Shown here piece after piece: positions 1-64,000 of a stretch of 64,000 bases of DNA; position 1 is the stretch's first letter; each line of letters opens with the position of its first letter. Below the pieces are notes generated by a model. It was not told the DNA's origin. It saw only the letters and a program-made list of their open reading frames with translations, and searched no databases. The translations under genes were made by a program, and so were the position numbers. The stretch is taken from assembly GCF_014201505.1 (NCBI RefSeq), contig NZ_JACHEO010000018.1, forward strand, positions 1-64,000, given 5' to 3'. Origin of the DNA: Desulfoprunum benzoelyticum (lineage in GTDB: Bacteria > Desulfobacterota > Desulfobulbia > Desulfobulbales > Desulfocapsaceae).

Positions 1-116
1 CAATGTTCATAGTGAAGCTCCTCCATGATAAAAGGTGGTCCCACTATGACAGCTCAGTGCAGGGAAAAACAGATGCGGTTATTTTGACGGATACCGTATC
101 CCGGCAACCCGGATCA

Positions 117-551
117 GTCGCCCCCCGCGCGGGGGGCGTGGATTGAAACATCAAGATCGCCTCCGCCTGATAGCGGATAGCGGGTCGCCCCCCGCGCGGG
201 GGGCGTGGATTGAAACAGTATACCTTGACCACCGATCGCACGAATTCAGGTCGCCCCCCGCGCGGGGGGCGTGGATTGAAACCGGGAAAAGGAGGCGGAA
301 GCCAAGGCAACATGGTGTCGCCCCCCGCGCGGGGGGCGTGGATTGAAACCCCTGCCCGCAGTGCGGGACCATGCAGCGGCTGGGTCGCCCCCCGCGCGGG
401 GGGCGTGGATTGAAACTTTTTGGCGGGTTTGGCCTGCACCTCGGGGGTTGCGTCGCCCCCCGCGCGGGGGGCGTGGATTGAAACGTTTTCTTCCTTCATC
501 TTCGCCAGGTCGTTCTCCGTCGCCCCCCGCGCGGGGGGCGTGGATTGAAAC
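117..551 (+). CRISPR. CRISPR array, 7 repeats, type I-C-like repeat
   Basis: Seven identical 33-bp repeats start at 117, 184, 250, 317, 384, 452 and 519. They are separated by six unrelated spacers of 34, 33, 34, 34, 35 and 34 bp. Each repeat begins GTCGC, carries the 16-bp palindrome C6-GCGC-G6 (a hairpin in the crRNA) and ends ATTGAAAC, the 5' handle typical of type I-C and related type I systems. In type I-C arrays the leader lies on the GTCGC side, so it would be within 1-116; that stretch is not strikingly AT-rich. The last repeat (519-551) is not degenerate and no further repeat follows. No cas gene is in the window, so the subtype rests on the repeat alone. The short proteins readable through the array are artefacts of the repeats. 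Confidence 0.97.
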
Positions 552-944
552 TCCTTACGTTGTCGTGTATGATATTAATTCACGGTTATGGCGATTGAGC
601 TGCGGATCGTTAATCGCCATACAGCGCGGGGGTTGCCGCAGCGGCCTGTCCGTCCTCACCCTATAATACATCAACTTCCCGTTTGGTCGGCTGTTGAGAT
701 ACTACCGCTTCTCGAAGGGCAGCAACATCCAAATCTCCAGCTTCACGCCTTGCGTTTCAAACACCACCAGCAACCTCATCTTTTCCCCAGTCGTTCCCCG
801 CTCCGAAACCCTGCCTGAAACATTTCCCCCACCCCACCGCTGCGCCTTGTAAATCGTCATTCCTTCCGGTAGGCTGAAGGCAAGGCCAGCGACCCATCAC
901 TGCACGGCGTCATGCCGTGCCCACCGCCAACATGGAGGTTTCAC
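552..944. other. Intergenic stretch after the CRISPR array, with one inverted repeat
   Basis: No convincing gene. The only structure seen is a perfect 10-bp inverted repeat (arms 587-596 and 612-621, TATGGCGATT and its complement) around a 15-nt loop. No T-tract follows, so it is not a typical intrinsic terminator. A ribosome-binding site GGAGG at 934-938 belongs to the flavodoxin gene. Confidence 0.5.
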
Positions 945-1388
945 ATGAAAAAGGTGCTGATCGCGTATTACAGCAGGACCGGCAATACCGATATCATGGC
1001 GGAATACATTGCCGAGGGGGTGCGTCTGAGCGGCAATGCCGTCGAGCTCAGGAAGATCATGGCGATCAAGAGCGAAAGGGACCTCGAGGGCTACGACGGC
1101 TACATCTTCGGCTGCCCGACCTACCACAAACACATGACCGAAAATTTCAAGACCTTCCTCTTCATGGCTCAAAAAGCCCCGCTCAAAGGCAAGGCCGGCG
1201 GCGCCTTCGGCTCGAGCACCCACAGCGGCGAGGCGCCCGGGATCATCTTCGACACGATGGAGTTCGTCTTTTCGATGCGGATGAGCGCCCTCGGTCCCTT
1301 GAACCTGAAGGAAAGCACCCTCGATTCCGACCAGAGCATGAAGGCCTGCCAGGATTACGGCCGCGCCCTCGGCGCCATGCTGGCATGA
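945..1388 (+). CDS. Flavodoxin-like protein
   Basis: A 147-aa flavodoxin-fold protein that would bind FMN and shuttle low-potential electrons in the cytoplasm. It opens with the FMN phosphate-binding loop seen in short flavodoxins (VLIAYYSRTGNT, about residues 4-15). It then has the flavin-contact segments GYIFGCPTYHKHM (about 53-65) and GAFGSSTHSGE (about 86-96). Length matches the family (140-170 aa). The start at 945 is chosen over the in-frame ATG 33 bp upstream because GGAGG lies 6 nt before it. The next gene (tag) follows after 31 bp. It could equally be a flavodoxin-domain NAD(P)H oxidoreductase; the physiological partner is unknown. Confidence 0.85.
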   Translation: MKKVLIAYYSRTGNTDIMAEYIAEGVRLSGNAVELRKIMAIKSERDLEGYDGYIFGCPTYHKHMTENFKTFLFMAQKAPLKGKAGGAFGSSTHSGEAPGIIFDTMEFVFSMRMSALGPLNLKESTLDSDQSMKACQDYGRALGAMLA

Positions 1389-1419
1389 GCGGCAGGATGT
1401 TCCAGCCCCCTGAAGAACG

Positions 1420-2046
1420 ATGACGGATATCAGCAGTCCCGGCGAAGACGGCATGACCCGGTGCCCGTGGTGCGGCAGCGACCCGCTGTATCGCGACTAT
1501 CACGACCGGGAATGGGGGGTGCCGGTGCATGACGACCGGCGACTGTTCGAGATGCTGGTCCTCGAAGGGGCGCAGGCCGGACTGAGCTGGTTGACGATCC
1601 TGAGAAAGCGCGAGCAGTACCGCCGGGCCTTTGCCGGGTTCGCCATCGACAGGGTCGCCGCCTTCACCGACACCGACCGCGGGCGCCTGATGACCGATGC
1701 CGGCATCGTCCGCAACCGCCTGAAGATCGATTCGGCCATCCGCAACGCCCGCGGCGTGCTGACCATCCAGGAGGAATTCGGCTCATTCGCCGCCTACCTG
1801 TGGCGCTTCGTCGACGGGCGTCCGATTGACAACGCCTGGCGGACGATGACGGAGATCCCGGCCCGCACCGGCCAGTCCGAGGCGATGAGCCGGGACCTGA
1901 AAAAGCGGGGCTTCAACTTCGTCGGCTCGACGGTCTGCTACGCCCTGATGCAGAGCGTCGGCATGGTCAACGACCACCTGGTCGACTGCTTCCGCTATGA
2001 AGAGATACAACAGATGCGGTTGGCATCGAATCGGCAGACAGATTAA
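1420..2046 (+). CDS. tag: DNA-3-methyladenine glycosylase I
   Basis: A base-excision repair enzyme that removes 3-methyladenine from alkylated DNA. It aligns along its whole length with E. coli Tag. The N-terminal part holds the first zinc ligands (RCPWCGSDPLYRDYHDREWG, Cys and His of the zinc 'snap'), and the C-terminal part the second pair (VNDHLVDCFRY). Between them are the conserved LEGAQAGLSW and KKRGFNFVG segments. At 208 aa it is slightly longer than E. coli Tag (187 aa); the extra residues are at both ends. A second in-frame ATG at 1453, just before the conserved block, is an alternative start. The downstream unknown gene starts 31 bp after the stop. Confidence 0.93.
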   Translation: MTDISSPGEDGMTRCPWCGSDPLYRDYHDREWGVPVHDDRRLFEMLVLEGAQAGLSWLTILRKREQYRRAFAGFAIDRVAAFTDTDRGRLMTDAGIVRNRLKIDSAIRNARGVLTIQEEFGSFAAYLWRFVDGRPIDNAWRTMTEIPARTGQSEAMSRDLKKRGFNFVGSTVCYALMQSVGMVNDHLVDCFRYEEIQQMRLASNRQTD

Positions 2047-2077
2047 AAAGCAACCAACCCGCCGCAAGGAGCGTTCC

Positions 2078-2959
2078 ATGATTGAACAACTGATCGACCT
2101 TCCCCCCCGCGGTCTCGCCCTGCTCCACGCCTGCCAGCCGCAGGCGAGAAAGCAGATCGAGGCCTTGACCGACATCGTCGTCGCCAGCCGGATCCGCCGC
2201 CCGGCCATGAACATCCTGTGCAGCGGCGATTTCGGCTGGGACCCCGAGTATCTGGCCGCACTGGTGGACAAATACAGCCAGGGCGGCCGGATCGCCCACG
2301 TCCTGTTCTACCTCGCCAACGGGCCGGCGGCACGGCACTCGAAAGGACATGGGCTGGATGGGTTCGGTTCCCGCCTGGCCCCCGAGACCTTCCGCCGGCA
2401 GATACTTGACGACCTACATTTCCGCCAAACGTTCCAGGCGTTGGTCGAAAGGCTGGCGCCGCTGCTGGTCCAGATCGGCAAGGCCGGCGGCCAGGCCTGC
2501 ATCGTCCCGCAGCTCGAGGATAACCAGAGCAACCGGAGTTTCGCGGCGATGGCCGATCTGGTGAAAAAATCTCTGCCGCCGGAAGTGGCGGTGCGGCTGG
2601 GCCGCAATCCCTGCGTCAGTTGCTGGCCCGGCAACGAGGGGCAGGTGCCGGGCGATTGTTTCCTCGAAGAGCACCACCATGCCGCCGCGACCGACTTCAC
2701 CGTTCAAGACGGCGTCGTCTCCAACGACGGCTGCACCTACGCCTTCCCCGGCGCAACGCCGGCCTTCCTCCCCTGGCTGCCGCTGACCGACCTGGCCGGG
2801 GTGCAACGCCGCGCCGGCGAGATGGGCAGCATCTTTCTGCTGTGGAATGCCGGCTACCAGGGTCTCGGACAGCGGTCGGAGCCGCCTGCGCAGCGCGATT
2901 ATGTCGTGCCGACGGCGGCCGAGCGGCAGATACTGATCGATTTTCTGCAGATGAAATGA
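2078..2959 (+). CDS. Conserved hypothetical protein (unrecognised)
   Basis: 293 aa with no family I can name. The sequence is soluble, with no signal peptide or membrane segment. Visible points are an early segment NILCSGDFGWDPEYLAALVDKY, several Cys and His residues (for example CVSCWPGNEG and EEHHHAAATDF in the middle) and a C-terminal Trp-Asn-Ala-Gly-Tyr motif. The CxxC plus the His cluster could bind a metal, but that is inference. The start at 2078 has AAGGAG 6 nt upstream; an earlier in-frame ATG at 1997 would overlap tag. It probably shares a transcript with tag. Confidence 0.7.
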   Translation: MIEQLIDLPPRGLALLHACQPQARKQIEALTDIVVASRIRRPAMNILCSGDFGWDPEYLAALVDKYSQGGRIAHVLFYLANGPAARHSKGHGLDGFGSRLAPETFRRQILDDLHFRQTFQALVERLAPLLVQIGKAGGQACIVPQLEDNQSNRSFAAMADLVKKSLPPEVAVRLGRNPCVSCWPGNEGQVPGDCFLEEHHHAAATDFTVQDGVVSNDGCTYAFPGATPAFLPWLPLTDLAGVQRRAGEMGSIFLLWNAGYQGLGQRSEPPAQRDYVVPTAAERQILIDFLQMK

Positions 2960-2960
2960 A

Positions 2961-2989
2961 TCGAGCCGACCGGGATCCGGTCGGCTCGA
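2961..2989. terminator. Bidirectional hairpin between convergent genes
   Basis: Perfect 11-bp inverted repeat (TCGAGCCGACC and its complement) around a 7-nt loop. It sits just after the stop of the gene ending at 2959 and before the 3' end of the phosphofructokinase gene on the other strand. No T-tract follows on either side, so efficiency is uncertain. Confidence 0.55.
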
Positions 2990-3020
2990 ACATCAGGTGA
3001 GTGGCAAGGAAGGACCCGCC

Positions 3021-4151
3021 TCAGTCGCCGAGACAGGTCCCGACGTTCCTGGCGCTGCTGACCCAGCAGTGGTCGAGCGGCACGGTCGAACGCCGGCCGA
3101 CGACCTGGTCGAGCGGAATCGGTTCGGTGCCCTCGCCGCGGACGGCGATCATCATCCCGGTCAGCCCCTGTTCGATATAGCCGACACAGGCGCTGCCGAG
3201 CCGGGTGGCCAGGACCCGGTCGGCGGCGCTGGGCGTTCCACCCCGCTGCAGGTGGCCGAGGATGGTGATCCGCGACTCGAGACCGGTCATCTCCTCGAGC
3301 AGGCGGCTGAGTTTGAGCGTGTTGGTGCTGCGGTACAGATCGAATTCCCGCAGGGCATCGGAGGCCTTCTTGTCGGCCTTGGGGTTCTTGTCTTCCTTGG
3401 CCTTGGTCTTGTTCTTTTTCAGGGTCTGGTACTTCTTGTGATCATCACTCGACAGGGCCCCTTCCGCCACCGCGACGATACTGAAGTTGGTGCCCCGCTG
3501 CTGACGCAGGCGGATGGCCTGGGCCACCTTGAACGGGTCGTAGGGGATCTCCGGAATCAGGATGACGTCGGCGCCGCCGGCCAGTCCGGCGCCAAGGGCC
3601 AGCCAGCCGGCGTTGTGGCCCATGACCTCGACGACGATGATCCGGTGATGGCTGTGGGCGGTCGAGTGCAAGCGGTCGATGGCCTCGGTGGCGATCTCCA
3701 TCGCCGTGTGGAAGCCGAAGGTCAGGTCGGTCATGCCGACATCCTTGTCGATGGTCTTCGGCAGGGTCATGATATTGAGGCCCTTCTGGGCCAGGCGGAA
3801 GGCGTTCTTCTGGGTGCCGCCGCCGCCGATGCAGATCAGGGCGTCGAGGTTGTGGCGCCGGTAGTTTTCGCAGATGACCTCGGTCATGTCCATGATCTCG
3901 CCGCCGATGGGCATCTTGTGGGGCTTGTCGCGGCTGGTGCCGAGGATGGTGCCGCCGAGGGTCAGGATCGAGGACAACCCTTCGCGGTCGAGGCGCATCG
4001 TCCGGTTTTCCAGCAGGCCGCGGAAACCGTCGCGGAAACCGACGATATCCATCCGTCCCGTACCGAGCGCCGTCTTGCCGATCGCCCTGATCGCCGCGTT
4101 CAGCCCGGGGCTGTCACCCCCAGCTGTCAATATACCGATATGTTTATTCAT
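3021..4151 (-). CDS. 6-phosphofructokinase (PfkA family, variant nucleotide site)
   Basis: A 376-aa enzyme of the PfkA superfamily that phosphorylates fructose 6-phosphate to the 1,6-bisphosphate. Family motifs are clear: [17 protein letters not shown] at the N-terminus, the catalytic PKTIDKD, and the sugar-phosphate segment [11 protein letters not shown]. Two features are unusual. The usual GGDG(S/T) nucleotide loop reads GGGGTQ, so the Mg-binding Asp is replaced by Gly. The catalytic loop has Lys (PKTID) as in pyrophosphate-dependent and some ATP-dependent long-type enzymes. A Lys-rich insertion (about residues 235-255) precedes the C-terminal half. ATP or PPi use cannot be decided from sequence. 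ATG 4151 is preferred over an in-frame TTG at 4163. Confidence 0.88.
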
Positions 4152-4267
4152 TTTTTCGCCCAATGCATGGATTGATCAAGAGAGACAACAACCTCCTTCT
4201 TCATACATGGTCGACAAAAGTTTTACAAATAGACAATGCGGTCCGGCGCTCAAATAGCGGATCTCCC

Positions 4268-5458
4268 TCAGTGCCCGCAACCGCAGGATGGCGGACAGGA
4301 AGAGCCTTCGCCTTTTTTCGGTCCGGCAGCCGGTGCAATCGGAAAACCGCTGTGAAAGGTGGTCTCTCCCTTCGGACCGGCTGACTTGCGATGGAAGGTG
4401 GCTGCCAGCGGCTTGACCGATATCAGCAGCAGAACCGCCACACCGGTGTACTGCAGCCATTCCGGCACCAGTTCGGCCGCCTCGCCGATAACCGCGGCCG
4501 GGACGATGCCGAGAAAGGCATAGAGTTGATCGACCAGCAGGCCGAAGGCCACCGTGCAGACGGCGAGCACCAGCAGATAGCGCAGGGTCCCCCGCTTGCC
4601 GAGAAGGCCGACCAGAACCGTCAGCGAGGTGACGTTGGTGGCGGGGCCGGCGAGGAGAAAGACCAGGGCGGCCCCGGGGCTGACGCCCTTCAGAATCAAG
4701 GCCGCGGCGATCGGGGTCGAGGCGCTGGCGCAGATATAGAGCGGGATGCCGATGACGAGCATGACAAGCATCGAGGTGATGCCGCCGCCCAGCCAGCGGG
4801 CCATGAAATCGTCGGGGATCAGGACGGTGATGACGGCGGCGAGCAGCAGGCCGACAGCGAACCAGCCGACGATATCGCCCCAGACGTCGGTGACGGCGAA
4901 CCGCAGACCGGCGGCGATCTTTTCGCCCGGCCGGTGATGGCGCCGGTGCACCTCGTCGGGGCAGTCGACACCGTCGCAGCAGTTGTCGACCGGGCAGCTG
5001 CGGTCGACTTGGAGCGGGCCGCTATCGTTCGGACGGTGCATCAGGTTTTCTGTCCATCCTGCTGTAACTGCGGTGATAAAAGCGGAAATCGGCCGGACGA
5101 TCGTCATGATCGGATCGAGCAGGGCGTAGGTGATGAAGATCGAATCGATACCGGACTCCGGGGTCGAGATCAGGAAGGCGGAGACCGCCCCCCGGTTCGC
5201 CCCCTGCTTTTTGAGGGATGCCGCCGCCGGCAGCACGCCACACGATCAGAGCGGCAGCGGGACCCCGAAAAAGGCGGCCTTGACGACCGGGAGGAACCGG
5301 CCCCGGCCGAGATGGCTGGCAACGGTTCCGGGGTTGAGGACAACCTTCACCAGCCCCGCCACGACGATGCCGAACAGGATGTAGATAGAGGAATCGAGCA
5401 GGATATCCCAGGCCGCCGCCGCAATGGCAATTGCGAATCGAACACTTTCTTGAATCAT
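4268..5458 (-). CDS. SO_0444-like Cu/Zn (heavy-metal) efflux permease, probable selenoprotein with in-frame UGA
   Basis: A 396-residue inner-membrane permease of the DUF318/COG0701 type, read through one in-frame TGA at 5248-5246. Upstream of the TGA the protein ends ...FFGVPLPL; directly after it, in the same frame, it continues SCGVLPAAASLKKQG. The family has PLCSCGVLPAA here, so the UGA exactly replaces the first Cys of the Cys-x-Cys motif. A hairpin begins within 20 nt after the UGA. About eight membrane helices flank a Cys/His-rich cytoplasmic loop (CPVDNCCDGVDCP...HRRHHRPGE), and the C-terminus is Cys-rich (SSCPPSCGCGH); both suggest metal binding. ATG 5458 has AGGTG 6 nt upstream. The ArsR gene lies just upstream on the same strand. 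The alternative is a pseudogene with a nonsense mutation. Confidence 0.8.
5219..5235 (-). promoter_or_regulatory. Putative bacterial SECIS hairpin
   Basis: On the mRNA a stem of UGCUGCC pairing with GGCGGCA (one G-U pair) closes a GGC loop. The loop starts 17 nt after the UGA codon of the permease. Position and a G-rich apical loop fit bacterial SECIS elements, which lie within the coding region directly downstream of the UGA. Inference from pairing only. Confidence 0.5.
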
Positions 5459-5513
5459 GCTGTACACCTACGAAATCTTCTGGTTATTCTGAAACTCACG
5501 GCACATCTTCCGC

Positions 5514-5867
5514 TCACCCCTCGCGCAGGTGCTCCAGCGCCAGTGCGATCAACTCGGAGACATGATGGTCCTTGAGCCGATAATACAACACCGTTCCCTC
5601 CCGCCTGTTGGCCACGATCTGCAGGTTCCGCAGCAGCCTGAGCTGATGGCTGACCGCCGATTCGCTGATCTCCAGCAGGGCGGAGAGATCGCAGACACAC
5701 ATCTCTTCCCGAGTCAGGGCGTACAGCAGCCGCAGCCGGCTGGGATCGGCAAGGGCCTTGAATATCTGGCTCAGATCCGCGATTTCCGTCGCCGGCAGGG
5801 CATTCTCCCTGGCCGCGGCGATCTTGTGCGGATGGATGATCCGGCTGCCGCAGACGTCATGTTCCAT
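5514..5867 (-). CDS. ArsR/SmtB-family metal-responsive repressor
   Basis: A 117-aa winged-helix repressor. The body matches the ArsR family: LSQIFKALADPSRLRLLYAL, then the metal-binding helix motif CVCDL (two Cys), then the recognition helix SESAVSHQLRLLR, and a wing GTVLYYRL. The CVC motif predicts a thiolate metal site, so metal binding should release DNA. It lies 55 bp upstream of the efflux permease on the same strand and very likely controls it. ATG 5867 is preceded by AGGAG. A palindrome 24 bp upstream of the start is the likely operator. Confidence 0.92.
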   Translation of the reverse strand: MEHDVCGSRIIHPHKIAAARENALPATEIADLSQIFKALADPSRLRLLYALTREEMCVCDLSALLEISESAVSHQLRLLRNLQIVANRREGTVLYYRLKDHHVSELIALALEHLREG

Positions 5868-5890
5868 CGTCCTGTCTCCTTTGTCATCAC

Positions 5891-5912
5891 TATATGACTA
5901 TCTGCTCATATA
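5891..5912 (-). promoter_or_regulatory. Putative ArsR operator
   Basis: A 22-bp dyad with half-sites TATATGA (5891-5897) and TCATATA (5906-5912) separated by 8 bp, directly upstream of the ArsR-family gene. AT-rich imperfect palindromes of this kind are typical SmtB/ArsR operators, so autoregulation of the repressor-permease pair is likely. Confidence 0.6.
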
Positions 5913-6027
5913 TTAGATAACGCCAGGCCGCTGTCAAGAAAGGAGATGCATTTTCCCGGCGGATTGATCATAATGGCCGCGATTTTGGTCCTCAGAAGCT
6001 CGCTTCTCCCTCTTCCCCCGACACATC

Positions 6028-6885
6028 ATGCAGCCACCTGAAAACACGGCAGCCGGGACGCTCTACATCGTCGCCACCCCGATCGGCAACCTCGAGGACA
6101 TCACCCTCCGCGCCCTGCGGATCCTCAAGGAGGTCGACCTGATCGCCGCCGAGGACACCCGCCACACCCGCAAGCTGCTCAACCACTTCGCCATTCATAC
6201 CCGCCTGCTCAGCTACTACCGGGAAAAAGAGATGGATCGTGGCAGGGAGATCGTCGCCAGGCTGCAGGCGGGGGAGAACGTCGCCCTGGTCAGCGACGCC
6301 GGCACTCCGGGCATCTCCGATCCGGGCGCGGTCCTGGTGCGGCTGGCCCGGCAGGCCGGAATCCCGATGGTCCCGCTGCCCGGGCCGTCAGCCCTCACCA
6401 CAGCCTTGTCCGTCGCCGGTCTCGAGCCGGGCAGCTTCCTCTTTCTCGGCTTCCTGCCGTCACAGAAATCGCCGCGCCGGAAAATCCTCACCTCGCTGAT
6501 ATCGAGTGAATACTCGCTCGTTTTCTACGAAGCGCCGCAACGCATCGAGGGACTGCTGGCCGATGCCCTCGACATCCTCGGCGACCGCCTGGCCCTGTGG
6601 GCCCGGGAGTTGAGCAAATCGTATGAGGAACTGCGGGAGGCCCCGCTGAGCGAACTGCAGGCCCTGGCAGCCGAACGGCAGAACAAGGGCGAATCGGTGG
6701 TGATCATCCATCCCGGCACCGCCCGCGTTCCGGAAGGCGACAATATGGAGGAGCTGCTGTGCTGGTATCGCGACCACTCCGGGCTCTCGCTCAAGGATGC
6801 CTGCCGCCGGCTGGCCGCCGACCTCGGCCTGTCCCGCTCCCAGATCTACCAGCAGGCGCTGGCGATCTGGCAGGACAAAAGCTGA
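6028..6885 (+). CDS. rsmI: 16S rRNA (cytidine(1402)-2'-O)-methyltransferase
   Basis: SAM-dependent tetrapyrrole-methylase-fold enzyme that 2'-O-methylates C1402 in the ribosomal P site. The 285-aa sequence has the family start (GTLYIVATPIGNLEDITLRA), the AEDTRHTRKLL segment, LVSDAGTPGISDPG and the FYEAPQRI motif. The length equals E. coli RsmI. It stands alone, divergent from the ArsR gene. The C-terminal part (SLKDACRRLAADLGLSRSQIYQ) is the usual helical extension. Confidence 0.95.
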   Translation: MQPPENTAAGTLYIVATPIGNLEDITLRALRILKEVDLIAAEDTRHTRKLLNHFAIHTRLLSYYREKEMDRGREIVARLQAGENVALVSDAGTPGISDPGAVLVRLARQAGIPMVPLPGPSALTTALSVAGLEPGSFLFLGFLPSQKSPRRKILTSLISSEYSLVFYEAPQRIEGLLADALDILGDRLALWARELSKSYEELREAPLSELQALAAERQNKGESVVIIHPGTARVPEGDNMEELLCWYRDHSGLSLKDACRRLAADLGLSRSQIYQQALAIWQDKS

Positions 6886-7109
6886 AACGCCCCCGCCCCC
6901 GATTTTCCTCCGGCCAAGCCCTGGCCTGAGCCGGTTCCATGCCTTTCCCCCGGCAAGCGGCCCTCTCTGTCGCGGGCCAAATAACACCAAATCGATTTTT
7001 GTACTATCTTTGACTTGACACGACCTGCGCCAAGGGTTAGCGTGACAATGCACGTAATAATTTATACCGCTTCGTCTTATCATCCCTTCCATCACGCTGC
7101 GAGAGTTTT

Positions 7110-8219
7110 ATGGTCCTCAGAATAGTGCTTTTCTGCTGTTGCCTCGTCCTGGCCGCGCCGGCATCGTACGCGCGGGAGATTACCGACGCCCTCGGCAGGA
7201 AGGTTGAGATCCCGGACCAGGTTGAGCGCGTCATCTGCTCCGGTTCCGGCTGCCTGCGCCTGCTCACCTACCTGCAGGCCCAGGAGATGGCAGTGGCGGT
7301 CGACGATATCGAAAGGCGGCAGCGTCAGTTCGATGCCCGCCCCTATGCGATGGCCAACCCGCAATTCCAGTCCCTGCCGGTTTTCGGCGAGTTCCGCGGC
7401 AAGGACAACCCCGAGCTGATCCTGACCCTTGACCCGGCGCCGCAGGTCATCCTCAAGCTGGTCGGCACCGGCAAAGGGACGGTCGGCATGGAGCCCGGGG
7501 ACCTGCAGGACAAAACCGGCATTCCGGTGGTGGCCCTGAAATACGGCAACCTCGGCACGATGAAGGAGGAACTTTACGGATCGCTGCACATCATGGCCGA
7601 CGTCGTCGGCAAACAGCAGCGCGCCGTCGCCATCTGCCGGTTCCTTGACGACCACATCGCCGACCTGAAGAAACGGACGGCCGACATCCCGGAGCAGCGG
7701 CGACCATCGGTCTATCTCGGCGGGGTCGCCTACGCCGGCCCGCATGGATTGCAGTCGACGGAGCCGACCTATCCGCCGTTCCGCTTCGTCAATGCCCGCA
7801 ACCTCGCCGACAACGCCAATCCGCAGGCTGGGGAGATCACCAGCACCGATATCGCCAAAGAAAAGATCGTCGAATGGAACCCCGATGTTCTCTTTCTCGA
7901 TCTCTCGACCCTGCAGTTTGGCGACCAGGCCGGCGGTCTCTACGAACTCAGGACCGACCCGGCCTACCAGACCCTCACCGCCGTCAAGAACGGCACAGTC
8001 TATGGGGTGCTGCCCTACAACTCGTACAACCAGAATTTCGAATCAATCTTCGCCGATGCCTATTTCATCGGCCACCTCCTCTACCCGGAGCGCTTCACCG
8101 ATATCGACCCGGTTGCCAAGGCCGACCAGATCTACACCTTCATGGTCGGCACACCGGTGTTCGCCGAGATGAACGCCCAGTTCCGGAATCTGGCGTTCCG
8201 GCCCGTACCGCTGAGATAA
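7110..8219 (+). CDS. Metal/chelate ABC transporter substrate-binding protein (FecB/BtuF type)
   Basis: A 369-aa periplasmic binding protein. Residues 1-21 form a signal peptide ending ...APASYA. The mature protein starts with REITDALGRKVEIPDQVERV, the typical first strand of the FecB/BtuF class, followed by two lobes. This class feeds FecCD/BtuCD-type permeases with iron chelates, corrinoids, haem, molybdate or tungstate; the ligand is not decided here. The stop is followed after 1 bp by the permease ATG, and permease, ATPase and an FmdE-like gene follow in one operon. The FmdE link makes molybdate/tungstate uptake (MolBCA-like) a reasonable guess, but only a guess. Confidence 0.85.
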   Translation: MVLRIVLFCCCLVLAAPASYAREITDALGRKVEIPDQVERVICSGSGCLRLLTYLQAQEMAVAVDDIERRQRQFDARPYAMANPQFQSLPVFGEFRGKDNPELILTLDPAPQVILKLVGTGKGTVGMEPGDLQDKTGIPVVALKYGNLGTMKEELYGSLHIMADVVGKQQRAVAICRFLDDHIADLKKRTADIPEQRRPSVYLGGVAYAGPHGLQSTEPTYPPFRFVNARNLADNANPQAGEITSTDIAKEKIVEWNPDVLFLDLSTLQFGDQAGGLYELRTDPAYQTLTAVKNGTVYGVLPYNSYNQNFESIFADAYFIGHLLYPERFTDIDPVAKADQIYTFMVGTPVFAEMNAQFRNLAFRPVPLR

Positions 8220-8220
8220 C

Positions 8221-9291
8221 ATGCACTTCCACGACGGTCATATACCCGAGGAATACCGGCGCTATGTCGGGCGCAAGGTGGCCTTCCTCATCGTCCTGAC
8301 GATCATGCTGGCGGCCGCCCTCGTCGTCGCGGTCTCGCTCGGGGCCGCCAACGTCCCGATTCCGGCGGTGGTCAAGAGCCTGGTCGGGATGGAGACGACC
8401 AGGCAGACGGAGGTCATCGTCTGGAACATCCGCCTGCCCCAGGCCCTGGCCAGCATGGTGGCCGGGGCCGGCCTGGCGGTGGCCGGAGCGGCGATGCAGT
8501 CGATTCTCCGCAACCCCCTCGGTTCCCCCTTCACCCTCGGCATCTCCCACGCCGCGGCCTTCGGCGCCGCCCTGTCGGTGATGGTGCTGGGCGGCGGCAT
8601 CATGACCTCGACCGCGGTCGGGGCGGTCCGGATCACCAACCCCTGGCTGACGACCTCCTCGGCCTTTGTCTTCAGCATCGCCGCCGCCGCCGCGATCGTC
8701 GGCGTCGCCCGCCTGCGCGGCACCACTCCCGAAGTCATGGTGCTGACCGGAGTGGCCCTGGGGGCCTTCTTCACCGCCGGGACGATGTTCCTGCAGTTCT
8801 TCGCCGACGACGTCCAACTGGCGGCGATGGTGTTCTGGACCTTCGGCGACGCCGCCCGCGCCAGCTGGCGGGAACTGGGCTACATGGCGGCGGCCACCCT
8901 CGCCGTCGCACTGTTCTTTTTTACCAACAGCTGGAACTACAACGCCATCGATGCCGGCGACGAGACCGCCAGGGGGCTTGGCGTCCGGGTCGAGTGGGTG
9001 CGGACCTCCGGGATGATGCTGGCCTCGGTCCTGACCGCGATCATCATCAGTTTCCTCGGCATCATCGGCTTTGTCGGCCTGGTGGTGCCGCATATGGTCC
9101 GCCGCCTCATCGGCGCCGACCACCGCTTCCTGCTGCCGGCCTCGTGCCTCGGCGGCGCCCTGCTGCTCCTCGTCGCCGACACCGCCGCCCGCCTGCTGCT
9201 CGCTCCCCACGTCCTGCCGGTGTCGATCCTGACCGCCTTCATGGGCGCCCCGGTTTTCCTCTGGCTGATCGTCCGCGGAGGTCGCACATGA
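8221..9291 (+). CDS. FecCD/BtuC-family ABC transporter permease
   Basis: A 356-aa inner-membrane permease with about ten membrane helices. Typical FecCD landmarks are RLPQALASMVAGAGLAVAGA, the RNPLGSPFTLGISHAAAFGA segment, the coupling region DAGDETARGLGVRVEW that contacts the ATPase, and GFVGLVVPHMVRRLIGADHR near the C-terminus. It overlaps the ATPase gene by 4 bp (ATGA), indicating translational coupling. It forms the channel of the importer with the upstream binding protein. Confidence 0.95.
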   Translation: MHFHDGHIPEEYRRYVGRKVAFLIVLTIMLAAALVVAVSLGAANVPIPAVVKSLVGMETTRQTEVIVWNIRLPQALASMVAGAGLAVAGAAMQSILRNPLGSPFTLGISHAAAFGAALSVMVLGGGIMTSTAVGAVRITNPWLTTSSAFVFSIAAAAAIVGVARLRGTTPEVMVLTGVALGAFFTAGTMFLQFFADDVQLAAMVFWTFGDAARASWRELGYMAAATLAVALFFFTNSWNYNAIDAGDETARGLGVRVEWVRTSGMMLASVLTAIIISFLGIIGFVGLVVPHMVRRLIGADHRFLLPASCLGGALLLLVADTAARLLLAPHVLPVSILTAFMGAPVFLWLIVRGGRT

Positions 9292-10055
9292 TCCTTGATA
9301 CCCAACAACTGCGTTTCGCCTATAACGGTACCGATATCCTGAAGAACATCGATTTCCAGGTCGCCCCCGGCGAGCTCCTGGCGATCCTCGGGCCGAACGG
9401 GGTCGGTAAGACCACCCTGCTCAAGTGCATCAACACCATCCATCGCCCCCACGACGGGGCGATCCTGGTGGAGGGCACGGACGTGCTGCGGATGCGGCCC
9501 AACGACATCGCCACCCGCGTCGGTTACGTCGCCCAGAGAAGCGAGCCCGCCCGCCTCACCGTCTTCGACGCGGTGCTGATGGGCCGCAAGCCCCATATCC
9601 GCTGGCGCACCGCCGCCCGCGACCTGCAGATCGTCGATGCCGCTCTCCGTCACCTCCATCTCGAGGGCAAGACCCTGCGCCGCATCGACCAGCTCAGCGG
9701 CGGCGAACTGCAGAAGGTCTGCATCGCCCGGGCCCTGGTGCAGGAACCGCGACTGCTGCTGCTCGACGAACCGACCAGCGCCCTCGACCTCAAAAACCAG
9801 ATCGAGATCATGCGCCTGATCCGCCGGGTCGTCGACGAACACGGGATCGGCGCGGTGATGACCATGCACGACCTCAACAAGGCGATGCGCTATGCCGACA
9901 CGATCCTGATGCTGAAGGACGGCGAGATCCACAGCTACGTCCCGACCAGCCGGGTCACCGCCGCCATGATCGAGACTGTCTACGGCTTGGCGGTGGAAAT
10001 TCACCACATCAATGGTTATCCTCTGGTGATCCCCAGAGATGAAGCTGTCCATTAA
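9288..10055 (+). CDS. ABC transporter ATP-binding protein (FecE/BtuD type)
   Basis: A 255-aa ATPase that powers the importer encoded just upstream. All motifs are present: Walker A GPNGVGKTT, Q-loop YVAQRSE, signature LSGGELQK, Walker B LLLLDEPTSALD and the H-loop MTMHDLN. ATG 9288 overlaps the permease stop and has GGAGG about 5 nt upstream; the frame is open further upstream but that part is a shadow of the permease. Confidence 0.96.
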   Translation: MILDTQQLRFAYNGTDILKNIDFQVAPGELLAILGPNGVGKTTLLKCINTIHRPHDGAILVEGTDVLRMRPNDIATRVGYVAQRSEPARLTVFDAVLMGRKPHIRWRTAARDLQIVDAALRHLHLEGKTLRRIDQLSGGELQKVCIARALVQEPRLLLLDEPTSALDLKNQIEIMRLIRRVVDEHGIGAVMTMHDLNKAMRYADTILMLKDGEIHSYVPTSRVTAAMIETVYGLAVEIHHINGYPLVIPRDEAVH

Positions 10056-10079
10056 CTCCACAACCACAAGGAAGACCTC

Positions 10080-10682
10080 ATGAGCTGCCAGATAGACCCA
10101 TCGACCATCGAAGCCACCATCGCCTTTCACGGCCACAGTTGCCCCGGCCTGGCCATCGGAATCCGCGCCGCCGAAATCGCCCTCCGGGAACTGCCCGGCG
10201 TCGGCCAGGCCGACCTGGTCTGCATCACCGAGACCGACATGTGCGGGGTCGACGCCATCCAGTTCCTCACCGGCTGCACCTTCGGCAAGGGCAATCTGAT
10301 CCACCGCGATTACGGCAAGATGGCCTTCTCGTTCTATGACCGCAAAGACGGCAAAGGGTTGCGCCTGCTGTTCAACCAGCAGGCACGGGGGGCGTTGGAT
10401 CAGGAGATGGCGGCGTTGATGGGCAAAGCGCTGCCGACCGAAGCGGAACAGCAGCGCCTCCAGGCCCTGCGGGCCGAGATGCAGAACCGGATGATGACCC
10501 TGCCCGCCGCCGAGCTGTTCGCGATCCAGCCCCTGGACCAGGCCCCGCCCCGCCCCGCCCGGGTGCTGCAGAGCCTTGCCTGCGAGGACTGCGGTGAAAG
10601 CACGATGGAATCGCGGACCCGCCGCTTTGCCGGCCGGACACTGTGCATCCCCTGCTTCGCCAGGATCGAGCAGAAAATTTAG
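10080..10682 (+). CDS. FmdE family protein with C-terminal zinc finger
   Basis: A 200-aa protein of the FmdE family, named from the molybdenum formylmethanofuran dehydrogenase operon but widespread in bacteria lacking that pathway. The hallmark is FHGHSCPGLAIGIRAAE near the N-terminus, then CxxE...MCGVDAIQ and GCTFGKGNL, Cys residues that form the metal site. The C-terminal part has two CxxC pairs (CEDCGES and CIPCFARIE), a treble-clef/zinc-ribbon finger common in bacterial members. It follows the ABC importer by 24 bp, so it probably acts on the same metal, as chaperone or sensor. No enzymatic role is proven for such proteins. Confidence 0.9.
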   Translation: MSCQIDPSTIEATIAFHGHSCPGLAIGIRAAEIALRELPGVGQADLVCITETDMCGVDAIQFLTGCTFGKGNLIHRDYGKMAFSFYDRKDGKGLRLLFNQQARGALDQEMAALMGKALPTEAEQQRLQALRAEMQNRMMTLPAAELFAIQPLDQAPPRPARVLQSLACEDCGESTMESRTRRFAGRTLCIPCFARIEQKI

Positions 10683-10695
10683 ACCGCAGTGCCGT

Positions 10696-10737
10696 GCGGA
10701 CAGGGGGCTCTCCGTGGGAAGCAGCCCCTTGATCCGC
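10696..10737 (+). terminator. Candidate terminator of the metal importer-fmdE operon
   Basis: Imperfect hairpin 14 bp after the fmdE stop: GCGGA, AGGGG and GCT pair with AGC, CCCT and TCCGC around a short loop. No T-run follows. The rest of the gap to 10878 shows nothing recognisable. Confidence 0.4.
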
Positions 10738-10877
10738 GCCTGCCGCCCCTGAGGCCGGAGCAAGGGATTGGTTTGCTTTCTCCCGCCCGCTGCGGTATTT
10801 TCCGGGTACGACAATCTGCAGCCGGCGGCCCTTGATCCCCGGCCGCTCCCGACCAACCGCCCGACATCCCAGCCCCC

Positions 10878-12521
10878 ATGCCTCTCATGCGAACCTGTGT
10901 CACCCCGGCCGGACGTTTCCGCTACGGCATCCACAAACCATCCTACTCCGTCGCCAACCTCCGCCGCGACGACCGGATCGAGCGGCTTGGCAGCGATAAC
11001 GATGCCACGCCGGTGAACAACGCCGCCAATTTTCCGCCCGGTGACATAGAGGTCGACGGCGCCGACTGGATCTTCGAGATCCCCAACCCCCTGCCGTTCA
11101 AGGGCACGACCTACATCGACAAGGAATGGGCCGATGCCGGCGCCGGCGACCCCGGGCGGATCAGGATCGCCGCCCCGGTCCCGGTCTCACTGAGCGCCAC
11201 CTGCCGCAGTGCCGGGACCGGCCCGGAGATCATCGACCGCCTGCCGGCGCCGCTGCAGCTGGCCCTGGCGACGACCTCGACCGACCCGGAAGACATGATC
11301 CGCCTCGCCCGGCTGAGCTGCGCCCTCGAATTTGACGCCGCCGGCGAGCCGACCGGCCTGCGCTACGACCGGCGGCCGGATGGGTCGCTGCGGCCGGTGG
11401 TCCACGACCACCTGCTGTTCGAGGCGGTCGCCAACAACCCCCGGCTGCCCGACCGCTACAAGATCATCATGGTCGTCCGCCCCGGGGCCCAGGGGGGGAG
11501 CGAGATCGTCGGCGAATGGCCGGCCGACGGCGCCACCCATGTCTTCGAATACCTGCGGCGCAACTCCTATATCGCCGGCGGCCACTACGCCGCCAACATG
11601 GCCGACGACGCCGTCCGCTATGCCGTCGCCGACCTGAGCGACCATGACCTGCGGGCCCTGCGCCACCTCTACTACCAGCGGACCTATGTCCGGCTGGCGG
11701 CCGAATTGGGCCTGACGGTCCCGACGGCCCGCCGCAACCTGGCGCCGGACGAACTGGAGCAACTGCGCCTGGCGATCGGCGCTCAACTCGGGGCCGGCCG
11801 GACACCCGCCTCCGCGGCGACCCTGTGGGGCTGGAATTTCGGTTTCGACTACGCCCCGACCGGCTACCGGCTCCACGCCTCGCACCAGCAGGTGCACCAG
11901 CAGTACGCCATGCTTCCCGCGACGGTGGCCGCCTACAACGCCGATCCCAACCACTCCGAGGGCCGGTTTGCCGCCTTCGGCTGCGGCGACATGATCGCCG
12001 AGGTCATCGACCAGTACCGTCGCGACTGCGGCAGCGATTTCTTCGCCGACTACCAGCGGGCGATCGCCGGCAACCGGCGGATGGACGGGCGGAGCGACCT
12101 GGAGAGCGACCTCGTCGTCTGGAGCGATCCCAACTGCCTGCTGTTCGTCCCCAAGGCCCAGACCTCGCAGTGGGAGCTGCAGCTGATGACCAGGGTCGAC
12201 AGCGATGGCGGCACGGTCGGCAATATCGTCGAGGCCGACCGCGCCGTCAGGGAATCGCTCGACACCGGCATCCTGATGGCCCAGAAGACTCTGGCCGGCC
12301 TCGGGGCCCGGATGGTCACTTCGATCGAGTATCCGAAGCGGATCGGCGATAACGATCGCAACCAGCCGCTGCTCTACGCCTTTCTGCCCCGGTTGCCGGA
12401 ATCTCCGGGGGCCTTCAGCGAGGCGCAGCTGCGCTATATCAACGGTCACTATCCCGAGGATTTCGCCGCCGTGTGCCGGCGCCGCCTCAGTTGCGGCGAT
12501 CTGAAACCACCGGCCCGGTGA
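10878..12521 (+). CDS. Hypothetical protein, possibly HIT/GalT-fold
   Basis: A 547-aa soluble protein with no signal peptide. I cannot name the family with confidence. The middle holds GYRLHASHQQVHQQYAMLP (about residues 330-348), a His-rich strand resembling the active-site His motif of galactose-1-phosphate uridylyltransferase/HIT proteins. The segment FVPKAQTSQWELQLMTR (about 417-433) resembles the GalT/HIT C-terminal lobe. Together they suggest a nucleotidyl-transferase or hydrolase fold; this is inference from motif appearance only. The gene stands alone between fmdE and trpB. Its start is not supported by a strong ribosome-binding site. Confidence 0.7.
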   Translation: MPLMRTCVTPAGRFRYGIHKPSYSVANLRRDDRIERLGSDNDATPVNNAANFPPGDIEVDGADWIFEIPNPLPFKGTTYIDKEWADAGAGDPGRIRIAAPVPVSLSATCRSAGTGPEIIDRLPAPLQLALATTSTDPEDMIRLARLSCALEFDAAGEPTGLRYDRRPDGSLRPVVHDHLLFEAVANNPRLPDRYKIIMVVRPGAQGGSEIVGEWPADGATHVFEYLRRNSYIAGGHYAANMADDAVRYAVADLSDHDLRALRHLYYQRTYVRLAAELGLTVPTARRNLAPDELEQLRLAIGAQLGAGRTPASAATLWGWNFGFDYAPTGYRLHASHQQVHQQYAMLPATVAAYNADPNHSEGRFAAFGCGDMIAEVIDQYRRDCGSDFFADYQRAIAGNRRMDGRSDLESDLVVWSDPNCLLFVPKAQTSQWELQLMTRVDSDGGTVGNIVEADRAVRESLDTGILMAQKTLAGLGARMVTSIEYPKRIGDNDRNQPLLYAFLPRLPESPGAFSEAQLRYINGHYPEDFAAVCRRRLSCGDLKPPAR

Positions 12522-12541
12522 GAGAGCAGCAGGTGCCGGAC

Positions 12542-12569
12542 GCCGGCCATTATGTGCCGGCATAGTTTT
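12542..12569 (+). terminator. Candidate intrinsic terminator
   Basis: Two GCCGGC arms (12542-12547 and 12556-12561) form a short stem with one bulge, followed by TTTT at 12566-12569. It is 20 bp after the preceding stop codon. The remaining gap up to 12882 holds only the trpB ribosome-binding site (GGAG at 12873-12876); no leader peptide or attenuator was recognised. Confidence 0.4.
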
Positions 12570-12882
12570 CCTGCTTGTGAAAAATACGGCTCCTGGTGTA
12601 CCCTTCGTTTCCGGGAACGCCCCAGGAAGACACAATGCCGCCGGGGCAGTCTGAGATTGGCAGACAGCTGCATCCACAGGCGCGATCCGCGCCTCATCGT
12701 GGTGTCAGGGAAAAATTCGGAACGAACCGGAGCCTTCCCATCCATATCCTGTTACCTTCCCGTATATTCCGTTTTTCAAGCCACCTCGCAGTCATGACGG
12801 CCTTTCTGCCGCGGTTCCGGACCGCAGCGGCCGCATGAACTGCCGGCAGGGGCGCAGCCGATCGCACGTGTTGGAGCATACT

Positions 12883-14109
<1,227 letters not shown>

Positions 14110-14152
14110 CCGGCCGCCCGCTCCCGCCGGTCCTGACATAGAGGTGACAGCC

Positions 14153-14917
14153 ATGCAGCTTGAAGAAACACTGAAGAAACGACGCAAGGAAAAGGACATC
14201 CTGCTGATGACCCATCTGGTCCTCGGCTATCCCTCGTTCGAGGTCAACCGCCGGATCATCCGCCAGATGGTCGATAACGGGGTCGACTGCATCGAGATGC
14301 AGATCCCCTTTTCCGAACCGATGGCCGACGGCCCGGTCATCCTCAAGGCCAACCAGGACAGCCTCGCCGCCGGCACCACTGTCGCCGCCTGTCTCGAATT
14401 CGGCAGGGAGATGGCGGCCAGCTACGACATCCCCTTCCTGTTCATGACCTATTACAATATTGTCTTCAAGTACGGAGAGGAGCGGTTTCTCGAAGCGGCG
14501 AAAGCGGCGGGAATCACCGGGCTGATCATCCCCGACCTGCCGCCGGAGATGGGCGGCGAGTTCATGACGATGGCCAGGGACCGCGAAATCGCGCCGATCC
14601 TGATCATCGCCCCGACTTCGACCGACGAGCGGATGGCGGAACTGAACGGCTGGGCCGACGGCTTCATCTACTGTGCCGCCCGGCGCGGGGTGACGGGGAA
14701 GAAATCGGAGTTCGGCAGCGAGTTCTACGAGTACCTGGCCCGCTGCCGGCGGGCAACGAGCCTGCCGCTGGCGGTCGGTTTCGGGATCCAGAACAGGGAC
14801 GATGTCGCCGCCCTGATCGGTCGCGCCGACATGGCGGTCATCGGCTCCCGCACCATCCGCCTCGTCGACGAAGAAGGTCCCGAGGCCGTCGGCCCCTTTA
14901 TCGCCTCCCTGCGCTGA
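14153..14917 (+). CDS. trpA: Tryptophan synthase alpha chain
   Basis: A 254-aa TIM-barrel enzyme that cleaves indole-3-glycerol phosphate to indole. The catalytic Glu lies in CIEMQIPFSEP and the catalytic Asp in MADGP. The GLIIPDLPPE loop and the phosphate-binding VGFGIQNRDDV segment are present. The start at 14153 has GAGGTG 6 nt upstream; the frame is open further upstream only as a shadow of trpB. Compared with common TrpA, the PFSDP motif reads PFSEP. Confidence 0.95.
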   Translation: MQLEETLKKRRKEKDILLMTHLVLGYPSFEVNRRIIRQMVDNGVDCIEMQIPFSEPMADGPVILKANQDSLAAGTTVAACLEFGREMAASYDIPFLFMTYYNIVFKYGEERFLEAAKAAGITGLIIPDLPPEMGGEFMTMARDREIAPILIIAPTSTDERMAELNGWADGFIYCAARRGVTGKKSEFGSEFYEYLARCRRATSLPLAVGFGIQNRDDVAALIGRADMAVIGSRTIRLVDEEGPEAVGPFIASLR

Positions 14918-14981
14918 CGACCTGCAGCGGGTCCACCCTCGCTCCGGCCTGGCACGGCCGGCTGCGTCGCCCGTCTCCAGA

Positions 14982-16409
14982 TCAGCGATGCTCCCTCAAA
15001 TCGGGGGCGACATTGCGGCGCCAGTGCGGATGGGTGATGCCCAGCTTGTTGATCTTGTAATTCAGGGCCCGGGGGCTGATTCCCAGTTTGGCGGCGGCGT
15101 TTTTCTGCACCCAGAGACACTCTTCGAGTGCCTTGAGGATAAGGTCCCGCTCCTGGCTGACCAGGGAGTTCGTCATCCCGGCCGCATTACCATCCGCTAC
15201 CGGCGCTCCCGGGAAGGAGGGGGAAACGGCGCCGCCTCTGGCCGCCGGCAGGGCCAGGTTGTCGGCATGAATCAGCCCGGAATCCTCGAGGATCACCGCC
15301 CGCTCGATGGTGTTGGCCATCTGACGGATATTGCCGGGCCAGTCATAGGCAATGATCTGGGCCAAAGCCTCGTCGGTAAATCCCTGGATATAACGGCGCA
15401 ACGATATACAGCACTTTTTCAACAGAACCCTGGCCAGGGGCTCCAGGCATTGCCGGCGCTCGTTGAGCGGAGGAAGACGGACCGGCAGGACATTGATCCG
15501 ATAGTACAGATCTTCCCGGAACAACCCCTTCTCCACCTGCTGCAGCAGATCTTTGTTGGTGGCGGCAATGATGCGGACATCGGCATGGATCGTCCTGTTG
15601 CCGCCGACCCTCTCGAAGGACTTCTCCTCCAGCACCCGCAGCAGTTTGGTCTGCAGACCCATGCTCATCTCACCGATCTCATCGAGGAAGATCGTGCCGC
15701 CGGTGGCCTGCTCGAAGCGGCCGATACGCAGCTTGTCGGCCCCGGTGAACGCCCCTTTTTCATGGCCGAACAGTTCCGACTCGAGGAGATCGACCGGGAT
15801 GTTGGCGCAGTTGATCTTGACGAAAGGTTTCTTGCGGCGGGGGGAGTTGAAATGCACCGTTCCGGACAGAAAGCTCTTGCCGGTACCGGTGTCGCCGGTG
15901 ATCAGGATCGTCGAGTCGGTTTTGGCGAAACGTTCGAGACTCTTGAGGATTGCCTTCATCTGCGGACTTTCGGCGATGACATCGTTGAAATCGTAGACAA
16001 TGTCCTGCTGGCGCCGGTGATAGGCGATCTCGTTGCGCTGGTCGCGAATCTCGATGGCCCGGTCGACGGAGAGATTGATCCGTTCCTTCGACAGCGGGTG
16101 AACCAGGAAATCGCTGGCGCCGGCGTTGATCGCCTTGACGATCAGATCCACCCTTTCCGATTTGCTGGTGATAATGATCGGCAGGAACGGATTCCTGCCA
16201 TGGATCTTCTCCACCAGTCCCAGCGACTCCTCTTCGACCGCATCGATATCGAGGAAGACCAGGTCGTACTGGCGCTCGTTGATCTGCTCTTGAAATTCGG
16301 CGGTATCCAGCGTACATGTCAGGACAGATCGCTCCTCGAGGGCGGCGACCGTGGCGGCAGCGGTTTGTGGTGACGAATCGTAGATCAGAATCATATTCAT
16401 ACTCACCAT
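14982..16409 (-). CDS. Sigma-54-dependent response regulator with degenerate receiver
   Basis: A 475-aa activator with three parts. The N-terminal receiver-like domain (about 1-120) keeps a candidate phospho-Asp (VFLDID). One acidic-pocket residue is lost (IYDSS instead of the usual DD pair), and the invariant Lys before Pro is replaced by His (LVHPLS). The central AAA+ domain (about 145-380) has Walker A GDTGTGKS, the sigma-54 contact loop GAFTGA, Walker B GTIFLDEIGEM and the arginine-finger region FREDLYYRINVLPVRLPPL. A C-terminal Fis-type helix-turn-helix has NAAAKLGISPRALNYKI. No kinase gene is adjacent. In-frame ATGs at 16400 and 16394 are alternative starts; the last has GGTGAG upstream. 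It converges on trpA. Confidence 0.92.
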   Translation of the reverse strand: MVSMNMILIYDSSPQTAAATVAALEERSVLTCTLDTAEFQEQINERQYDLVFLDIDAVEEESLGLVEKIHGRNPFLPIIITSKSERVDLIVKAINAGASDFLVHPLSKERINLSVDRAIEIRDQRNEIAYHRRQQDIVYDFNDVIAESPQMKAILKSLERFAKTDSTILITGDTGTGKSFLSGTVHFNSPRRKKPFVKINCANIPVDLLESELFGHEKGAFTGADKLRIGRFEQATGGTIFLDEIGEMSMGLQTKLLRVLEEKSFERVGGNRTIHADVRIIAATNKDLLQQVEKGLFREDLYYRINVLPVRLPPLNERRQCLEPLARVLLKKCCISLRRYIQGFTDEALAQIIAYDWPGNIRQMANTIERAVILEDSGLIHADNLALPAARGGAVSPSFPGAPVADGNAAGMTNSLVSQERDLILKALEECLWVQKNAAAKLGISPRALNYKINKLGITHPHWRRNVAPDLREHR

Positions 16410-16513
16410 ACCGAGAATGTATCCAAAATTTCAATATCGTAATTCATCTTCTTTTTTTATACAGGACAAACTGACAGAATGCAAATAAAAGAAGCGCAGT
16501 TCCGGCGGGACTC

Positions 16514-17038
16514 ATGACCCCCCCGAGCACCGTCGACAGCCGCAGGGCCTCCGGTCCGTCTTCGCCGCAACCACCCGGCGATGAACAGTGGATGCGTCTC
16601 GCCCTGGAGCAGGCGCGCTCGGCGGCCGAACGCGGCGAGGTCCCGGTCGGCGCGGTCATTACGGCTGGAGATCAGCTGATCGCTGCCGCCGGCAACGGTC
16701 CGATAAGCCTGTGCGACCCCACCGCCCACGCCGAAATCCTGGCGCTCCGCCGGGCCGCCGCCAGGATCGGCAACTACCGCCTGGCCGGAACCACGCTCTA
16801 TGTCACGCTCGAGCCCTGCCTCATGTGCATGGGGGCGATGATCCATGCCCGGGTCACCCGTCTCGTCTTCGGCGCCTTCGACCCCAAGACCGGGGCCGCT
16901 CTTTCGTGCTATCGGGTCGCCAGCGACGGCCGGCTCAATCACCGGCTTGAAATTACCGCCGGCATCCTCGAAGCTGAGTGTTCAGCCCTGCTCCGGGACT
17001 TTTTCCGCCACCGCCGGGATTGCGGCCAGTCGGCGTGA
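16514..17038 (+). CDS. tadA: tRNA-specific adenosine deaminase
   Basis: A 174-aa zinc enzyme that deaminates A34 of tRNA-Arg(ACG) to inosine. Zinc ligands and the catalytic Glu are in the HAEIL motif, and the second part is PCLMCMGAMIHARV. The GAFDPKTGA segment near the C-terminus is typical of TadA. The first 20-odd residues are a low-complexity extension, so the true start may be a little further in. It opens the conserved tadA, tRNA-Ser, SRP RNA, dnaX block. Confidence 0.95.
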   Translation: MTPPSTVDSRRASGPSSPQPPGDEQWMRLALEQARSAAERGEVPVGAVITAGDQLIAAAGNGPISLCDPTAHAEILALRRAAARIGNYRLAGTTLYVTLEPCLMCMGAMIHARVTRLVFGAFDPKTGAALSCYRVASDGRLNHRLEITAGILEAECSALLRDFFRHRRDCGQSA

Positions 17039-17083
17039 ATCCGCAGCAGGTCTCGGTTTTTTTCACCCGCCGTGACTTTTTGA

Positions 17084-17110
17084 TTGCCAAACCAAATCCG
17101 ACCGTATAGA
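17084..17110 (+). promoter_or_regulatory. Weak candidate sigma-70 promoter for the tRNA-Ser/SRP RNA pair
   Basis: TTGCCA (17084-17089) and TATAGA (17105-17110) are separated by 15 bp, shorter than the ideal 17. It is the best -35/-10 pair seen between tadA and the tRNA. Confidence 0.3.
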
Positions 17111-17147
17111 TAGTAGAGTCCACTTTGCGTCGAGTGATGCGATGCCT

Positions 17148-17233
17148 GGAGAGGTGACCGAGCGGCTTAAGGTGCACGCCTGGAACGCGTGTGTACGCAA
17201 GTACCGTGAGTTCGAATCTCACCCTCTCCGCCA
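17148..17233 (+). tRNA. tRNA-Ser (GGA anticodon)
   Basis: An 86-nt class II tRNA. The acceptor stem GGAGAGG pairs with CCTCTCC, followed by discriminator G and an encoded CCA. The anticodon loop CTGGAAC gives anticodon GGA. A long variable arm is present, and the T-arm GTGAG-TTCGAAT-CTCAC is perfect. It lies 16 bp before the SRP RNA gene. Confidence 0.97.
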
Positions 17234-17249
17234 GTTTCGATTTCAGTTT

Positions 17250-17350
17250 GATAGCCGGGCCTTGTGCAACGGAGAATCACGAACCCCGCCAGGTCCGGGA
17301 GGAAGCAACGGTAGTGACACTCTTCGTGTGTTGCAGGTAACCCGGCTATC
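17250..17350 (+). ncRNA. ffs: Signal recognition particle RNA, small (4.5S) type
   Basis: About 100-nt hairpin RNA of the bacterial SRP that binds Ffh. The terminal stem pairs GATAGCCGGG with its complement at 17341-17350. The Ffh-binding core carries the invariant pieces GTCCGGGAGGAAGCA and the GCAGGTAA strand opposite it. The upper side contains CCTTGTGCAACGGAGAATC, typical of small SRP RNA. Placement directly between tRNA-Ser and dnaX is common in this bacterial group. Confidence 0.95.
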
Positions 17351-17358
17351 ATTTTTTC
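17341..17358 (+). terminator. SRP RNA terminator
   Basis: The 3' half of the SRP RNA end stem is followed by a run of six T (17352-17357), so the RNA's own closing stem can act as the intrinsic terminator. Confidence 0.65.
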
Positions 17359-17397
17359 CGCTCTGCGAGTCCTCCCCACCCCGGGCCACGGTACCGC

Positions 17398-19206
17398 ATG
17401 TCCTATCTCGTCCTCGCCAGAAAATCACGCCCCCAGACCTTCGCCGAGGTTGTCGGCCAACGCCCGGTCGTCAAGACGCTGCAAAACAGCCTGAGCCGTG
17501 GCCGGGTTGCCCACGCCATCCTCTTTTCCGGAGTTCGCGGCGTCGGCAAGACGACCCTGGCCCGCCTGATGGCCAAGGCGGTCAACTGCGAAGGCGAGAC
17601 CGATCAGCCCCCCTGCAACCGCTGCCGCTCCTGCCTCGAGATCACCGCCGGCAACTCCCTCGATCTCCATGAAATCGACGGCGCCTCGAACCGGGGCATC
17701 CAGGAAATCCGGGAACTGAAGGACCGGATACGTTTTCTGCCGACCTCCTCGCGCTTCAAGATCATCATCATCGATGAAGTGCACATGCTGACCACCGAGG
17801 CCTTCAACGCCCTGCTGAAGACCCTCGAGGAGCCGCCGGCCCATGTTTACTTCATGTTCGCCACCACCGAGCTGCACAAGATCCCGGTCACGATCCTCTC
17901 CCGCTGCCAGCAGTACGAGCTGAAGCGGGTACCGGCCGCCGAATTGTCCGCCCACTTCCGCAGACTGGCGGAAGCGGAAGGCTTCGAGATCGAAGCGGCG
18001 GCACTGGCCCTGATCGTCCGCGAGGCCGAAGGCTCGGTCCGGGACGGGCTGAGCCTGCTCGACCAGGTCTTCTCGTTCGGCGAGCAGCTGATCCGTACCG
18101 AAGACGTCATCGAGGTCCTGGGACTGGTCGATCGTCAGGCCCTGATGCGGTTGACGGCCGCCCTGCTCGACGGCGACCGGAGCGCCGCCCTCACGACGCT
18201 GGACGAGATCTATGCCTACGGGCTCGATATCAAGCGGTTCTCCGCCGACCTGATGGACTATTTCCGCACCCTGATCCTGTGCAAGATCCCGGGCTGCGAC
18301 CAACTTCTCGACCTGCCCGGCGAAGAACTCGCCACCTTCCAGGAAACGGCGCACAGATACACCCTCGAAACCCTGCACCAGAAGTTGAATCTGCTGATGC
18401 AGGCGGTCGAGGAGATCCGCCACTCCAGTCAGCCCCGCCTGGCCCTGGAAATATCCTTCCTCAAGATCATCGAGGCGGGCAATGTCGTGGCCGTCACCAC
18501 CCTGCTCGGCCACCTCGAGCAGCTGCTGGGCCATGAACCCGCGGCTGCGGAAGCTCCGCCACAGCCGGCAACAGCTCCCCCGGCCGCAGCCTCCTCGCCC
18601 CCGCCGGACATTGCCCGGCAAGCGCCCGCCGTCGCCCCGTCGGCCCCGGTCGCCGCACCCGAACCCGCGCCCGCTCCACCACAGCCGGAGGTCGGCCCGG
18701 ATGCGGTTCAGGCAGCTCCACCCCCGCCACCTCCGGTCGCAGCACCTGCAGGCGACAGCTCGCCTGGCGACGTGCCCCCATCGCCACCAGCCGCGACCCC
18801 GATCGAGGTCCGGCCCCACGAGAAGGATATCCGCCGCGACTGGCTCGACTTCGTCAAGTATGTCCACGGCCACAAGGTATGGATGGCCCAGGACCTGCAG
18901 CGCGCGGACTCGGTCCGCCAGGTCGACAAGGAGGTCCGCCTCCATTACAACGACCCGGCCAATTGCGCCTTCCTGCGCCGCAAGGACAACCGCCGGCTGC
19001 TGACCGAATATGCCCTTGATTTTTTCCAGAAGGAGATCAAGATTCTGTTTATCGTCCCCGATCAGCAGGACAACGCCGACGACGCCGCCGCCGAAACCCC
19101 CCAGTCCAAGCGGCAGCAGCTCGCCGGCGATCCGCTGGTCATCATGACTGCCGAGATCTTCAGGGGACAGGTCGGAGACATACGGATCGGCCAGCAAAGC
19201 CGTTAA
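17398..19206 (+). CDS. dnaX: DNA polymerase III subunits gamma and tau
   Basis: A 602-aa clamp-loader ATPase. The N-terminal AAA+ module (about 1-350) has Walker A GVRGVGKTT, a four-Cys zinc module (CNRCRSC after a preceding Cys), the DEVHML Walker B segment and the TILSRCQQYELKR sensor region. Residues about 380-475 are an Ala/Pro-rich linker. The C-terminal domain of tau (DWLDFVKYVHGHK...) should bind DnaE. Whether a shorter gamma form is made cannot be told; I saw no obvious slippery A-run with a hairpin. It is followed after 29 bp by ybaB and then recR. Confidence 0.97.
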   Translation: MSYLVLARKSRPQTFAEVVGQRPVVKTLQNSLSRGRVAHAILFSGVRGVGKTTLARLMAKAVNCEGETDQPPCNRCRSCLEITAGNSLDLHEIDGASNRGIQEIRELKDRIRFLPTSSRFKIIIIDEVHMLTTEAFNALLKTLEEPPAHVYFMFATTELHKIPVTILSRCQQYELKRVPAAELSAHFRRLAEAEGFEIEAAALALIVREAEGSVRDGLSLLDQVFSFGEQLIRTEDVIEVLGLVDRQALMRLTAALLDGDRSAALTTLDEIYAYGLDIKRFSADLMDYFRTLILCKIPGCDQLLDLPGEELATFQETAHRYTLETLHQKLNLLMQAVEEIRHSSQPRLALEISFLKIIEAGNVVAVTTLLGHLEQLLGHEPAAAEAPPQPATAPPAAASSPPPDIARQAPAVAPSAPVAAPEPAPAPPQPEVGPDAVQAAPPPPPPVAAPAGDSSPGDVPPSPPAATPIEVRPHEKDIRRDWLDFVKYVHGHKVWMAQDLQRADSVRQVDKEVRLHYNDPANCAFLRRKDNRRLLTEYALDFFQKEIKILFIVPDQQDNADDAAAETPQSKRQQLAGDPLVIMTAEIFRGQVGDIRIGQQSR

Positions 19207-19235
19207 TCAAACAACAGACCGCCGGAACAACATTC

Positions 19236-19553
19236 ATGGATATCAAGAGTATCATGCAGCAGGCCCAGGAGATGCAAGGCAGGATTGCCAAGATCCAGGA
19301 GGACCTGGCCAAGACCGTTATCACCGGCTCCGCCGGCGGCGGGATGGTGCAGGCCAGGGTCACCGGCCTGGGGGAGGTCGTTTCCGTGACCATCGAAAAA
19401 CAGCTGCTTGCCCCGGATGAGGCCGAACTGCTTCAGGATCTGATCACCGCCGCCATGAACGACGGCCTGCGCAAGGCCAAGGAAGCGGGGAAGAATGCCA
19501 TGGGCCAGCTCACCCACGGCGTCAATATCCCCGGACTGACGAATTTCATCTGA
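19236..19553 (+). CDS. YbaB/EbfC family nucleoid-associated protein
   Basis: A 105-aa DNA-binding protein, full family length. It begins with an alpha-helical segment MDIKSIMQQAQEMQGRI and has the central beta region GGGMVQARVTGLGEVVSVTI. The family dimer binds DNA and influences nucleoid structure and recombinational repair. It lies between dnaX and recR with gaps of 29 and 18 bp, the standard arrangement. Confidence 0.96.
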   Translation: MDIKSIMQQAQEMQGRIAKIQEDLAKTVITGSAGGGMVQARVTGLGEVVSVTIEKQLLAPDEAELLQDLITAAMNDGLRKAKEAGKNAMGQLTHGVNIPGLTNFI

Positions 19554-19571
19554 ACCTCCGCGATCCCTACC

Positions 19572-20174
19572 ATGCAGGTCGTCCCTCCTGCCTTAGACAG
19601 GCTCATCGAAAATCTTTCCCGATTGCCGGGTATCGGCCGGAAAACCGCCACCAGGCTCGCCCTCAATATCCTCAGGCGGCCGGCCGCGCAGGCCATTGAG
19701 CTGGCCGCGTCGCTTACCGCCCTGCACAGCGCGATCCAGCTCTGCTCCTGCTGCTTCACCTTTTCCGAATCCGATCCCTGCGCCATCTGCGCCGACCCCA
19801 AACGCAACGGCGAGATCGTCTGCGTCGTCGAACAGCCCGGCGACCTGATGGCGGTCGAGAAGACCGGATCCTACCGCGGCCACTACCATATCCTTCACGG
19901 GGTGCTGTCACCGCTTGACGGCATCGGTCCCGAGGAGATCAAGGTCCGGGAACTGCTGGCCCGGGTGGCCAGCGGGGCCGTCAGGGAGGTGCTGATCGCC
20001 ACCAGTTCGACCGTGCCCGGAGAGGCGACCGCCTCCTACCTGATCGACCGCCTCCAGGGGGCGCCGATCCTGCTGACCCGACTGGCCTGCGGCATCCCGA
20101 TGGGCATGGATATCAAATACGCCGACAAGCACACGCTGGCGAAGGCGATCGAAGGCCGGGCCACGGCCCGCTAA
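19572..20174 (+). CDS. recR: Recombination protein RecR
   Basis: A 200-aa RecFOR-pathway mediator that helps load RecA at gaps. It shows the helix-hairpin-helix (LPGIGRKTATRLAL), the zinc finger (CSCCFTFSESDPCAIC) and the Toprim domain (CVVEQPGDLMAVEKTG and further on ATSSTVPGEATA). Length matches E. coli RecR. It is the last gene of the tadA-recR block and converges on the glucan synthase gene. Confidence 0.97.
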   Translation: MQVVPPALDRLIENLSRLPGIGRKTATRLALNILRRPAAQAIELAASLTALHSAIQLCSCCFTFSESDPCAICADPKRNGEIVCVVEQPGDLMAVEKTGSYRGHYHILHGVLSPLDGIGPEEIKVRELLARVASGAVREVLIATSSTVPGEATASYLIDRLQGAPILLTRLACGIPMGMDIKYADKHTLAKAIEGRATAR

Positions 20175-20240
20175 GGTTTGCCGAGGCTGCACGTTTTTCT
20201 GCCCCATGGGCTCTTCCCCCGGCCGGATCAGGCCGAGTCG

Positions 20241-23200
20241 TCATGGCCCTTCGGCAATTCCCATTCGCACCCGCACCCGATGTTTGACTGAGTGCCGCTC
20301 CAGCGAGACCAGATCACCGGCACGACGCTGGCCATCGATCTCAATCCAGGCCACCCCGTGTTCGCAGCCGTCCGGGTTCTCGACCTCGATCGCATAGACT
20401 GCTTCACCATGACGATAGCTCATGCTGAAACCAGGCCAGCCTGCCGGGATGACCGGATCGATCCGCAGCTGGTCGCCACGCACCTGCACCCCCAGGACCT
20501 CTTCGACCCAGGCCCGATACATCCATGCCGCCGAGCCGGTGTACCAGGACCACCCCCCCTGGCCGATCCTGCCGGGCAGACGGTAGACGTCGGCCGCCAC
20601 CACGTACGGTTCGATGCCGTATCGCCAGGCCGCCGCCGCATCGCGGGCGTGCTCGATCGGGTTGAGCATCCGCAGCAGCTGCACCGCCCGCCCCCCGTCG
20701 CCGCTGCGGGCCATGGCCATGGCCAGCCACAGGGCGGCGTGGGTGTACTGTCCGCCATTTTCCCGGACTCCCGGGGGATAGCCCTTGATATAGCCCGGTG
20801 AGGGCTCGGCGGTGTCGAAGGGAGGGGTGAAGAGCAGCACCAGACCGTCATCTTCACAGACGAGATGGCGCCAGACCGATTCCAGGGCCCGGGCGGCCCG
20901 GGCCGGTTCCGCCGCCCCGGTCAACCAGGCCCACGACTGGGGCAGGGAATCGATTCGGGCCTCGGTGCAGGCGGCCGAGCCGAGCGGGCTGCCATCGTCA
21001 AAGGTCCCCCGCAGATACCACTCGCCGTCCCAGCCGGCCTGTTCGATCCGCTGGAGCAGCATCACCCTGTCGTCCCGGTAGCCCCGGCCCATCTCCGGTT
21101 GCCGAAGGATGTCGGCCAGTTCACCCATTCCCTGCAGCACATCGCAGAGGAACCAGGCCAGCCAGACGCTCTCCCCCTTCCCCTCGGCCCCGACCAGGTT
21201 CATGCCGTCATTCCAGTCGCCGGTGCCGATCAGCGGCAGACCGTGGGCCCCCGCCGTCTGACCCCAAGCCACCGCCCGCCGACAGTGCTCAAACAGTGTA
21301 CCCCGGTCGGAGGAGACCTCCGGCAGGGCGTACTGCTCATGCTCGTCAGCGGCCAGCACCGGGGCATGCAGGAAGGGAATTTCCGTGTCCAGGATCGCCG
21401 CATCGCCGGTGGTCCGGACGTAGTGGGCGGTCACAAACGGCAGCCACAGCAGGTCGTCGGAGATGCGGGAACGGATCCCGGCGCCGCCCGGCGGATGCCA
21501 CCAGTGCTGGACATCCCCCTCCTGGAACTGGCGGCCGGCGGCCAGCAGGATCTGTTCCCGGGCCAGGCCGGGCCTGGTGATGCAGAAGGCCATGCTATCC
21601 TGGAGCTGATCGCGGAAACCATAGGCGCCGCTTGACTGGTAAAAACCGGAGCGGCCCCAGATGCGGCTGCTCAGGGACTGGTAGCGCAGCCAGCGGTTGA
21701 TCAGGAGATCGGCGGCCAGTTCGGGGGTATGGACCTCGACCGTCCCCAGCAGATCATCCCACCAGACCCTGGTCCGGTCGAGAGCATCCTCCACCGCATG
21801 CTCGTCGTGGAAGCCGAGCACCAGATCCCGGGCCTGGCCAGCCGACTCGGCCTGCCCCAGCATGCACACGATATCACGGCGTTCACCGGGCGCCAGTTCG
21901 ATCGCCACCCGGAGTGCGGCACAGGGGTCAAGCCCGGCGCCGATCCGCTGCGACAACCGGGGCAGTTCCATCGCGATCGGCTGCGCCAGCGAGCGGTTGC
22001 GGCCGATGAAGGAGGTGCGGTCGCCGCCGTACGACTCGGGCGGCGGAGTCATGGCGACAAACGTCACCCGCTCGCCATAGTCCGGGTGGTAGCGATTGTG
22101 GGCGAAAAGGGCCCGGGTCTCTTCATCCCGGCGGGTAATGACGTGCATCCGGGAGGTCTCGCGGTTTTCGCCCAAGGTCAATTCGACATACCAGGTAACC
22201 GAGATCCTCCGCCTTCTCCGGGTTGCGTTGGTCAGCTGCAGACGCTGCAGCTTGACCGGTTGTCCGCCGCTGTCATCGACGGGAACAAAGACCGTCAGCT
22301 CCTGTTCGATGCCATGGCTGTTATGTTCGAAGGCGGAGTACCCTGCCCCATGCCGGGCCCGATAGGCCGTTGGCTCACGGATCGGCGCCGCGGTCGGCGA
22401 CCAGAAGATGCCGCTGTCCTCGTCGCGGAGGTAGAGGGCTTCCGAGGCCGGGTCGAGGACCGGGTCGTTGGACCAGCCGGTCAGGCGGTTACGCTGGCTG
22501 TTGCCGTACCAGGTGAAGCCGGCCCCGGTTTCACTGACCATGGTCCCGAAGTTCGGGTTGGCGATGACGTTGACCCATGGCGCCGGGGTGTTGGTATCGG
22601 GACCGAGATAGATCGCGTATTCCCGCCCGTCCGGGGTGAAACCGCCGAGGCTGTTGAAATATGCCAGCTCCATGAAGGGCAGCGGCGCCGAAGGTTCCAT
22701 GACAGCCCGTTTCCTCGCCATTTTCACCAGCGGCTCGGTGGCTTCGACCGGCACCCGCAGCTGCTGGGGCAATGTCCCGCGGGCCGCGATCAGAACGACA
22801 CTGGCGGCAGCCCTGAGCAGCTTCAGGTCATCCTCCGGGATCTGGTTTGCGCTCTTCAGGAAGACCGCCCCGCCCCGGTCGGTTGCGGCGGTCAGGGAAT
22901 GGACCTGGAGCAGCTGTTCCAGCCTTTCCTGGAGCGGCTGTTGATAGCCCCCGGCCTCCTCGTTGAGGATCACCAGATCGACCGACAGCCCATGCATCTG
23001 CCAGAAGGTGCGGGCCTGGAGGACCTGGCGGACCAGGGTGACCTCCCGCGGCTCGCCGATGGTGATCAGGACGATGGGCAGATCGCCCGAGATGCCGTAC
23101 GGCCACAGGCCGGCCTGCCCCTTGCGGTTGTCTTCCAGACGTCTGGCGGAGGCCCGGAGCAGGGCGTTGGGGAACAGCAGGTGACTGGCCAGCTGCTGGA

Positions 23201-26200
23201 AGCGACGGGCCTCGTCGGGCTGGATGCGCAGCATCTGCAGCTGCTGCTGGGCCGAGTGCCAGGCGAAATCCATGGCCCGCCCGGCGGCATGGGGATCGCT
23301 GTACTTGTCCATCAGCAGGAGAACCGCCTCGCGGTCGGTCCCGGCGGCAAGCACCAGGGAGACCTGGAGCCGCTGCCCCGGTTCCAGGGTCAGATCCTGC
23401 CGCAGGCTGAGAATCGGATCAAGGACGAACCCCTGGCTGTTACCGAGCTCCTGTACCGCCCCCATCGGCCGGGTCAGGTTCCGCCCACGGCCGATAAACC
23501 GGGCCCGGTCGGTCTCGAACTGCCACCCCTCCATAACCACGGAACTCGTGGCGGCGGGACCGGAGGTAAGGCGGTGGGCGACATACAGCGGCGGATCGTC
23601 TTCACTCCGCGGTCGCCGGGAGGCGAGGAGCACCTGACTGTCGGCAAGCGCCTCGGTCTCGATGAACAGCTTGTTGAAGGCCGGGTGCTGGCGATCGGCG
23701 TTGTGGGCGGCCATCGCCAGCTCGATGTAGCTGGTGAGGCTGAGATGACGGCTGCGGCTGGAGTGATTCACCAGGGTAATCCGGCGCACCTCGACATCGT
23801 CTTCCGGCGAGACGCTGACCTCTGTTTCGGTATCGATGCCGTTATCGCTGCGACGGAAGATCGCCCGGTCGAGGTTGAAATCGACCGCATACCTTTCAGG
23901 CCTGCCGCCGACCGGATGATAGGCGGCGGACCACAGACAATCCCCTTCCCGTTCATGGAGATAGCAGAAGGTCCCCATGGCATCGCAGGTCTGGTCGGCC
24001 CGCCAGCGGCTGATCTCCCGACCTTTCCAACCGCTGTAGCCGCCGCCGCTGTTGGTGATCATCAGATCATAGCGACCGTTGGACAGCAACAGGGTCATCG
24101 GCGTGGTCGTATGCGGGGTGGTAAAGGTGCTCGCCGTCGGGGCGATCAGATCTCCGCTCAACAGCACCGGCTCGCTGCGCCGGGTCGAGATCAGGTGCAG
24201 CGGCGGCAGGGTCGGGATGCGCTCCTGCAGCAGGGCCTCGAAGGCCCGCACCCGCGGATCGCTGTGGAAGCGGCGGGGAAACGGGTTGTCATGCAGGAAG
24301 TTGGTCAGGGCCAAAAAGGCCATGCCCTGGTGATGGGCCATGTAGGCCTCGATGATCACCCCGCGCTTGAGATCCCGGGCGGCAGGATCACGCTGGGCCT
24401 GGCGGCTGAAATCCATCGCCTCGAAATAGCCGTACTCCGCCAGCATGCCCAGGCCCGCCAGTCGCTTGAGGTTCTGCACGGCCTCGATCGGGGCGACATT
24501 CAGGGCCAGCAGGGTGGCATAGGGAGCGACCACGAGCTTTTCCTCGAGGCCGCGTTTGAGGCCGAGGATCGGTACGCCGAAGGCCTTGTACTGATAGGTC
24601 TTCTCCAGGTCGAGGTCGGCAAAGGCCGATTCGGAAATGCCCCACGGCACGCGATGGCTGCGGCCGTACGCAATCTGCACCGCCACCGCTTCCCCGGCCG
24701 CCTTGTCGAGGAGCGAATGGTCGAAGGAGCGCTGGAACAGCAGCGGCATCAGGTATTCGAACATGGTCCCGGTCCAGCTGAGCAGCACGCGGCGCCGGCC
24801 GACGGCGCCGTAGGGCCGGCTCATAGAGAACCAGTGCTCCATGGGCACATCCCCCCGGGCGATGGCGAGGAAACTGCCGAGCCGGGCCTCGCTGGCCAGC
24901 AGGTCGTAATTGGAGCCGTCCAGCCGGTTGATCGAGACGTTGTAGCCGATGGAGAACAGCTTGCGTTTGGGCTCGTAGAGAAAACGCATGTCCATGCCGG
25001 CTGACAGCTCACGGACATCCATGATCAGCCGTTCGGCCAGCGCCAGGGTTTCGCCGGCCAGCCATTGGGCGGTGGCAAAGGCGGCCAGGACCCGGTCGAG
25101 CCAGGGCAGCAGCGGTGACGCGGCCGGCAGGGACTGCTCCCGGATCTGCCTGAGGATCATTATCGCTTCGATCCGGCCGTGGGCCAGATCGGCGAGCGAG
25201 GGGGCCCGGGACAGGTCCTGCCGGATGGCGGCAAGGACCGCTTCCCCCAGCGGGGCCAGCTCCGCGGCGCTTTTCTCGGCCAGGATATTTATCCAGGTCA
25301 GATAACGGTCCGCGATCACCTGCCAGGCAGCCCCCTGCTCCGCCAGTTCCCCGGCCCAGGGAGTCGGCCCCGCGCTCGTCACGACGGTATGCAGGTCGAT
25401 CGCCAGCCGCCGCTGCAGGCCGAGCTGGTGAACGACGGCGGGTGGGGGACTGTGCCAGTCGCGCAACAGGGTCTGGAGAGCCGGGAGACAGTCGCCGCCG
25501 CCCCCTGACCGGGCCAGGGTACCCTTGAGGATTTCACCGGTATCGGCCAGACCGGCGAAGGCCCTGCCGCTGAGAAGCGGCAGGTGCAGCAGTTCGCCCA
25601 GGCCCTGTTCGAGGACCCACAGGGAACCGAGCAGATTGCCGCTGTCGACGGTGGAGACGTAGCGCGGTTCGAGCGGGGCCAACGTGCCGATATCATACCA
25701 GTTGAGCAGGTGCCCGTGGTGGCGCTCGAGGCGGGCAATGCTGGCCATGCTGGCACTCAGCCTGTCGACGACCTGGTTGATCGTCAGGTAGCCGCAATCA
25801 CTGGCCCCGAGGGCGCTGGTCAGCCACAGCCCGATATTGGTCGGACTGGTGCGCATCGCCAGGCGGGTCTGGTGGGAGACCTGGTAGTTGTCGGGCGGCA
25901 GCCAGGAGGTGTCGGCGCTGACAAAGGCCGAGAAATAGCGCCAGGTCCGGCGGGCCACCTGGCGGAGCAGCAGGCGGTCCTCCGCCGGCAGCGGCTGAAG
26001 CCGCCGCCTCTCACCCGACGGCAGGTTCAGCAGCCAGCCGAGGAGCGGTGACACCAGCCACAAAACGAGCCACGGTGCGGCCTGCGGCATACTGGCAGGG
26101 ATAACGCGCCAGATTGTCAGACCAACCGCGGCACTGAAGAGTGTCGCCAGGGCCAGACCGGCAACGAACAGGGGCTGCCGCCGGGAGGCGCTCCAGAAGG

Positions 26201-29200
26201 TGGCCTGGGCCCTCCACTCCAGCAGACCGCGGCGGGAGATCAGGCACCGGTACCAGACCCGGCATATCGCATCGATGGCCACCGCCGCCTGGTGCGGCAG
26301 CAGCGCGGCATCGGCCGTCGCCCGCAGCAGATCGTGGAGGACCTTCGACAGGTCGAAATATTTGAAGCCGCCGCGGCTGGTGGCCATCGTCAGGGGCAGG
26401 GACAGGGGGTGGATCAGGAGCTGCAGACCGACCACCAGGCCGGCTATGGCGCCGACACTCGGGGAAATGAACCAGGAGAGGAGCAACAGGCCGAGACTGG
26501 CGGCCGGGAGCAGACTGCGGCGCAGATTGTCGAGGATTTTCCAGCGATTGAGCAGCGACAGCGGATTGGTTCCCCAACCGCCGCCCGACTGCGGCGCCCA
26601 TGGCAGCAGCCAGGCGGCGATCTGCCAGTCGCCGCGGATCCAGCGATGGGTTCGACTGGAATAGCCCTGGTAGCCCTGCGGGAAATCATCGAACAGTTCG
26701 ATATCGCTGGCCAGCCCGACCCGGACATGGGCGCCCTCGATCAGATCGTGGCTCAGCACCCACCCTTCCGGGAATCGCTCCGACAGCAGCCGGCTGAAGG
26801 CATGGACGTCGTAGATCCCCTTGCCCTGGTAGGAGCCTTCGCCGCTCAGGTCCTGGTAGACATCGGAAACCGCCTGGGTATAGGGGTCGACGCCGATGGC
26901 ATCGGCAAACAGCCGGCTGAAGATCGAGACGCTGGTGCTGGCCAGGGTCGGACTCACCCGCGGCTGGATGATGGTGTAGGTGCCGGCGACAATGTTTCCT
27001 GCCGGATCGAAGCGCGGCCGGTTGAGGGGGTGGGCCAGGGTCTCGACCAGTCGCCGGGCGGTCCCGTGCGGCAGCTGGGTATCGCTGTCGAGGGTGATGA
27101 CAAAGCGGACGTCGGCCAGCCGCTGCTGGTCGCCGACCGGGACCAGGGAGGCGGCGGTCTCGGGCCGGGTCCCGTCAATCAGGCGGTTGAGCTCCTCCAG
27201 CTTGCCCCGCTTGCGTTCCCAGCCGATGAATTGCTGCTCGGATTCGCACCAGGTGCGGGGCCGGTGAAACAGGAAGAAGCGCTCGCCGTCATGGCGGCGG
27301 TTGAGCTCCGAGAGCAGTGCCGTGGCCATCTCGAGCAGCCGGCTGTCCTCTTCGCAGGAGGGTGTCGGGGCGTCGCTGTAGTCGGCGAACAGGCTGAAAT
27401 ACAGGTTCGCCTCCTTGTTGGCAAGGTAGCGGATTTCGAGTTTTTCCACCTCGGATTGGATCGTGGCGGCATCCACCAGCATCATCGGCACGACGACCAG
27501 GGTGCGGAAGGCGTCGGGAATCCCCTTGTCCTCGAAATCCATCTTCGGCAAGGTCCGGGGCGGCAGCAGGCGCGAGATCAGGTAATTGACGACCTCGATC
27601 GCCAGCTGGCTGACCGGGATCAGCAGAAGCAGCACCAGTAAGGCGCGGAGAGGGGGCGAGACGACGCCAGGGCTCCCGGGGAGGAGGACGAAGACCGCAA
27701 TCGCCACCGCCAGCAGCAGGGAAAAACTCCCGACCGCTGCCAGATAGAAGGCGGTGTGGTGGCGATAGATCCATGCCAGCAACCGGTACCGGCGGGCCTC
27801 GCGGCAGGCCAGCAGCCGGGCCAGTTCAGCCCTGCCGGCGCCGACCAGCCAGGTGCCGACATGGCTGCGACCTTCATCGCCGTCCGCCTCAACGCCGGCC
27901 CGGCTCGCCAGTTCGATGACCTCTTCCGCAACCTGTTCCTCGGTGCGGGCTGATGCCAGGGCGAGCTCCTCGATCGCCCGCCGGCAACGGTCGCGGGTGG
28001 CGAAATCCGTCCCGGCATAGACCCCGGATGGATCGCGGCGCAATATCCGCTCCACCCGGCTGATGTCCTCGAACACCTCCCGCCAATCGAGCAGGGCGAG
28101 TCGGCGCAGACTGGTAAAGGCGTTGCCGCAGGAAAGCTGTTCTATGGTCTGCCGGTTCTGCTCCCGCAGTATGAGGTCGTAGAGCGGGTCCTTGAAGGTT
28201 CGTTCGAGCCAGCTCTGGACCGGCGACAGGGCCGCGGCCTCGTCATAGAGCAGACCGACCAGCTGGGCCCCGAAATAGGGACTGGGCTGCGGTTCGGCCT
28301 TGGCCAGTTCCGCCAGTATCATAAAGAGCTGGTCGGAACCGCGGCGATTGGCGGCGGTCAGCCGGTTGGCCCAGAGATCGGCCAGCTGGCGTTCGCGCAG
28401 GTCCTCCAGGGCGGTGACGGCGAAACTCTGGATGTTTTCGATCAGGGCGATGCGCAGCATCTGGGGGATAGCCCACAGTTCGCCGATCGTCAGCGTGCGC
28501 ACCGACTGGTACGCCTCGATAAAGGCCAGGACATTGTCCCGGTCGAGACGCAGGTCGATGTGGGCGACAAGATCCTTGGCCAGGCCGTAGATGCACGGCA
28601 GCCCCCGGTAGCCGGCCGAGGCCAGGACCGGCAGGCGCAGGTAATACTTCGGGGGCAGGTTGACCAGGACATCGCGGGTGTTGCCTTCGAGGATGTACTC
28701 GTTGTCGAGTATCCAGTCGGCCGCCGGTGTGGTCTTCTGTTCCAGTTGGCTGGCAGCGGAGAGATCGGCGCAGACCTGCCGTATCCACAGGCGCGACCGC
28801 CTGAGCCGTTGCAGTAGTTCGACGGAACGATTCGGCTGCGGGTCGACCGCCTGCTCACCGGCATGGCGCCGGGCATGCTCCTGGATCTGGGTCGAAGGCA
28901 GGTTTACCGCCCGGTCGCGCTCCCTGATCCGCCTCTCGCGCCTGGGATGGATGACGAACAGGGCCGGATGGGTCTCGCCGCTTTCCCGCAACAGCGCCAG
29001 CGGACGCTGCAGGGAATCAACGGGTGTCTGGAGGATGAGGACGGACTCGCCGGGCATCAGCCAGCGGCTGTGATCGTCGATGATCCCGGACTCGACACCA
29101 TGGCGGGAGCGCCGCAACCGGACCAGTGCCGCCACGGCCCCGATGGCGGCACAGCCGAGGACCAGGGCCAGCGAAACGGCGAGACCCCGGAGGGGCAGGG

Positions 29201-29435
29201 ACGACAGCCCGAACCGGGCCAGAAGCGCCAGCGCCGCCACCCCCCCGGACAGGCAGGCAACCACGCCGACCCTGAAGGCAAGACGGCGGCGGAAGGGGTC
29301 GGTGACATGCAGGTCGCCGGCCTGGTCTTTATGCACCAGGGCGGTACGGCTGTATCCCTGCCGTATCAGTTCCCGGAGGGCGGCGCGACCATCCTCCTGC
29401 TGTGTGAAATATCCGATCAGAACGGCTGAGCCCAC
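20241..29435 (-). CDS. Cyclic beta-1,2-glucan synthase (NdvB/ChvB type, GT84 + GH94)
   Basis: A 3064-aa inner-membrane enzyme that makes cyclic beta-1,2-glucan, a periplasmic osmoregulated glucan. Two N-terminal membrane helices lie near residues 55-110, with further groups near 560-600, 985-1020 and 1090-1120. A glycosyltransferase region between them has VITLDSDTQLP (about 783). A glucoamylase-like part around 1400-1700 includes YEPKRKLFSIGYNV and RPYGAVGRRRVLLSWTGT. The C-terminal half is GH94 phosphorylase-like with GTGDWNDGMNLVG near 2745, the catalytic Asp region that sets ring size. The length matches rhizobial NdvB/ChvB (about 2800-2900 aa) with modest excess. A GTG start at 29435 follows AAAGGATAC. 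Long frames readable on the other strand here are shadows. Confidence 0.93.
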   Translation of the reverse strand: MGSAVLIGYFTQQEDGRAALRELIRQGYSRTALVHKDQAGDLHVTDPFRRRLAFRVGVVACLSGGVAALALLARFGLSSLPLRGLAVSLALVLGCAAIGAVAALVRLRRSRHGVESGIIDDHSRWLMPGESVLILQTPVDSLQRPLALLRESGETHPALFVIHPRRERRIRERDRAVNLPSTQIQEHARRHAGEQAVDPQPNRSVELLQRLRRSRLWIRQVCADLSAASQLEQKTTPAADWILDNEYILEGNTRDVLVNLPPKYYLRLPVLASAGYRGLPCIYGLAKDLVAHIDLRLDRDNVLAFIEAYQSVRTLTIGELWAIPQMLRIALIENIQSFAVTALEDLRERQLADLWANRLTAANRRGSDQLFMILAELAKAEPQPSPYFGAQLVGLLYDEAAALSPVQSWLERTFKDPLYDLILREQNRQTIEQLSCGNAFTSLRRLALLDWREVFEDISRVERILRRDPSGVYAGTDFATRDRCRRAIEELALASARTEEQVAEEVIELASRAGVEADGDEGRSHVGTWLVGAGRAELARLLACREARRYRLLAWIYRHHTAFYLAAVGSFSLLLAVAIAVFVLLPGSPGVVSPPLRALLVLLLLIPVSQLAIEVVNYLISRLLPPRTLPKMDFEDKGIPDAFRTLVVVPMMLVDAATIQSEVEKLEIRYLANKEANLYFSLFADYSDAPTPSCEEDSRLLEMATALLSELNRRHDGERFFLFHRPRTWCESEQQFIGWERKRGKLEELNRLIDGTRPETAASLVPVGDQQRLADVRFVITLDSDTQLPHGTARRLVETLAHPLNRPRFDPAGNIVAGTYTIIQPRVSPTLASTSVSIFSRLFADAIGVDPYTQAVSDVYQDLSGEGSYQGKGIYDVHAFSRLLSERFPEGWVLSHDLIEGAHVRVGLASDIELFDDFPQGYQGYSSRTHRWIRGDWQIAAWLLPWAPQSGGGWGTNPLSLLNRWKILDNLRRSLLPAASLGLLLLSWFISPSVGAIAGLVVGLQLLIHPLSLPLTMATSRGGFKYFDLSKVLHDLLRATADAALLPHQAAVAIDAICRVWYRCLISRRGLLEWRAQATFWSASRRQPLFVAGLALATLFSAAVGLTIWRVIPASMPQAAPWLVLWLVSPLLGWLLNLPSGERRRLQPLPAEDRLLLRQVARRTWRYFSAFVSADTSWLPPDNYQVSHQTRLAMRTSPTNIGLWLTSALGASDCGYLTINQVVDRLSASMASIARLERHHGHLLNWYDIGTLAPLEPRYVSTVDSGNLLGSLWVLEQGLGELLHLPLLSGRAFAGLADTGEILKGTLARSGGGGDCLPALQTLLRDWHSPPPAVVHQLGLQRRLAIDLHTVVTSAGPTPWAGELAEQGAAWQVIADRYLTWINILAEKSAAELAPLGEAVLAAIRQDLSRAPSLADLAHGRIEAIMILRQIREQSLPAASPLLPWLDRVLAAFATAQWLAGETLALAERLIMDVRELSAGMDMRFLYEPKRKLFSIGYNVSINRLDGSNYDLLASEARLGSFLAIARGDVPMEHWFSMSRPYGAVGRRRVLLSWTGTMFEYLMPLLFQRSFDHSLLDKAAGEAVAVQIAYGRSHRVPWGISESAFADLDLEKTYQYKAFGVPILGLKRGLEEKLVVAPYATLLALNVAPIEAVQNLKRLAGLGMLAEYGYFEAMDFSRQAQRDPAARDLKRGVIIEAYMAHHQGMAFLALTNFLHDNPFPRRFHSDPRVRAFEALLQERIPTLPPLHLISTRRSEPVLLSGDLIAPTASTFTTPHTTTPMTLLLSNGRYDLMITNSGGGYSGWKGREISRWRADQTCDAMGTFCYLHEREGDCLWSAAYHPVGGRPERYAVDFNLDRAIFRRSDNGIDTETEVSVSPEDDVEVRRITLVNHSSRSRHLSLTSYIELAMAAHNADRQHPAFNKLFIETEALADSQVLLASRRPRSEDDPPLYVAHRLTSGPAATSSVVMEGWQFETDRARFIGRGRNLTRPMGAVQELGNSQGFVLDPILSLRQDLTLEPGQRLQVSLVLAAGTDREAVLLLMDKYSDPHAAGRAMDFAWHSAQQQLQMLRIQPDEARRFQQLASHLLFPNALLRASARRLEDNRKGQAGLWPYGISGDLPIVLITIGEPREVTLVRQVLQARTFWQMHGLSVDLVILNEEAGGYQQPLQERLEQLLQVHSLTAATDRGGAVFLKSANQIPEDDLKLLRAAASVVLIAARGTLPQQLRVPVEATEPLVKMARKRAVMEPSAPLPFMELAYFNSLGGFTPDGREYAIYLGPDTNTPAPWVNVIANPNFGTMVSETGAGFTWYGNSQRNRLTGWSNDPVLDPASEALYLRDEDSGIFWSPTAAPIREPTAYRARHGAGYSAFEHNSHGIEQELTVFVPVDDSGGQPVKLQRLQLTNATRRRRRISVTWYVELTLGENRETSRMHVITRRDEETRALFAHNRYHPDYGERVTFVAMTPPPESYGGDRTSFIGRNRSLAQPIAMELPRLSQRIGAGLDPCAALRVAIELAPGERRDIVCMLGQAESAGQARDLVLGFHDEHAVEDALDRTRVWWDDLLGTVEVHTPELAADLLINRWLRYQSLSSRIWGRSGFYQSSGAYGFRDQLQDSMAFCITRPGLAREQILLAAGRQFQEGDVQHWWHPPGGAGIRSRISDDLLWLPFVTAHYVRTTGDAAILDTEIPFLHAPVLAADEHEQYALPEVSSDRGTLFEHCRRAVAWGQTAGAHGLPLIGTGDWNDGMNLVGAEGKGESVWLAWFLCDVLQGMGELADILRQPEMGRGYRDDRVMLLQRIEQAGWDGEWYLRGTFDDGSPLGSAACTEARIDSLPQSWAWLTGAAEPARAARALESVWRHLVCEDDGLVLLFTPPFDTAEPSPGYIKGYPPGVRENGGQYTHAALWLAMAMARSGDGGRAVQLLRMLNPIEHARDAAAAWRYGIEPYVVAADVYRLPGRIGQGGWSWYTGSAAWMYRAWVEEVLGVQVRGDQLRIDPVIPAGWPGFSMSYRHGEAVYAIEVENPDGCEHGVAWIEIDGQRRAGDLVSLERHSVKHRVRVRMGIAEGP

Positions 29436-29719
29436 ATGTATCCTTTAGCAAACTGCGTTATCCGGATCTCCGACCATTATCGGAAAGTTGATCTGCTGGC
29501 AGGATCCGGACAGGAACCGTGCAGACTGTTCCAGGGGGGATGACTGAGGGAGGGATGGTGCAACCGGAGAGACAGGTTGTCGAGAAGCGCTTCCCTCACC
29601 CTTATATTGCAATTTTCATGCAAGGACGGACACCGGCAGCCGGCCGGGCCACATCTCCGGCCGACACGGCCTGCACCCGGCCACCCCTTGCCGGCGGCAG
29701 CACCGGGAAAGGGGGTCAG

Positions 29720-29745
29720 ATATAACCAGTGGTGAAATATGACCA
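29720..29745 (+). promoter_or_regulatory. Shared activator site, copy A (direct repeat)
   Basis: Half-sites ATATAACCA (29720-29728) and ATATGACCA (29737-29745), starts 17 bp apart. The first also forms a dyad ACCA-G-TGGT. The first CC lies 121 bp upstream of the GG of the sigma-54 promoter at 29846. The same arrangement recurs at four other loci in this window. Confidence 0.7.
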
Positions 29746-29845
29746 TTTCCGGCCGGCCGCTGACGGCAGTCCGGACCACCCTTCGCCGTTCAATTATCCC
29801 TGAAAATCATAACGATGGCCCGGATTCCCGCCGGTCATTCAGTAC

Positions 29846-29861
29846 TGGCACAGCGCTTGCT
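29846..29861 (+). promoter_or_regulatory. Sigma-54 promoter A
   Basis: TGGCAC-N5-TTGCT with exact GG-N10-GC spacing, matching the -24/-12 consensus. It reads towards the YqjD/ElaB-like gene at 30013, with a leader of about 140 bp. Confidence 0.85.
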
Positions 29862-30012
29862 TTATACAGCAGTGGAAGGAGTGTGAGATCCGGTTCTTCT
29901 CGCCTGACGCCTCCGGACCAGTGCCGGGGTTTCAGGACAGGAACAGCGAAGGCTGACATTGAACGCCGACAAAAGATACGATTGAAAACCACATCAAGGG
30001 AGATACCGCACC

Positions 30013-30309
30013 ATGGCAAGCACACACGACAACGCCAAGGCAATGAGCCAGGAAATGCAGACCATCATCAACCATGCCCGCGCACTGGTCGACGCCACCT
30101 CCGGAGAAGTCGACGACCGGATCAAAGAGGCGCGAGCGGCGCTGCAGGAACGGTTGGCGGCGACCAGGGGCGAGGTCGGCGAGTTGGAAGACCGGCTGCT
30201 GGAGGCGGTGGAAAGCGCTGACAAGTACATCCATGTCAAACCATACTACGCCATCGGCGGCACCTTCATTGCCGGCCTGTTCCTCGGCTGGTTCATGTCC
30301 AGGAAATAG
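30013..30309 (+). CDS. DUF883 (YqjD/ElaB) family ribosome- or membrane-associated protein
   Basis: A 98-aa protein: a long amphipathic helix (about 1-75, rich in Ala, Glu, Arg) followed by a single C-terminal membrane helix (GGTFIAGLFLGWFMSRK). This tail-anchored layout is that of E. coli ElaB/YqjD, stress-induced inner-membrane proteins reported to bind ribosomes. AGGGAGA precedes the start. It is the first gene after sigma-54 promoter A, and YqjE-like and further small membrane genes follow closely, so the whole set is probably one stress operon. Confidence 0.88.
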   Translation: MASTHDNAKAMSQEMQTIINHARALVDATSGEVDDRIKEARAALQERLAATRGEVGELEDRLLEAVESADKYIHVKPYYAIGGTFIAGLFLGWFMSRK

Positions 30310-30310
30310 C

Positions 30311-30700
30311 ATGGAACGGCTGCCGATGTTCATCTCCGGAATCACCGGTGCAGCAGGCCGCCTCGGCGGGGCAGCGAGCGAGATCCTTCAGGATCGCCTG
30401 GAGCTCCTGGCCCTGGAACTGCGGGAGGCCAAGATCCGTTTCATCCAGGCGGTGCTGCTGGTCTGCCTGGCCGTGGTCTTTTCCCTGCTCGGGCTGCTGC
30501 TTCTGGTCCTGGCCGGGATATATATCCTGCCCCTCGAATCGCGCCTGTACGGGATGATTGGTGCGGCGGCAGTCAGCATGCTGGCAGGGGGGGGAGCGTA
30601 TCTCACCCTGCTTCGGCATCTGCAGCGAAAACCGCTGGCCTTTGACCAGAGTCTGGCCGAGCTGAAAAAGGACGCCACATGTTTCTCGACCAAGAACTGA
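30311..30700 (+). CDS. YqjE-like phage-holin-superfamily membrane protein
   Basis: A 129-aa protein with an N-terminal amphipathic helix (LQDRLELLALELREAKIRF) and two membrane helices (VLLVCLAVVFSLLGLLLLVL and a second near 80-100). This is the layout of the YqjE/holin 3.6 family, encoded next to YqjD in many proteobacteria. The start at 30311 is 1 bp after the previous stop. Its end overlaps the next gene by 22 bp, indicating coupled translation. Confidence 0.85.
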   Translation: MERLPMFISGITGAAGRLGGAASEILQDRLELLALELREAKIRFIQAVLLVCLAVVFSLLGLLLLVLAGIYILPLESRLYGMIGAAAVSMLAGGGAYLTLLRHLQRKPLAFDQSLAELKKDATCFSTKN

Positions 30701-30885
30701 AAAGCATCGGGGAAGCCAAGAACCGCGTGTCGATCTGTTGCGATCTCCATCGTCGCCTGGTCGATATCGAGATCCAGGAAATCCGATTGGGAACGCGCCG
30801 TACCCTCTCCACCCTGACCCTGGGACTGGCCGTCGCCGAACAGGTCCTCGGTTTTTTTCGGGAAGAAAAATCCCGCCGCCGTTAG
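30679..30885 (+). CDS. Small hypothetical protein of the YqjD-YqjE operon
   Basis: 68 aa, helical and basic (IQEIRLGTRRTLSTLTLGLAVAEQVLGFF), with one weakly hydrophobic segment and a basic tail REEKSRRR. Its position third after YqjD and YqjE matches that of E. coli YqjK, but sequence similarity is not obvious. AAGGA precedes the ATG, which lies inside the end of the YqjE-like gene. Confidence 0.7.
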   Translation: MFLDQELKSIGEAKNRVSICCDLHRRLVDIEIQEIRLGTRRTLSTLTLGLAVAEQVLGFFREEKSRRR

Positions 30886-30931
30886 GAGTCTGGACCATGA
30901 ATGCATGGGGTGGACGTGAAAGGAGAAACGA

Positions 30932-31108
30932 ATGCTGTGGATGACTGCGGTGGTACTTGTGTTCCTGTGGCTGCTGGCCTTTATGGGCAGTTACAGGATG
31001 GGTGGATTTATTCATGTGCTGCCGGCGATTGCCGCCCTCGCCATGCTGATCGGCATGAACCGGGGACGACGTAAAGCCGGCACGGCAAATTACAATCAAC
31101 CGGACTGA
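30932..31108 (+). CDS. lmo0937-family small membrane protein
   Basis: 58 aa with two membrane helices (VVLVFLWLLAFMGSY and FIHVLPAIAALAMLIGM). The pattern of an N-terminal LWLL helix, GGFIHVLL-type turn and second helix is that of the lmo0937 (DUF5670) family, small stress-associated membrane proteins. AGGAG is at 30921-30925. It sits in the YqjD operon between the 68-aa protein and the DUF3185-like gene. Confidence 0.82.
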   Translation: MLWMTAVVLVFLWLLAFMGSYRMGGFIHVLPAIAALAMLIGMNRGRRKAGTANYNQPD

Positions 31109-31128
31109 CGAGGTCGGGGAGGAACCAG

Positions 31129-31350
31129 ATGAAAACACCATTTCTAATTGCCATTATCCTGATTGCCATCGGAGTTGCGGCCTTCGCCTACCAGGGCATC
31201 ACCTACACGACCAGCGAAAAGGTCGTCGATATCGGTCCGCTCCAGGTGACGGCGGATACGACCAGAACCCTGCCGTTGCCGCCGATTGTCGGCGCCATCG
31301 CCCTTATCGGCGGCATTGTGGTGCTGGTGATGGGCACCAGGAAAAAATGA
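31129..31350 (+). CDS. DUF3185-like small membrane protein
   Basis: 73 aa with two membrane helices (FLIAIILIAIGVAAFAYQG and IVGAIALIGGIVVLVMG) separated by a short polar segment with TYTTSEKVVDIGPLQV. This matches the DUF3185 family layout. It is 20 bp after the lmo0937-type gene, likely the same operon. Function is unknown; such proteins cluster with envelope-stress genes. Confidence 0.75.
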   Translation: MKTPFLIAIILIAIGVAAFAYQGITYTTSEKVVDIGPLQVTADTTRTLPLPPIVGAIALIGGIVVLVMGTRKK

Positions 31351-31468
31351 ACGCAACAGGCGCCTGCACAGACAGCCCCCCGGAACAACACGAGCAACCG
31401 GATCGCCGGAGGAGCCGTCGCCAGGCAGCCGCAAGGATCAACTCCGTGTGGGATGTCGATACTATCAC

Positions 31469-31828
31469 ATGACAATCATAATCAGGACTATCATGAATGT
31501 GCTGCCGGAAAAGCAGAAGGAAGTACTGCTGACCCTGCTGTCGCTGGTTGAGCCGCCGATAAACGCCGGCTGCCTGAGTTATGACATCCTCGGCGACATC
31601 GAAGACAGAAATGTTTTCAGCCTGATTTCGGAATGGCAGAGCCGCCGGCAACTGAACCGTCATCTGACGTCCGAGACATTCAGCGTCCTGCTCGGGACCA
31701 GGAGCATGTTGTCCGAACCCATGAAAATTCAAATTATTACAGTTTCAGATATCGAAGGCATAGAGGCCGTCAACGCGATACGAAAAAAGGTGGCGGCCCC
31801 CGGCAGGTTCACCTGGGAGGGAGCCTGA
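31469..31828 (+). CDS. Hypothetical protein, possible antibiotic-biosynthesis-monooxygenase (ABM) fold
   Basis: 119 aa. The opening MTIIIRTIMNVLPEKQKEVLLTL and the later SLISEWQSRRQLNRHLTSETFSVLLG have the pattern of ABM-fold dimeric alpha/beta proteins (strand, helix, then a Trp and His-containing middle). No catalytic residue is certain. ATG 31469 is preferred because the ABM-like strand begins there; an earlier in-frame ATG is at 31448. It may be the last gene of the YqjD operon. Confidence 0.6.
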   Translation: MTIIIRTIMNVLPEKQKEVLLTLLSLVEPPINAGCLSYDILGDIEDRNVFSLISEWQSRRQLNRHLTSETFSVLLGTRSMLSEPMKIQIITVSDIEGIEAVNAIRKKVAAPGRFTWEGA

Positions 31829-31831
31829 CGC

Positions 31832-32023
31832 CATGAACGTTCTCCTTGTCTCCCCCAGATTTCCCGATACCTTGCGGTCCTTCACCTGCGCCCTGAGCTT
31901 TGCACCTGCTGCTGTGGACCCTGAGTCGCAGGCCGAGACTGGTGCCGACGGCCATACCACTATCCAGCTACGGCTCCCATTACCGCAAGACCTGTGAGCT
32001 CCATATTCATGGGGCCGGATGAT
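31832..32023 (+). pseudogene. Remnant of a B12-binding radical SAM protein (N- and C-terminal ends joined)
   Basis: The start MNVLLVSPRFPDTLRSFTCALSF resembles the first residues of B12-binding-domain radical SAM proteins (cobalamin fold start, LLVYPxFPDTFWSF). From about 31906 another frame reads HLLLWTLSRRPRLVPTAIPL and then YGSHYRKTCELH, which resembles the C-terminal end of the same family (a DUF4070-like tail). Everything between, some 400 residues including the radical SAM Cys triad, is missing. The simplest reading is a large internal deletion with a frame change. Based on remembered family patterns, not a search. Confidence 0.5.
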
Positions 32024-32142
32024 TAGCGCACGACTGTCATCGTTTATTTTGCAGCGAAGTGCCGGAAAAGAGGGCCGCGCCGTTCCCGGCTCTGATATGA
32101 TGCAGGCGACGCAGGAGTTGATAATCGGCAATGGAGGCCATC

Positions 32143-35100
32143 ATGACAGCACGCAGGAAAACCCCGGACCCGGCGACGAAGACCACGCCGGTTGCCGCAA
32201 ATACCAGACCCCGAAAAGTCGCCGAGCAGAAGGGCGAGGTACAGGAACTCGCCGAACCGCGGGCCGACTTTCCGATCGTCGGCATCGGCGCTTCCGCCGG
32301 GGGGCTGGCGGCCTTTGAAGCCTTCTTCTCCGGCATGCCGGCCGACCGCCCTCCCGGCATGGCCTTTGTCCTGGTGCAGCATCTGGCCCCGGACCACAAG
32401 AGCATCCTCACCGATCTCATCAAGCGCTACACCAGCATGCAGGTCTTCGAGGTCGAGGACGGAATGGCGGTGCAACCCAACTGCGCTTACATCATCCCGC
32501 CGAACCGCGACATGGCCTTTCTGGGCGGCAGCCTGCAGTTGCTCGAACCCTCCGCCCCCCGCGGCCGGCGGATGCCGATCGACTTCTTTTTCCGCTCGCT
32601 GGCCCAGGATCAGCACGAGCGGGCGATCTGCATCGTCCTCTCCGGCACCGGCAGTGACGGAACCCAGGGACTGAGGGATATCAAGGCCGAGGGCGGCATG
32701 GCCATGGCCCAGAGGCCGAATTCGACCGAGTACGACGGCATGCCGCGCAGCGCCATCGCCACCGGCCTGGTGGACTACGAGCTGCTGCCGGCCGAGATGC
32801 CGGCTCAACTCATGGCCTACGCCGCCCACGCCTTCGGCAGGAACGCCCAGGCTGCTCCCCGCCCGGACTCGAAAAACGACGGCGCCCTGAAAAAGATCTT
32901 CATCCTGCTGCGCGCCCAGACCGGCCACGATTTTTCCCAGTACAAACCGAACACCATCAATCGCCGTATCGAACGACGGTTGGCCATCCACCAGATTGAA
33001 GCGCTAGACAACTACGTCCAGTACCTGCAGCAGAAACCCGCCGAGGTCGAAGCGCTGTTTCGCGACCTGCTGATCGGCGTCACCGGTTTCTTCCGTGATC
33101 CGGAGGCCTTCCGGCAACTCGAGGAACAGGTCATCCCCGCCCTCTTTGCCGACAGGCCGGCGGGCAGCCTGATCCGTGTCTGGTCAGCCGGCTGCGCCAC
33201 CGGCGAAGAGGCCTTTTCACTCGCCATCCTCCTGCAGGAGCAGCTCGACAAACTGCATCGGAGCCATACCGTGCAGATCTTTGCCACCGACATCGACAGC
33301 CAGGCGATCGCTACGGCCCGCACCGGTCTCTATCCGGCCAGCATCGCCGCTGATATCGGCGCCGAGCGGCTGGCCGGTTTCTTTACCGCCGAGACCGACG
33401 GCAGCGCCTACCGCATCAATAAACGCATCCGCGACATGCTGGTCTTTTCCGAACAGAACGTCATCAAGGACCCGCCCTTCTCCAGGATCGATCTGCTCAG
33501 TTGCCGCAACCTTCTGATTTACATGGGGGCCGAACTCCAGAAAAAACTGATCCCGCTCTTCCATTACGCGCTGAACCCGGGCGGGTTTCTCTTTCTCGGC
33601 ACCTCGGAAACCGTCGGCGAATTCGGCGATCTGTTCGTGCCCCTCGACCGCAAACTGAAACTGTACCGCCGCCAGGAGGATTTCCACGGGATGCAGCGCG
33701 TGACCTTCGACCGGTTGCTGCCGGCAAGGGCGGCGGTCGGCGCGATCCAACCGAAGAACATCGGTAACAGCGCCACGCCGGGAAAAATGTCACTGCGCGA
33801 CCTGACCGAGCAGGCCCTGCTGCGGCAGATCGCCCCAACCGGGGCCCTGGTCAACGGCCACGGCGACATTCTCTATCTCCACGGCCGCACCGGCATGTAT
33901 CTGGAACCGGCCCCGGGTGAGGCCGGGGTCAACAATATCCTGAAGATGGCCCGGGAAGGGTTGCGCGGCGAACTGGCCACCGCCCTGCACAGGGCCGCGG
34001 GAACCAGGGACCAGGTGCGCCGCACCGGTCTGCTGGTCAAGACCAACGGCGATTTCACCCCGACCAACCTGACAATCTGCCCCCTGGCCGCCCGTCCCGA
34101 TTCCAGCTCGGGCGGTGGTGGAATGGTCGACCCTGCGACGACACTGTCGGCGTCACTCTACCTGGTCATTCTCGAAGAAGGGGTCTCCTTCGATCCCGCC
34201 CAGGCACGACTGGCCGCCGCCGGCGACGTCGAAGAGGGGGCGGCTGATCCCGACAGCTCCTCCGAGACCCGGGCCAGCGCTCGTATCGCTGCGCTCAGGC
34301 AGGAGCTGTGGGCCAAGGAGGAATATCTCCAGACCGCCAACGAGGAACTCAAATCGACCAACGAAGAGATGCAGTCCGTCAACGAAGAACTGCAATCCAC
34401 CAATGAGGAACTGGAGACGTCCAAGGAAGAGCTGCAATCGATCAACGAGGAACTGGCCACGATCAACACCGAACTGCAGAACAAGGTCAGCGACCTGTCA
34501 CGGGCCAACAACGACATGAACAACCTGCTGGCCGGGACCGGCATCGCCACGATCTTTGTCGATCACAGCCTGCGCATCCTGCGTTTCACCCCGACCGCTA
34601 CCGGCATCATCAACCTGATCTCCAGCGATATCGGCCGGCCGGTGAGCCACATCGTCTCCAACATGGTGGGCTACGACAAGCTGGTGGCGGACGTCCAGTC
34701 CGTGCTGGATTCCCTGACAACCAGGGAAGTGGAAGTGGAGACCGCCGATGGCCGGTGGTACATCCTGCGCATCCAACCCTACCGTACCCTCGACAATATC
34801 ATCGAAGGGGCGGTGATCACCTTTGTCGACAACACCGAGGCCAAGAAAGCGAAGGACGCGCTGCACCAGGCCAACGAGCAGCTGCGACTGGCCGTGGTCG
34901 TGCGGGATGCCCATGACGCCATCACCGTCCAGGACCTGGATGGCCGCATCCTCGCCTGGAATCCCGCGGCGGTGCGGATGTACGGCTGGAGCGAGGCCGA
35001 GGCGCTGGCGATGAACGTCCGCGACCTGGTCCCGGAACGGCTGCAGGAGGAAACCCTGGCCCAGATCCATCGACTGAGCCGGGCGGAGATTCTCGAACCG

Positions 35101-35256
35101 TACCGCACCCAACGGATCAACAGGGATGGCATGGTCATGGAGGTCTTGATGACGTCCACCGCCCTGATCGATGAAGCCAACCAGGTGTACGCGATCGCGA
35201 CAACGGAGAGGGCGAAGGGGGCAAAGATCGGCCAGCCCCTTGGGGGACCGCAGTAG
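32143..35256 (+). CDS. CheB-CheR fusion with PAS domains
   Basis: A 1037-aa cytoplasmic signalling protein. The N-terminal CheB methylesterase-like domain (about 45-225) has GASAGG, VQHLAPDH and GTGSDGTQG supplying the Ser-His-Asp triad. The CheR methyltransferase part (about 250-500) has NRRIERRL, a SAM-binding WSAGCATGEEAFSLA and ATDIDSQAI. A long coiled coil of NEE-repeats (about 715-790) follows, then two PAS domains. Unlike many relatives it has no C-terminal kinase domain; it stops after the second PAS, and a separate hybrid kinase follows 190 bp downstream. ATG 32143 is preferred because GGAGG lies 5 nt before it; ATG 32131 is an alternative. Confidence 0.9.
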   Translation: MTARRKTPDPATKTTPVAANTRPRKVAEQKGEVQELAEPRADFPIVGIGASAGGLAAFEAFFSGMPADRPPGMAFVLVQHLAPDHKSILTDLIKRYTSMQVFEVEDGMAVQPNCAYIIPPNRDMAFLGGSLQLLEPSAPRGRRMPIDFFFRSLAQDQHERAICIVLSGTGSDGTQGLRDIKAEGGMAMAQRPNSTEYDGMPRSAIATGLVDYELLPAEMPAQLMAYAAHAFGRNAQAAPRPDSKNDGALKKIFILLRAQTGHDFSQYKPNTINRRIERRLAIHQIEALDNYVQYLQQKPAEVEALFRDLLIGVTGFFRDPEAFRQLEEQVIPALFADRPAGSLIRVWSAGCATGEEAFSLAILLQEQLDKLHRSHTVQIFATDIDSQAIATARTGLYPASIAADIGAERLAGFFTAETDGSAYRINKRIRDMLVFSEQNVIKDPPFSRIDLLSCRNLLIYMGAELQKKLIPLFHYALNPGGFLFLGTSETVGEFGDLFVPLDRKLKLYRRQEDFHGMQRVTFDRLLPARAAVGAIQPKNIGNSATPGKMSLRDLTEQALLRQIAPTGALVNGHGDILYLHGRTGMYLEPAPGEAGVNNILKMAREGLRGELATALHRAAGTRDQVRRTGLLVKTNGDFTPTNLTICPLAARPDSSSGGGGMVDPATTLSASLYLVILEEGVSFDPAQARLAAAGDVEEGAADPDSSSETRASARIAALRQELWAKEEYLQTANEELKSTNEEMQSVNEELQSTNEELETSKEELQSINEELATINTELQNKVSDLSRANNDMNNLLAGTGIATIFVDHSLRILRFTPTATGIINLISSDIGRPVSHIVSNMVGYDKLVADVQSVLDSLTTREVEVETADGRWYILRIQPYRTLDNIIEGAVITFVDNTEAKKAKDALHQANEQLRLAVVVRDAHDAITVQDLDGRILAWNPAAVRMYGWSEAEALAMNVRDLVPERLQEETLAQIHRLSRAEILEPYRTQRINRDGMVMEVLMTSTALIDEANQVYAIATTERAKGAKIGQPLGGPQ

Positions 35257-35446
35257 CGATCGGCACCAGGCGCATCGAGCCCACCGCTCTCGGAGCGGAT
35301 GCGCTCGCCCCTCCGCCAACCGATCCAGCCCGTCCAGCCCCCCGCCTGGAGACATCCGGGGGGGGGGAATCCAAGGGACAACGTATCCGGTCGGCCGGAT
35401 GATCCACAGTCAGAGACCGCTCGACAACATCCACGAGGTACAGGAC

Positions 35447-37318
35447 ATGACCGGCAGAACCAGGAAAGTACAACACAGCAGCAGAGCAAAGAACGCCACC
35501 GTTGCAGCGGCAGGACCGTCCGCAGTCGCCTCCGGGCATGAACTGCGCCGCCAGGCCGAGAAAATCCTGCGGCAAAAGAAGGTCCTGCAGCCGGAAACCC
35601 TCGAAGCCCTGTCCCTGGAGGAAATCCGCACGGCCTTCCATGAACTGCAGGTGCACCAGATCGAGCTTGAAATGCAGAACGAGGAACTGCACCGGACCCA
35701 GGTGGAGCTTGACCTGGCCCGGGCGCGCTATTTCGATCTGTACGATCTGGCGCCGATCGGCTATTGCGCCCTCAACGACAAGGGGCTGATCAAGGAGGCC
35801 AATCTCACCGCATCATCCCTGCTGGGAGTGGCCCGAAGCGCGCTGGTCAGACAGCCGATATCCCGGTTTATCGTCAAGGAGGACCAGGACCGCTACTACC
35901 TGCTGATCCATCAGCTCGTCGACACCGATGATGCCCCTCAGGAAGGCGCCACCCCGACGTCCCCCGAGGCATCCCCCGAACCGCATGTCACCGAATTGCG
36001 GATGCAGAAATCCGACGGCACCGTGTTCTGGGTGAGCCTGAAAGCCACCGCAGTTCCTGCCGACCGCAATTCGTTCGAGTTCAGGCTGGTGGTGAACGAT
36101 ATCTCCGAACGCAAGCAGGCGGAGGGCCGGCAGATCGAACTTGAAGTCCAGACCCGGCAGATTGAAAAGGCCGAGAGCCTGCAGCGGATGGCCGGGGCGA
36201 TCGCCCATCTGTTCAACAACCAGCTGAGTGTCATCCTGGGCAACCTGGAGATGACGATCTCCGACACCCAGGGCGATGCCCTGCCCCATCAATACCTGGT
36301 CAATGCCATGCGGGCAGTCAGTCGGTCGTCAGAGGTCAGCAGCCTGCTCCTGACCTATCTCGGCCAGAGCACCTCCAGACTGGAACCTCTCGATCTCTCG
36401 GTGTTCTGTCACGACAATCTCCCCGTGATCAAGGAGGATGGATTGCCGGCAACGATTGCCCTCGAGACCGATTTTCTCTCCCCGGGCCCGGTCGTTCTTG
36501 CCAACGCCAACCAGGTCCAACAGATTCTGACCAACCTGATCACCAACGGCAGGGAGGCTATCGGCGATACTACCGGCCGGATTTCGGTCGTGACAAGGAC
36601 CGTCCCGACAGCGGATATCCCGAAAGTTCACATCGCCCCCACCGACTGGCAAACCGCTGCCGAGACCTTCGCCTGTCTGGAGGTGACGGATTCGGGATGC
36701 GGCATGACCGAGGAGGAGATGGAGAGAATCTTCGATCCGTTTTTTTCAACCAAATTCACCGGCCGGGGACTGGGCCTGGCCGTCGTCACCGGTCTGGCAA
36801 AGGCCTGGAACGGCATGATCGCCGTCTCCAGCACGGTTGGCCAGGGAAGTACCCTGCAGGTCTTTCTGCCTCTGGTCACGGACATGGTGCCCCGGCAGCC
36901 GGAGGTTGCGGCAGGACCGTGCGACCTGGGGTCAAGCTGGACCGTGCTGCTGGTTGACGACGATGCCATCGTCCGCGACATAACGGGGGCCCTGCTCAAA
37001 CATCTCGGGCTTACCGTCCTCGAGGCGTCCGGCGGCAACGAGGCGGTAGCCGTGCTGGAGAAAGATCCGGGCAGGATCGACTGTGTCCTTACCGACCTGT
37101 GTATGCCGGGGATGGACGGCTGGGACACCCTCGCCGCCCTCCGTCGGATCCGGCCCGGCCTGCCGGCGATCCTGTCGAGCGGCTACGACGAAGCCCAGGC
37201 AATAGACGGCGAATATGTCGAGCAGCCGCACGCCTTTCTCCACAAGCCCTATTCGATGGAGGTGCTGCGGGCTGTCATCTGCCGGGTGATGAGCGGTGCG
37301 GTGCCGAAGGTTGTTTGA
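35447..37318 (+). CDS. PAS-domain hybrid histidine kinase with C-terminal receiver
   Basis: A 623-aa soluble kinase. After a coiled-coil start (LEMQNEELHRTQVELDLARA) comes a PAS domain (about 100-220). The phospho-acceptor helix has AIAHLFNNQLSVILGN, with His in the H-box of the AHDFNN type. The ATPase domain has an N-box (QILTNLITNGREA), DSGCGM and GRGLGLAVV. The receiver at the end has LLVDDDAIV, the phospho-Asp in LTDLCMPGMDG and Lys in LHKPY. The CheB-CheR-PAS protein upstream probably works with it. The start at 35447 has GAGGT 7 nt upstream. Confidence 0.9.
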   Translation: MTGRTRKVQHSSRAKNATVAAAGPSAVASGHELRRQAEKILRQKKVLQPETLEALSLEEIRTAFHELQVHQIELEMQNEELHRTQVELDLARARYFDLYDLAPIGYCALNDKGLIKEANLTASSLLGVARSALVRQPISRFIVKEDQDRYYLLIHQLVDTDDAPQEGATPTSPEASPEPHVTELRMQKSDGTVFWVSLKATAVPADRNSFEFRLVVNDISERKQAEGRQIELEVQTRQIEKAESLQRMAGAIAHLFNNQLSVILGNLEMTISDTQGDALPHQYLVNAMRAVSRSSEVSSLLLTYLGQSTSRLEPLDLSVFCHDNLPVIKEDGLPATIALETDFLSPGPVVLANANQVQQILTNLITNGREAIGDTTGRISVVTRTVPTADIPKVHIAPTDWQTAAETFACLEVTDSGCGMTEEEMERIFDPFFSTKFTGRGLGLAVVTGLAKAWNGMIAVSSTVGQGSTLQVFLPLVTDMVPRQPEVAAGPCDLGSSWTVLLVDDDAIVRDITGALLKHLGLTVLEASGGNEAVAVLEKDPGRIDCVLTDLCMPGMDGWDTLAALRRIRPGLPAILSSGYDEAQAIDGEYVEQPHAFLHKPYSMEVLRAVICRVMSGAVPKVV

Positions 37319-37368
37319 ACCGCAAAGATACCGCCCTGCACCCGAATCATCCTGAGGAGAAAGAAGAG

Positions 37369-38508
37369 ATGAAGAAGCACCGGAAAGAGGCGATTCTGCT
37401 CTCCTTTCTCAAGGAAAAAGAAAAATATAAGCGCCTGGCCGAGTTTATTGTCGATCTGATCCAGGACGACCCCTCGGCGCCGGAAGAAAGCCTGCATACG
37501 GTGATCTATCGGATCAAGGATGAGTCACGGCTGATCGAGAAAATCGATATGCTGAACAGCAGGGTCGCGTCCGACAAGGAGATCATCACCGAAAAAAATT
37601 ACCAGGCCGCAATCCCCGATCTGCTGGGTGTCAGGATCATCTGCCTGCGCCTCTCCGATGTCGGCAAGATAGAGGGGTATCTCAATCTGCTGGCCAAGGA
37701 AAAAATTATCCGTTTCATCAAGGGGCCGGAGCAGAAAAACACCTTCGTTCTCCCTCTCGACCTCGGCGAGCTCATCCCTGAAGGAACGGATCTGCGGTAT
37801 ACCGGCTACTCCTCCATCCATTACCGGATGCAGGTGGGGGAAAATGCCGGCGCCCCTCCGGACCTGGTCAACCTCCAGTTCGAGCTGCAGCTGCGGACGA
37901 TTCTCGAGGAGGCGTGGAGCGAGATCGATCACAAGTACAGGTACATGCGCAGCCGCAGCGGCATACAGCTGCCGGAGCATATCCACACCGGTTTCTACAA
38001 CCTGAGCGCCTTCCTCCAGGTCGCCGCCCTGCAGGCCGAATACCTCTGCAGTTCGGCGGAGGCGTTCAACCGGGTCAGGACTCCTGCTTCCGAGGATAAG
38101 CAGCCGGCCCGCCGTGGCGATGCGCCGGCTGCTCCCTCCCTGGCCGGGGAGGAACTCGCCGGGATCGATGCCGCGTCGACGATCGCCGCCGATCTGCAGG
38201 AGATTCTGGGGGTCGAGGTAACGCCGCGAACGATCATGTATATCGACAAGCGTCTCGGCGAATTGAAGGTCGAAGAAACTGAGGGGAAATCGTTACAACA
38301 GCTGTTCGGCAAACGTCGGCTCGCCGAGTTCCGGGCTGTCTTCCAGGAGATATTCACGGCCAAACCTTTTGCCAGTGCCAGCAATCTCAGTATCGATGTG
38401 ATCAACGCCTTGAATTTCGCCATCGCCTGCGAACTCGAGGGCAAGCGGGTCGCCCGGGAAGGACTGCGGGTGGTGCTGCGGTGGCGGAAGGATCGGCAAC
38501 GGCGCTGA
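37369..38508 (+). CDS. RelA/SpoT-domain (p)ppGpp synthetase-like protein
   Basis: 379 aa. The N-terminal half (about 20-200) is a RelA/SpoT nucleotidyltransferase domain: DLLGVRIICLRLSD, TGYSSIHYRM, and FELQLRTILEEAWSEIDHK, which supplies the synthetase Glu and Arg. No HD hydrolase domain precedes it and no TGS/ACT domain follows, so it is a small-alarmone-synthetase type. The C-terminal 180 residues are an unusual extension without a domain I recognise. GAGGAGA precedes the start. It lies 50 bp after the hybrid kinase gene, perhaps co-transcribed. Confidence 0.85.
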   Translation: MKKHRKEAILLSFLKEKEKYKRLAEFIVDLIQDDPSAPEESLHTVIYRIKDESRLIEKIDMLNSRVASDKEIITEKNYQAAIPDLLGVRIICLRLSDVGKIEGYLNLLAKEKIIRFIKGPEQKNTFVLPLDLGELIPEGTDLRYTGYSSIHYRMQVGENAGAPPDLVNLQFELQLRTILEEAWSEIDHKYRYMRSRSGIQLPEHIHTGFYNLSAFLQVAALQAEYLCSSAEAFNRVRTPASEDKQPARRGDAPAAPSLAGEELAGIDAASTIAADLQEILGVEVTPRTIMYIDKRLGELKVEETEGKSLQQLFGKRRLAEFRAVFQEIFTAKPFASASNLSIDVINALNFAIACELEGKRVAREGLRVVLRWRKDRQRR

Positions 38509-38548
38509 TCCCGTCGGCGCCGGCATGACGGCATTTTTCAAGACGCCC

Positions 38549-38577
38549 TTAAACAAAGCAGGCCCATGTGATACAAT
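38549..38577 (+). promoter_or_regulatory. Candidate sigma-70 promoter of the PAS sigma-54 activator
   Basis: TTAAAC (38549-38554), 17 bp, TACAAT (38572-38577). The -10 element is close to consensus and the -35 is poor. It lies 63 bp before the activator start. Confidence 0.35.
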
Positions 38578-38640
38578 GAATCATCTCCCTTTCCCCGGCA
38601 TATCTGGACATCGCTGCGCATCGTATCGTGCTGTTACCGC

Positions 38641-40188
38641 ATGAAAAACAATCAGCCCTCTGGAAAAATGGACAAAATCATCACGAAAATTGAAGTCGGA
38701 TCACCACGGTTGCAGACCCTTCTCAAGGTCTTCGGCAACATCGTCGATTCGATCCGTGAACCTCTGGTCATCCTTGATCCCGATCTGCACGTGGTCAAGG
38801 CCAATTTTTCCTTTTACCAGACCTTCAAGGTCAGGCCGGAGGAGACCGAAGGGGAGTTGATCTTTGATCTTGGCAACCGGCAATGGAACATCCCCAAGCT
38901 GAGGGAGTTGCTGGAAGAAATCCTGCCGCAGAATTCGGTCTTCGATGATCTGGAGGTGGAACACACCTTCGAGACCATCGGCCGCAAGATCATGCACCTG
39001 AACGCCAGGCAGGTCTATCGGAAATCAGGCGTTCCCGAGCTGATCATCCTGGCGATCGAGGATGTGACCGAGCGCGAAGACCAGAAAAGAAATCTTGAGG
39101 AACTGGTCACCGAGCGGACGGCCGAACTCATCGTCGCCAGGGAAGAAGCTGAGAAGAAAAAAGAACTGGCAGAGCAGGCCCTTGATGAAATCAAGACGCT
39201 GAAGGCCCAGCTGGAAGCGGAAACGGCCTATCTGCAGGAAGAGATCAAACTGGAATCGAATCACGAACAGATCATCGGTCAAAGTGACGGCGTCAAATAC
39301 GTCCTCTATAAAGTTGAGCAGATCGCCAGCAGCGACACCACCGTCCTGGTACTGGGCGAGACCGGTACCGGCAAGGAACTGATCGCCCGGGCCATCCACA
39401 GCCTGAGCCTGCGCAAAAACAGGCCTCTGGTCAAGGTCAACTGCGCCGCGCTCCCCGCCAACCTGATCGAAAGCGAGTTGTTCGGTCATGAGAAAGGCGC
39501 CTTCACCGGGGCCCAGTCCAGGCATCTCGGACGCTTCGAAATCGCCAACGGCGCCACCCTTTTTCTCGATGAAATCGGGGAACTCCCGTTCGACCTGCAG
39601 GCGAAGCTGCTGCGAGTGGTTCAGGAGGGAGAATTTGAACGGTTGGGCGGTTCCCACACCATCAAAGTCGATGTCCGGATCATCGCCGCCACCAATCGCA
39701 ATCTGGAGGAGGAGGTCCGCAAGGGCGGCTTCCGCGAGGATCTGTGGTACCGGCTGAACATCTTTCCCATCACCATGCCGCCGCTGCGCGATCGCCTTGA
39801 TGACATCCCGCTGCTGGTGGAATTTTATGTCAAAAAGATTGCCAAACGGATGGGCAAGACCATCACCCATATTTCCTCCGGTGTCATGAAGGAGCTGCAA
39901 GGATACGGCTGGCCGGGCAATATCCGGGAGTTGGAAAACGTATTGGAACGGGCGGTGATCAACACGTCGGGTCCGAAACTGCACCTTGCCGATCAACTGA
40001 AAAAACCGGCCCGGTATCTCGCCACGGGAATAGACACCCTGGAAGCGGTCGAGAGAAACTACATCCTCCGGGTGCTTGAACAGACCAACTGGAAAGTCAG
40101 CGGCCAGAACAGCGCCGCCGAAATCCTGGGGCTTGATCGGAGCACGTTGCGCGCCCGCATGGCCAAACTCAATATCCACAAAGCCTGA
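38641..40188 (+). CDS. PAS-domain sigma-54-dependent transcriptional activator
   Basis: A 515-aa enhancer-binding protein. An N-terminal PAS domain (about 30-150, [21 protein letters not shown]) is followed by a coiled coil (about 155-205). The AAA+ domain (about 215-445) has Walker A GETGTGKE, the sigma-54 contact loop GAFTGA, Walker [13 protein letters not shown] and [13 protein letters not shown]. The C-terminal helix-turn-helix has [18 protein letters not shown]. With no receiver domain it senses through PAS or a partner. It ends 176 bp before activator site B and is the only sigma-54 activator inside the island that carries the shared sites, so it is the best candidate regulator of the five promoters reported here. 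Confidence 0.95.
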
Positions 40189-40255
40189 TATCCTCCCCGC
40201 CTGCCTTGGCGCGCCCACGCCTTCCGGCACAGCCGCCGTATCCCTGCATTCCCCT

Positions 40256-40287
40256 CATCCCCCGCATCCTTTCCTTGCCGGGGGATG
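40256..40287 (+). terminator. Hairpin after the sigma-54 activator gene
   Basis: Arms CATCCCCC (40256-40263) and GGGGGATG (40280-40287) around a 16-nt loop, 67 bp after the stop codon. No T-run follows. Confidence 0.4.
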
Positions 40288-40363
40288 CATTCTCCGGGCT
40301 TCCCCCTGTTGCCGCCTTCGCTCCGCAGTGCCGCTGATTGGCATCCTGCCGGGGGCTGGTCAT

Positions 40364-40389
40364 ATATGGCCACCGGTGACGATTGACCA
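40364..40389 (+). promoter_or_regulatory. Shared activator site, copy B (direct repeat)
   Basis: Half-sites ATATGGCCA (40364-40372) and GATTGACCA (40381-40389), starts 17 bp apart. The first CC is 121 bp upstream of the GG of promoter B, the same distance as at copies A and E. The second half-site is the weaker one. Confidence 0.6.
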
Positions 40390-40489
40390 TTTTCCTATGA
40401 TTGCCGATGGCCGCCGGGCCAATCCCGTCCCTGTAAAATATCCTTCAATTTCGAGTTGATAGCCAGCAAAATGGGGCGGAATGTCAAGC

Positions 40490-40505
40490 TGGCACGGGAA
40501 GTGGA
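40490..40505 (+). promoter_or_regulatory. Sigma-54 promoter B (variant -12)
   Basis: TGGCAC-N5-GTGGA: the -24 is perfect, but the -12 reads TGG where TGC is expected. On sequence alone it is weak; the matching distance to site B supports it. It reads towards the small gene at 40614. Confidence 0.5.
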
Positions 40506-40613
40506 ATAAAAGCAGTGAACACCAGTCTCCTGCCTGACGGGAGCTCTTTGACGCCGCCATCCAGGAAAAACAGGAGTATCGGCATATCAACCTCATTGCA
40601 GGGGGAAAATACC

Positions 40614-40850
40614 ATGTCTATCAAACATCATTTTACCAGCGAGCAGGCCCGTCAATTCAGCGAAGATTTCGGCAGCGATTGGGAATGGAGTCGCTCCAGC
40701 GAGGGGAATGACCCTGTGGAGCTGAAGGTGGAAGGGTATCGCCCGTATTACCCGCAGGCCAGGGTCGAGGGCAAGGGCCCGTCCTCATCGGCCAAATCCC
40801 GTCCGGTCTGCTGTTCAAAAAGGAAGAACCCGTCAGGAAATAGGTCCTGA
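40614..40850 (+). CDS. Small hypothetical protein after promoter B
   Basis: 78 aa. The first part (HHFTSEQARQFSEDFGSDW) resembles the start of DUF5661-type small proteins; the rest is polar, ends in a basic Ser-rich tail and matches nothing I know. The likely start is ATG 40614; an upstream in-frame ATG at 40515 lies only 10 bp after promoter B. The coding quality of the last 25 residues is poor, so a frameshifted end is possible. Confidence 0.5.
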   Translation: MSIKHHFTSEQARQFSEDFGSDWEWSRSSEGNDPVELKVEGYRPYYPQARVEGKGPSSSAKSRPVCCSKRKNPSGNRS

Positions 40851-40953
40851 AAGAGGCTCAACCATTCAACCAAAGAAGTATCGCCCCATAAAGATACCCG
40901 GAGGTGAAGGCGTTATTGTTTCACCTTCACCGCCGGCAACAGGAGGATTCATC

Positions 40954-41112
40954 ATGTCAATAGGCACAATTTTACTGATCATTCTGGTACTGGCACTCGT
41001 GGGAATCATCCCTATCTGGCCGCATAGCCGATCCTGGGGGTATGCACCGACCGGAGGAGTCGGCCTGATCGTACTGATCCTGGTGATCCTGCTCCTGCTC
41101 GGCAGAATCTAG
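40954..41112 (+). CDS. DUF3309 family small membrane protein
   Basis: 52 aa: MSIGTILLIILVLALVGIIP, then WPHSRSWGYAPTGGVG, then a second hydrophobic helix (LIVLILVILLLLGRI). This is the exact layout of the DUF3309 family, tiny proteins with two membrane helices around a W-GY-P turn, often next to stress genes. GGAGG lies 7 nt before the ATG. The AI-2E transporter gene begins 3 bp after its stop. Confidence 0.88.
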   Translation: MSIGTILLIILVLALVGIIPIWPHSRSWGYAPTGGVGLIVLILVILLLLGRI

Positions 41113-41115
41113 GCA

Positions 41116-42444
41116 ATGCATCTTCCGGGCAAAATCCTGCTCGAGAAGATGCCGGAACAGCACAACCCTGATCTCCGGTTGCCGTGCGCAAGGAGCAATG
41201 GCCAAGTGAACAACAACGACCAGACCGACATCCCGGCCAACCCCGGGCCAGAGAAGACGCCGCGCTCGATTGCCTTCCATGTGATCCTGGGCGCGGCGCT
41301 GCTGGCCTTCATCCAGACGTTCTCGCTGCTTTCCCCCATCCTGTTGTCCTTTTTGCTGGTGCTGCTGATCTCTCTCGCCGTCAATCCGGTGATTTCCCGG
41401 ATGCGGGCCTTGACCGGCGGCAGAAAATTGCCCACGGGATTGATGACGGCCGGGTTGATCACCGGCATTGCGCTGATGGGCTGGGCATTGTTCGGGCCGA
41501 TGAAGGCCTCGATCATCAGCATTTCGGATGCGGTGCCCGATTACTGGGAACGCCTGCAGAAGCCGTTGATCAAAATGGAGCAGCAGGCCGTGCTGTTCGA
41601 GAAAAAGCTGCAGGCGGAGGTCAGGACGGAGATCGCCCTCGACGATCCGGCGGCGGCCAAGCTGGAAGCCCACCCCCGCCTGCCGCAGACGGTCCCCGCC
41701 AAACCGGCGGAAGCGTCGCCGTCTCTTCGCTCCGGTCTGATGGACATGCTGAAGGGCGCCCTCGGCAGTTTCACCGCCGTGGCCTTCAACGGCGCGCAGA
41801 TCCTGGTCGTTCTGGTGACGGTGTTCTTTGGCGTGGTGTTCATGCTGATGAATCCCCGTCCGGTCTTTGGCATGATGTTCGCCATGCTGCCCGAGCGACA
41901 CCACGGGCGGGGCCTGATCATCATGCAGCGCATCGGCAAATTCGTTCCCGCCTGGGCCGGGGCGACAGTGATGGGAATGGTGACCATCGGTCTGCTGGTA
42001 TTCCTGCTGATGTGGCCGATCTTCGGTATCATGGATGCGCTGGTTCTGGGGATGACGGCGGCGATGCTGGAAGTGATACCCTTTCTCGGTCCGATCTTCA
42101 GCACCGTTCCGGCAATCCTGCTCGCCCTCGGCAAGGGGGGGATGACCCCGCTGTGGGTCCTGATCGCCTACATCGCCGTGCAGGCATTGGAAAATAATGT
42201 AATCGTTCCTTTCCTCATGGCCCGCGGCATGAAACTCCACCCGCTGGCGGTGATCTTTTCCATGCTTCTGTGCGTGGCCGCCTTCGGGGTGCTGGGCGTG
42301 CTGGTCGCGGCACCGCTGGTGGCAATAGTCAGTATTGTTCATAAGGAGCTGTATCGAAAACACGTTCTTCCAACAGTCACCGACGCCGACCTGGATCGCC
42401 TGGCCCGAATCGCCCTGCACGAAAAACTGTCCGACGAAAAGTGA
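41116..42444 (+). CDS. AI-2E family transporter
   Basis: A 442-aa inner-membrane protein with about eight helices: a pair near 50-90, a helix near 115-130, then a soluble region (about 135-220) and a C-terminal block. Family landmarks are LVLLISLAVNPVISRMR early and GMTAAMLEVIPFLGPIFSTVPA followed by NNVIVPFLMARGMKLHPLAVI late. The family includes TqsA (AI-2 export) and Na+/H+ antiporters; the substrate here is unknown. The first 40 residues are polar and the start could be ATG 41149. It probably shares the promoter B transcript. Confidence 0.9.
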   Translation: MHLPGKILLEKMPEQHNPDLRLPCARSNGQVNNNDQTDIPANPGPEKTPRSIAFHVILGAALLAFIQTFSLLSPILLSFLLVLLISLAVNPVISRMRALTGGRKLPTGLMTAGLITGIALMGWALFGPMKASIISISDAVPDYWERLQKPLIKMEQQAVLFEKKLQAEVRTEIALDDPAAAKLEAHPRLPQTVPAKPAEASPSLRSGLMDMLKGALGSFTAVAFNGAQILVVLVTVFFGVVFMLMNPRPVFGMMFAMLPERHHGRGLIIMQRIGKFVPAWAGATVMGMVTIGLLVFLLMWPIFGIMDALVLGMTAAMLEVIPFLGPIFSTVPAILLALGKGGMTPLWVLIAYIAVQALENNVIVPFLMARGMKLHPLAVIFSMLLCVAAFGVLGVLVAAPLVAIVSIVHKELYRKHVLPTVTDADLDRLARIALHEKLSDEK

Positions 42445-42529
42445 TCCGGGCAGGCGGAAGACCATCCATTTTGAGGTTTGCTGCAGAAGAGTATCCAAGA
42501 TCATTCATTAACAACCCTCCGGCGATCAC

Positions 42530-43648
42530 ATGCAGCCCCGACTCAGTCCAGCCGACATCTCCCAACCACAACCCGGACTCTTCGTACTATCCGGCTGCTG
42601 GACTGCGCGCACGGTAGCCGGCGCAGATCGGAAGCTGGAGGCGATAGGCGATTCCGAGGCTGTAGAAGTCGTGGTCGATGGTTCCCAGCTGGAGGCAATC
42701 GACAGCGTCGGGGTATGGCTGCTGCAACAGCAATGTAAAAAAATACGGACTGCAGGACGGTCTGTACGTCTGCGTGACTGGCCTGTGAACGTGCAGAAAC
42801 TGCTGGATGTCATTGAAAAGCAGATCGATATCCCCGTACTCAGGGCACCGCGCCGATCATTTCTGGAGAAAATCGGCAGGAATGGTGCGGCCGCCTGGCA
42901 AGGTATGGTTGCCCTGCTCAGCTTTATCGGAGAATGCGCGCTTGCCCTGGTGCGCATCGGCCTGCAGCCGAACCGCTGGCGCTGGCGACAGGTCCTGAAA
43001 AATATCGAGATCTCCGGCTTTGACGCCCTGCCGATCGTCGGCCTGACAGCTTTTTTACTGGGGATTGTTGTCGCCTATCAGGGCGCTGATCAGCTCCGGC
43101 ATTACGGCGCGAATATATTCGTGGTCGATCTGGTCGGGTATGCAATGCTGCGCGAATTCTCACCACTGATCACCGCCATCATCATCGCCGGGCGGTCAGG
43201 CTCGGCCTATGCCGCGCAGATCGGCACGATGGTGGTCACCGAAGAAATTGACGGCATGCGCACCATCGGCATCGAGCCCATCGATTTTCTCGTCCTGCCC
43301 AAAATTATCGCCCTGATGGTGGCCCTGCCATTATTGACAGTCTTTGCCGACGTCACCGGGGTCTTTGGCGGCATGTTCATGGCGCGCTCGCAGCTCGACG
43401 TCGGCTTCCACGAATTTCTCGCCCGCTTTGGCAGCAAGATAGGCCTGTCAGCCCTGCTGGTCGGGGTCGGCAAAGCTGTGGTATTCGCCGCCATCATCGC
43501 CATCGTTGGCTGTTATCAGGGGTTTCGCACCAAGGCCAATGCCGACAGCGTCGGCCGACAGACGACCCGCAGCGTCGTCCAGTCCATTTTTATCGTCATC
43601 ATCCTCGATTCCGGCTTTTCGGTCATCTTCAGCATCCTGGGGCTTTGA
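42530..43648 (+). CDS. MlaE-type lipid ABC permease with N-terminal STAS-like domain
   Basis: 372 aa. Residues about 1-105 look like a STAS domain (VEVVVDGSQLEAIDSVGVWLL). The rest is the MlaE/YrbE permease with about five helices and the motifs AFLLGIVVAYQGADQL, REFSPLITAIIIAGRSGSAYAAQIG and EEIDGMRTIGIEP. The system moves phospholipids between the inner and outer membrane. In E. coli the STAS protein MlaB is separate; here it is fused, as in many proteobacteria. The ATPase gene starts 1 bp after the stop. Confidence 0.93.
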   Translation: MQPRLSPADISQPQPGLFVLSGCWTARTVAGADRKLEAIGDSEAVEVVVDGSQLEAIDSVGVWLLQQQCKKIRTAGRSVRLRDWPVNVQKLLDVIEKQIDIPVLRAPRRSFLEKIGRNGAAAWQGMVALLSFIGECALALVRIGLQPNRWRWRQVLKNIEISGFDALPIVGLTAFLLGIVVAYQGADQLRHYGANIFVVDLVGYAMLREFSPLITAIIIAGRSGSAYAAQIGTMVVTEEIDGMRTIGIEPIDFLVLPKIIALMVALPLLTVFADVTGVFGGMFMARSQLDVGFHEFLARFGSKIGLSALLVGVGKAVVFAAIIAIVGCYQGFRTKANADSVGRQTTRSVVQSIFIVIILDSGFSVIFSILGL

Positions 43649-43649
43649 T

Positions 43650-44507
43650 ATGCCTGTCGCAACTGATCAGGGCACTACTGCCGAAAATAAGAACCCGGCC
43701 GTCATCGAGGTGCGCCAGCTCTGCACCCGTTTCGGCAGCCATGTGGTGCATGCCGATCTGGATCTTCATGTTCGGCAGGGTGAGATATACGCCATCGTCG
43801 GAGGCAGCGGCACGGGTAAATCAACCCTGCTGCGGGAAATGATCATGCTGCATCGCCCGGATTCGGGATCGATACAGATCCTGAATACCGACATCCAGAC
43901 ACTCTCCAAAGCGGAAGCACACGTTCTGCGTCAGCGCTGGGGTGTCATGTTCCAGCACGGCGGCCTGTTCGGCACACTCAATGTCCGGGACAACGTCGGC
44001 CTGCCGTTACGTGAGCATACCGATCTTGCAGACACGCTGATTGATGAACTTGCAGCCTGGAAGATTACCCTGAGCGGCCTCGCACCGGAGGCGGGACTGC
44101 AGTATCCCACCGAGTTGAGCGGCGGCATGCTCAAACGGGCATCCATGGCCCGGGCCCTGGCGCTTGATCCGGAGCTGCTGTTTCTCGATGAACCGACTGC
44201 CGGCCTGGACCCGGCCGGGGCCGCCGGCATCGATACCCTGGTGCGCAGCCTGCATGAGCTCTACCAATCGACTATCGTCATCATCACCCACGATCTGGAT
44301 TTTTTGTGGCAGGTCTCCGACCGGGTCGCCGTGCTTGGCGAAGGCAAGGTGGTCGGCGTAGGCTCGATGGCGGAACTGGCGGAAATGGACCATCCTGTTA
44401 TTCGCGGATACTTTGACGGACCACGCGGCAGGGCGGCCCAGGCTCAGGCGCAGACCCAGGCCGGAGATCAACAACACACCAGGGGAAAGCCGTGGACACA
44501 AAAGTAA
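43650..44507 (+). CDS. MlaF-type lipid ABC ATPase
   Basis: A 285-aa ATPase of the Mla-type transporter. Motifs: Walker A GGSGTGKS, Q-loop MFQHGGLF, signature LSGGMLKR, Walker B LLFLDEPTAGLDP and H-loop ITHDLD. The start at 43650 is 1 bp after the permease stop; the end overlaps the MCE gene by 16 bp. The C-terminus carries a Gln/Ala-rich tail beyond the normal domain. Confidence 0.94.
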   Translation: MPVATDQGTTAENKNPAVIEVRQLCTRFGSHVVHADLDLHVRQGEIYAIVGGSGTGKSTLLREMIMLHRPDSGSIQILNTDIQTLSKAEAHVLRQRWGVMFQHGGLFGTLNVRDNVGLPLREHTDLADTLIDELAAWKITLSGLAPEAGLQYPTELSGGMLKRASMARALALDPELLFLDEPTAGLDPAGAAGIDTLVRSLHELYQSTIVIITHDLDFLWQVSDRVAVLGEGKVVGVGSMAELAEMDHPVIRGYFDGPRGRAAQAQAQTQAGDQQHTRGKPWTQK

Positions 44508-45421
44508 ATTATGCAATAGTCGGCGTATTTGTGCTTGCCCTTTGCGCAATATTCATCGCCGGCGTTCTGTGGCTTGCGGTCGGCTCCGGCAAGGTCAAAG
44601 GATATGGCCTGTATATGTCGGTCATCAATGAATCGGTGGCCGGCCTCAATGTTGATGCGCCCGTGAAATATATGGGCGTAGATGTCGGCAAGGTGCAGCA
44701 AATCGAGCTCGATCCAGCCAACCCGCAGGAAGTCCGGCTGCTGTTCGCGATCGAGAAAGGAACACCCATCAGAGAAAACACCGTGGCGGTATTGAAAACC
44801 CAGGGTTTGACCGGTATCGCCTATGTTGAATTAAGCGGCAGTACACCGGGTTCACCCCTTCTGGCGGCAAAGGCGCCGGATCAGTACCCGAGGATCCGGT
44901 CGAAACCCTCTCTCAACACCCGACTGGAAAACGTTCTGACCTCGGTGTTCGCCAAACTTGACCGAACCTCGGCAAACGTTGACGCCATATTTGACGATGA
45001 AAATCGGGAGGAAGTGAAAAAAATTCTCGCCAGCAGCGCACTTGTGCTGAGCACGATTGCCGCTCACCGCCAGGACATCAGCTCATTTATCACGAATGCC
45101 GCCAAAACCGCCGACGACACCTCGCGCGCAGCGCCGCAGATCGACCCCATGCTGAATCGCATCAGTAAGGCGGCCGATGCCGTTGGGGCAATGGCCAGGG
45201 AGGCGACTCTTGCCAGCACCGACGCCAGAGTGGTTTTTGCCGATGTGGGTTCGGGCGTGCATCAATTCACCGGTGACACCCTGCCGGAAACTGAACGGCT
45301 GCTCGCCGAACTCAATACCCTGCTTGTCTCTCTGCGACGATTGAGCGAGCAGACCGAACGCAACCCCAGCAGTCTGCTGCGCGGTCGCCAACCCGTGCCT
45401 CTGGGCCCAGGAGAACGATAG
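44492..45421 (+). CDS. MlaD-type MCE-domain lipid-binding protein
   Basis: 309 aa. One N-terminal membrane helix (YAIVGVFVLALCAIFIAGVLWL) is followed by a single MCE domain (about 38-115, with SVAGLNVDAPVKYMGVDVGKV) and an alpha-helical C-terminal part. The MCE ring binds lipid in the periplasm beside the MlaEF transporter. Translation starts at GTG 44492 within the ATPase gene end, preceded by AGGGGAAA. The lipoprotein gene follows after 4 bp. Confidence 0.92.
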   Translation: MDTKVNYAIVGVFVLALCAIFIAGVLWLAVGSGKVKGYGLYMSVINESVAGLNVDAPVKYMGVDVGKVQQIELDPANPQEVRLLFAIEKGTPIRENTVAVLKTQGLTGIAYVELSGSTPGSPLLAAKAPDQYPRIRSKPSLNTRLENVLTSVFAKLDRTSANVDAIFDDENREEVKKILASSALVLSTIAAHRQDISSFITNAAKTADDTSRAAPQIDPMLNRISKAADAVGAMAREATLASTDARVVFADVGSGVHQFTGDTLPETERLLAELNTLLVSLRRLSEQTERNPSSLLRGRQPVPLGPGER

Positions 45422-45425
45422 CACC

Positions 45426-46091
45426 ATGATACCTGCCGTAAACCAAACCCAACGTTACTGGTATGGCGCCATGGTCCTTCTGCTGGCATCGCTGCTGTCC
45501 GGCTGTTCCATGCTGCTCCCGGCCAAATCGCCACCGCCGACGCTGTATTCATTTGACAGCCCGGAATCGATGATGGAGAAAAGGCCGGCCCAGCCGCTGA
45601 AAACGGGTGCGCCCGCCCTGATTATCAGCACCCCCCGCGCTGCATCGGGTTTTGACAGCCGGCAGATCGTCTATATCCGGAAGCTGCACACCTTCGAATA
45701 TTTCCGCCAGAGCCAATGGGTCGATACACCGGCTGCCATGCTCCTGCCCCTGATGGTGACGGCACTGGAACGCAGCGGTCAATTCAGTGCCGTCATCCAG
45801 GCGCCCACCAGTGCGGCCGGTCAGCTGCGCCTCGATGTGGAAATCGTTCGCCTGCAGCATGAATTCCTGAAAATACCGGGCTCGGTCCATTTCACCTTGC
45901 GTGCGCATCTGCTCGATAGCGCAACCCGAAAGATTCTCGGTTCGCGTGAGTTCGACGCCAGCGTGCCTTCGGCAAGCGATGATCCCTATGGCGGCGTCCT
46001 GGCGGCCAGCAGCGCGGTACGGATTGTCATTGAAGAACTGGTCCTCTTTTGTGGGCAGACAGCCGGCAAGCTGCCGGAGATGCAGCCGTAA
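45426..46091 (+). CDS. ABC-type transport auxiliary lipoprotein (PqiC/DUF330-like)
   Basis: A 221-aa lipoprotein with signal and lipobox LLSGC (Cys about 26). The mature part begins PPPTLYSFDSP and has IVYIRKLHTFEYFRQSQWVDTPAAML, the hallmark of the ABC-transport auxiliary family (PqiC/LptE-like) that works with MCE transporters in the periplasm or outer membrane. It ends the four-gene Mla-type operon. Confidence 0.88.
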   Translation: MIPAVNQTQRYWYGAMVLLLASLLSGCSMLLPAKSPPPTLYSFDSPESMMEKRPAQPLKTGAPALIISTPRAASGFDSRQIVYIRKLHTFEYFRQSQWVDTPAAMLLPLMVTALERSGQFSAVIQAPTSAAGQLRLDVEIVRLQHEFLKIPGSVHFTLRAHLLDSATRKILGSREFDASVPSASDDPYGGVLAASSAVRIVIEELVLFCGQTAGKLPEMQP

Positions 46092-46161
46092 CTGGTATGC
46101 CGGCACAGGAAACACAATTATTTAAAATCATTATATATCTTTTTCTCTGGATGTCACAAGT

Positions 46162-47562
46162 ATGACGCGGGGATTGCAAAATACGAAGCTGTGGGTAATG
46201 GTGCTGGCCCTGTCCGTTCTGCTCCAGGGCGGCGGCTGTGCCCGTCTGCCGAACGTGGCCAAAATGATTGACGAGACGCCGACATCCCAGGAACCCCGCC
46301 GGATCGTTGCCGCCGGCGGTCTGCTGTCACCCCGGCAAAGCGCCGCCATCATGGAACGGCTGCAGCGATCGGTTGATCCGACCGATATCCTCGAACGCCA
46401 TACCGCCGTGGTGGAATCGGTTACCGAGAGCCCGCTGACCAGGGGCAACAGCGTCGTCCTGCTGGCCGATGGCCCGGCAACCTATGCGGCAATGTTCACA
46501 GCCATACGGCAGGCCACAGAACACATCAACCTTGAGACCTTCATCCTCGAAGATGATGCGATCGGCCGGCAGTTCATCGACCTGCTGCTGCAAAAGCAGG
46601 GCGAAGGGGTTCAGGTCAACATCATCTATGACAGCATCGGCAGCCTGGATACCCCGGAAGCGTTTTTCAAACGGTTGCGGGACGCCGGTATTCAGGTCGT
46701 CGAATTCAATCCGGTCAATCCGCTGAAGCCGAACGGCGAATGGTTCCTGATCCACCCGGACCATCGCAAGATCCTCATCGTTGATGGCAGGATCGCCATT
46801 ATCGGCGGCATCAATATCAGTTCCGTCTATTCAAGCAGGCTTTCCGGCCGGGCAAAAACCAAAGGCCAGCCGCTGCCATGGCGCGACACCGATGTCCAGG
46901 TTGAAGGCCCGGCAGTGACCGAGGCCCAGAAGCTCTTTCTCCAGACCTGGCAGAAGCAGCAGGGACCGGAACTGATCGAACGGGACTATCTGCCTGTCCA
47001 GCAGGAACACGGTCCGGCCCTGGTGCGGGTGGTCGGCAGCACCCCGGGCCAGGACAACAGGATCACCTTTGTCGTCTATGTCTCCGCCATCACCTTTGCC
47101 GAACATTCGATACACCTGACCAACGCCTATTTCATCCCCGACGACCAGATACTGGACGCCCTGGGCGCTGCCGCCAGGCGTGGGGTCGATGTGAAGATCA
47201 TCCTCGCCGCCACCAGCGATTCGGCAATGGCCGTTCATGCCGCACGGTACAATTATACCGCCCTGCTGCAGGCCGGAGTGAAGATCTATGAACGCCGCGA
47301 CTCGATACTGCATGCCAAGACCGCGGCCATTGACGGTATCTGGTCGACGGTCGGCTCCACCAACCTCGATTACTGGAGCCTGCTCAGCAATGACGAGGTC
47401 AATGTGGTTGTCCTGAACCGCGATTTTGCAGGAAAAATGGAAGAGATGTTTGCCATGGACCTGGCCAGATCCGACCAGATCCACCTGGAAACATGGCGAA
47501 AAAGATCTCCATTGCAGAAGTTCAAGGAGGCGTTCGGCCATATCTTCGTCAAATGGCTCTAA
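46162..47562 (+). CDS. Phospholipase D-family lipoprotein (cardiolipin synthase-like)
   Basis: A 466-aa exported lipoprotein (signal ending LLQGGGC, Cys about 26) with two HKD motifs: HPDHRKILIVDGRIAIIGG (about 198-216) and HAKTAAIDGIWSTVGSTN (about 377-394). The arrangement matches PLD-type phosphatidyltransferases such as cardiolipin synthase ClsB/C. Unlike classical Cls it is a lipoprotein, so it should act at a membrane surface outside the cytoplasm. It follows the Mla-type operon by 70 bp, which suggests a joint role in phospholipid homeostasis. Confidence 0.88.
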   Translation: MTRGLQNTKLWVMVLALSVLLQGGGCARLPNVAKMIDETPTSQEPRRIVAAGGLLSPRQSAAIMERLQRSVDPTDILERHTAVVESVTESPLTRGNSVVLLADGPATYAAMFTAIRQATEHINLETFILEDDAIGRQFIDLLLQKQGEGVQVNIIYDSIGSLDTPEAFFKRLRDAGIQVVEFNPVNPLKPNGEWFLIHPDHRKILIVDGRIAIIGGINISSVYSSRLSGRAKTKGQPLPWRDTDVQVEGPAVTEAQKLFLQTWQKQQGPELIERDYLPVQQEHGPALVRVVGSTPGQDNRITFVVYVSAITFAEHSIHLTNAYFIPDDQILDALGAAARRGVDVKIILAATSDSAMAVHAARYNYTALLQAGVKIYERRDSILHAKTAAIDGIWSTVGSTNLDYWSLLSNDEVNVVVLNRDFAGKMEEMFAMDLARSDQIHLETWRKRSPLQKFKEAFGHIFVKWL

Positions 47563-47596
47563 AGAGCGAAAAGTAGTTTATCAGAAGGAGTGACCT

Positions 47597-48520
47597 ATGT
47601 CCCACTCACGACGTTGCATCATCCTTGCCGTGCTGGCCGTTATCGTATGGGCGGCAACGCTTGGCCGGCCGGATGATGCCCCGGCTGCCGAGTCGGTCTC
47701 CGGCAGCGGCCAGGTGCTGCTTGCCAAACATGCCGCGATCACCGCCGACCTGGAGAAGAATCAATACGGCATGCCGCTGTATCTGGAGTCCATCGAGGAA
47801 TCCGGCGCATTGCGCGTTGATGTGTACGGCATTCTCGATTCCCCCTTTGCGCCCGTCATGGATGCACTGCAGACGCCGGAGAGTTGGTGTGATATCAACT
47901 TCATGCTCCTGAATATCAAGGCGTGCACCTTCCGCCAGGCATCCGACCAACAGTTCCTGACGCTGTACAGCGGCCGCAAATATTACCAGGCCCCGAAAGA
48001 TGCCTATGAGCTGGAGCTGACTTTTCATGTCGCCGCGGCGCAACAGGAATACATCGATATCGAGCTGGCCGGGGCCAAGGGCCCGCTGGGCACGAAGGAT
48101 CACCGGAGCAGGTTTGAAGCGGCGCCACTGGCCAACGACCGGACATTCATCCATTTCCGTTACGATTACAGCTTTGGCGCCCTGGCGCGCACGGCCATGG
48201 CCAGCTACTATGCGACGATAGGCCGGGACAAGAAGGGTTTCAGCACGAGCGCCGTCGATGGACGGGGAAAGCCCGTCTATGTCGATGGCGCCAGGGGCTC
48301 CCTGGAGCGGACGGCGGTCCGTTCGTATCTCGCCATCCAGACGTTCATGGATGAACTCGAAACGCCCGGCAGCGAGCGATTTGAGCGGCAGATAGAGCAC
48401 TGGTACGATCTGACGGCCCGATTCCCGCTGCAATTGCACGAGATGGACAAGGGGCAGTATCTTGCCAACAAGAGGCGGGAGCATTCCAATCAGCTCAGGC
48501 TCCAGAAAGATCTGAACTGA
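47597..48520 (+). CDS. Exported hypothetical protein
   Basis: 307 aa with a signal peptide (IILAVLAVIVWAATLG..., cleavage near AAES). The mature part has no family I know. Notable are two Cys (WCDINFML and IKACTFRQ), the segment FIHFRYDYSFGALARTAMASYYATIG, and a basic C-terminus. The distribution of strands suggests a START- or lipid-binding-like fold, but that is speculation. AAGGAG precedes the start; the gene begins 34 bp after the PLD lipoprotein and probably belongs to that transcript. Confidence 0.7.
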   Translation: MSHSRRCIILAVLAVIVWAATLGRPDDAPAAESVSGSGQVLLAKHAAITADLEKNQYGMPLYLESIEESGALRVDVYGILDSPFAPVMDALQTPESWCDINFMLLNIKACTFRQASDQQFLTLYSGRKYYQAPKDAYELELTFHVAAAQQEYIDIELAGAKGPLGTKDHRSRFEAAPLANDRTFIHFRYDYSFGALARTAMASYYATIGRDKKGFSTSAVDGRGKPVYVDGARGSLERTAVRSYLAIQTFMDELETPGSERFERQIEHWYDLTARFPLQLHEMDKGQYLANKRREHSNQLRLQKDLN

Positions 48521-48630
48521 ATCGCGGCGGCAACCGGTGCCGCCTCGGTGAACCTCGCCGGTAATCCCTGTTGCCACGGCTGCGCCGCCGGTATCGGCCA
48601 CAGCCTGTTTTGATCCATACGGAGGACGAG

Positions 48631-49563
48631 ATGAACATCATCACCTGTTGTACGTGCGCTCTTGTCGGTCTGCTGCTGTGCGGCAATGTTTATGCGGCGG
48701 AACGCAAGGGCTTTGCCGCAGTCGGGCTCACCCGGCTGTCCGGCGCCAGCGCCGCCAATCTGGCCACGGCCGTCAGAGAGAGCGGCTGCCGTCAGTTTGA
48801 ATTCAGCTTCATGCCGTTTTTTAACGCCAAGGATCCGTTCAACAACGTCAATACCCTGCTTGCCATCCCCAACGTCGGAAAAGTTGAGACGATCTTCCTT
48901 TCCTGGCGCGACGAGAAGGTCATGAATGACGGCTGGGGGAACGCCCTCGCCACTCTCGGCAGACGTGCCGGCGCGGTCAATCGCCATCTCAACGGGGTCC
49001 GGAACAAGGTCGATAACATCGTGCTGGTACCGATGCTGGAAGATCAGTGGACCCAGCCCAGGTGGCTGGAGGCCGTCCAAGTCGTCGCCGGGCAACTGGA
49101 CAGCGGCGACAAGGTCACTTTCCGCCGCTCGGTCAACTCCGGGAACGACATGCCGCCCACGAACATCTCCGCGCGCTTGAAAAACGGCACGAGCCACACC
49201 TTTACCTCGACCCGGCTGGAGGCGCATCGGATCGACCATGGCGGCAACGCCCAGGTAATCAGCAATGACGGGCGGCTGGTGTATCAGGACGCCGACATTG
49301 CCGGCAAACATGAGACGAAATCTTCGCTGGTCGATGGTCCCGGCGAATCCAGATCGCTCGCGGACTGGACTTCCGACGCCAATGCTTCCGCGAAAGTCAG
49401 CCTCCTGTGGCGGCCAAGCTACAACCTGTACACCCGCACCTACGCCCAGAGCCTTATCACCTACCGGAAGCCGGATGTGCTGCTCGAAAATCGATCGGAC
49501 AGCGACAGCGATCCTGCCGTCAACGCCTTTGAGCAGGAAGTCCTGAAGTCGTTTCTGCACTAA
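48631..49563 (+). CDS. Exported hypothetical protein
   Basis: 310 aa with a short signal peptide (ITCCTCALVGLLLCGNVYA). The mature protein is soluble. The middle has FLSWRDEKVMNDGWGNALATLGR and the end LLWRPSYNLYTRTYAQSLITYRKPDVLLEN. I recognise no family. GGAGG lies before ATG 48631; the frame is open 60 bp further up without a better signal. It follows the previous exported unknown, with a small GC hairpin (48526-48544) in the gap. Confidence 0.65.
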   Translation: MNIITCCTCALVGLLLCGNVYAAERKGFAAVGLTRLSGASAANLATAVRESGCRQFEFSFMPFFNAKDPFNNVNTLLAIPNVGKVETIFLSWRDEKVMNDGWGNALATLGRRAGAVNRHLNGVRNKVDNIVLVPMLEDQWTQPRWLEAVQVVAGQLDSGDKVTFRRSVNSGNDMPPTNISARLKNGTSHTFTSTRLEAHRIDHGGNAQVISNDGRLVYQDADIAGKHETKSSLVDGPGESRSLADWTSDANASAKVSLLWRPSYNLYTRTYAQSLITYRKPDVLLENRSDSDSDPAVNAFEQEVLKSFLH

Positions 49564-49614
49564 GCCGTTGCATAAAGATAACCGTAACGGTGGAGTGTCG
49601 ATACCGGCATAAGT

Positions 49615-49674
49615 GGCCGTAACGAAATGGGTGAAGATGTAATGGTTATTTCGTAACGGCCCCTAAGCTTTTTT
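49615..49674 (+). terminator. Intrinsic terminator
   Basis: Arms at 49615-49628 (GGCCGTAACGAAAT) and 49648-49661 pair over 14 bp with one mismatch, followed by TTTTTT at 49669-49674. It ends the transcript of the exported unknown proteins, 52 bp after the stop. Confidence 0.65.
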
Positions 49675-49754
49675 CGAAACGGTTCCGGGATGGAGAACCG
49701 GCCACCGGAGCCAGGCTGCAACCGGTGTGAACGGCGACCGAGAGGCAGGGTCAC

Positions 49755-49780
49755 ATATAACCACTGGTTGGATATGGCCC
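49755..49780 (+). promoter_or_regulatory. Shared activator site, copy C (direct repeat)
   Basis: Half-sites ATATAACCA (49755-49763) and ATATGGCCC (49772-49780), starts 17 bp apart, with the dyad AACCA-C-TGGTT. The first CC lies 120 bp upstream of the GG of sigma-54 promoter C. Confidence 0.7.
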
Positions 49781-49879
49781 TGCCACATTGCCCCCAGGCC
49801 CGTCCGGGTCATTTTTTTCCAGTCAGATTATCCTGCAATATCATAAACATAGGCGACAGGAATGCGCCCGTCTCCTGCC

Positions 49880-49895
49880 TGGCATACGAATTGCT
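49880..49895 (+). promoter_or_regulatory. Sigma-54 promoter C
   Basis: TGGCAT-N5-TTGCT with exact GG-N10-GC spacing. It reads towards sodB, whose ATG is at 50000, and probably the FecR-domain gene behind it. Confidence 0.8.
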
Positions 49896-49999
49896 TTAGA
49901 GAGGGCAGGATCTCTGTGCTTTCTGTCGATTGACAATCTCACCCATCCGTCCCTGACGCTGACAACGGCAGGAACAAACACTTCCCCGGAGGAAATTCG

Positions 50000-50620
50000 A
50001 TGAGTACTGATCAGCATGCAGTTGTCTCTCCATTAACCCTGCCGTCACTGCCCTACCCGGATAATGCCCTTGCCCCCGTGATCTCGGCCAATACCCTCGG
50101 TTTCCACTACGGCAAGCATCACCGGGGATATGTCGACAACCTGAACAAGCTGGTGGCGGGAACGGACTTTGCGGACCTGCCGTTGCCCAAAATCATCAGC
50201 GAGACGGCCGGCAAACCGGACAAGGCAACGATTTTCAACAATGCCGCACAGATATGGAACCACACGTTTTACTGGAACAGCCTCCGGGCAGCCGGCGGCG
50301 GCCAACCGCCGGCCCTGCTGAAGGAAAAGATCGAAGCGTCCTTCGGCACCCTGGACGCCTGCAAGAAGGAATTGGCCGCTGCCGCCATGGCCCAGTTCGG
50401 CAGCGGCTGGGCCTGGCTGGTGCTGGATGGCGACAAGATCAAGGTCGTCAAGACCGCCAATGCCGAGGTGCCGATGACCGCAGGCCAGAAACCGCTCCTC
50501 ACCATCGACGTGTGGGAACATGCCTACTACCTGGATTACCAGAACCGCCGCCTTGACTATGTCCAGGCGGTGTTGGACAAGCTGATCAACTGGGATTTCG
50601 CGGCAGAAAATCTTGGCTGA
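50000..50620 (+). CDS. sodB: Superoxide dismutase, Fe type
   Basis: A 206-aa cytoplasmic Fe/Mn-family SOD that converts superoxide to H2O2 and O2. Metal ligands are His36 (GFHYGKHH), the His in IWNHTFYW, and Asp and His in [11 protein letters not shown]. The [14 protein letters not shown] and FGSGWAWLV segments are those of iron-type enzymes. GGAGG precedes the start. It lies 105 bp downstream of sigma-54 promoter C, an unusual control for a SOD, and the FecR-domain gene follows after 31 bp. Confidence 0.95.
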
Positions 50621-50651
50621 TTCCCTTTCCACCTGACACAAGGATAAAACG

Positions 50652-53177
50652 ATGAAGACATGGCTGAAATGTACGATGGGTTTGTTTCTGGCGGCGCTGG
50701 CAATGGTTTCGCAGGCTTCGGCGGCGAATCAGCCAGTCATGACGGTAGGCCGCGTCTACTCCGTCGAAGGGGACCTGCTCCGGTATGTCCCGGCGGACAA
50801 GGATTGGGTTGCGATGGTCAACGATGCGCCCTTGGGAGTGGAGGATACATTCTTCTCAGGCAACCAGGGGCGGGCGGAAATGTACGTCCCCAACGGCACC
50901 TGGCTGAGGGTCGGCTACAGTACCCAGGTCCAGTTCATCGCCCTCGACCCGGATCTTTCCGAAGTCGATGTGGCATCGGGGGTAGCCCGGTTCTATAACA
51001 AAGGCTCCGAAACGGTCATCAAGGCCACCAGCCCCTTCGGTTACGTCCTGGCCTATCCGGGAACGGCCTTCGATTTTTACGTCGGTGAAAACTCGGTCGA
51101 GATCGTTGCGGTGGAGGGGACGGTCAGTTTCATCCACGCGGCAACGGATGCCCGCTACGACGTGGCGGCGGATTCCCCATCGATCCTTGCGGACGCCGGT
51201 CAGGTCACATCCGGCAACGGTGGCGTCGAAGCCGACTGGCACCGGTGGAACGTCGCCCGGGACAGTTTCTGGACCGAAAAATCGAGGATCACGGGACGCT
51301 CGGTCGAATATCTTCCCCCCAGTCTCCGGGGCGAGTCGTATGCCCTCGAAGAGAATGGCAGATGGGAAAGCGTATCCTATGAAGGGTCATCGCGCTGGTT
51401 CTGGCGGCCCACGTCCGTCGCCTCGGGATGGTCGCCCTTCACCGCCGGCCGCTGGACCGACTGGCATGGGGACCAGGTGTGGATTCCCTCGGAGCCTTTC
51501 GGTTACGTCACCCATCATTACGGCAACTGGATGTATGTCCAGGATTCGTGGTATTGGGCGCCGCCGGTGGCGAGCAGACGCGCCGGGCTTTCCCTGCTGG
51601 ACATCGGTTTTTTCTGGTCTCCCGGCAGGGTGTCGTGGATTCATCATGACAATTATGTCGGCTGGGTACCGCTGGGACCCCGTGAGACCTACTACAGTCA
51701 CCGCCGCTGGGGAGGCGCCCATGACAGGCAGTATACCGACAACATCGGCCGGATCAATCTCGATATCGGCAGGTATGCCTACGCCGGTCAGGCTATCATC
51801 GTCCCTCGCGACAATTTATACCGGGTGGATGATTACAGGGATGTCCGGGTGCGCAACATCACCTCGACAACGATCATCAACACCTACAACGCGGCGCCGG
51901 TGGTCAACAACACCGTCATCAACAATTACCTGACGGACAGCCGGCGGTACACCTACACCAGCAGAACGGTAAAGGCCAAACCCCACGTGTCGGTGCTCAG
52001 GCGGATCGAAACCAACGCGACCGCAGTTCGGCAGGGGGAGAGGGAAAACTCGACCATGATCCGGAAGCAGGTCAGGAATCTGCAGAAAGGACGCGTCAGC
52101 CGCGACGGCCGTATCGAGGCACCCATAAGCACGAACTATATCGTGCCGGCGACTGAGATGAACCGGCCGGCATCGGAAATGAAATTGCAACAAAGGAACA
52201 TCAGAACCGGAGCAAAGGCAGATCAACCGGCAGGGCAAAGATCGGTGCGCCCAGCACGACCGGCGCAGGTTGAAGGGCCAGACGCCAGACCCGAGCGTAT
52301 GGCGCCGGCGAAACCCACTCAGGGTACGTCATCGCAACGCACGATCGAAAGTCCGAGGGGTCAGCAGCAGAGAAAAGGCCCGGTAGCTCCCACCAGGGAA
52401 GTACGACCTGAAAGGGACGCTGTGGAGCAACCGCGAGTGCAATCGCCGAAGCGGGAGAATGTCGAGAAACAGAAGAACGTACAACCCGCACGCAAGGTTG
52501 TAGAGCAACCGCGGCAGGACAGACAGCCCCGGCAGACGGTGGAGCAGCCGCGAGTGCAATCACCGAAGCGGGAGAACGTCGAGAAACAGAAGAACGTCCA
52601 ACCCGCAGGCAAGGTTGTAGCGCAACCGCGGCAGGACAGACAGCCCCGGCAGACGGGGGAGCAACCGCGAGTGCAATCACCGAAGCGGGAGAACGTCGAG
52701 AAACAGAAGAACGTCCAACCCGCAGGCAAGGTTGTAGAGCAACCGCGGCAAAACAGACAACCCCGGCCGGCGGTGGAGCAACCGCGAGTGCAATCACCGA
52801 AGCGGGAGAACGTCGAGAAACAGAAGAACGTCCAACCTGCAGGCAACGCTGTAGAACAACCGCGACAGGACAGACAACCCCGGCAGGCAGTGGAGCAGCC
52901 GCGAGAGCAATCGCAGCAGCGGAAGGCAGTCGAGAAACAGAAGAACGTCCAACCCGCAGGCAAGGTTGTAGAGCAACCGCGACAGGACAGACAACCCCGG
53001 CAGACAGTGGAGCAGCCGCGGCAGGATAAACAGCCGGAAGGACAGCAAACGGGCAAAGCTCCCGGCAAAAAACAACCGCAAAAGGAACTGACCGCGGAAG
53101 AACTAGAAAAAATCAGACTGCAGAAGGCGCTGGAACAAGAAGGGAATAAAGCGCAGGGAAAATCCGGCAAGCACTGA
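50652..53177 (+). CDS. FecR-domain exported protein with long Gln/Pro/Lys repeat tail
   Basis: 841 aa. A signal peptide (ends ASAA) is followed by a FecR-type beta domain (about 30-185) and a Trp-rich part (about 215-345, with repeated WxxW segments such as WSPFTAGRWTDWHGDQVWIP) like DUF6600. A Tyr/Asn-rich stretch comes next. From about residue 590 the tail is a 39-residue tandem repeat (VEQPRVQSPKRENVEKQKNV... and QPRQDRQPRQT), rich in Gln, Pro, Lys and Arg and probably disordered. Secreted FecR/DUF6600 proteins are of unknown function. Co-transcription with sodB is likely, and an intrinsic terminator follows. Confidence 0.82.
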   Translation: MKTWLKCTMGLFLAALAMVSQASAANQPVMTVGRVYSVEGDLLRYVPADKDWVAMVNDAPLGVEDTFFSGNQGRAEMYVPNGTWLRVGYSTQVQFIALDPDLSEVDVASGVARFYNKGSETVIKATSPFGYVLAYPGTAFDFYVGENSVEIVAVEGTVSFIHAATDARYDVAADSPSILADAGQVTSGNGGVEADWHRWNVARDSFWTEKSRITGRSVEYLPPSLRGESYALEENGRWESVSYEGSSRWFWRPTSVASGWSPFTAGRWTDWHGDQVWIPSEPFGYVTHHYGNWMYVQDSWYWAPPVASRRAGLSLLDIGFFWSPGRVSWIHHDNYVGWVPLGPRETYYSHRRWGGAHDRQYTDNIGRINLDIGRYAYAGQAIIVPRDNLYRVDDYRDVRVRNITSTTIINTYNAAPVVNNTVINNYLTDSRRYTYTSRTVKAKPHVSVLRRIETNATAVRQGERENSTMIRKQVRNLQKGRVSRDGRIEAPISTNYIVPATEMNRPASEMKLQQRNIRTGAKADQPAGQRSVRPARPAQVEGPDARPERMAPAKPTQGTSSQRTIESPRGQQQRKGPVAPTREVRPERDAVEQPRVQSPKRENVEKQKNVQPARKVVEQPRQDRQPRQTVEQPRVQSPKRENVEKQKNVQPAGKVVAQPRQDRQPRQTGEQPRVQSPKRENVEKQKNVQPAGKVVEQPRQNRQPRPAVEQPRVQSPKRENVEKQKNVQPAGNAVEQPRQDRQPRQAVEQPREQSQQRKAVEKQKNVQPAGKVVEQPRQDRQPRQTVEQPRQDKQPEGQQTGKAPGKKQPQKELTAEELEKIRLQKALEQEGNKAQGKSGKH
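52422..53035 (+). repeat. 117-bp tandem repeat inside the FecR-domain gene
   Basis: Unit starts at 52422, 52539, 52656, 52773, 52890 and 53007: five full copies plus a partial sixth, exact 117-bp (39-codon) period with no indels. Copies differ by few substitutions; the fifth has the most changes (EQSQQRKAVEKQKN in place of VQSPKRENVEKQKN). The frame is kept throughout. Confidence 0.95.
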
Positions 53178-53271
53178 AATTTCCAGTCCCAGGGATCATC
53201 GATGATGGAAACGGACATCAGCAGTCCGTGCTGCTGAATTCAAATACCGGACTGCTGCCCGGTCAAAAAGT

Positions 53272-53335
53272 GGGAAGGCCCCGTTGACCAGTCGTCGAAA
53301 ATATCGGCACTGATGCAAGGGGGCCTTTCCTTTTT
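53272..53335 (+). terminator. Intrinsic terminator of the sodB-FecR transcript
   Basis: Arms GGAAGGCCCC (53273-53282) and GGGGCCTTTCC (53320-53330, one bulged T) followed by TTTTT at 53331-53335, 95 bp after the stop. Confidence 0.6.
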
Positions 53336-53421
53336 GAATATCATCCCGTTCGCGCAGTGTTGATGTCTCTGTCTTCGCCAAGGCACATCCCAACCTTGAG
53401 TGATGAAGCCGGAATGATGCT

Positions 53422-53447
53422 ACATGACCATTGGTTGCATGTGGCCC
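53422..53447 (+). promoter_or_regulatory. Shared activator site, copy D (direct repeat)
   Basis: Half-sites ACATGACCA (53422-53430) and ATGTGGCCC (53439-53447), starts 17 bp apart, with the dyad ACCA-T-TGGT. The first CC is 118 bp upstream of the GG of sigma-54 promoter D. Confidence 0.7.
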
Positions 53448-53544
53448 TTTCTCAAAGACTATCGCCTGCCGGCGCACCAAGAATTTTACAGGTTTATCTA
53501 TCAATACCCGGTGCATAGGCGACTTGAAAACATAAACAACCGTC

Positions 53545-53560
53545 CGGCACAAGAACTGCA
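53545..53560 (+). promoter_or_regulatory. Sigma-54 promoter D
   Basis: CGGCAC-N5-CTGCA with exact GG-N10-GC spacing; the first T of each element is replaced by C. It reads towards the PEP-CTERM gene at 53855 with a leader of about 280 nt. Confidence 0.7.
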
Positions 53561-53854
53561 AGATACTCTATAATCGGATATCAAAAACCCTTTCTGCCTA
53601 ACCCAAAAGAGAAGGATAGGGCAGAAGCGTCAAGAGTAAATTCCTGTAAAATCAGTCATCCCAGCGTAGGCCGGGACTCGGAGAAGCGGGGAGCATTGTG
53701 TACTCCGATTGTCATCCTGCGCCCAAAAAACAGGCACCAGGAAAGCGCCTTTCTGCAAAGCCTTCAGAAGGTATTGATTTTTTTTGTTCGAAGGGTCGCA
53801 GGTTCAATTGTGAATCTGGATTCTGCAGTCAAATCTCGTCTCAAGGAGAAAAGC

Positions 53855-54505
53855 ATGAAAAAAACAATGTTAAAGAGTTTAGCACTGGCAGTCATTGGCT
53901 CGATGTGTGCGGTTGGGGCTGCCAATGCAGCGATGCTGGAAGGTGGACTAAGCATGACAGGTGCGTATACTCCTGTTGATGCTCAGGGTGACGCCACTAC
54001 AATACCACTCGCCACGGGAATTGATTTTGGTGGGTGGTATGATGGTGGTCCTGACAACACTTTTCTGGTAACAACGGCAACTGGTGATTATGCAGGCCTT
54101 TCCGGCAACACGGCTGGAATTATAAATAATTTCCAGTTTCTTCCAGAATTTACTGCCACTGGCACACCACTCTGGTCAGTTGGTGGTTTCTCGTTTGAAA
54201 TGGATTCTGCTACCTCAAATTGGGAAACCAAGGGTTTGAGCTATAATCTTCATATTTACGGATTGGGTACGATGAGTGCAGCAGGTTTTGAAGATACACC
54301 GGGTGTCTGGAATTTTACCGGGCAGGGAGCGGACAATGCAAACTTTTCATGGTCTGCGTCTGCCGCTACCGCACCCGTACCTGAACCGGCAACGATGCTG
54401 CTGTTTGGCACCGGCCTGATCGGCCTGGCCGGCTTACGCAGAAAAATCGGTAAAAAAACGGGCCCTCTGCAGAAAGACGAGCAGGGCCTGTTGACAAGAG
54501 GTTGA
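53855..54505 (+). CDS. PEP-CTERM sorting domain protein
   Basis: A 216-aa exported protein. It has a signal peptide (SLALAVIGSMCAVGAANA), a Gly/Thr-rich mature part without a named domain, and a C-terminal sorting signal: VPEPATMLLFGTGLIGLAGL followed by RRK. Such proteins are cut by an exosortase and usually linked to exopolysaccharide; no exosortase gene is in this window. The tail continues about 17 residues past the usual basic end, which is unusual. AAGGAG precedes ATG 53855. Base composition is clearly AT-richer than the island upstream. It is the only gene behind promoter D. Confidence 0.85.
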   Translation: MKKTMLKSLALAVIGSMCAVGAANAAMLEGGLSMTGAYTPVDAQGDATTIPLATGIDFGGWYDGGPDNTFLVTTATGDYAGLSGNTAGIINNFQFLPEFTATGTPLWSVGGFSFEMDSATSNWETKGLSYNLHIYGLGTMSAAGFEDTPGVWNFTGQGADNANFSWSASAATAPVPEPATMLLFGTGLIGLAGLRRKIGKKTGPLQKDEQGLLTRG

Positions 54506-54708
54506 AGGTTTCACGGTAATGTAAATCATCAAACTTTGAGTGTATAGATCTTCATAGCATCCCGTGGTACGGTTTTATCGAACGAAACACGGCCAAAAGG
54601 ATGCTATGAAGCTCACAAACTGATTTAAAATACACAGAAGAGAGACTCCTCCAAATCACATTTTTTTGTCTGATAATCGGACAGCCAATTAGAAAAAATA
54701 GCACCACC

Positions 54709-54978
54709 ATGACACTTCTTCAAGTACATCAAAAAGCAGCTCTCATCGTAATGCGTATTTTCAGGTGGGACTTGCAGCTTCATTTTTTCTGGGGCTTTAC
54801 CTTGACCCTGCTCGGTGTCTATTGGTTGCCGCTCTATGGTGCAGGTATAACGATAACTGTGATAAAAGAATTTCTGGACGTATGGAGCAAAGGATCATGG
54901 AGTTGGGGTGATTTTTGGTGGGGTATCGTCGGCTCAGGAACAGCGTTCCTGTTTTTATATACACGAGGTATGGGGTGA
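54709..54978 (+). CDS. Small membrane protein (unknown)
   Basis: 89 aa with two or three hydrophobic segments (LHFFWGFTLTLLGVYWLPLYGAG and WWGIVGSGTAFLFLYT) and Trp-rich turns. Family not recognised. It lies in an AT-rich patch; the 3' end overlaps the reading frame of a VIT-family remnant on the other strand. No strong ribosome-binding site is seen, so the start is uncertain. Confidence 0.5.
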   Translation: MTLLQVHQKAALIVMRIFRWDLQLHFFWGFTLTLLGVYWLPLYGAGITITVIKEFLDVWSKGSWSWGDFWWGIVGSGTAFLFLYTRGMG

Positions 54979-55014
54979 TCTACTGAACGAAAAAAGGGAT
55001 AACTCAAGTTTTTC

Positions 55015-55209
55015 GATCAAGCTGGCGGCGGAAACGATCCCGTCGTTGGCGCCGAGGACGGCGGCGCGGAGCCAACCGATGCACTGTGTTCGGTATTGTT
55101 CTGCCTGTCTCATCTTGAATACTTTCTCCGGGGTCATGTGTTGGGTCAAGTGCTCCTCTGGAGTCATCCCACCTTCGTTCTCCCACTGTTCTGGTGCGTG
55201 CTCTTTCAT
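55015..55209 (-). pseudogene. 5' remnant of a VIT/CCC1-family Fe/Mn transporter
   Basis: The frame reads MTPEKVFKMRQAEQYRTQCIGWLRAAVLGANDGIVSAASLI. The part from IGWLRAAVLGANDGIVS on is the hallmark first helix of VIT1/CCC1 iron-manganese transporters. Just after ASLI (55015) the homology stops and the frame runs into AT-rich sequence (EKLELSLFSFS...), ending at 54955. About 180 residues with the remaining helices are gone. The likely original start is ATG 55209; the frame also extends upstream to a TTG at 55341 with a Pro/His-rich region of unknown status. Confidence 0.65.
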
Positions 55210-55410
55210 CAGTTTCGTGCTGTCGGCATGTGGTTCAGGTGCCGGATCAGATGGTGCATGGGGAATAAAAAATTCCAGAATTTGATGGCGGACGATGAGG
55301 AGATCCGCCCAGGACTGAATGGCGGATAATCCTGGCAACAAAAGGATTGAAAAGTTTGATCTTTGACAACTTTGCAGGTTGTATGCGGTTGATACTGCTG
55401 ATTAATCCAG

Positions 55411-55923
55411 CTACTGATCCTCGCTTTTCACCTCAGCCATGGCCTCCGGTTCGAGTTCCTCGACGTGTACGTTCTGTCTCAGAAAGAACCCCCATGCAAT
55501 CAACAACCCTGCAGCCGCCACCCCTATCATTGCTGCTTGAGGCAATAGCGTCGGCTCTTTGTGCATGAGTTGAAAAACAGCCACCAGGCACTCGATCGAC
55601 AGTGACACGACAACCACAATCATAAACCGCGACAGGAAACGCCGCACGCGCGTCGGTGCGCTCATTCCCGCCTTTCGCACGACCTCCTCCTCGAGAACGG
55701 TCTGGCCCAATTCGAGCGCTGCAACGGCGATAGTCAACAGCCCAATGCTCTCCAATATTGAATCGAATCGGTTTCGCAGCGAGGCCTGTTCGGAAACCCA
55801 GAGTCCATGCCAGAGTTCCAGTCCAGCCATGACAATAAGGGAAAACCCGCAAAACAGGAAAAAGCCGACAACGACCACGTAGCCGATGATAAAAATTCTT
55901 TGAACAATGTTCGTCGCATCCAT
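55411..55923 (-). CDS. Integral membrane protein (unknown)
   Basis: 170 aa with about four helices: IFIIGYVVVVGFFLFCGFSLIVM, a weak one near 60-75 (IGLLTIAVAALELG), FMIVVVVSLSIECLVAVF and AAMIGVAAAGLLIAWGFFL. The cytoplasmic loop has LEEEVVRKAGMSAPTRVRRFLSRF. The C-terminus is acidic. The family is not recognised with confidence; the layout resembles small PsiE-like membrane proteins. The ATG at 55923 has GGTGA upstream. Confidence 0.65.
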   Translation of the reverse strand: MDATNIVQRIFIIGYVVVVGFFLFCGFSLIVMAGLELWHGLWVSEQASLRNRFDSILESIGLLTIAVAALELGQTVLEEEVVRKAGMSAPTRVRRFLSRFMIVVVVSLSIECLVAVFQLMHKEPTLLPQAAMIGVAAAGLLIAWGFFLRQNVHVEELEPEAMAEVKSEDQ

Positions 55924-56292
55924 ATATTATTCACCAAGTCTCAAGTGCATTACCCGCTGCAGAGGTAGAGGTCTAAAGTTATCATTATAAGTTTCTGAGC
56001 ATCACGCTCAAAATAAATAATACTGCCTGTATAAAATGATAATGGAAGTTTAGAAACATTCTTTTTAGCAGCCATTACAGGTATACTATAACCTGAGAAA
56101 TGGACAGTTAGAAGAGATGTTTCTGGACAATTAATTTTCGTTGAAGATTCGAAACCCTCAGGGTTGAGATAGACAAATCCAATCTCAACCGATTTGGCAT
56201 TGATCTCACAATTTACCTTCCTACTGAATGTCTGATGTTTAAATGCGAACGGATTTCCGACACCAATTAAAATTCTCAAGGGTACTACCAAA
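55924..56292. other. AT-rich gap
   Basis: 369 bp of low-GC sequence. A minus-strand open frame (55950-56291, TTG start) exists, but it has no ribosome-binding site or recognisable content; I do not call it. Confidence 0.4.
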
Positions 56293-56598
56293 ATGAAAAT
56301 TTCAGACTGGCTCGATCAAAAAGAAGCCGAAAACGTGGACGTATCTCAAATCGCACTGCCTGCAAATATGTTAGCTGGTGAAGACCCGGATGAGACTATT
56401 TTTTACAAAGAGTTCAGGCCATGCGGGCTGTTCTGCACAGAAAATCATCCTTTTTCTACGGTCGAACGATTTGGTCATTGGTATCTCTGCAGAGGTCAAG
56501 ACAAGAAAGCCGGGATTCATTCATCAAAAATGAAGTGGAGTATATTTACAAAGGATAAAGATTTTGCTCTCCAAACAGCTCGAGCGCACATGGAATAA
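56293..56598 (+). CDS. Hypothetical protein
   Basis: 101 aa, soluble, Lys/Asp-rich, with a few Cys (FRPCGLFCTEN, WYLCRGQD). No family is recognised. Codon use is AT-rich, unlike the GC-rich genes on both sides, and no ribosome-binding site stands out. It may be a transferred gene or a chance frame. Confidence 0.4.
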   Translation: MKISDWLDQKEAENVDVSQIALPANMLAGEDPDETIFYKEFRPCGLFCTENHPFSTVERFGHWYLCRGQDKKAGIHSSKMKWSIFTKDKDFALQTARAHME

Positions 56599-56726
56599 AG
56601 AAGAAAGTCGGTCGCGAAAAACGAGGGTGCCCTCAGCCTGCAAGTCGTCCACACTCGCTCGACAGATGCACCCGAATCAGGACCTTGTGACCACAAACAC
56701 TTCGTTTTGCGGGATGAATCGTGTTG

Positions 56727-57173
56727 CTATTGAATGACCCACCGACCGCTGGCATCACGGCAAGCTGTTGAATAGGTTGTCTCATTTCTCCCATCGATCA
56801 CCGCTTGAATTTCTGCTTTCCGACAGGTACCGGATGAACTTTGGACCGCGGGCTGGGGGGTGACCGTATAGGTGTTTCCAGAATCGGGATTCTGCCAACT
56901 GCTCTGCCGTCCGGATGGGCCGGTCTCATACACGTAATTGAGCTGTTGGCGGTCGTATTTATCCATTTCATTACCGACGATGTACCCGAGCATTGTGCCA
57001 ACGGCGACACCGATCAAGGTTGCCTCGGTACTTTTTCCGATAGCCTGCCCAACCACAGCCCCGCCCACTCCTCCCATCACAGCCCCTGATTGGCCTTTGT
57101 TGTACTGACCGGTGCATGATGCAAGAGGGGTCATCAATGCCAACGCCAGTACCACCGCACTCAATTTTTTCAT
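56727..57173 (-). CDS. Glycine-zipper 2TM lipoprotein
   Basis: A 148-aa lipoprotein: signal with lipobox LASC (Cys about 20), then a glycine-zipper hairpin (SGAVMGGVGGAVVGQAIG and ATLIGVAVGTMLGYIVGNEMD) as in SlyB/RcsF-region 2TM proteins. A C-terminal part with NYVYETGPSGRQSSWQNPDSG and two Cys (GTCRKAE, TACRDASGRW) is like the surface-antigen-type 17 kDa family. ATG 57173 is chosen because GAGG lies 6-9 nt upstream. Confidence 0.85.
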   Translation of the reverse strand: MKKLSAVVLALALMTPLASCTGQYNKGQSGAVMGGVGGAVVGQAIGKSTEATLIGVAVGTMLGYIVGNEMDKYDRQQLNYVYETGPSGRQSSWQNPDSGNTYTVTPQPAVQSSSGTCRKAEIQAVIDGRNETTYSTACRDASGRWVIQ

Positions 57174-57210
57174 AATAATCCTCATTAGTTCGAAATTTTA
57201 TTCTTCTCAG

Positions 57211-57651
57211 TCAGCCCACGGTTTCATTTCGATCCGTTTCTTTTTCTGTTTGCACCGCTTCTTTTTTGGCCTTCGCTGACCCTTCTCTGATGAAACTGTA
57301 CCCGCACTGACCGCCGCAAAGAGCTACTTCGTCAATGTCCCGTTGATCAATGGGGAAAATCCTGCAGGATTGCGGCCTGCATGTGCTGTACCAAAGGCAG
57401 CCCCTCTGTCTTGTCAGCAAGGGGCAGGTGAACAGCATCTTACAGCATGTGCCGCATTGACTGCAGGTACCGTGACGGCGTGAAAGTTGTCGCTGAACAT
57501 ACTTTTTTTGAAAATGAACCAGCCAGAATCGCTTCACTTTACCGCTGGAACTGAGCACAACGTGTCCATCCTGCAATGTTTCCGTCAAAGAGAGAAACAC
57601 ATGCTTGAAAAGAGTCGATAATCCGGCAACATGGGAAAATCGTCCATCCAT
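57211..57651 (-). CDS. Cys-rich protein, YkgJ-type metal-chelating domain
   Basis: 146 aa. The C-terminal half has a dense Cys pattern: CSQCGTCCKMLFTCPLL, then GCLWYSTCRPQSCRIFP and LCGGQCGY. This is typical of the YkgJ-like zinc/iron-chelating domain family (Fe-S or Zn binding suspected, function unknown). The tail is Lys/Glu-rich. ATG 57651 with purine-rich upstream sequence is preferred to an in-frame TTG at 57690. It lies 37 bp upstream of the glycine-zipper lipoprotein. Confidence 0.72.
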   Translation of the reverse strand: MDGRFSHVAGLSTLFKHVFLSLTETLQDGHVVLSSSGKVKRFWLVHFQKKYVQRQLSRRHGTCSQCGTCCKMLFTCPLLTRQRGCLWYSTCRPQSCRIFPIDQRDIDEVALCGGQCGYSFIREGSAKAKKEAVQTEKETDRNETVG

Positions 57652-57778
57652 ACTCTTACTCTTCTTCTTTGTTCGCGGTGGTTGGATCAACGACCGGGAA
57701 ATTAGAGCTCAGCAAAACTCAGATCAGAGATAACTCACCGAGAGTCAATAGCTTTCTTCATAGATACACATCAAGAAT

Positions 57779-57816
57779 ACAGACCGCCTGTCCAACGACT
57801 GAACAGTGCGGTCTGT
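57779..57816 (-). terminator. Hairpin downstream of the haem protein gene
   Basis: Arms ACAGACCGC (57779-57787) and GCGGTCTGT (57808-57816), with an inner CTGT/ACAG extension. It lies 25 bp past the 3' end of the minus-strand gene at 57842. No U-tract. Confidence 0.45.
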
Positions 57817-57841
57817 AGTGGAGCTTTCTGTACTGGGATGG

Positions 57842-58345
57842 TTATTTCGGCACATCTACCGCCTTGGAGGCCAGTTTATACTCGATCCCCTGGTCCGGCG
57901 GCGATGTCAGTTTGACCACCTTTATAAAGCCATAGCCCATACCGGCATGACAGTCATTGCATGAGGCGATGACGGCGGTGTATTCCTTGGTGAAGGTCGC
58001 CATGTCCTGTGCCGCGATGGCGTTGTTGACCGGGGCAAACTCTTCCTTATAGAATGTCGCCCAGTCCGGATATTCTTTCGGCTTGGTGATCTTGGCCGGA
58101 TTCATGGCATTGTCCATGTACTTGGACATATACGACGCCAGAGCCCAGTTCCCACCCTCGGCGGCATAAAACATGTTCTGGAATCTGTCCCCCACCTCAC
58201 GCATCGGCACGGCGAATTTCGGCAATGCGCTCATGATGCCATCGATTTGACCCTGCGTGTCCTCTCCCGCCGCGCTCACAGACAAACTGCTCCCAGTGAC
58301 GATCAGGCATGTCACTGCCAGTACCTGCACGCTCTTTTTCAACAT
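57842..58345 (-). CDS. Periplasmic c-type haem protein (cytochrome c'-like)
   Basis: A 167-aa protein with a signal peptide (ends SVSAAG). The mature part is helical, with one haem c attachment site CNDCH near the C-terminus and a preceding helix bundle (MREVGDRFQNMFYAAEGGNWALASYMSKYM). Late placement of the CxxCH in a four-helix protein is like the cytochrome c'/c556 class. ATG 58345 is preferred because AGGAG lies upstream; an in-frame ATG at 58378 adds only polar residues. Confidence 0.82.
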   Translation of the reverse strand: MLKKSVQVLAVTCLIVTGSSLSVSAAGEDTQGQIDGIMSALPKFAVPMREVGDRFQNMFYAAEGGNWALASYMSKYMDNAMNPAKITKPKEYPDWATFYKEEFAPVNNAIAAQDMATFTKEYTAVIASCNDCHAGMGYGFIKVVKLTSPPDQGIEYKLASKAVDVPK

Positions 58346-58480
58346 AGTGGTATCTCCTGTTCCGGTTTTGCGATTCATCCCTGTTCAAGGACCAAATCGT
58401 TCAAATACTGCAGGCCTTCGGCCTATCTATAACGAAGAGATGGAGGAAGGCCGACCTTTATTGACCCACGATAACCGGCA

Positions 58481-58506
58481 GACCCGCCGGGATATTCCTG
58501 CGGGTT
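58481..58506 (-). terminator. Hairpin downstream of the Thr-rich protein gene
   Basis: Arms ACCCGC (58482-58487) and GCGGGT (58500-58505) between the minus-strand gene ending at 58532 and the haem protein gene. Short, with weak support. Confidence 0.3.
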
Positions 58507-58531
58507 TGCGGCACTGCACACCGAGAACGAC

Positions 58532-58930
58532 CTATTTCGTTTCACTCGTTGTCGTCGTCGTGGTCTGTTTCTTTTCGATCGTAGGCACCCCTTCGGTCGT
58601 GGTCGTGGTCTTACGAACCACTACCTTGGTCGCGACCATTCGATCGCCTTCCTGGGTGTAATACACCGTCACCGGCAACCCTGATCTTACCGTCTCCATG
58701 GAGACGGGCATACCTGCATCGTCAACATAGGTCGTGCTCTTGGTGTAGGTGTAGTTCATCGGCGATGAACTGGTTTCCGACCGGATGATCAGGGTGTCGG
58801 GATTGATCTCGCTGATAGTCCCGGCGGATTCCGTGGTGACTGTTCTGACAGACACGTTGTTTTGGGCAAATACTGCGCCCGGTGCTGCCAGGAGTGCTAA
58901 GGCAAATACGACTGAAATGGTTTTTTTCAT
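58532..58930 (-). CDS. Exported small protein with Thr-rich tail
   Basis: 132 aa: signal peptide (VVFALALLAAPGAVFA), then a beta-rich middle (GTISEINPDTLIIRSET, VTVYYTQEGDRMVATKVVV), then a tail of Thr runs (RKTTTTTEGV... and TTTTTTSETK). The middle resembles small periplasmic OB-like domains. Family name unknown. AAGGAG lies before ATG 58930. The next gene upstream on the same strand (59032-59217) shares the Thr-run tail. Confidence 0.72.
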   Translation of the reverse strand: MKKTISVVFALALLAAPGAVFAQNNVSVRTVTTESAGTISEINPDTLIIRSETSSSPMNYTYTKSTTYVDDAGMPVSMETVRSGLPVTVYYTQEGDRMVATKVVVRKTTTTTEGVPTIEKKQTTTTTTSETK

Positions 58931-59031
58931 GGAATTCTCCTTTAAAGTTATGTTGATATGCATCGGGTATGAGACTTTGCAATCCGCAGAATTGCTCTCT
59001 GCAGGCTGTTAACCGCTGAACGGACCGGCAC

Positions 59032-59217
59032 CTATTGACTCTCGGTAGTCGTCGTCGTGGTCCTCCTCTCCTGGCTGATAGGTGTTTGGGTCGTCGTGGT
59101 GGTCTTCTGAATCACCTCTTCCGTCGTCTGCTGTCTTGGCTCCGAAGCACAGGCCGCCATGGTGACGACAAAGAGAAAAAGACCGACATACGAGATCATG
59201 ACATTTCTTGTTTTCAT
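59032..59217 (-). CDS. Small lipoprotein with Thr-rich tail
   Basis: 61 aa: signal and lipobox MAACAS (Cys about 23), then a short Gln/Thr-rich tail with QKTTTTTQTP and RRTTTTTTESQ. The tail is like that of the adjacent 132-aa protein. Such tiny lipoproteins are easily missed; function unknown. AGAGGA lies upstream at slightly long spacing. Confidence 0.6.
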   Translation of the reverse strand: MKTRNVMISYVGLFLFVVTMAACASEPRQQTTEEVIQKTTTTTQTPISQERRTTTTTTESQ

Positions 59218-59452
59218 ACCAGTTCATCCTCTCCACAAAGTTGTGGCAAAAATTTGGATACGGAATCAAACAGAGCGATAGGCTCACCAGCCACGTTGCT
59301 GGACGTTTCTTGTTCAGCTGTCTACAGAGTTCCAATTATTGTGCCAGGTCGCCCCTATACCGCTTATTGATCATAAGGACCTGTATTATATCAATAAAAT
59401 ATATGGAACCGCCCTGTCTGGCCATCATCATTCTTCCTGTGAAATAGGTTGT

Positions 59453-59478
59453 ATTCAACCTCTGACCATATCTGACCT
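59453..59478 (+). promoter_or_regulatory. Shared activator site, copy E (direct repeat)
   Basis: Half-sites ATTCAACCT (59453-59461) and ATCTGACCT (59470-59478), starts 17 bp apart. The inner ACCA-N-TGGT dyad of copies A, C and D is absent. The first CC lies 121 bp upstream of the GG of promoter E, the same as in A and B. Confidence 0.6.
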
Positions 59479-59578
59479 TTTTCGCCCCGCCCTGGTCGTG
59501 GTCACGATAGAGTTTTTGCTCAATGCTTTATTCCTTCAAATCGGGAAGATGGCCACTTTGTGCCACAGATCGAAGCGC

Positions 59579-59594
59579 TGGCACAAAGTTTGCA
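59579..59594 (+). promoter_or_regulatory. Sigma-54 promoter E
   Basis: TGGCAC-N5-TTGCA with exact GG-N10-GC spacing, a perfect match to the consensus. It reads towards the BON-domain gene. Confidence 0.88.
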
Positions 59595-59760
59595 ATTATT
59601 AAGTTATCGAACAATTGCAGATACAGTCTCAGCAAGTACCGGTGGAACGTCATCGTCGGCAGGAGAATGGGGAGAAAGAGAGCGTTGTTCGTGTTGGTTA
59701 GTGGAAAAGATATTCCATCGATGGTGATGAAATGGACCTCGGAGAAAGGAGCACTACGCC

Positions 59761-60567
59761 ATGAGAAAATCTACGCCTCGTCTGGATCTGCTAGAATCTG
59801 TGGCTGCATTGTTTTCTCTCAATCGCCCTCTGTTTGCCCCCAAGCCACATGAATACATTGAATCAACCGTCAGAAAATCCTATGTGTTCAAGTCCTTTCT
59901 CAAAGGCGACGACATACACATGCTGTATCAAAATGGCGTTGTCACTTTGACCGGGACGGTGTCGGACGAATCCCACAAAGCACTGGCCCGGGAAACAGTT
60001 GCCAGCCTGCCGGGAGTCCAGCAGGTTGAAATCAGACTGAAAGAACATGGGCAGGTCCCTGCCGAGAATTCCGATGCCTGGCTCGTTTCCAGGGTAAAAT
60101 CGATACTGTGGTTTCATCAGAACATCGACGCCGACACGATCGAGATCAGCGCCAAGGATGGCACCGTGACCCTGCGCGGAGAGGCCGCCAGTGCGGCCCA
60201 GAAGAAATTGATTTCCAGGTACGCCCGGGACATTCAAGGTGTCCGAAAGGTCAGCAATGAGATTTCAGTACCCACCGCCACGCCGAAGGCAGGCCACAAA
60301 CCTGTGGCCTTGACGCCAACGGTTGCGGGAGAGGCCATCGATGATGCCTCCATCACTGCCCTGGTCAAGACGACACTGCTGTATCATCACTCGACGAGTT
60401 CACTCGATATCATTGTCGAAACGAAAGACGGCGTGGTCAAACTGGAAGGCAAGGTCGGCAATTGGCCTGAAAAAAACCTGATAACACAACTGGTGATCGA
60501 CGTCCACGGGGTCAAGATGGTGTTCAACAACATGACCATCGACAGAGCCATGTTCCACGATCAATGA
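59761..60567 (+). CDS. BON-domain protein (three BON modules)
   Basis: 268 aa. Three BON modules in a row: about 30-95 (VVTLTGTVSDESHKALARETVASLPGVQQV), about 105-168 (TVTLRGEAASAAQKKL...DIQGVRKVSNEI) and about 195-262 (VVKLEGKVGNWPEKN...VHGVKMVFNNM). BON domains bind phospholipid or help stabilise the envelope (OsmY, DolP). No clear signal peptide is seen; the first 30 residues are mildly hydrophobic. AAGGAG lies 12 nt upstream. It is the first gene after promoter E. Confidence 0.9.
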   Translation: MRKSTPRLDLLESVAALFSLNRPLFAPKPHEYIESTVRKSYVFKSFLKGDDIHMLYQNGVVTLTGTVSDESHKALARETVASLPGVQQVEIRLKEHGQVPAENSDAWLVSRVKSILWFHQNIDADTIEISAKDGTVTLRGEAASAAQKKLISRYARDIQGVRKVSNEISVPTATPKAGHKPVALTPTVAGEAIDDASITALVKTTLLYHHSTSSLDIIVETKDGVVKLEGKVGNWPEKNLITQLVIDVHGVKMVFNNMTIDRAMFHDQ

Positions 60568-60667
60568 AGAATACGGGCTAGTCGCCACCTACACGGCGGT
60601 CCTCCGACAGGTCTTGGAAGATCGCCCACTCACCTGACTCAACCTCAAACCAGAAGGAGAATAGACG

Positions 60668-60847
60668 ATGAAACACCAACAGAAGGGCAAAAAGAAAGAC
60701 AAAGTCCACTAGGTCAAGGGCAATCTTCAAGCGACCATGGCCCAAAAAAACATGGAGAGCGGTTCAGACATCCAGGCCACGGTCGAAGATGTCAATGTGA
60801 CCGATGCAGGCAAACATGCTCATGCCGAGGTTGTTGATAAAAAATAG
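60668..60847 (+). CDS. Small protein gene interrupted by an in-frame amber codon
   Basis: A 60-codon frame from ATG 60668 (AAGGAG upstream) to TAG 60845-60847, with an in-frame TAG at codon 15 (60710-60712). Before it: MKHQQKGKKKDKVH; after it in the same frame: VKGNLQATMAQKNMESG and then DIQATVEDVNVTDAGKHAHAEVVDKK. Possible readings are a nonsense mutation of CAG or AAG, amber readthrough (for example pyrrolysine), or a shorter gene starting at an internal ATG (60737 or 60752). No family is recognised. It follows the BON-domain gene by 100 bp and may be on the promoter E transcript. Confidence 0.5.
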
Positions 60848-60917
60848 GATGCTGGATCAATACAACGGTGGGCGTTCCCAGGTAGTGGCTTGAGACCGGG
60901 AGAAGCTCACGCAAAAT

Positions 60918-60955
60918 GACAGTGTCCATCCGGAACACAATGGATGGACACTGTC
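60918..60955. terminator. Strong bidirectional hairpin between convergent genes
   Basis: Perfect 14-bp inverted repeat (arms 60918-60931 and 60942-60955, GACAGTGTCCATCC and its complement) with a 10-nt loop. On the minus strand it is followed by ATTTTGC. Confidence 0.65.
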
Positions 60956-60959
60956 TCTT

Positions 60960-60986
60960 CCCGCGGGTTTTCTTGCGGGCTTTTTT
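60960..60986 (+). terminator. Intrinsic terminator (plus strand)
   Basis: Stem CCCGC (60960-60964) and GCGGG (60975-60979), then TTTTTT at 60981-60986. It ends plus-strand transcription just before the 3' end of the minus-strand barrel gene. Confidence 0.7.
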
Positions 60987-60991
60987 CACGT

Positions 60992-62176
60992 CTAGAACTG
61001 GAAGCGCAGGCCCACGCCCAGACGGCTCGCATCGCTGGAAATCAGTTCTTCGGCAAAGCAGCGTCCTTCGACAAAGAGCGAGGTCTTCATGCCGGCTGCT
61101 GTCTCGTGAATCAGGTATCCCATGTTGACGATCAGATCGATCTCACCATCGTTTCCGGACCAGTAACCGAGCCCGCCACCCATGTACAGCTTGTCGTTGA
61201 AGTAGTAATTGAGCAGGGCATCGGCAATGAAGGCAGCGTCTTCGCCATCGTCGCCCTCAAAACGGGCAAACCCGCCGACCATTCCCAGCACGGAAAATTT
61301 CTCCGTCAAGGGGTACTCATAGCCGACTCGGGCGAAGACATAGTTGGCCGGATCGAACTGATGGGCGTAACCGATATCGACCACCGGTCCTCCCTTGCGC
61401 TCCGCAATCTCGATCTTCATGGTCTGCAGACAATCGTCAGGCCGTGATTCGGCACCGGTATTGTCGATCACCACAGCGGTGACCGTATACTGGGAAGATT
61501 CACAGGGGATGGTGAACTCCTGGACATAGGGGGCTTCCGTGTCGATTTTCTCGCTCACGACCTGATTGGAGGCATCCAGCAGGCGGAAGACCACGCTGGC
61601 AATGGTGCCATCGGCATCGGTAGAACCGCTGGCGTCAACAGTGACCACCTGACCGCATTTGAGCTCGGTGGTGGACAGGGTCATGGTGCAGACCGGACTC
61701 TGGTTGACAGGCTGCGGAATCGCCTCGACATTGCTCAGGCTGACGTTGCCGCAGATAACGGGAACGACAAACTGGTACCGCTGGCCATCCTTGTCGATGT
61801 AGAACCTGTAGGCATCGAAGGCTGCCTCCCCCTCCCAGGTCACATCCTTGATTGCCGTCACCGGACCTGTGCCGTTTTTCCTGAAGAGCATCCAGTCTAA
61901 CTGCTCCCCGGGGGCAACCTGGATGGTTTCAATTTCGGCGGTCGGGAACTGGCGCATGAAATCCGGATACAGCTCCGGATTACCGGCCTTGACAAACCCG
62001 GCCTCCAGATCGGCGCCGTTCTGATCAACCATCGTCCGAAGGTCTGCCTCGGAGGTCATGGTCTGACGATAAAACGGGTGATCCCCCAGTCGTTTCAGCG
62101 ATACGGCAGCAAAGGCAGGTGACGCGCACACCCCGACCAGGAATATCCCTACTGCCAGCAAAACGTGTTTTTTCAT
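60992..62176 (-). CDS. Exported protein with Ig/PKD-like domain and C-terminal outer-membrane barrel
   Basis: 394 aa with a signal peptide (HVLLAVGIFLVGVCASPAFA). The middle (about 165-270) is a PKD/cadherin-like beta-sandwich (VVTVDASGSTDADGTIASV) with several Cys likely in disulfides. The last 120 residues are alternating strands (VVDIGYAHQFDPANYVFARVGY, KLYMGGGLGYWSG) ending in RLGVGLRFQF with C-terminal Phe, as in small OM barrels. Function unknown. ATG 62176 has AAGGAG upstream; an earlier in-frame start at 62248 has no signal. Confidence 0.75.
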   Translation of the reverse strand: MKKHVLLAVGIFLVGVCASPAFAAVSLKRLGDHPFYRQTMTSEADLRTMVDQNGADLEAGFVKAGNPELYPDFMRQFPTAEIETIQVAPGEQLDWMLFRKNGTGPVTAIKDVTWEGEAAFDAYRFYIDKDGQRYQFVVPVICGNVSLSNVEAIPQPVNQSPVCTMTLSTTELKCGQVVTVDASGSTDADGTIASVVFRLLDASNQVVSEKIDTEAPYVQEFTIPCESSQYTVTAVVIDNTGAESRPDDCLQTMKIEIAERKGGPVVDIGYAHQFDPANYVFARVGYEYPLTEKFSVLGMVGGFARFEGDDGEDAAFIADALLNYYFNDKLYMGGGLGYWSGNDGEIDLIVNMGYLIHETAAGMKTSLFVEGRCFAEELISSDASRLGVGLRFQF

Positions 62177-62346
62177 CTCTCTGTTCTCCTTGTGTGATGG
62201 GTTGGTATCCTGACTCCTCTTCGTGCCCGCCATCGGGCACAACCACATGCTTTCAGGCTCAGACCAGAGCCGTCATGCAAAAATAACACCCTGAACTGCC
62301 GCGGCCGGCTGCACACATCGGCCAAGGCGTTTGCCGGAACCTGGTT

Positions 62347-62712
62347 TCACCAATTATTCCGGTTGCCATCGCCGGAGTTGCGATAGTGATCTCCTCTGTA
62401 ATCCTGCCGGTCATCTCTGTATCTGTCATCATCGCGGTAGTCTCTGTGCCGATCCTGTCCGCAGGGCACATCACTCTGGCAGACCCGGTACCGACCGCCG
62501 GAGGCGTCGTCGCAATACGTGGCATAGCGCTGACCGGGCTGGCAGGTGGGCCGATGGGTGTCCAGGCCAATGGCTGCGCAGGGGCCGCCGCTTCCGGAGT
62601 TATAGTTCGGCACGACCTGCCACGATCCGGAACATTCGGCGGCATGGGCTGCTGAAAACTGGAGCAGGAAGGCGCCGGTAAAAACGACAGCGGCGCAGAG
62701 TGCATTTTTCAT
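62347..62712 (-). CDS. Small exported Cys-rich protein with Arg/Asp tail
   Basis: 121 aa: signal peptide (ending SAAHA), a Cys-rich mature part (AECSGSW, GGPCAAIG, RPTCQPG, TYCDDASGG, RVCQSDVPCGQD) and a low-complexity tail of DRYRDDRQDYRGDHYR type. Even Cys number suggests disulfides in the periplasm. No family is recognised. GGGGG at good spacing precedes ATG 62712. It is 46 bp downstream of the AAA+ ATPase on the same strand. Confidence 0.65.
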   Translation of the reverse strand: MKNALCAAVVFTGAFLLQFSAAHAAECSGSWQVVPNYNSGSGGPCAAIGLDTHRPTCQPGQRYATYCDDASGGRYRVCQSDVPCGQDRHRDYRDDDRYRDDRQDYRGDHYRNSGDGNRNNW

Positions 62713-62758
62713 AAACTTACCCCCTTTTCTAAGATCGGCTGGTGCCGGATCCAAGGTG

Positions 62759-63844
62759 TCAGACCCGCGAGAAACTGATGCTGTCTTTTTCAAATTCTAA
62801 AATCATCTCAGCGCTTAAAGACGGAAGAACCTTTGGTTCGATGTCAATGAAGGTGGCCGCGGTGACCAGGTAGTCATTGCGGTCGGCAAGTTCCTGTTCG
62901 AAGGCGGCAAGGGCAACCTGCTGGAAGAGATACTGGATATCGGCAGGCGTGAAGCCGATGGTCAACTCGACCAGGAGATCGAGATCGATCCGGCCGGTAT
63001 TGAGTTTGCCAAGATAGTGTTGAAGGATGGTTGCCCGCCCCTCCCTGTCCAGCCCGCCGACCGGAATGATGCAGTCAAACCTTCCCGGACGCAGCATGGC
63101 GGCATCGAGATCGCGGATGTAATTGGTGGCGCAAACGAGCAATATCTTGTTCGGCTGGCTCTTGAAGAGAGGAATCTGCTTCAGGAACTCATTGGTAATC
63201 GACTTGTCGATACGGTCGGCAACGTCACGACTGCCGGCGATCTCATCGAATTCATCGATAAACAGGACGACTTCATCAAGATTCCGTGCCTCCTCCATGA
63301 CGGCCCGCAGCTTGGCGCCGATCTTCTCCACCCCGTCGGTCATCAGCATGCTGGGGACGATCTCGATGTAGCGCCAGGACAGGACGCCGGCTATCGCCTT
63401 GGCGAAATGGGTCTTGCCGGTGCCGGGAGGTCCGAAAAAAACGATGGCCTTGGGGGGAACAACCCCGTGCTTGGTCGCCAGGTTCTGTTCGAGAAGGGGA
63501 AGGATGATCCTCCGCTGGATCAGTTGCTTGGGAGGTTGCGAATCGGCGATGGTATCCCACATATCGCGACCGATGGTCTGGGCCCCCATTGCATCGAGAA
63601 TTGTCTTGCGCTGATAGCTCAGGTACTCTTCAGGGGCCTGTTCCGTGTTTTCGAGGAAATCGATGCAGGCCGTCCGCAGTCCGACGTCCCTGCCGAGCTT
63701 TTCCGAGAGAAGCCACTTGTGCTTCGATATTCTGGCCCACAGGTCAGCGGCGACAGCCGGTTCAACTTCCACTCCGCTGAGTTCGAAGATGGTTTTCGTA
63801 CACTCATTTGGCGTCAGGAGTGCCGGTGGGTGGGTAGTATTCAT
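62759..63844 (-). CDS. AAA+ ATPase of the classic (FtsH/p97-like) type
   Basis: 361 aa. A short N-terminal domain (about 1-95) is followed by the ATPase core: Walker A GPPGTGKTHFAKA, Walker B LFIDEFDEIAGSRD, sensor 1 LLVCATNYIRDLD and the second region of homology AAMLRPGRFDCIIPVGG. A C-terminal helical lid (IGFTPADIQYLFQQVALAAFEQE) completes it. No protease or transmembrane domain is present, so it may be a chaperone or remodeller. ATG 63844 has AAGGAA upstream; a longer frame upstream has no signal. Confidence 0.88.
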   Translation of the reverse strand: MNTTHPPALLTPNECTKTIFELSGVEVEPAVAADLWARISKHKWLLSEKLGRDVGLRTACIDFLENTEQAPEEYLSYQRKTILDAMGAQTIGRDMWDTIADSQPPKQLIQRRIILPLLEQNLATKHGVVPPKAIVFFGPPGTGKTHFAKAIAGVLSWRYIEIVPSMLMTDGVEKIGAKLRAVMEEARNLDEVVLFIDEFDEIAGSRDVADRIDKSITNEFLKQIPLFKSQPNKILLVCATNYIRDLDAAMLRPGRFDCIIPVGGLDREGRATILQHYLGKLNTGRIDLDLLVELTIGFTPADIQYLFQQVALAAFEQELADRNDYLVTAATFIDIEPKVLPSLSAEMILEFEKDSISFSRV

Positions 63845-63877
63845 GAAATTCCTTCTATACTGGTTGTGTACGCCATC

Positions 63878-63906
63878 GGGTTCATGTACTGACTGCACAT
63901 GAACCC
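63878..63906. promoter_or_regulatory. Inverted repeat upstream of the AAA+ gene
   Basis: Perfect 10-bp arms GGGTTCATGT (63878-63887) and ACATGAACCC (63897-63906) with a 9-bp spacer, 34 bp upstream of the AAA+ start. It may be an operator or a terminator of a gene beyond the window end; no T-tract. The remaining bases to 64000 show no recognisable gene. Confidence 0.4.
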
Positions 63907-64000
63907 GGGGGTTATTTGAGAAGCAAATGGCAGCCGCGACCGGCGCGCCGATCACCATCTGCTGACGAAGGAGTTACGGCAAAAGATTGCTTTTCGGCTG

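Follow-up and report, generated by a model that had tools for sequence, protein, structure and literature searches.

The gene at positions 5458-4268 on the reverse strand of the window, the stretch of 64,000 nucleotides of Desulfoprunum benzoelyticum DNA analysed here, is with high probability the selenoprotein form of the SO_0444-family Cu/Zn efflux permease. Its reading frame contains a single in-frame TGA (5248-5246) and is open on both sides of this codon with no frameshift, just as the earlier note on this DNA had described, and it ends on a TGA of its own (4270-4268); an upstream GTG at 5467 offers an alternative start. From the sequence evidence, the internal UGA is predicted to be decoded by the ribosome as selenocysteine (Sec), giving a full permease of 396 residues that carries Sec71. 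The marks of a bacterial selenoprotein gene, namely an in-frame UGA, coding that continues past it and Cys in the homologues, were all found, and the earlier proposal of a probable selenoprotein is supported by the Sec genes of the organism, by a bacterial SECIS (bSECIS) hairpin and by the alternation of Cys and UGA among relatives.

When the frame is read through the UGA, the resulting protein matches the curated model NF033936 (SO_0444 family Cu/Zn efflux transporter) with 407.2 bits against a cut-off of 300, residues 17-349 falling on positions 2-349 of the 351-position profile, which agrees with the suggested family of Cu/Zn exporters, and it also matches PF03773 (ArsP_1) with 144 bits. 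The UGA stands where the family's invariant C-x-C motif has its first Cys (PLPL-U-SCGVLP), as the note had said, and across 30 diverse relatives that were aligned, residue 71 (Cys or Sec, opening the C-S-C of PLPL-C-S-C-GVLP), Cys73 and Cys243 do not vary. At this membrane motif two relatives (L043 and L056) have CCC instead of CSC. The two halves of the protein are joined by a Cys-rich loop (SCPVDNCCDGVDC, encoded at 4992-4954 on the reverse strand), probably a second metal-binding region. A search of plasmids gave no match.

The codon at this place was compared across loci drawn from several hundred genomes belonging to the same phylum and from the named relative Desulfobulbus sp. Tol-SR; a contig scan with one protein had found 3 loci only, and the wider genome search gave far more. 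Codon 71 is TGA in 42 loci (one genome being counted twice, as L053 and L097) and TGC or TGT in 76 loci, so that Cys codons and UGA alternate at exactly this codon; a protein tree of 157 rows shows at least 11 switches of state, and all five of the nearest neighbours of the window gene have TGA. Compared with three close relatives, dN/dS lies at 0.16-0.28 upstream as well as downstream of the UGA, which indicates that selection is purifying on either side of the codon and that the frame is maintained. These results bear on the reading in which the UGA is a true stop and the gene is a pseudogene or encodes two separate proteins of 73 and 322 aa. The ordinary ORF list does give both pieces, with GTG at 5236 as the start of the second, as had been foreseen for a standard gene caller; however, 42 loci that are otherwise open have UGA at this codon, with other in-frame stops only at gene ends or, once, at a second Sec site, the invariant P-L-P-L-C-S-C motif would be broken by such a split, both sides of the codon are under purifying selection, and the hairpin discussed below is characteristic of the UGA forms (41/42 compared with 13/76 Cys forms). 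A true stop is therefore very unlikely and already largely refuted. An error of sequencing or assembly that turned TGC or TGT into TGA would need one base only, and draft genomes do carry errors, but the same TGA with its hairpin recurs in independent genomes, including some of the same genus at dS of about 0.5-0.9 to the window, leaving this explanation a negligible probability. Taken together, the alternation, the TGA shared with the neighbours and the purifying selection exclude both a sequencing error and a pseudogene.

Downstream of the UGA, on the same strand, a bacterial SECIS hairpin extends from 5236 to 5218, consisting of an 8 bp stem with one G-U closing pair and a GGC apical loop (5228-5226), GUGCUGCC-GGC-GGCGGCAU, with a folding energy of -11.2 kcal/mol and a distance of 17 nt from UGA to loop. 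The earlier note had reported a 7-bp stem with a GGC loop starting right after the UGA; the hairpin and its loop proved real, whereas the start lies 9 nt past the UGA and the stem has 8 bp. In the published bSECIS model the loop measures 3-9 nt and has G within its first two positions, the stem has 4-16 bp, the loop lies 16-37 nt from the UGA and the energy is at most -7.5 kcal/mol (PMC13188914), and the window hairpin lies within every one of these limits, which answers the suggestion that the 60 nt after the UGA be checked against such a model. A dinucleotide shuffle of a 66-nt region here gave an unremarkable z of -0.78 because the DNA is GC-rich, while synonymous recoding that kept the protein and respected the bSECIS geometry gave p 0.007 and z -3.5. 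It is the comparison of orthologues in their UGA and Cys forms that is decisive for the reality of the hairpin. A model-fitting hairpin at or below -7.5 kcal/mol follows the codon in 41 of the 42 UGA forms and in 13 of the 76 Cys forms (Mann-Whitney p 1e-16), and synonymous recoding destroys it in the UGA forms, with a mean z of -3.2 and p no higher than 0.05 in 88% of them, and leaves it unaffected in the Cys forms, where the mean z is 0.0 and 3% reach that p; codon choice favours the hairpin in UGA forms only. The stem pairs adjacent to the loop are likewise retained among UGA forms but not among Cys forms, pair 1 in 37/42 and 21/76 respectively, with paired changes in variants such as GUGUUGCC/GGCAACAU. 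The best hairpin is slightly displaced in five UGA forms (L051, L064, L070, L080 and L089).

The genes for Sec insertion that the note had proposed to look for are all present in the genome, selD twice. The genome encodes selA (632 bits), selB (341.7 bits against a cut-off of 242) and tRNA-Sec (selC; 69 bits against a cut-off of 47, called tRNA-SeC with anticodon tca by ARAGORN), and each of its two selD genes itself has an in-frame UGA near the start (GSG-U-ASK and AAG-U-AAK); therefore, the organism is equipped to decode UGA as Sec. Among the relatives, selA was matched at E 1e-60 in 36 of the 41 genomes with UGA at the first site; three of the other five are incomplete (75-89%) and two are single-contig assemblies at 97%. 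These two genomes (G515 and G516, with loci L100 and L130) have the UGA form with a good SECIS and no selA match at E 1e-60, possibly through a broken selA, frameshifts or some other cause. Over a wider count selA is present in 51/56 UGA genomes and in 24/24 and 62/68 Cys genomes, and since nearly all relatives have it, UGA and Cys forms alike, its presence serves as a consistency check only. UGA is the leakiest of the stop codons, which would favour a different route of decoding, either near-cognate read-through with Trp or Cys or a global change of the code. Such a route is extremely unlikely: the window gene and many of its relatives terminate on UGA, so there is no global reassignment, the alternation is always with Cys and never with Trp, and a SECIS together with a full Sec machinery would be purposeless.

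With selenocysteine as the preferred reading, a role in metal handling can be proposed. In the predicted structure of the permease (mean pLDDT 77.6), residues 65-71 and 238-243 fall in breaks between the helices of the two halves; no solved structure was matched by sequence and the fold gave no significant match. Judged by their invariance and by their predicted place at breaks of two membrane helices, Sec71, Cys73 and Cys243 may form a single soft-metal site in the transport path. There a selenolate would hold thiophilic metals such as Cu(I) or Zn/Cd more tightly than a thiolate does, or exchange them more quickly. The gene immediately upstream, also on the reverse strand, encodes an ArsR/SmtB-family metalloregulator of 117 aa (5867-5514; NF033788 with 98.8 bits against a cut-off of 55, and a PF01022 match), probably the repressor of the operon, which would turn the operon on under metal excess. 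A regulator of this family stands beside the permease in 101 of the 163 loci retrieved, many of them with short flanks. In Shewanella, SO_0444 mutants are sensitive to Zn and Cu and can be complemented, and the gene is needed for growth under Zn/Cu stress (PMC3219624); in Nitratiruptor, Cd and Cu induce the orthologue (PMC10092412). By analogy with this family, the window permease is predicted to export Cu/Zn. Elsewhere in the window (111-556) there is a CRISPR array of 7 repeats (GTCGCCCCCCGCGCGGGGGGCGTGGATTGAAAC) with a spacing of about 67 nt.

Some relatives combine Cys at the first site with an in-frame TGA in the Cys-rich loop that separates the halves, some 86-92 codons further on, within the sequence G-C-G-U-P. 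When another class was searched, 16 loci of this kind came to light in 15 genomes, all with CSC at the first site (L144:1501-2553, L145, L146, L149, L151, L152, L154, L160, L161, L162, L164, L172, L174, L175, L176 and L177), and their close relatives have GCGC at this place. Each second-site UGA is followed by a hairpin with an apical loop of GNU or GUN type, which reaches -7.5 kcal/mol or below in 12/16 UGA forms as against 2/19 Cys forms. Over 15 sequences of this second-site SECIS, 91.4% of the stem cells pair, both partners have changed in five of the seven pairs, and covariation scores 0.578, against 0.316 for shuffles (0/500) and no more than 0.312 for slid controls. The tree shows at least 8 switches of state at the second site, and selA is found in all 15 of the genomes with a second-site UGA. 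One further locus (L070:535-1440, genome G071) has UGA both at the first site and in the loop (DAST-U-ADNHCSCG), and possibly encodes a double-Sec exporter. Since alternation with Cys and a dedicated SECIS are seen at both sites, it is very likely that the SO_0444 family has two independent Sec sites, the membrane U-x-C and the G-C-G-U loop, and that selenium was recruited twice to different metal-binding places. A review lists the family among prokaryotic selenoproteins as UxC with one Sec only, with neither GCGU nor CxCU (PMC13188914), and judged against it the second site is apparently uncatalogued, so that these relatives would widen the published description of the family. The window gene itself offers a clean and well-supported case of Sec in a metal transporter, where it probably acts as a metal ligand and not as a redox catalyst, in a selenoprotein gene that is split or truncated under ordinary gene calling; and the frequent switching between Cys and Sec among its relatives provides natural pairs for testing what selenium contributes to soft-metal transport.

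The novelty that the earlier note had implied was not upheld, as the 2026 review already has an entry for the selenoprotein form (SO_0444 family Cu/Zn efflux transporter, NF033936, UxC, 1 Sec, WP_014809615.1, GenBank annotated), and the window gene is a further member of this catalogued family and not a new phenomenon (PMC13188914). The catalogued form and the window protein share the curated model, the U-x-C motif with one Sec at the first Cys, and a UGA with a bacterial SECIS, and there is no difference of substance between them other than that the window belongs to another genome. The ArsP_1 permeases (PF03773) and SaoE (NF040736) belong to the same Pfam family with weaker similarity (144 and 166 bits, respectively); SaoE identity was considered for the window protein and rejected, its score being far under the cut-off of 325. 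With SO_0444 of Shewanella oneidensis (PMC3219624), the window protein has in common the permease family, by the name of the curated model, and an adjacent gene for a metal-responsive regulator, which is of ArsR/SmtB type in the window and ZntR-like (MerR-type) in Shewanella. Sec at the first position of the motif is the feature in which the window protein differs from the Shewanella permease, the latter being set apart by its description and not by its sequence.
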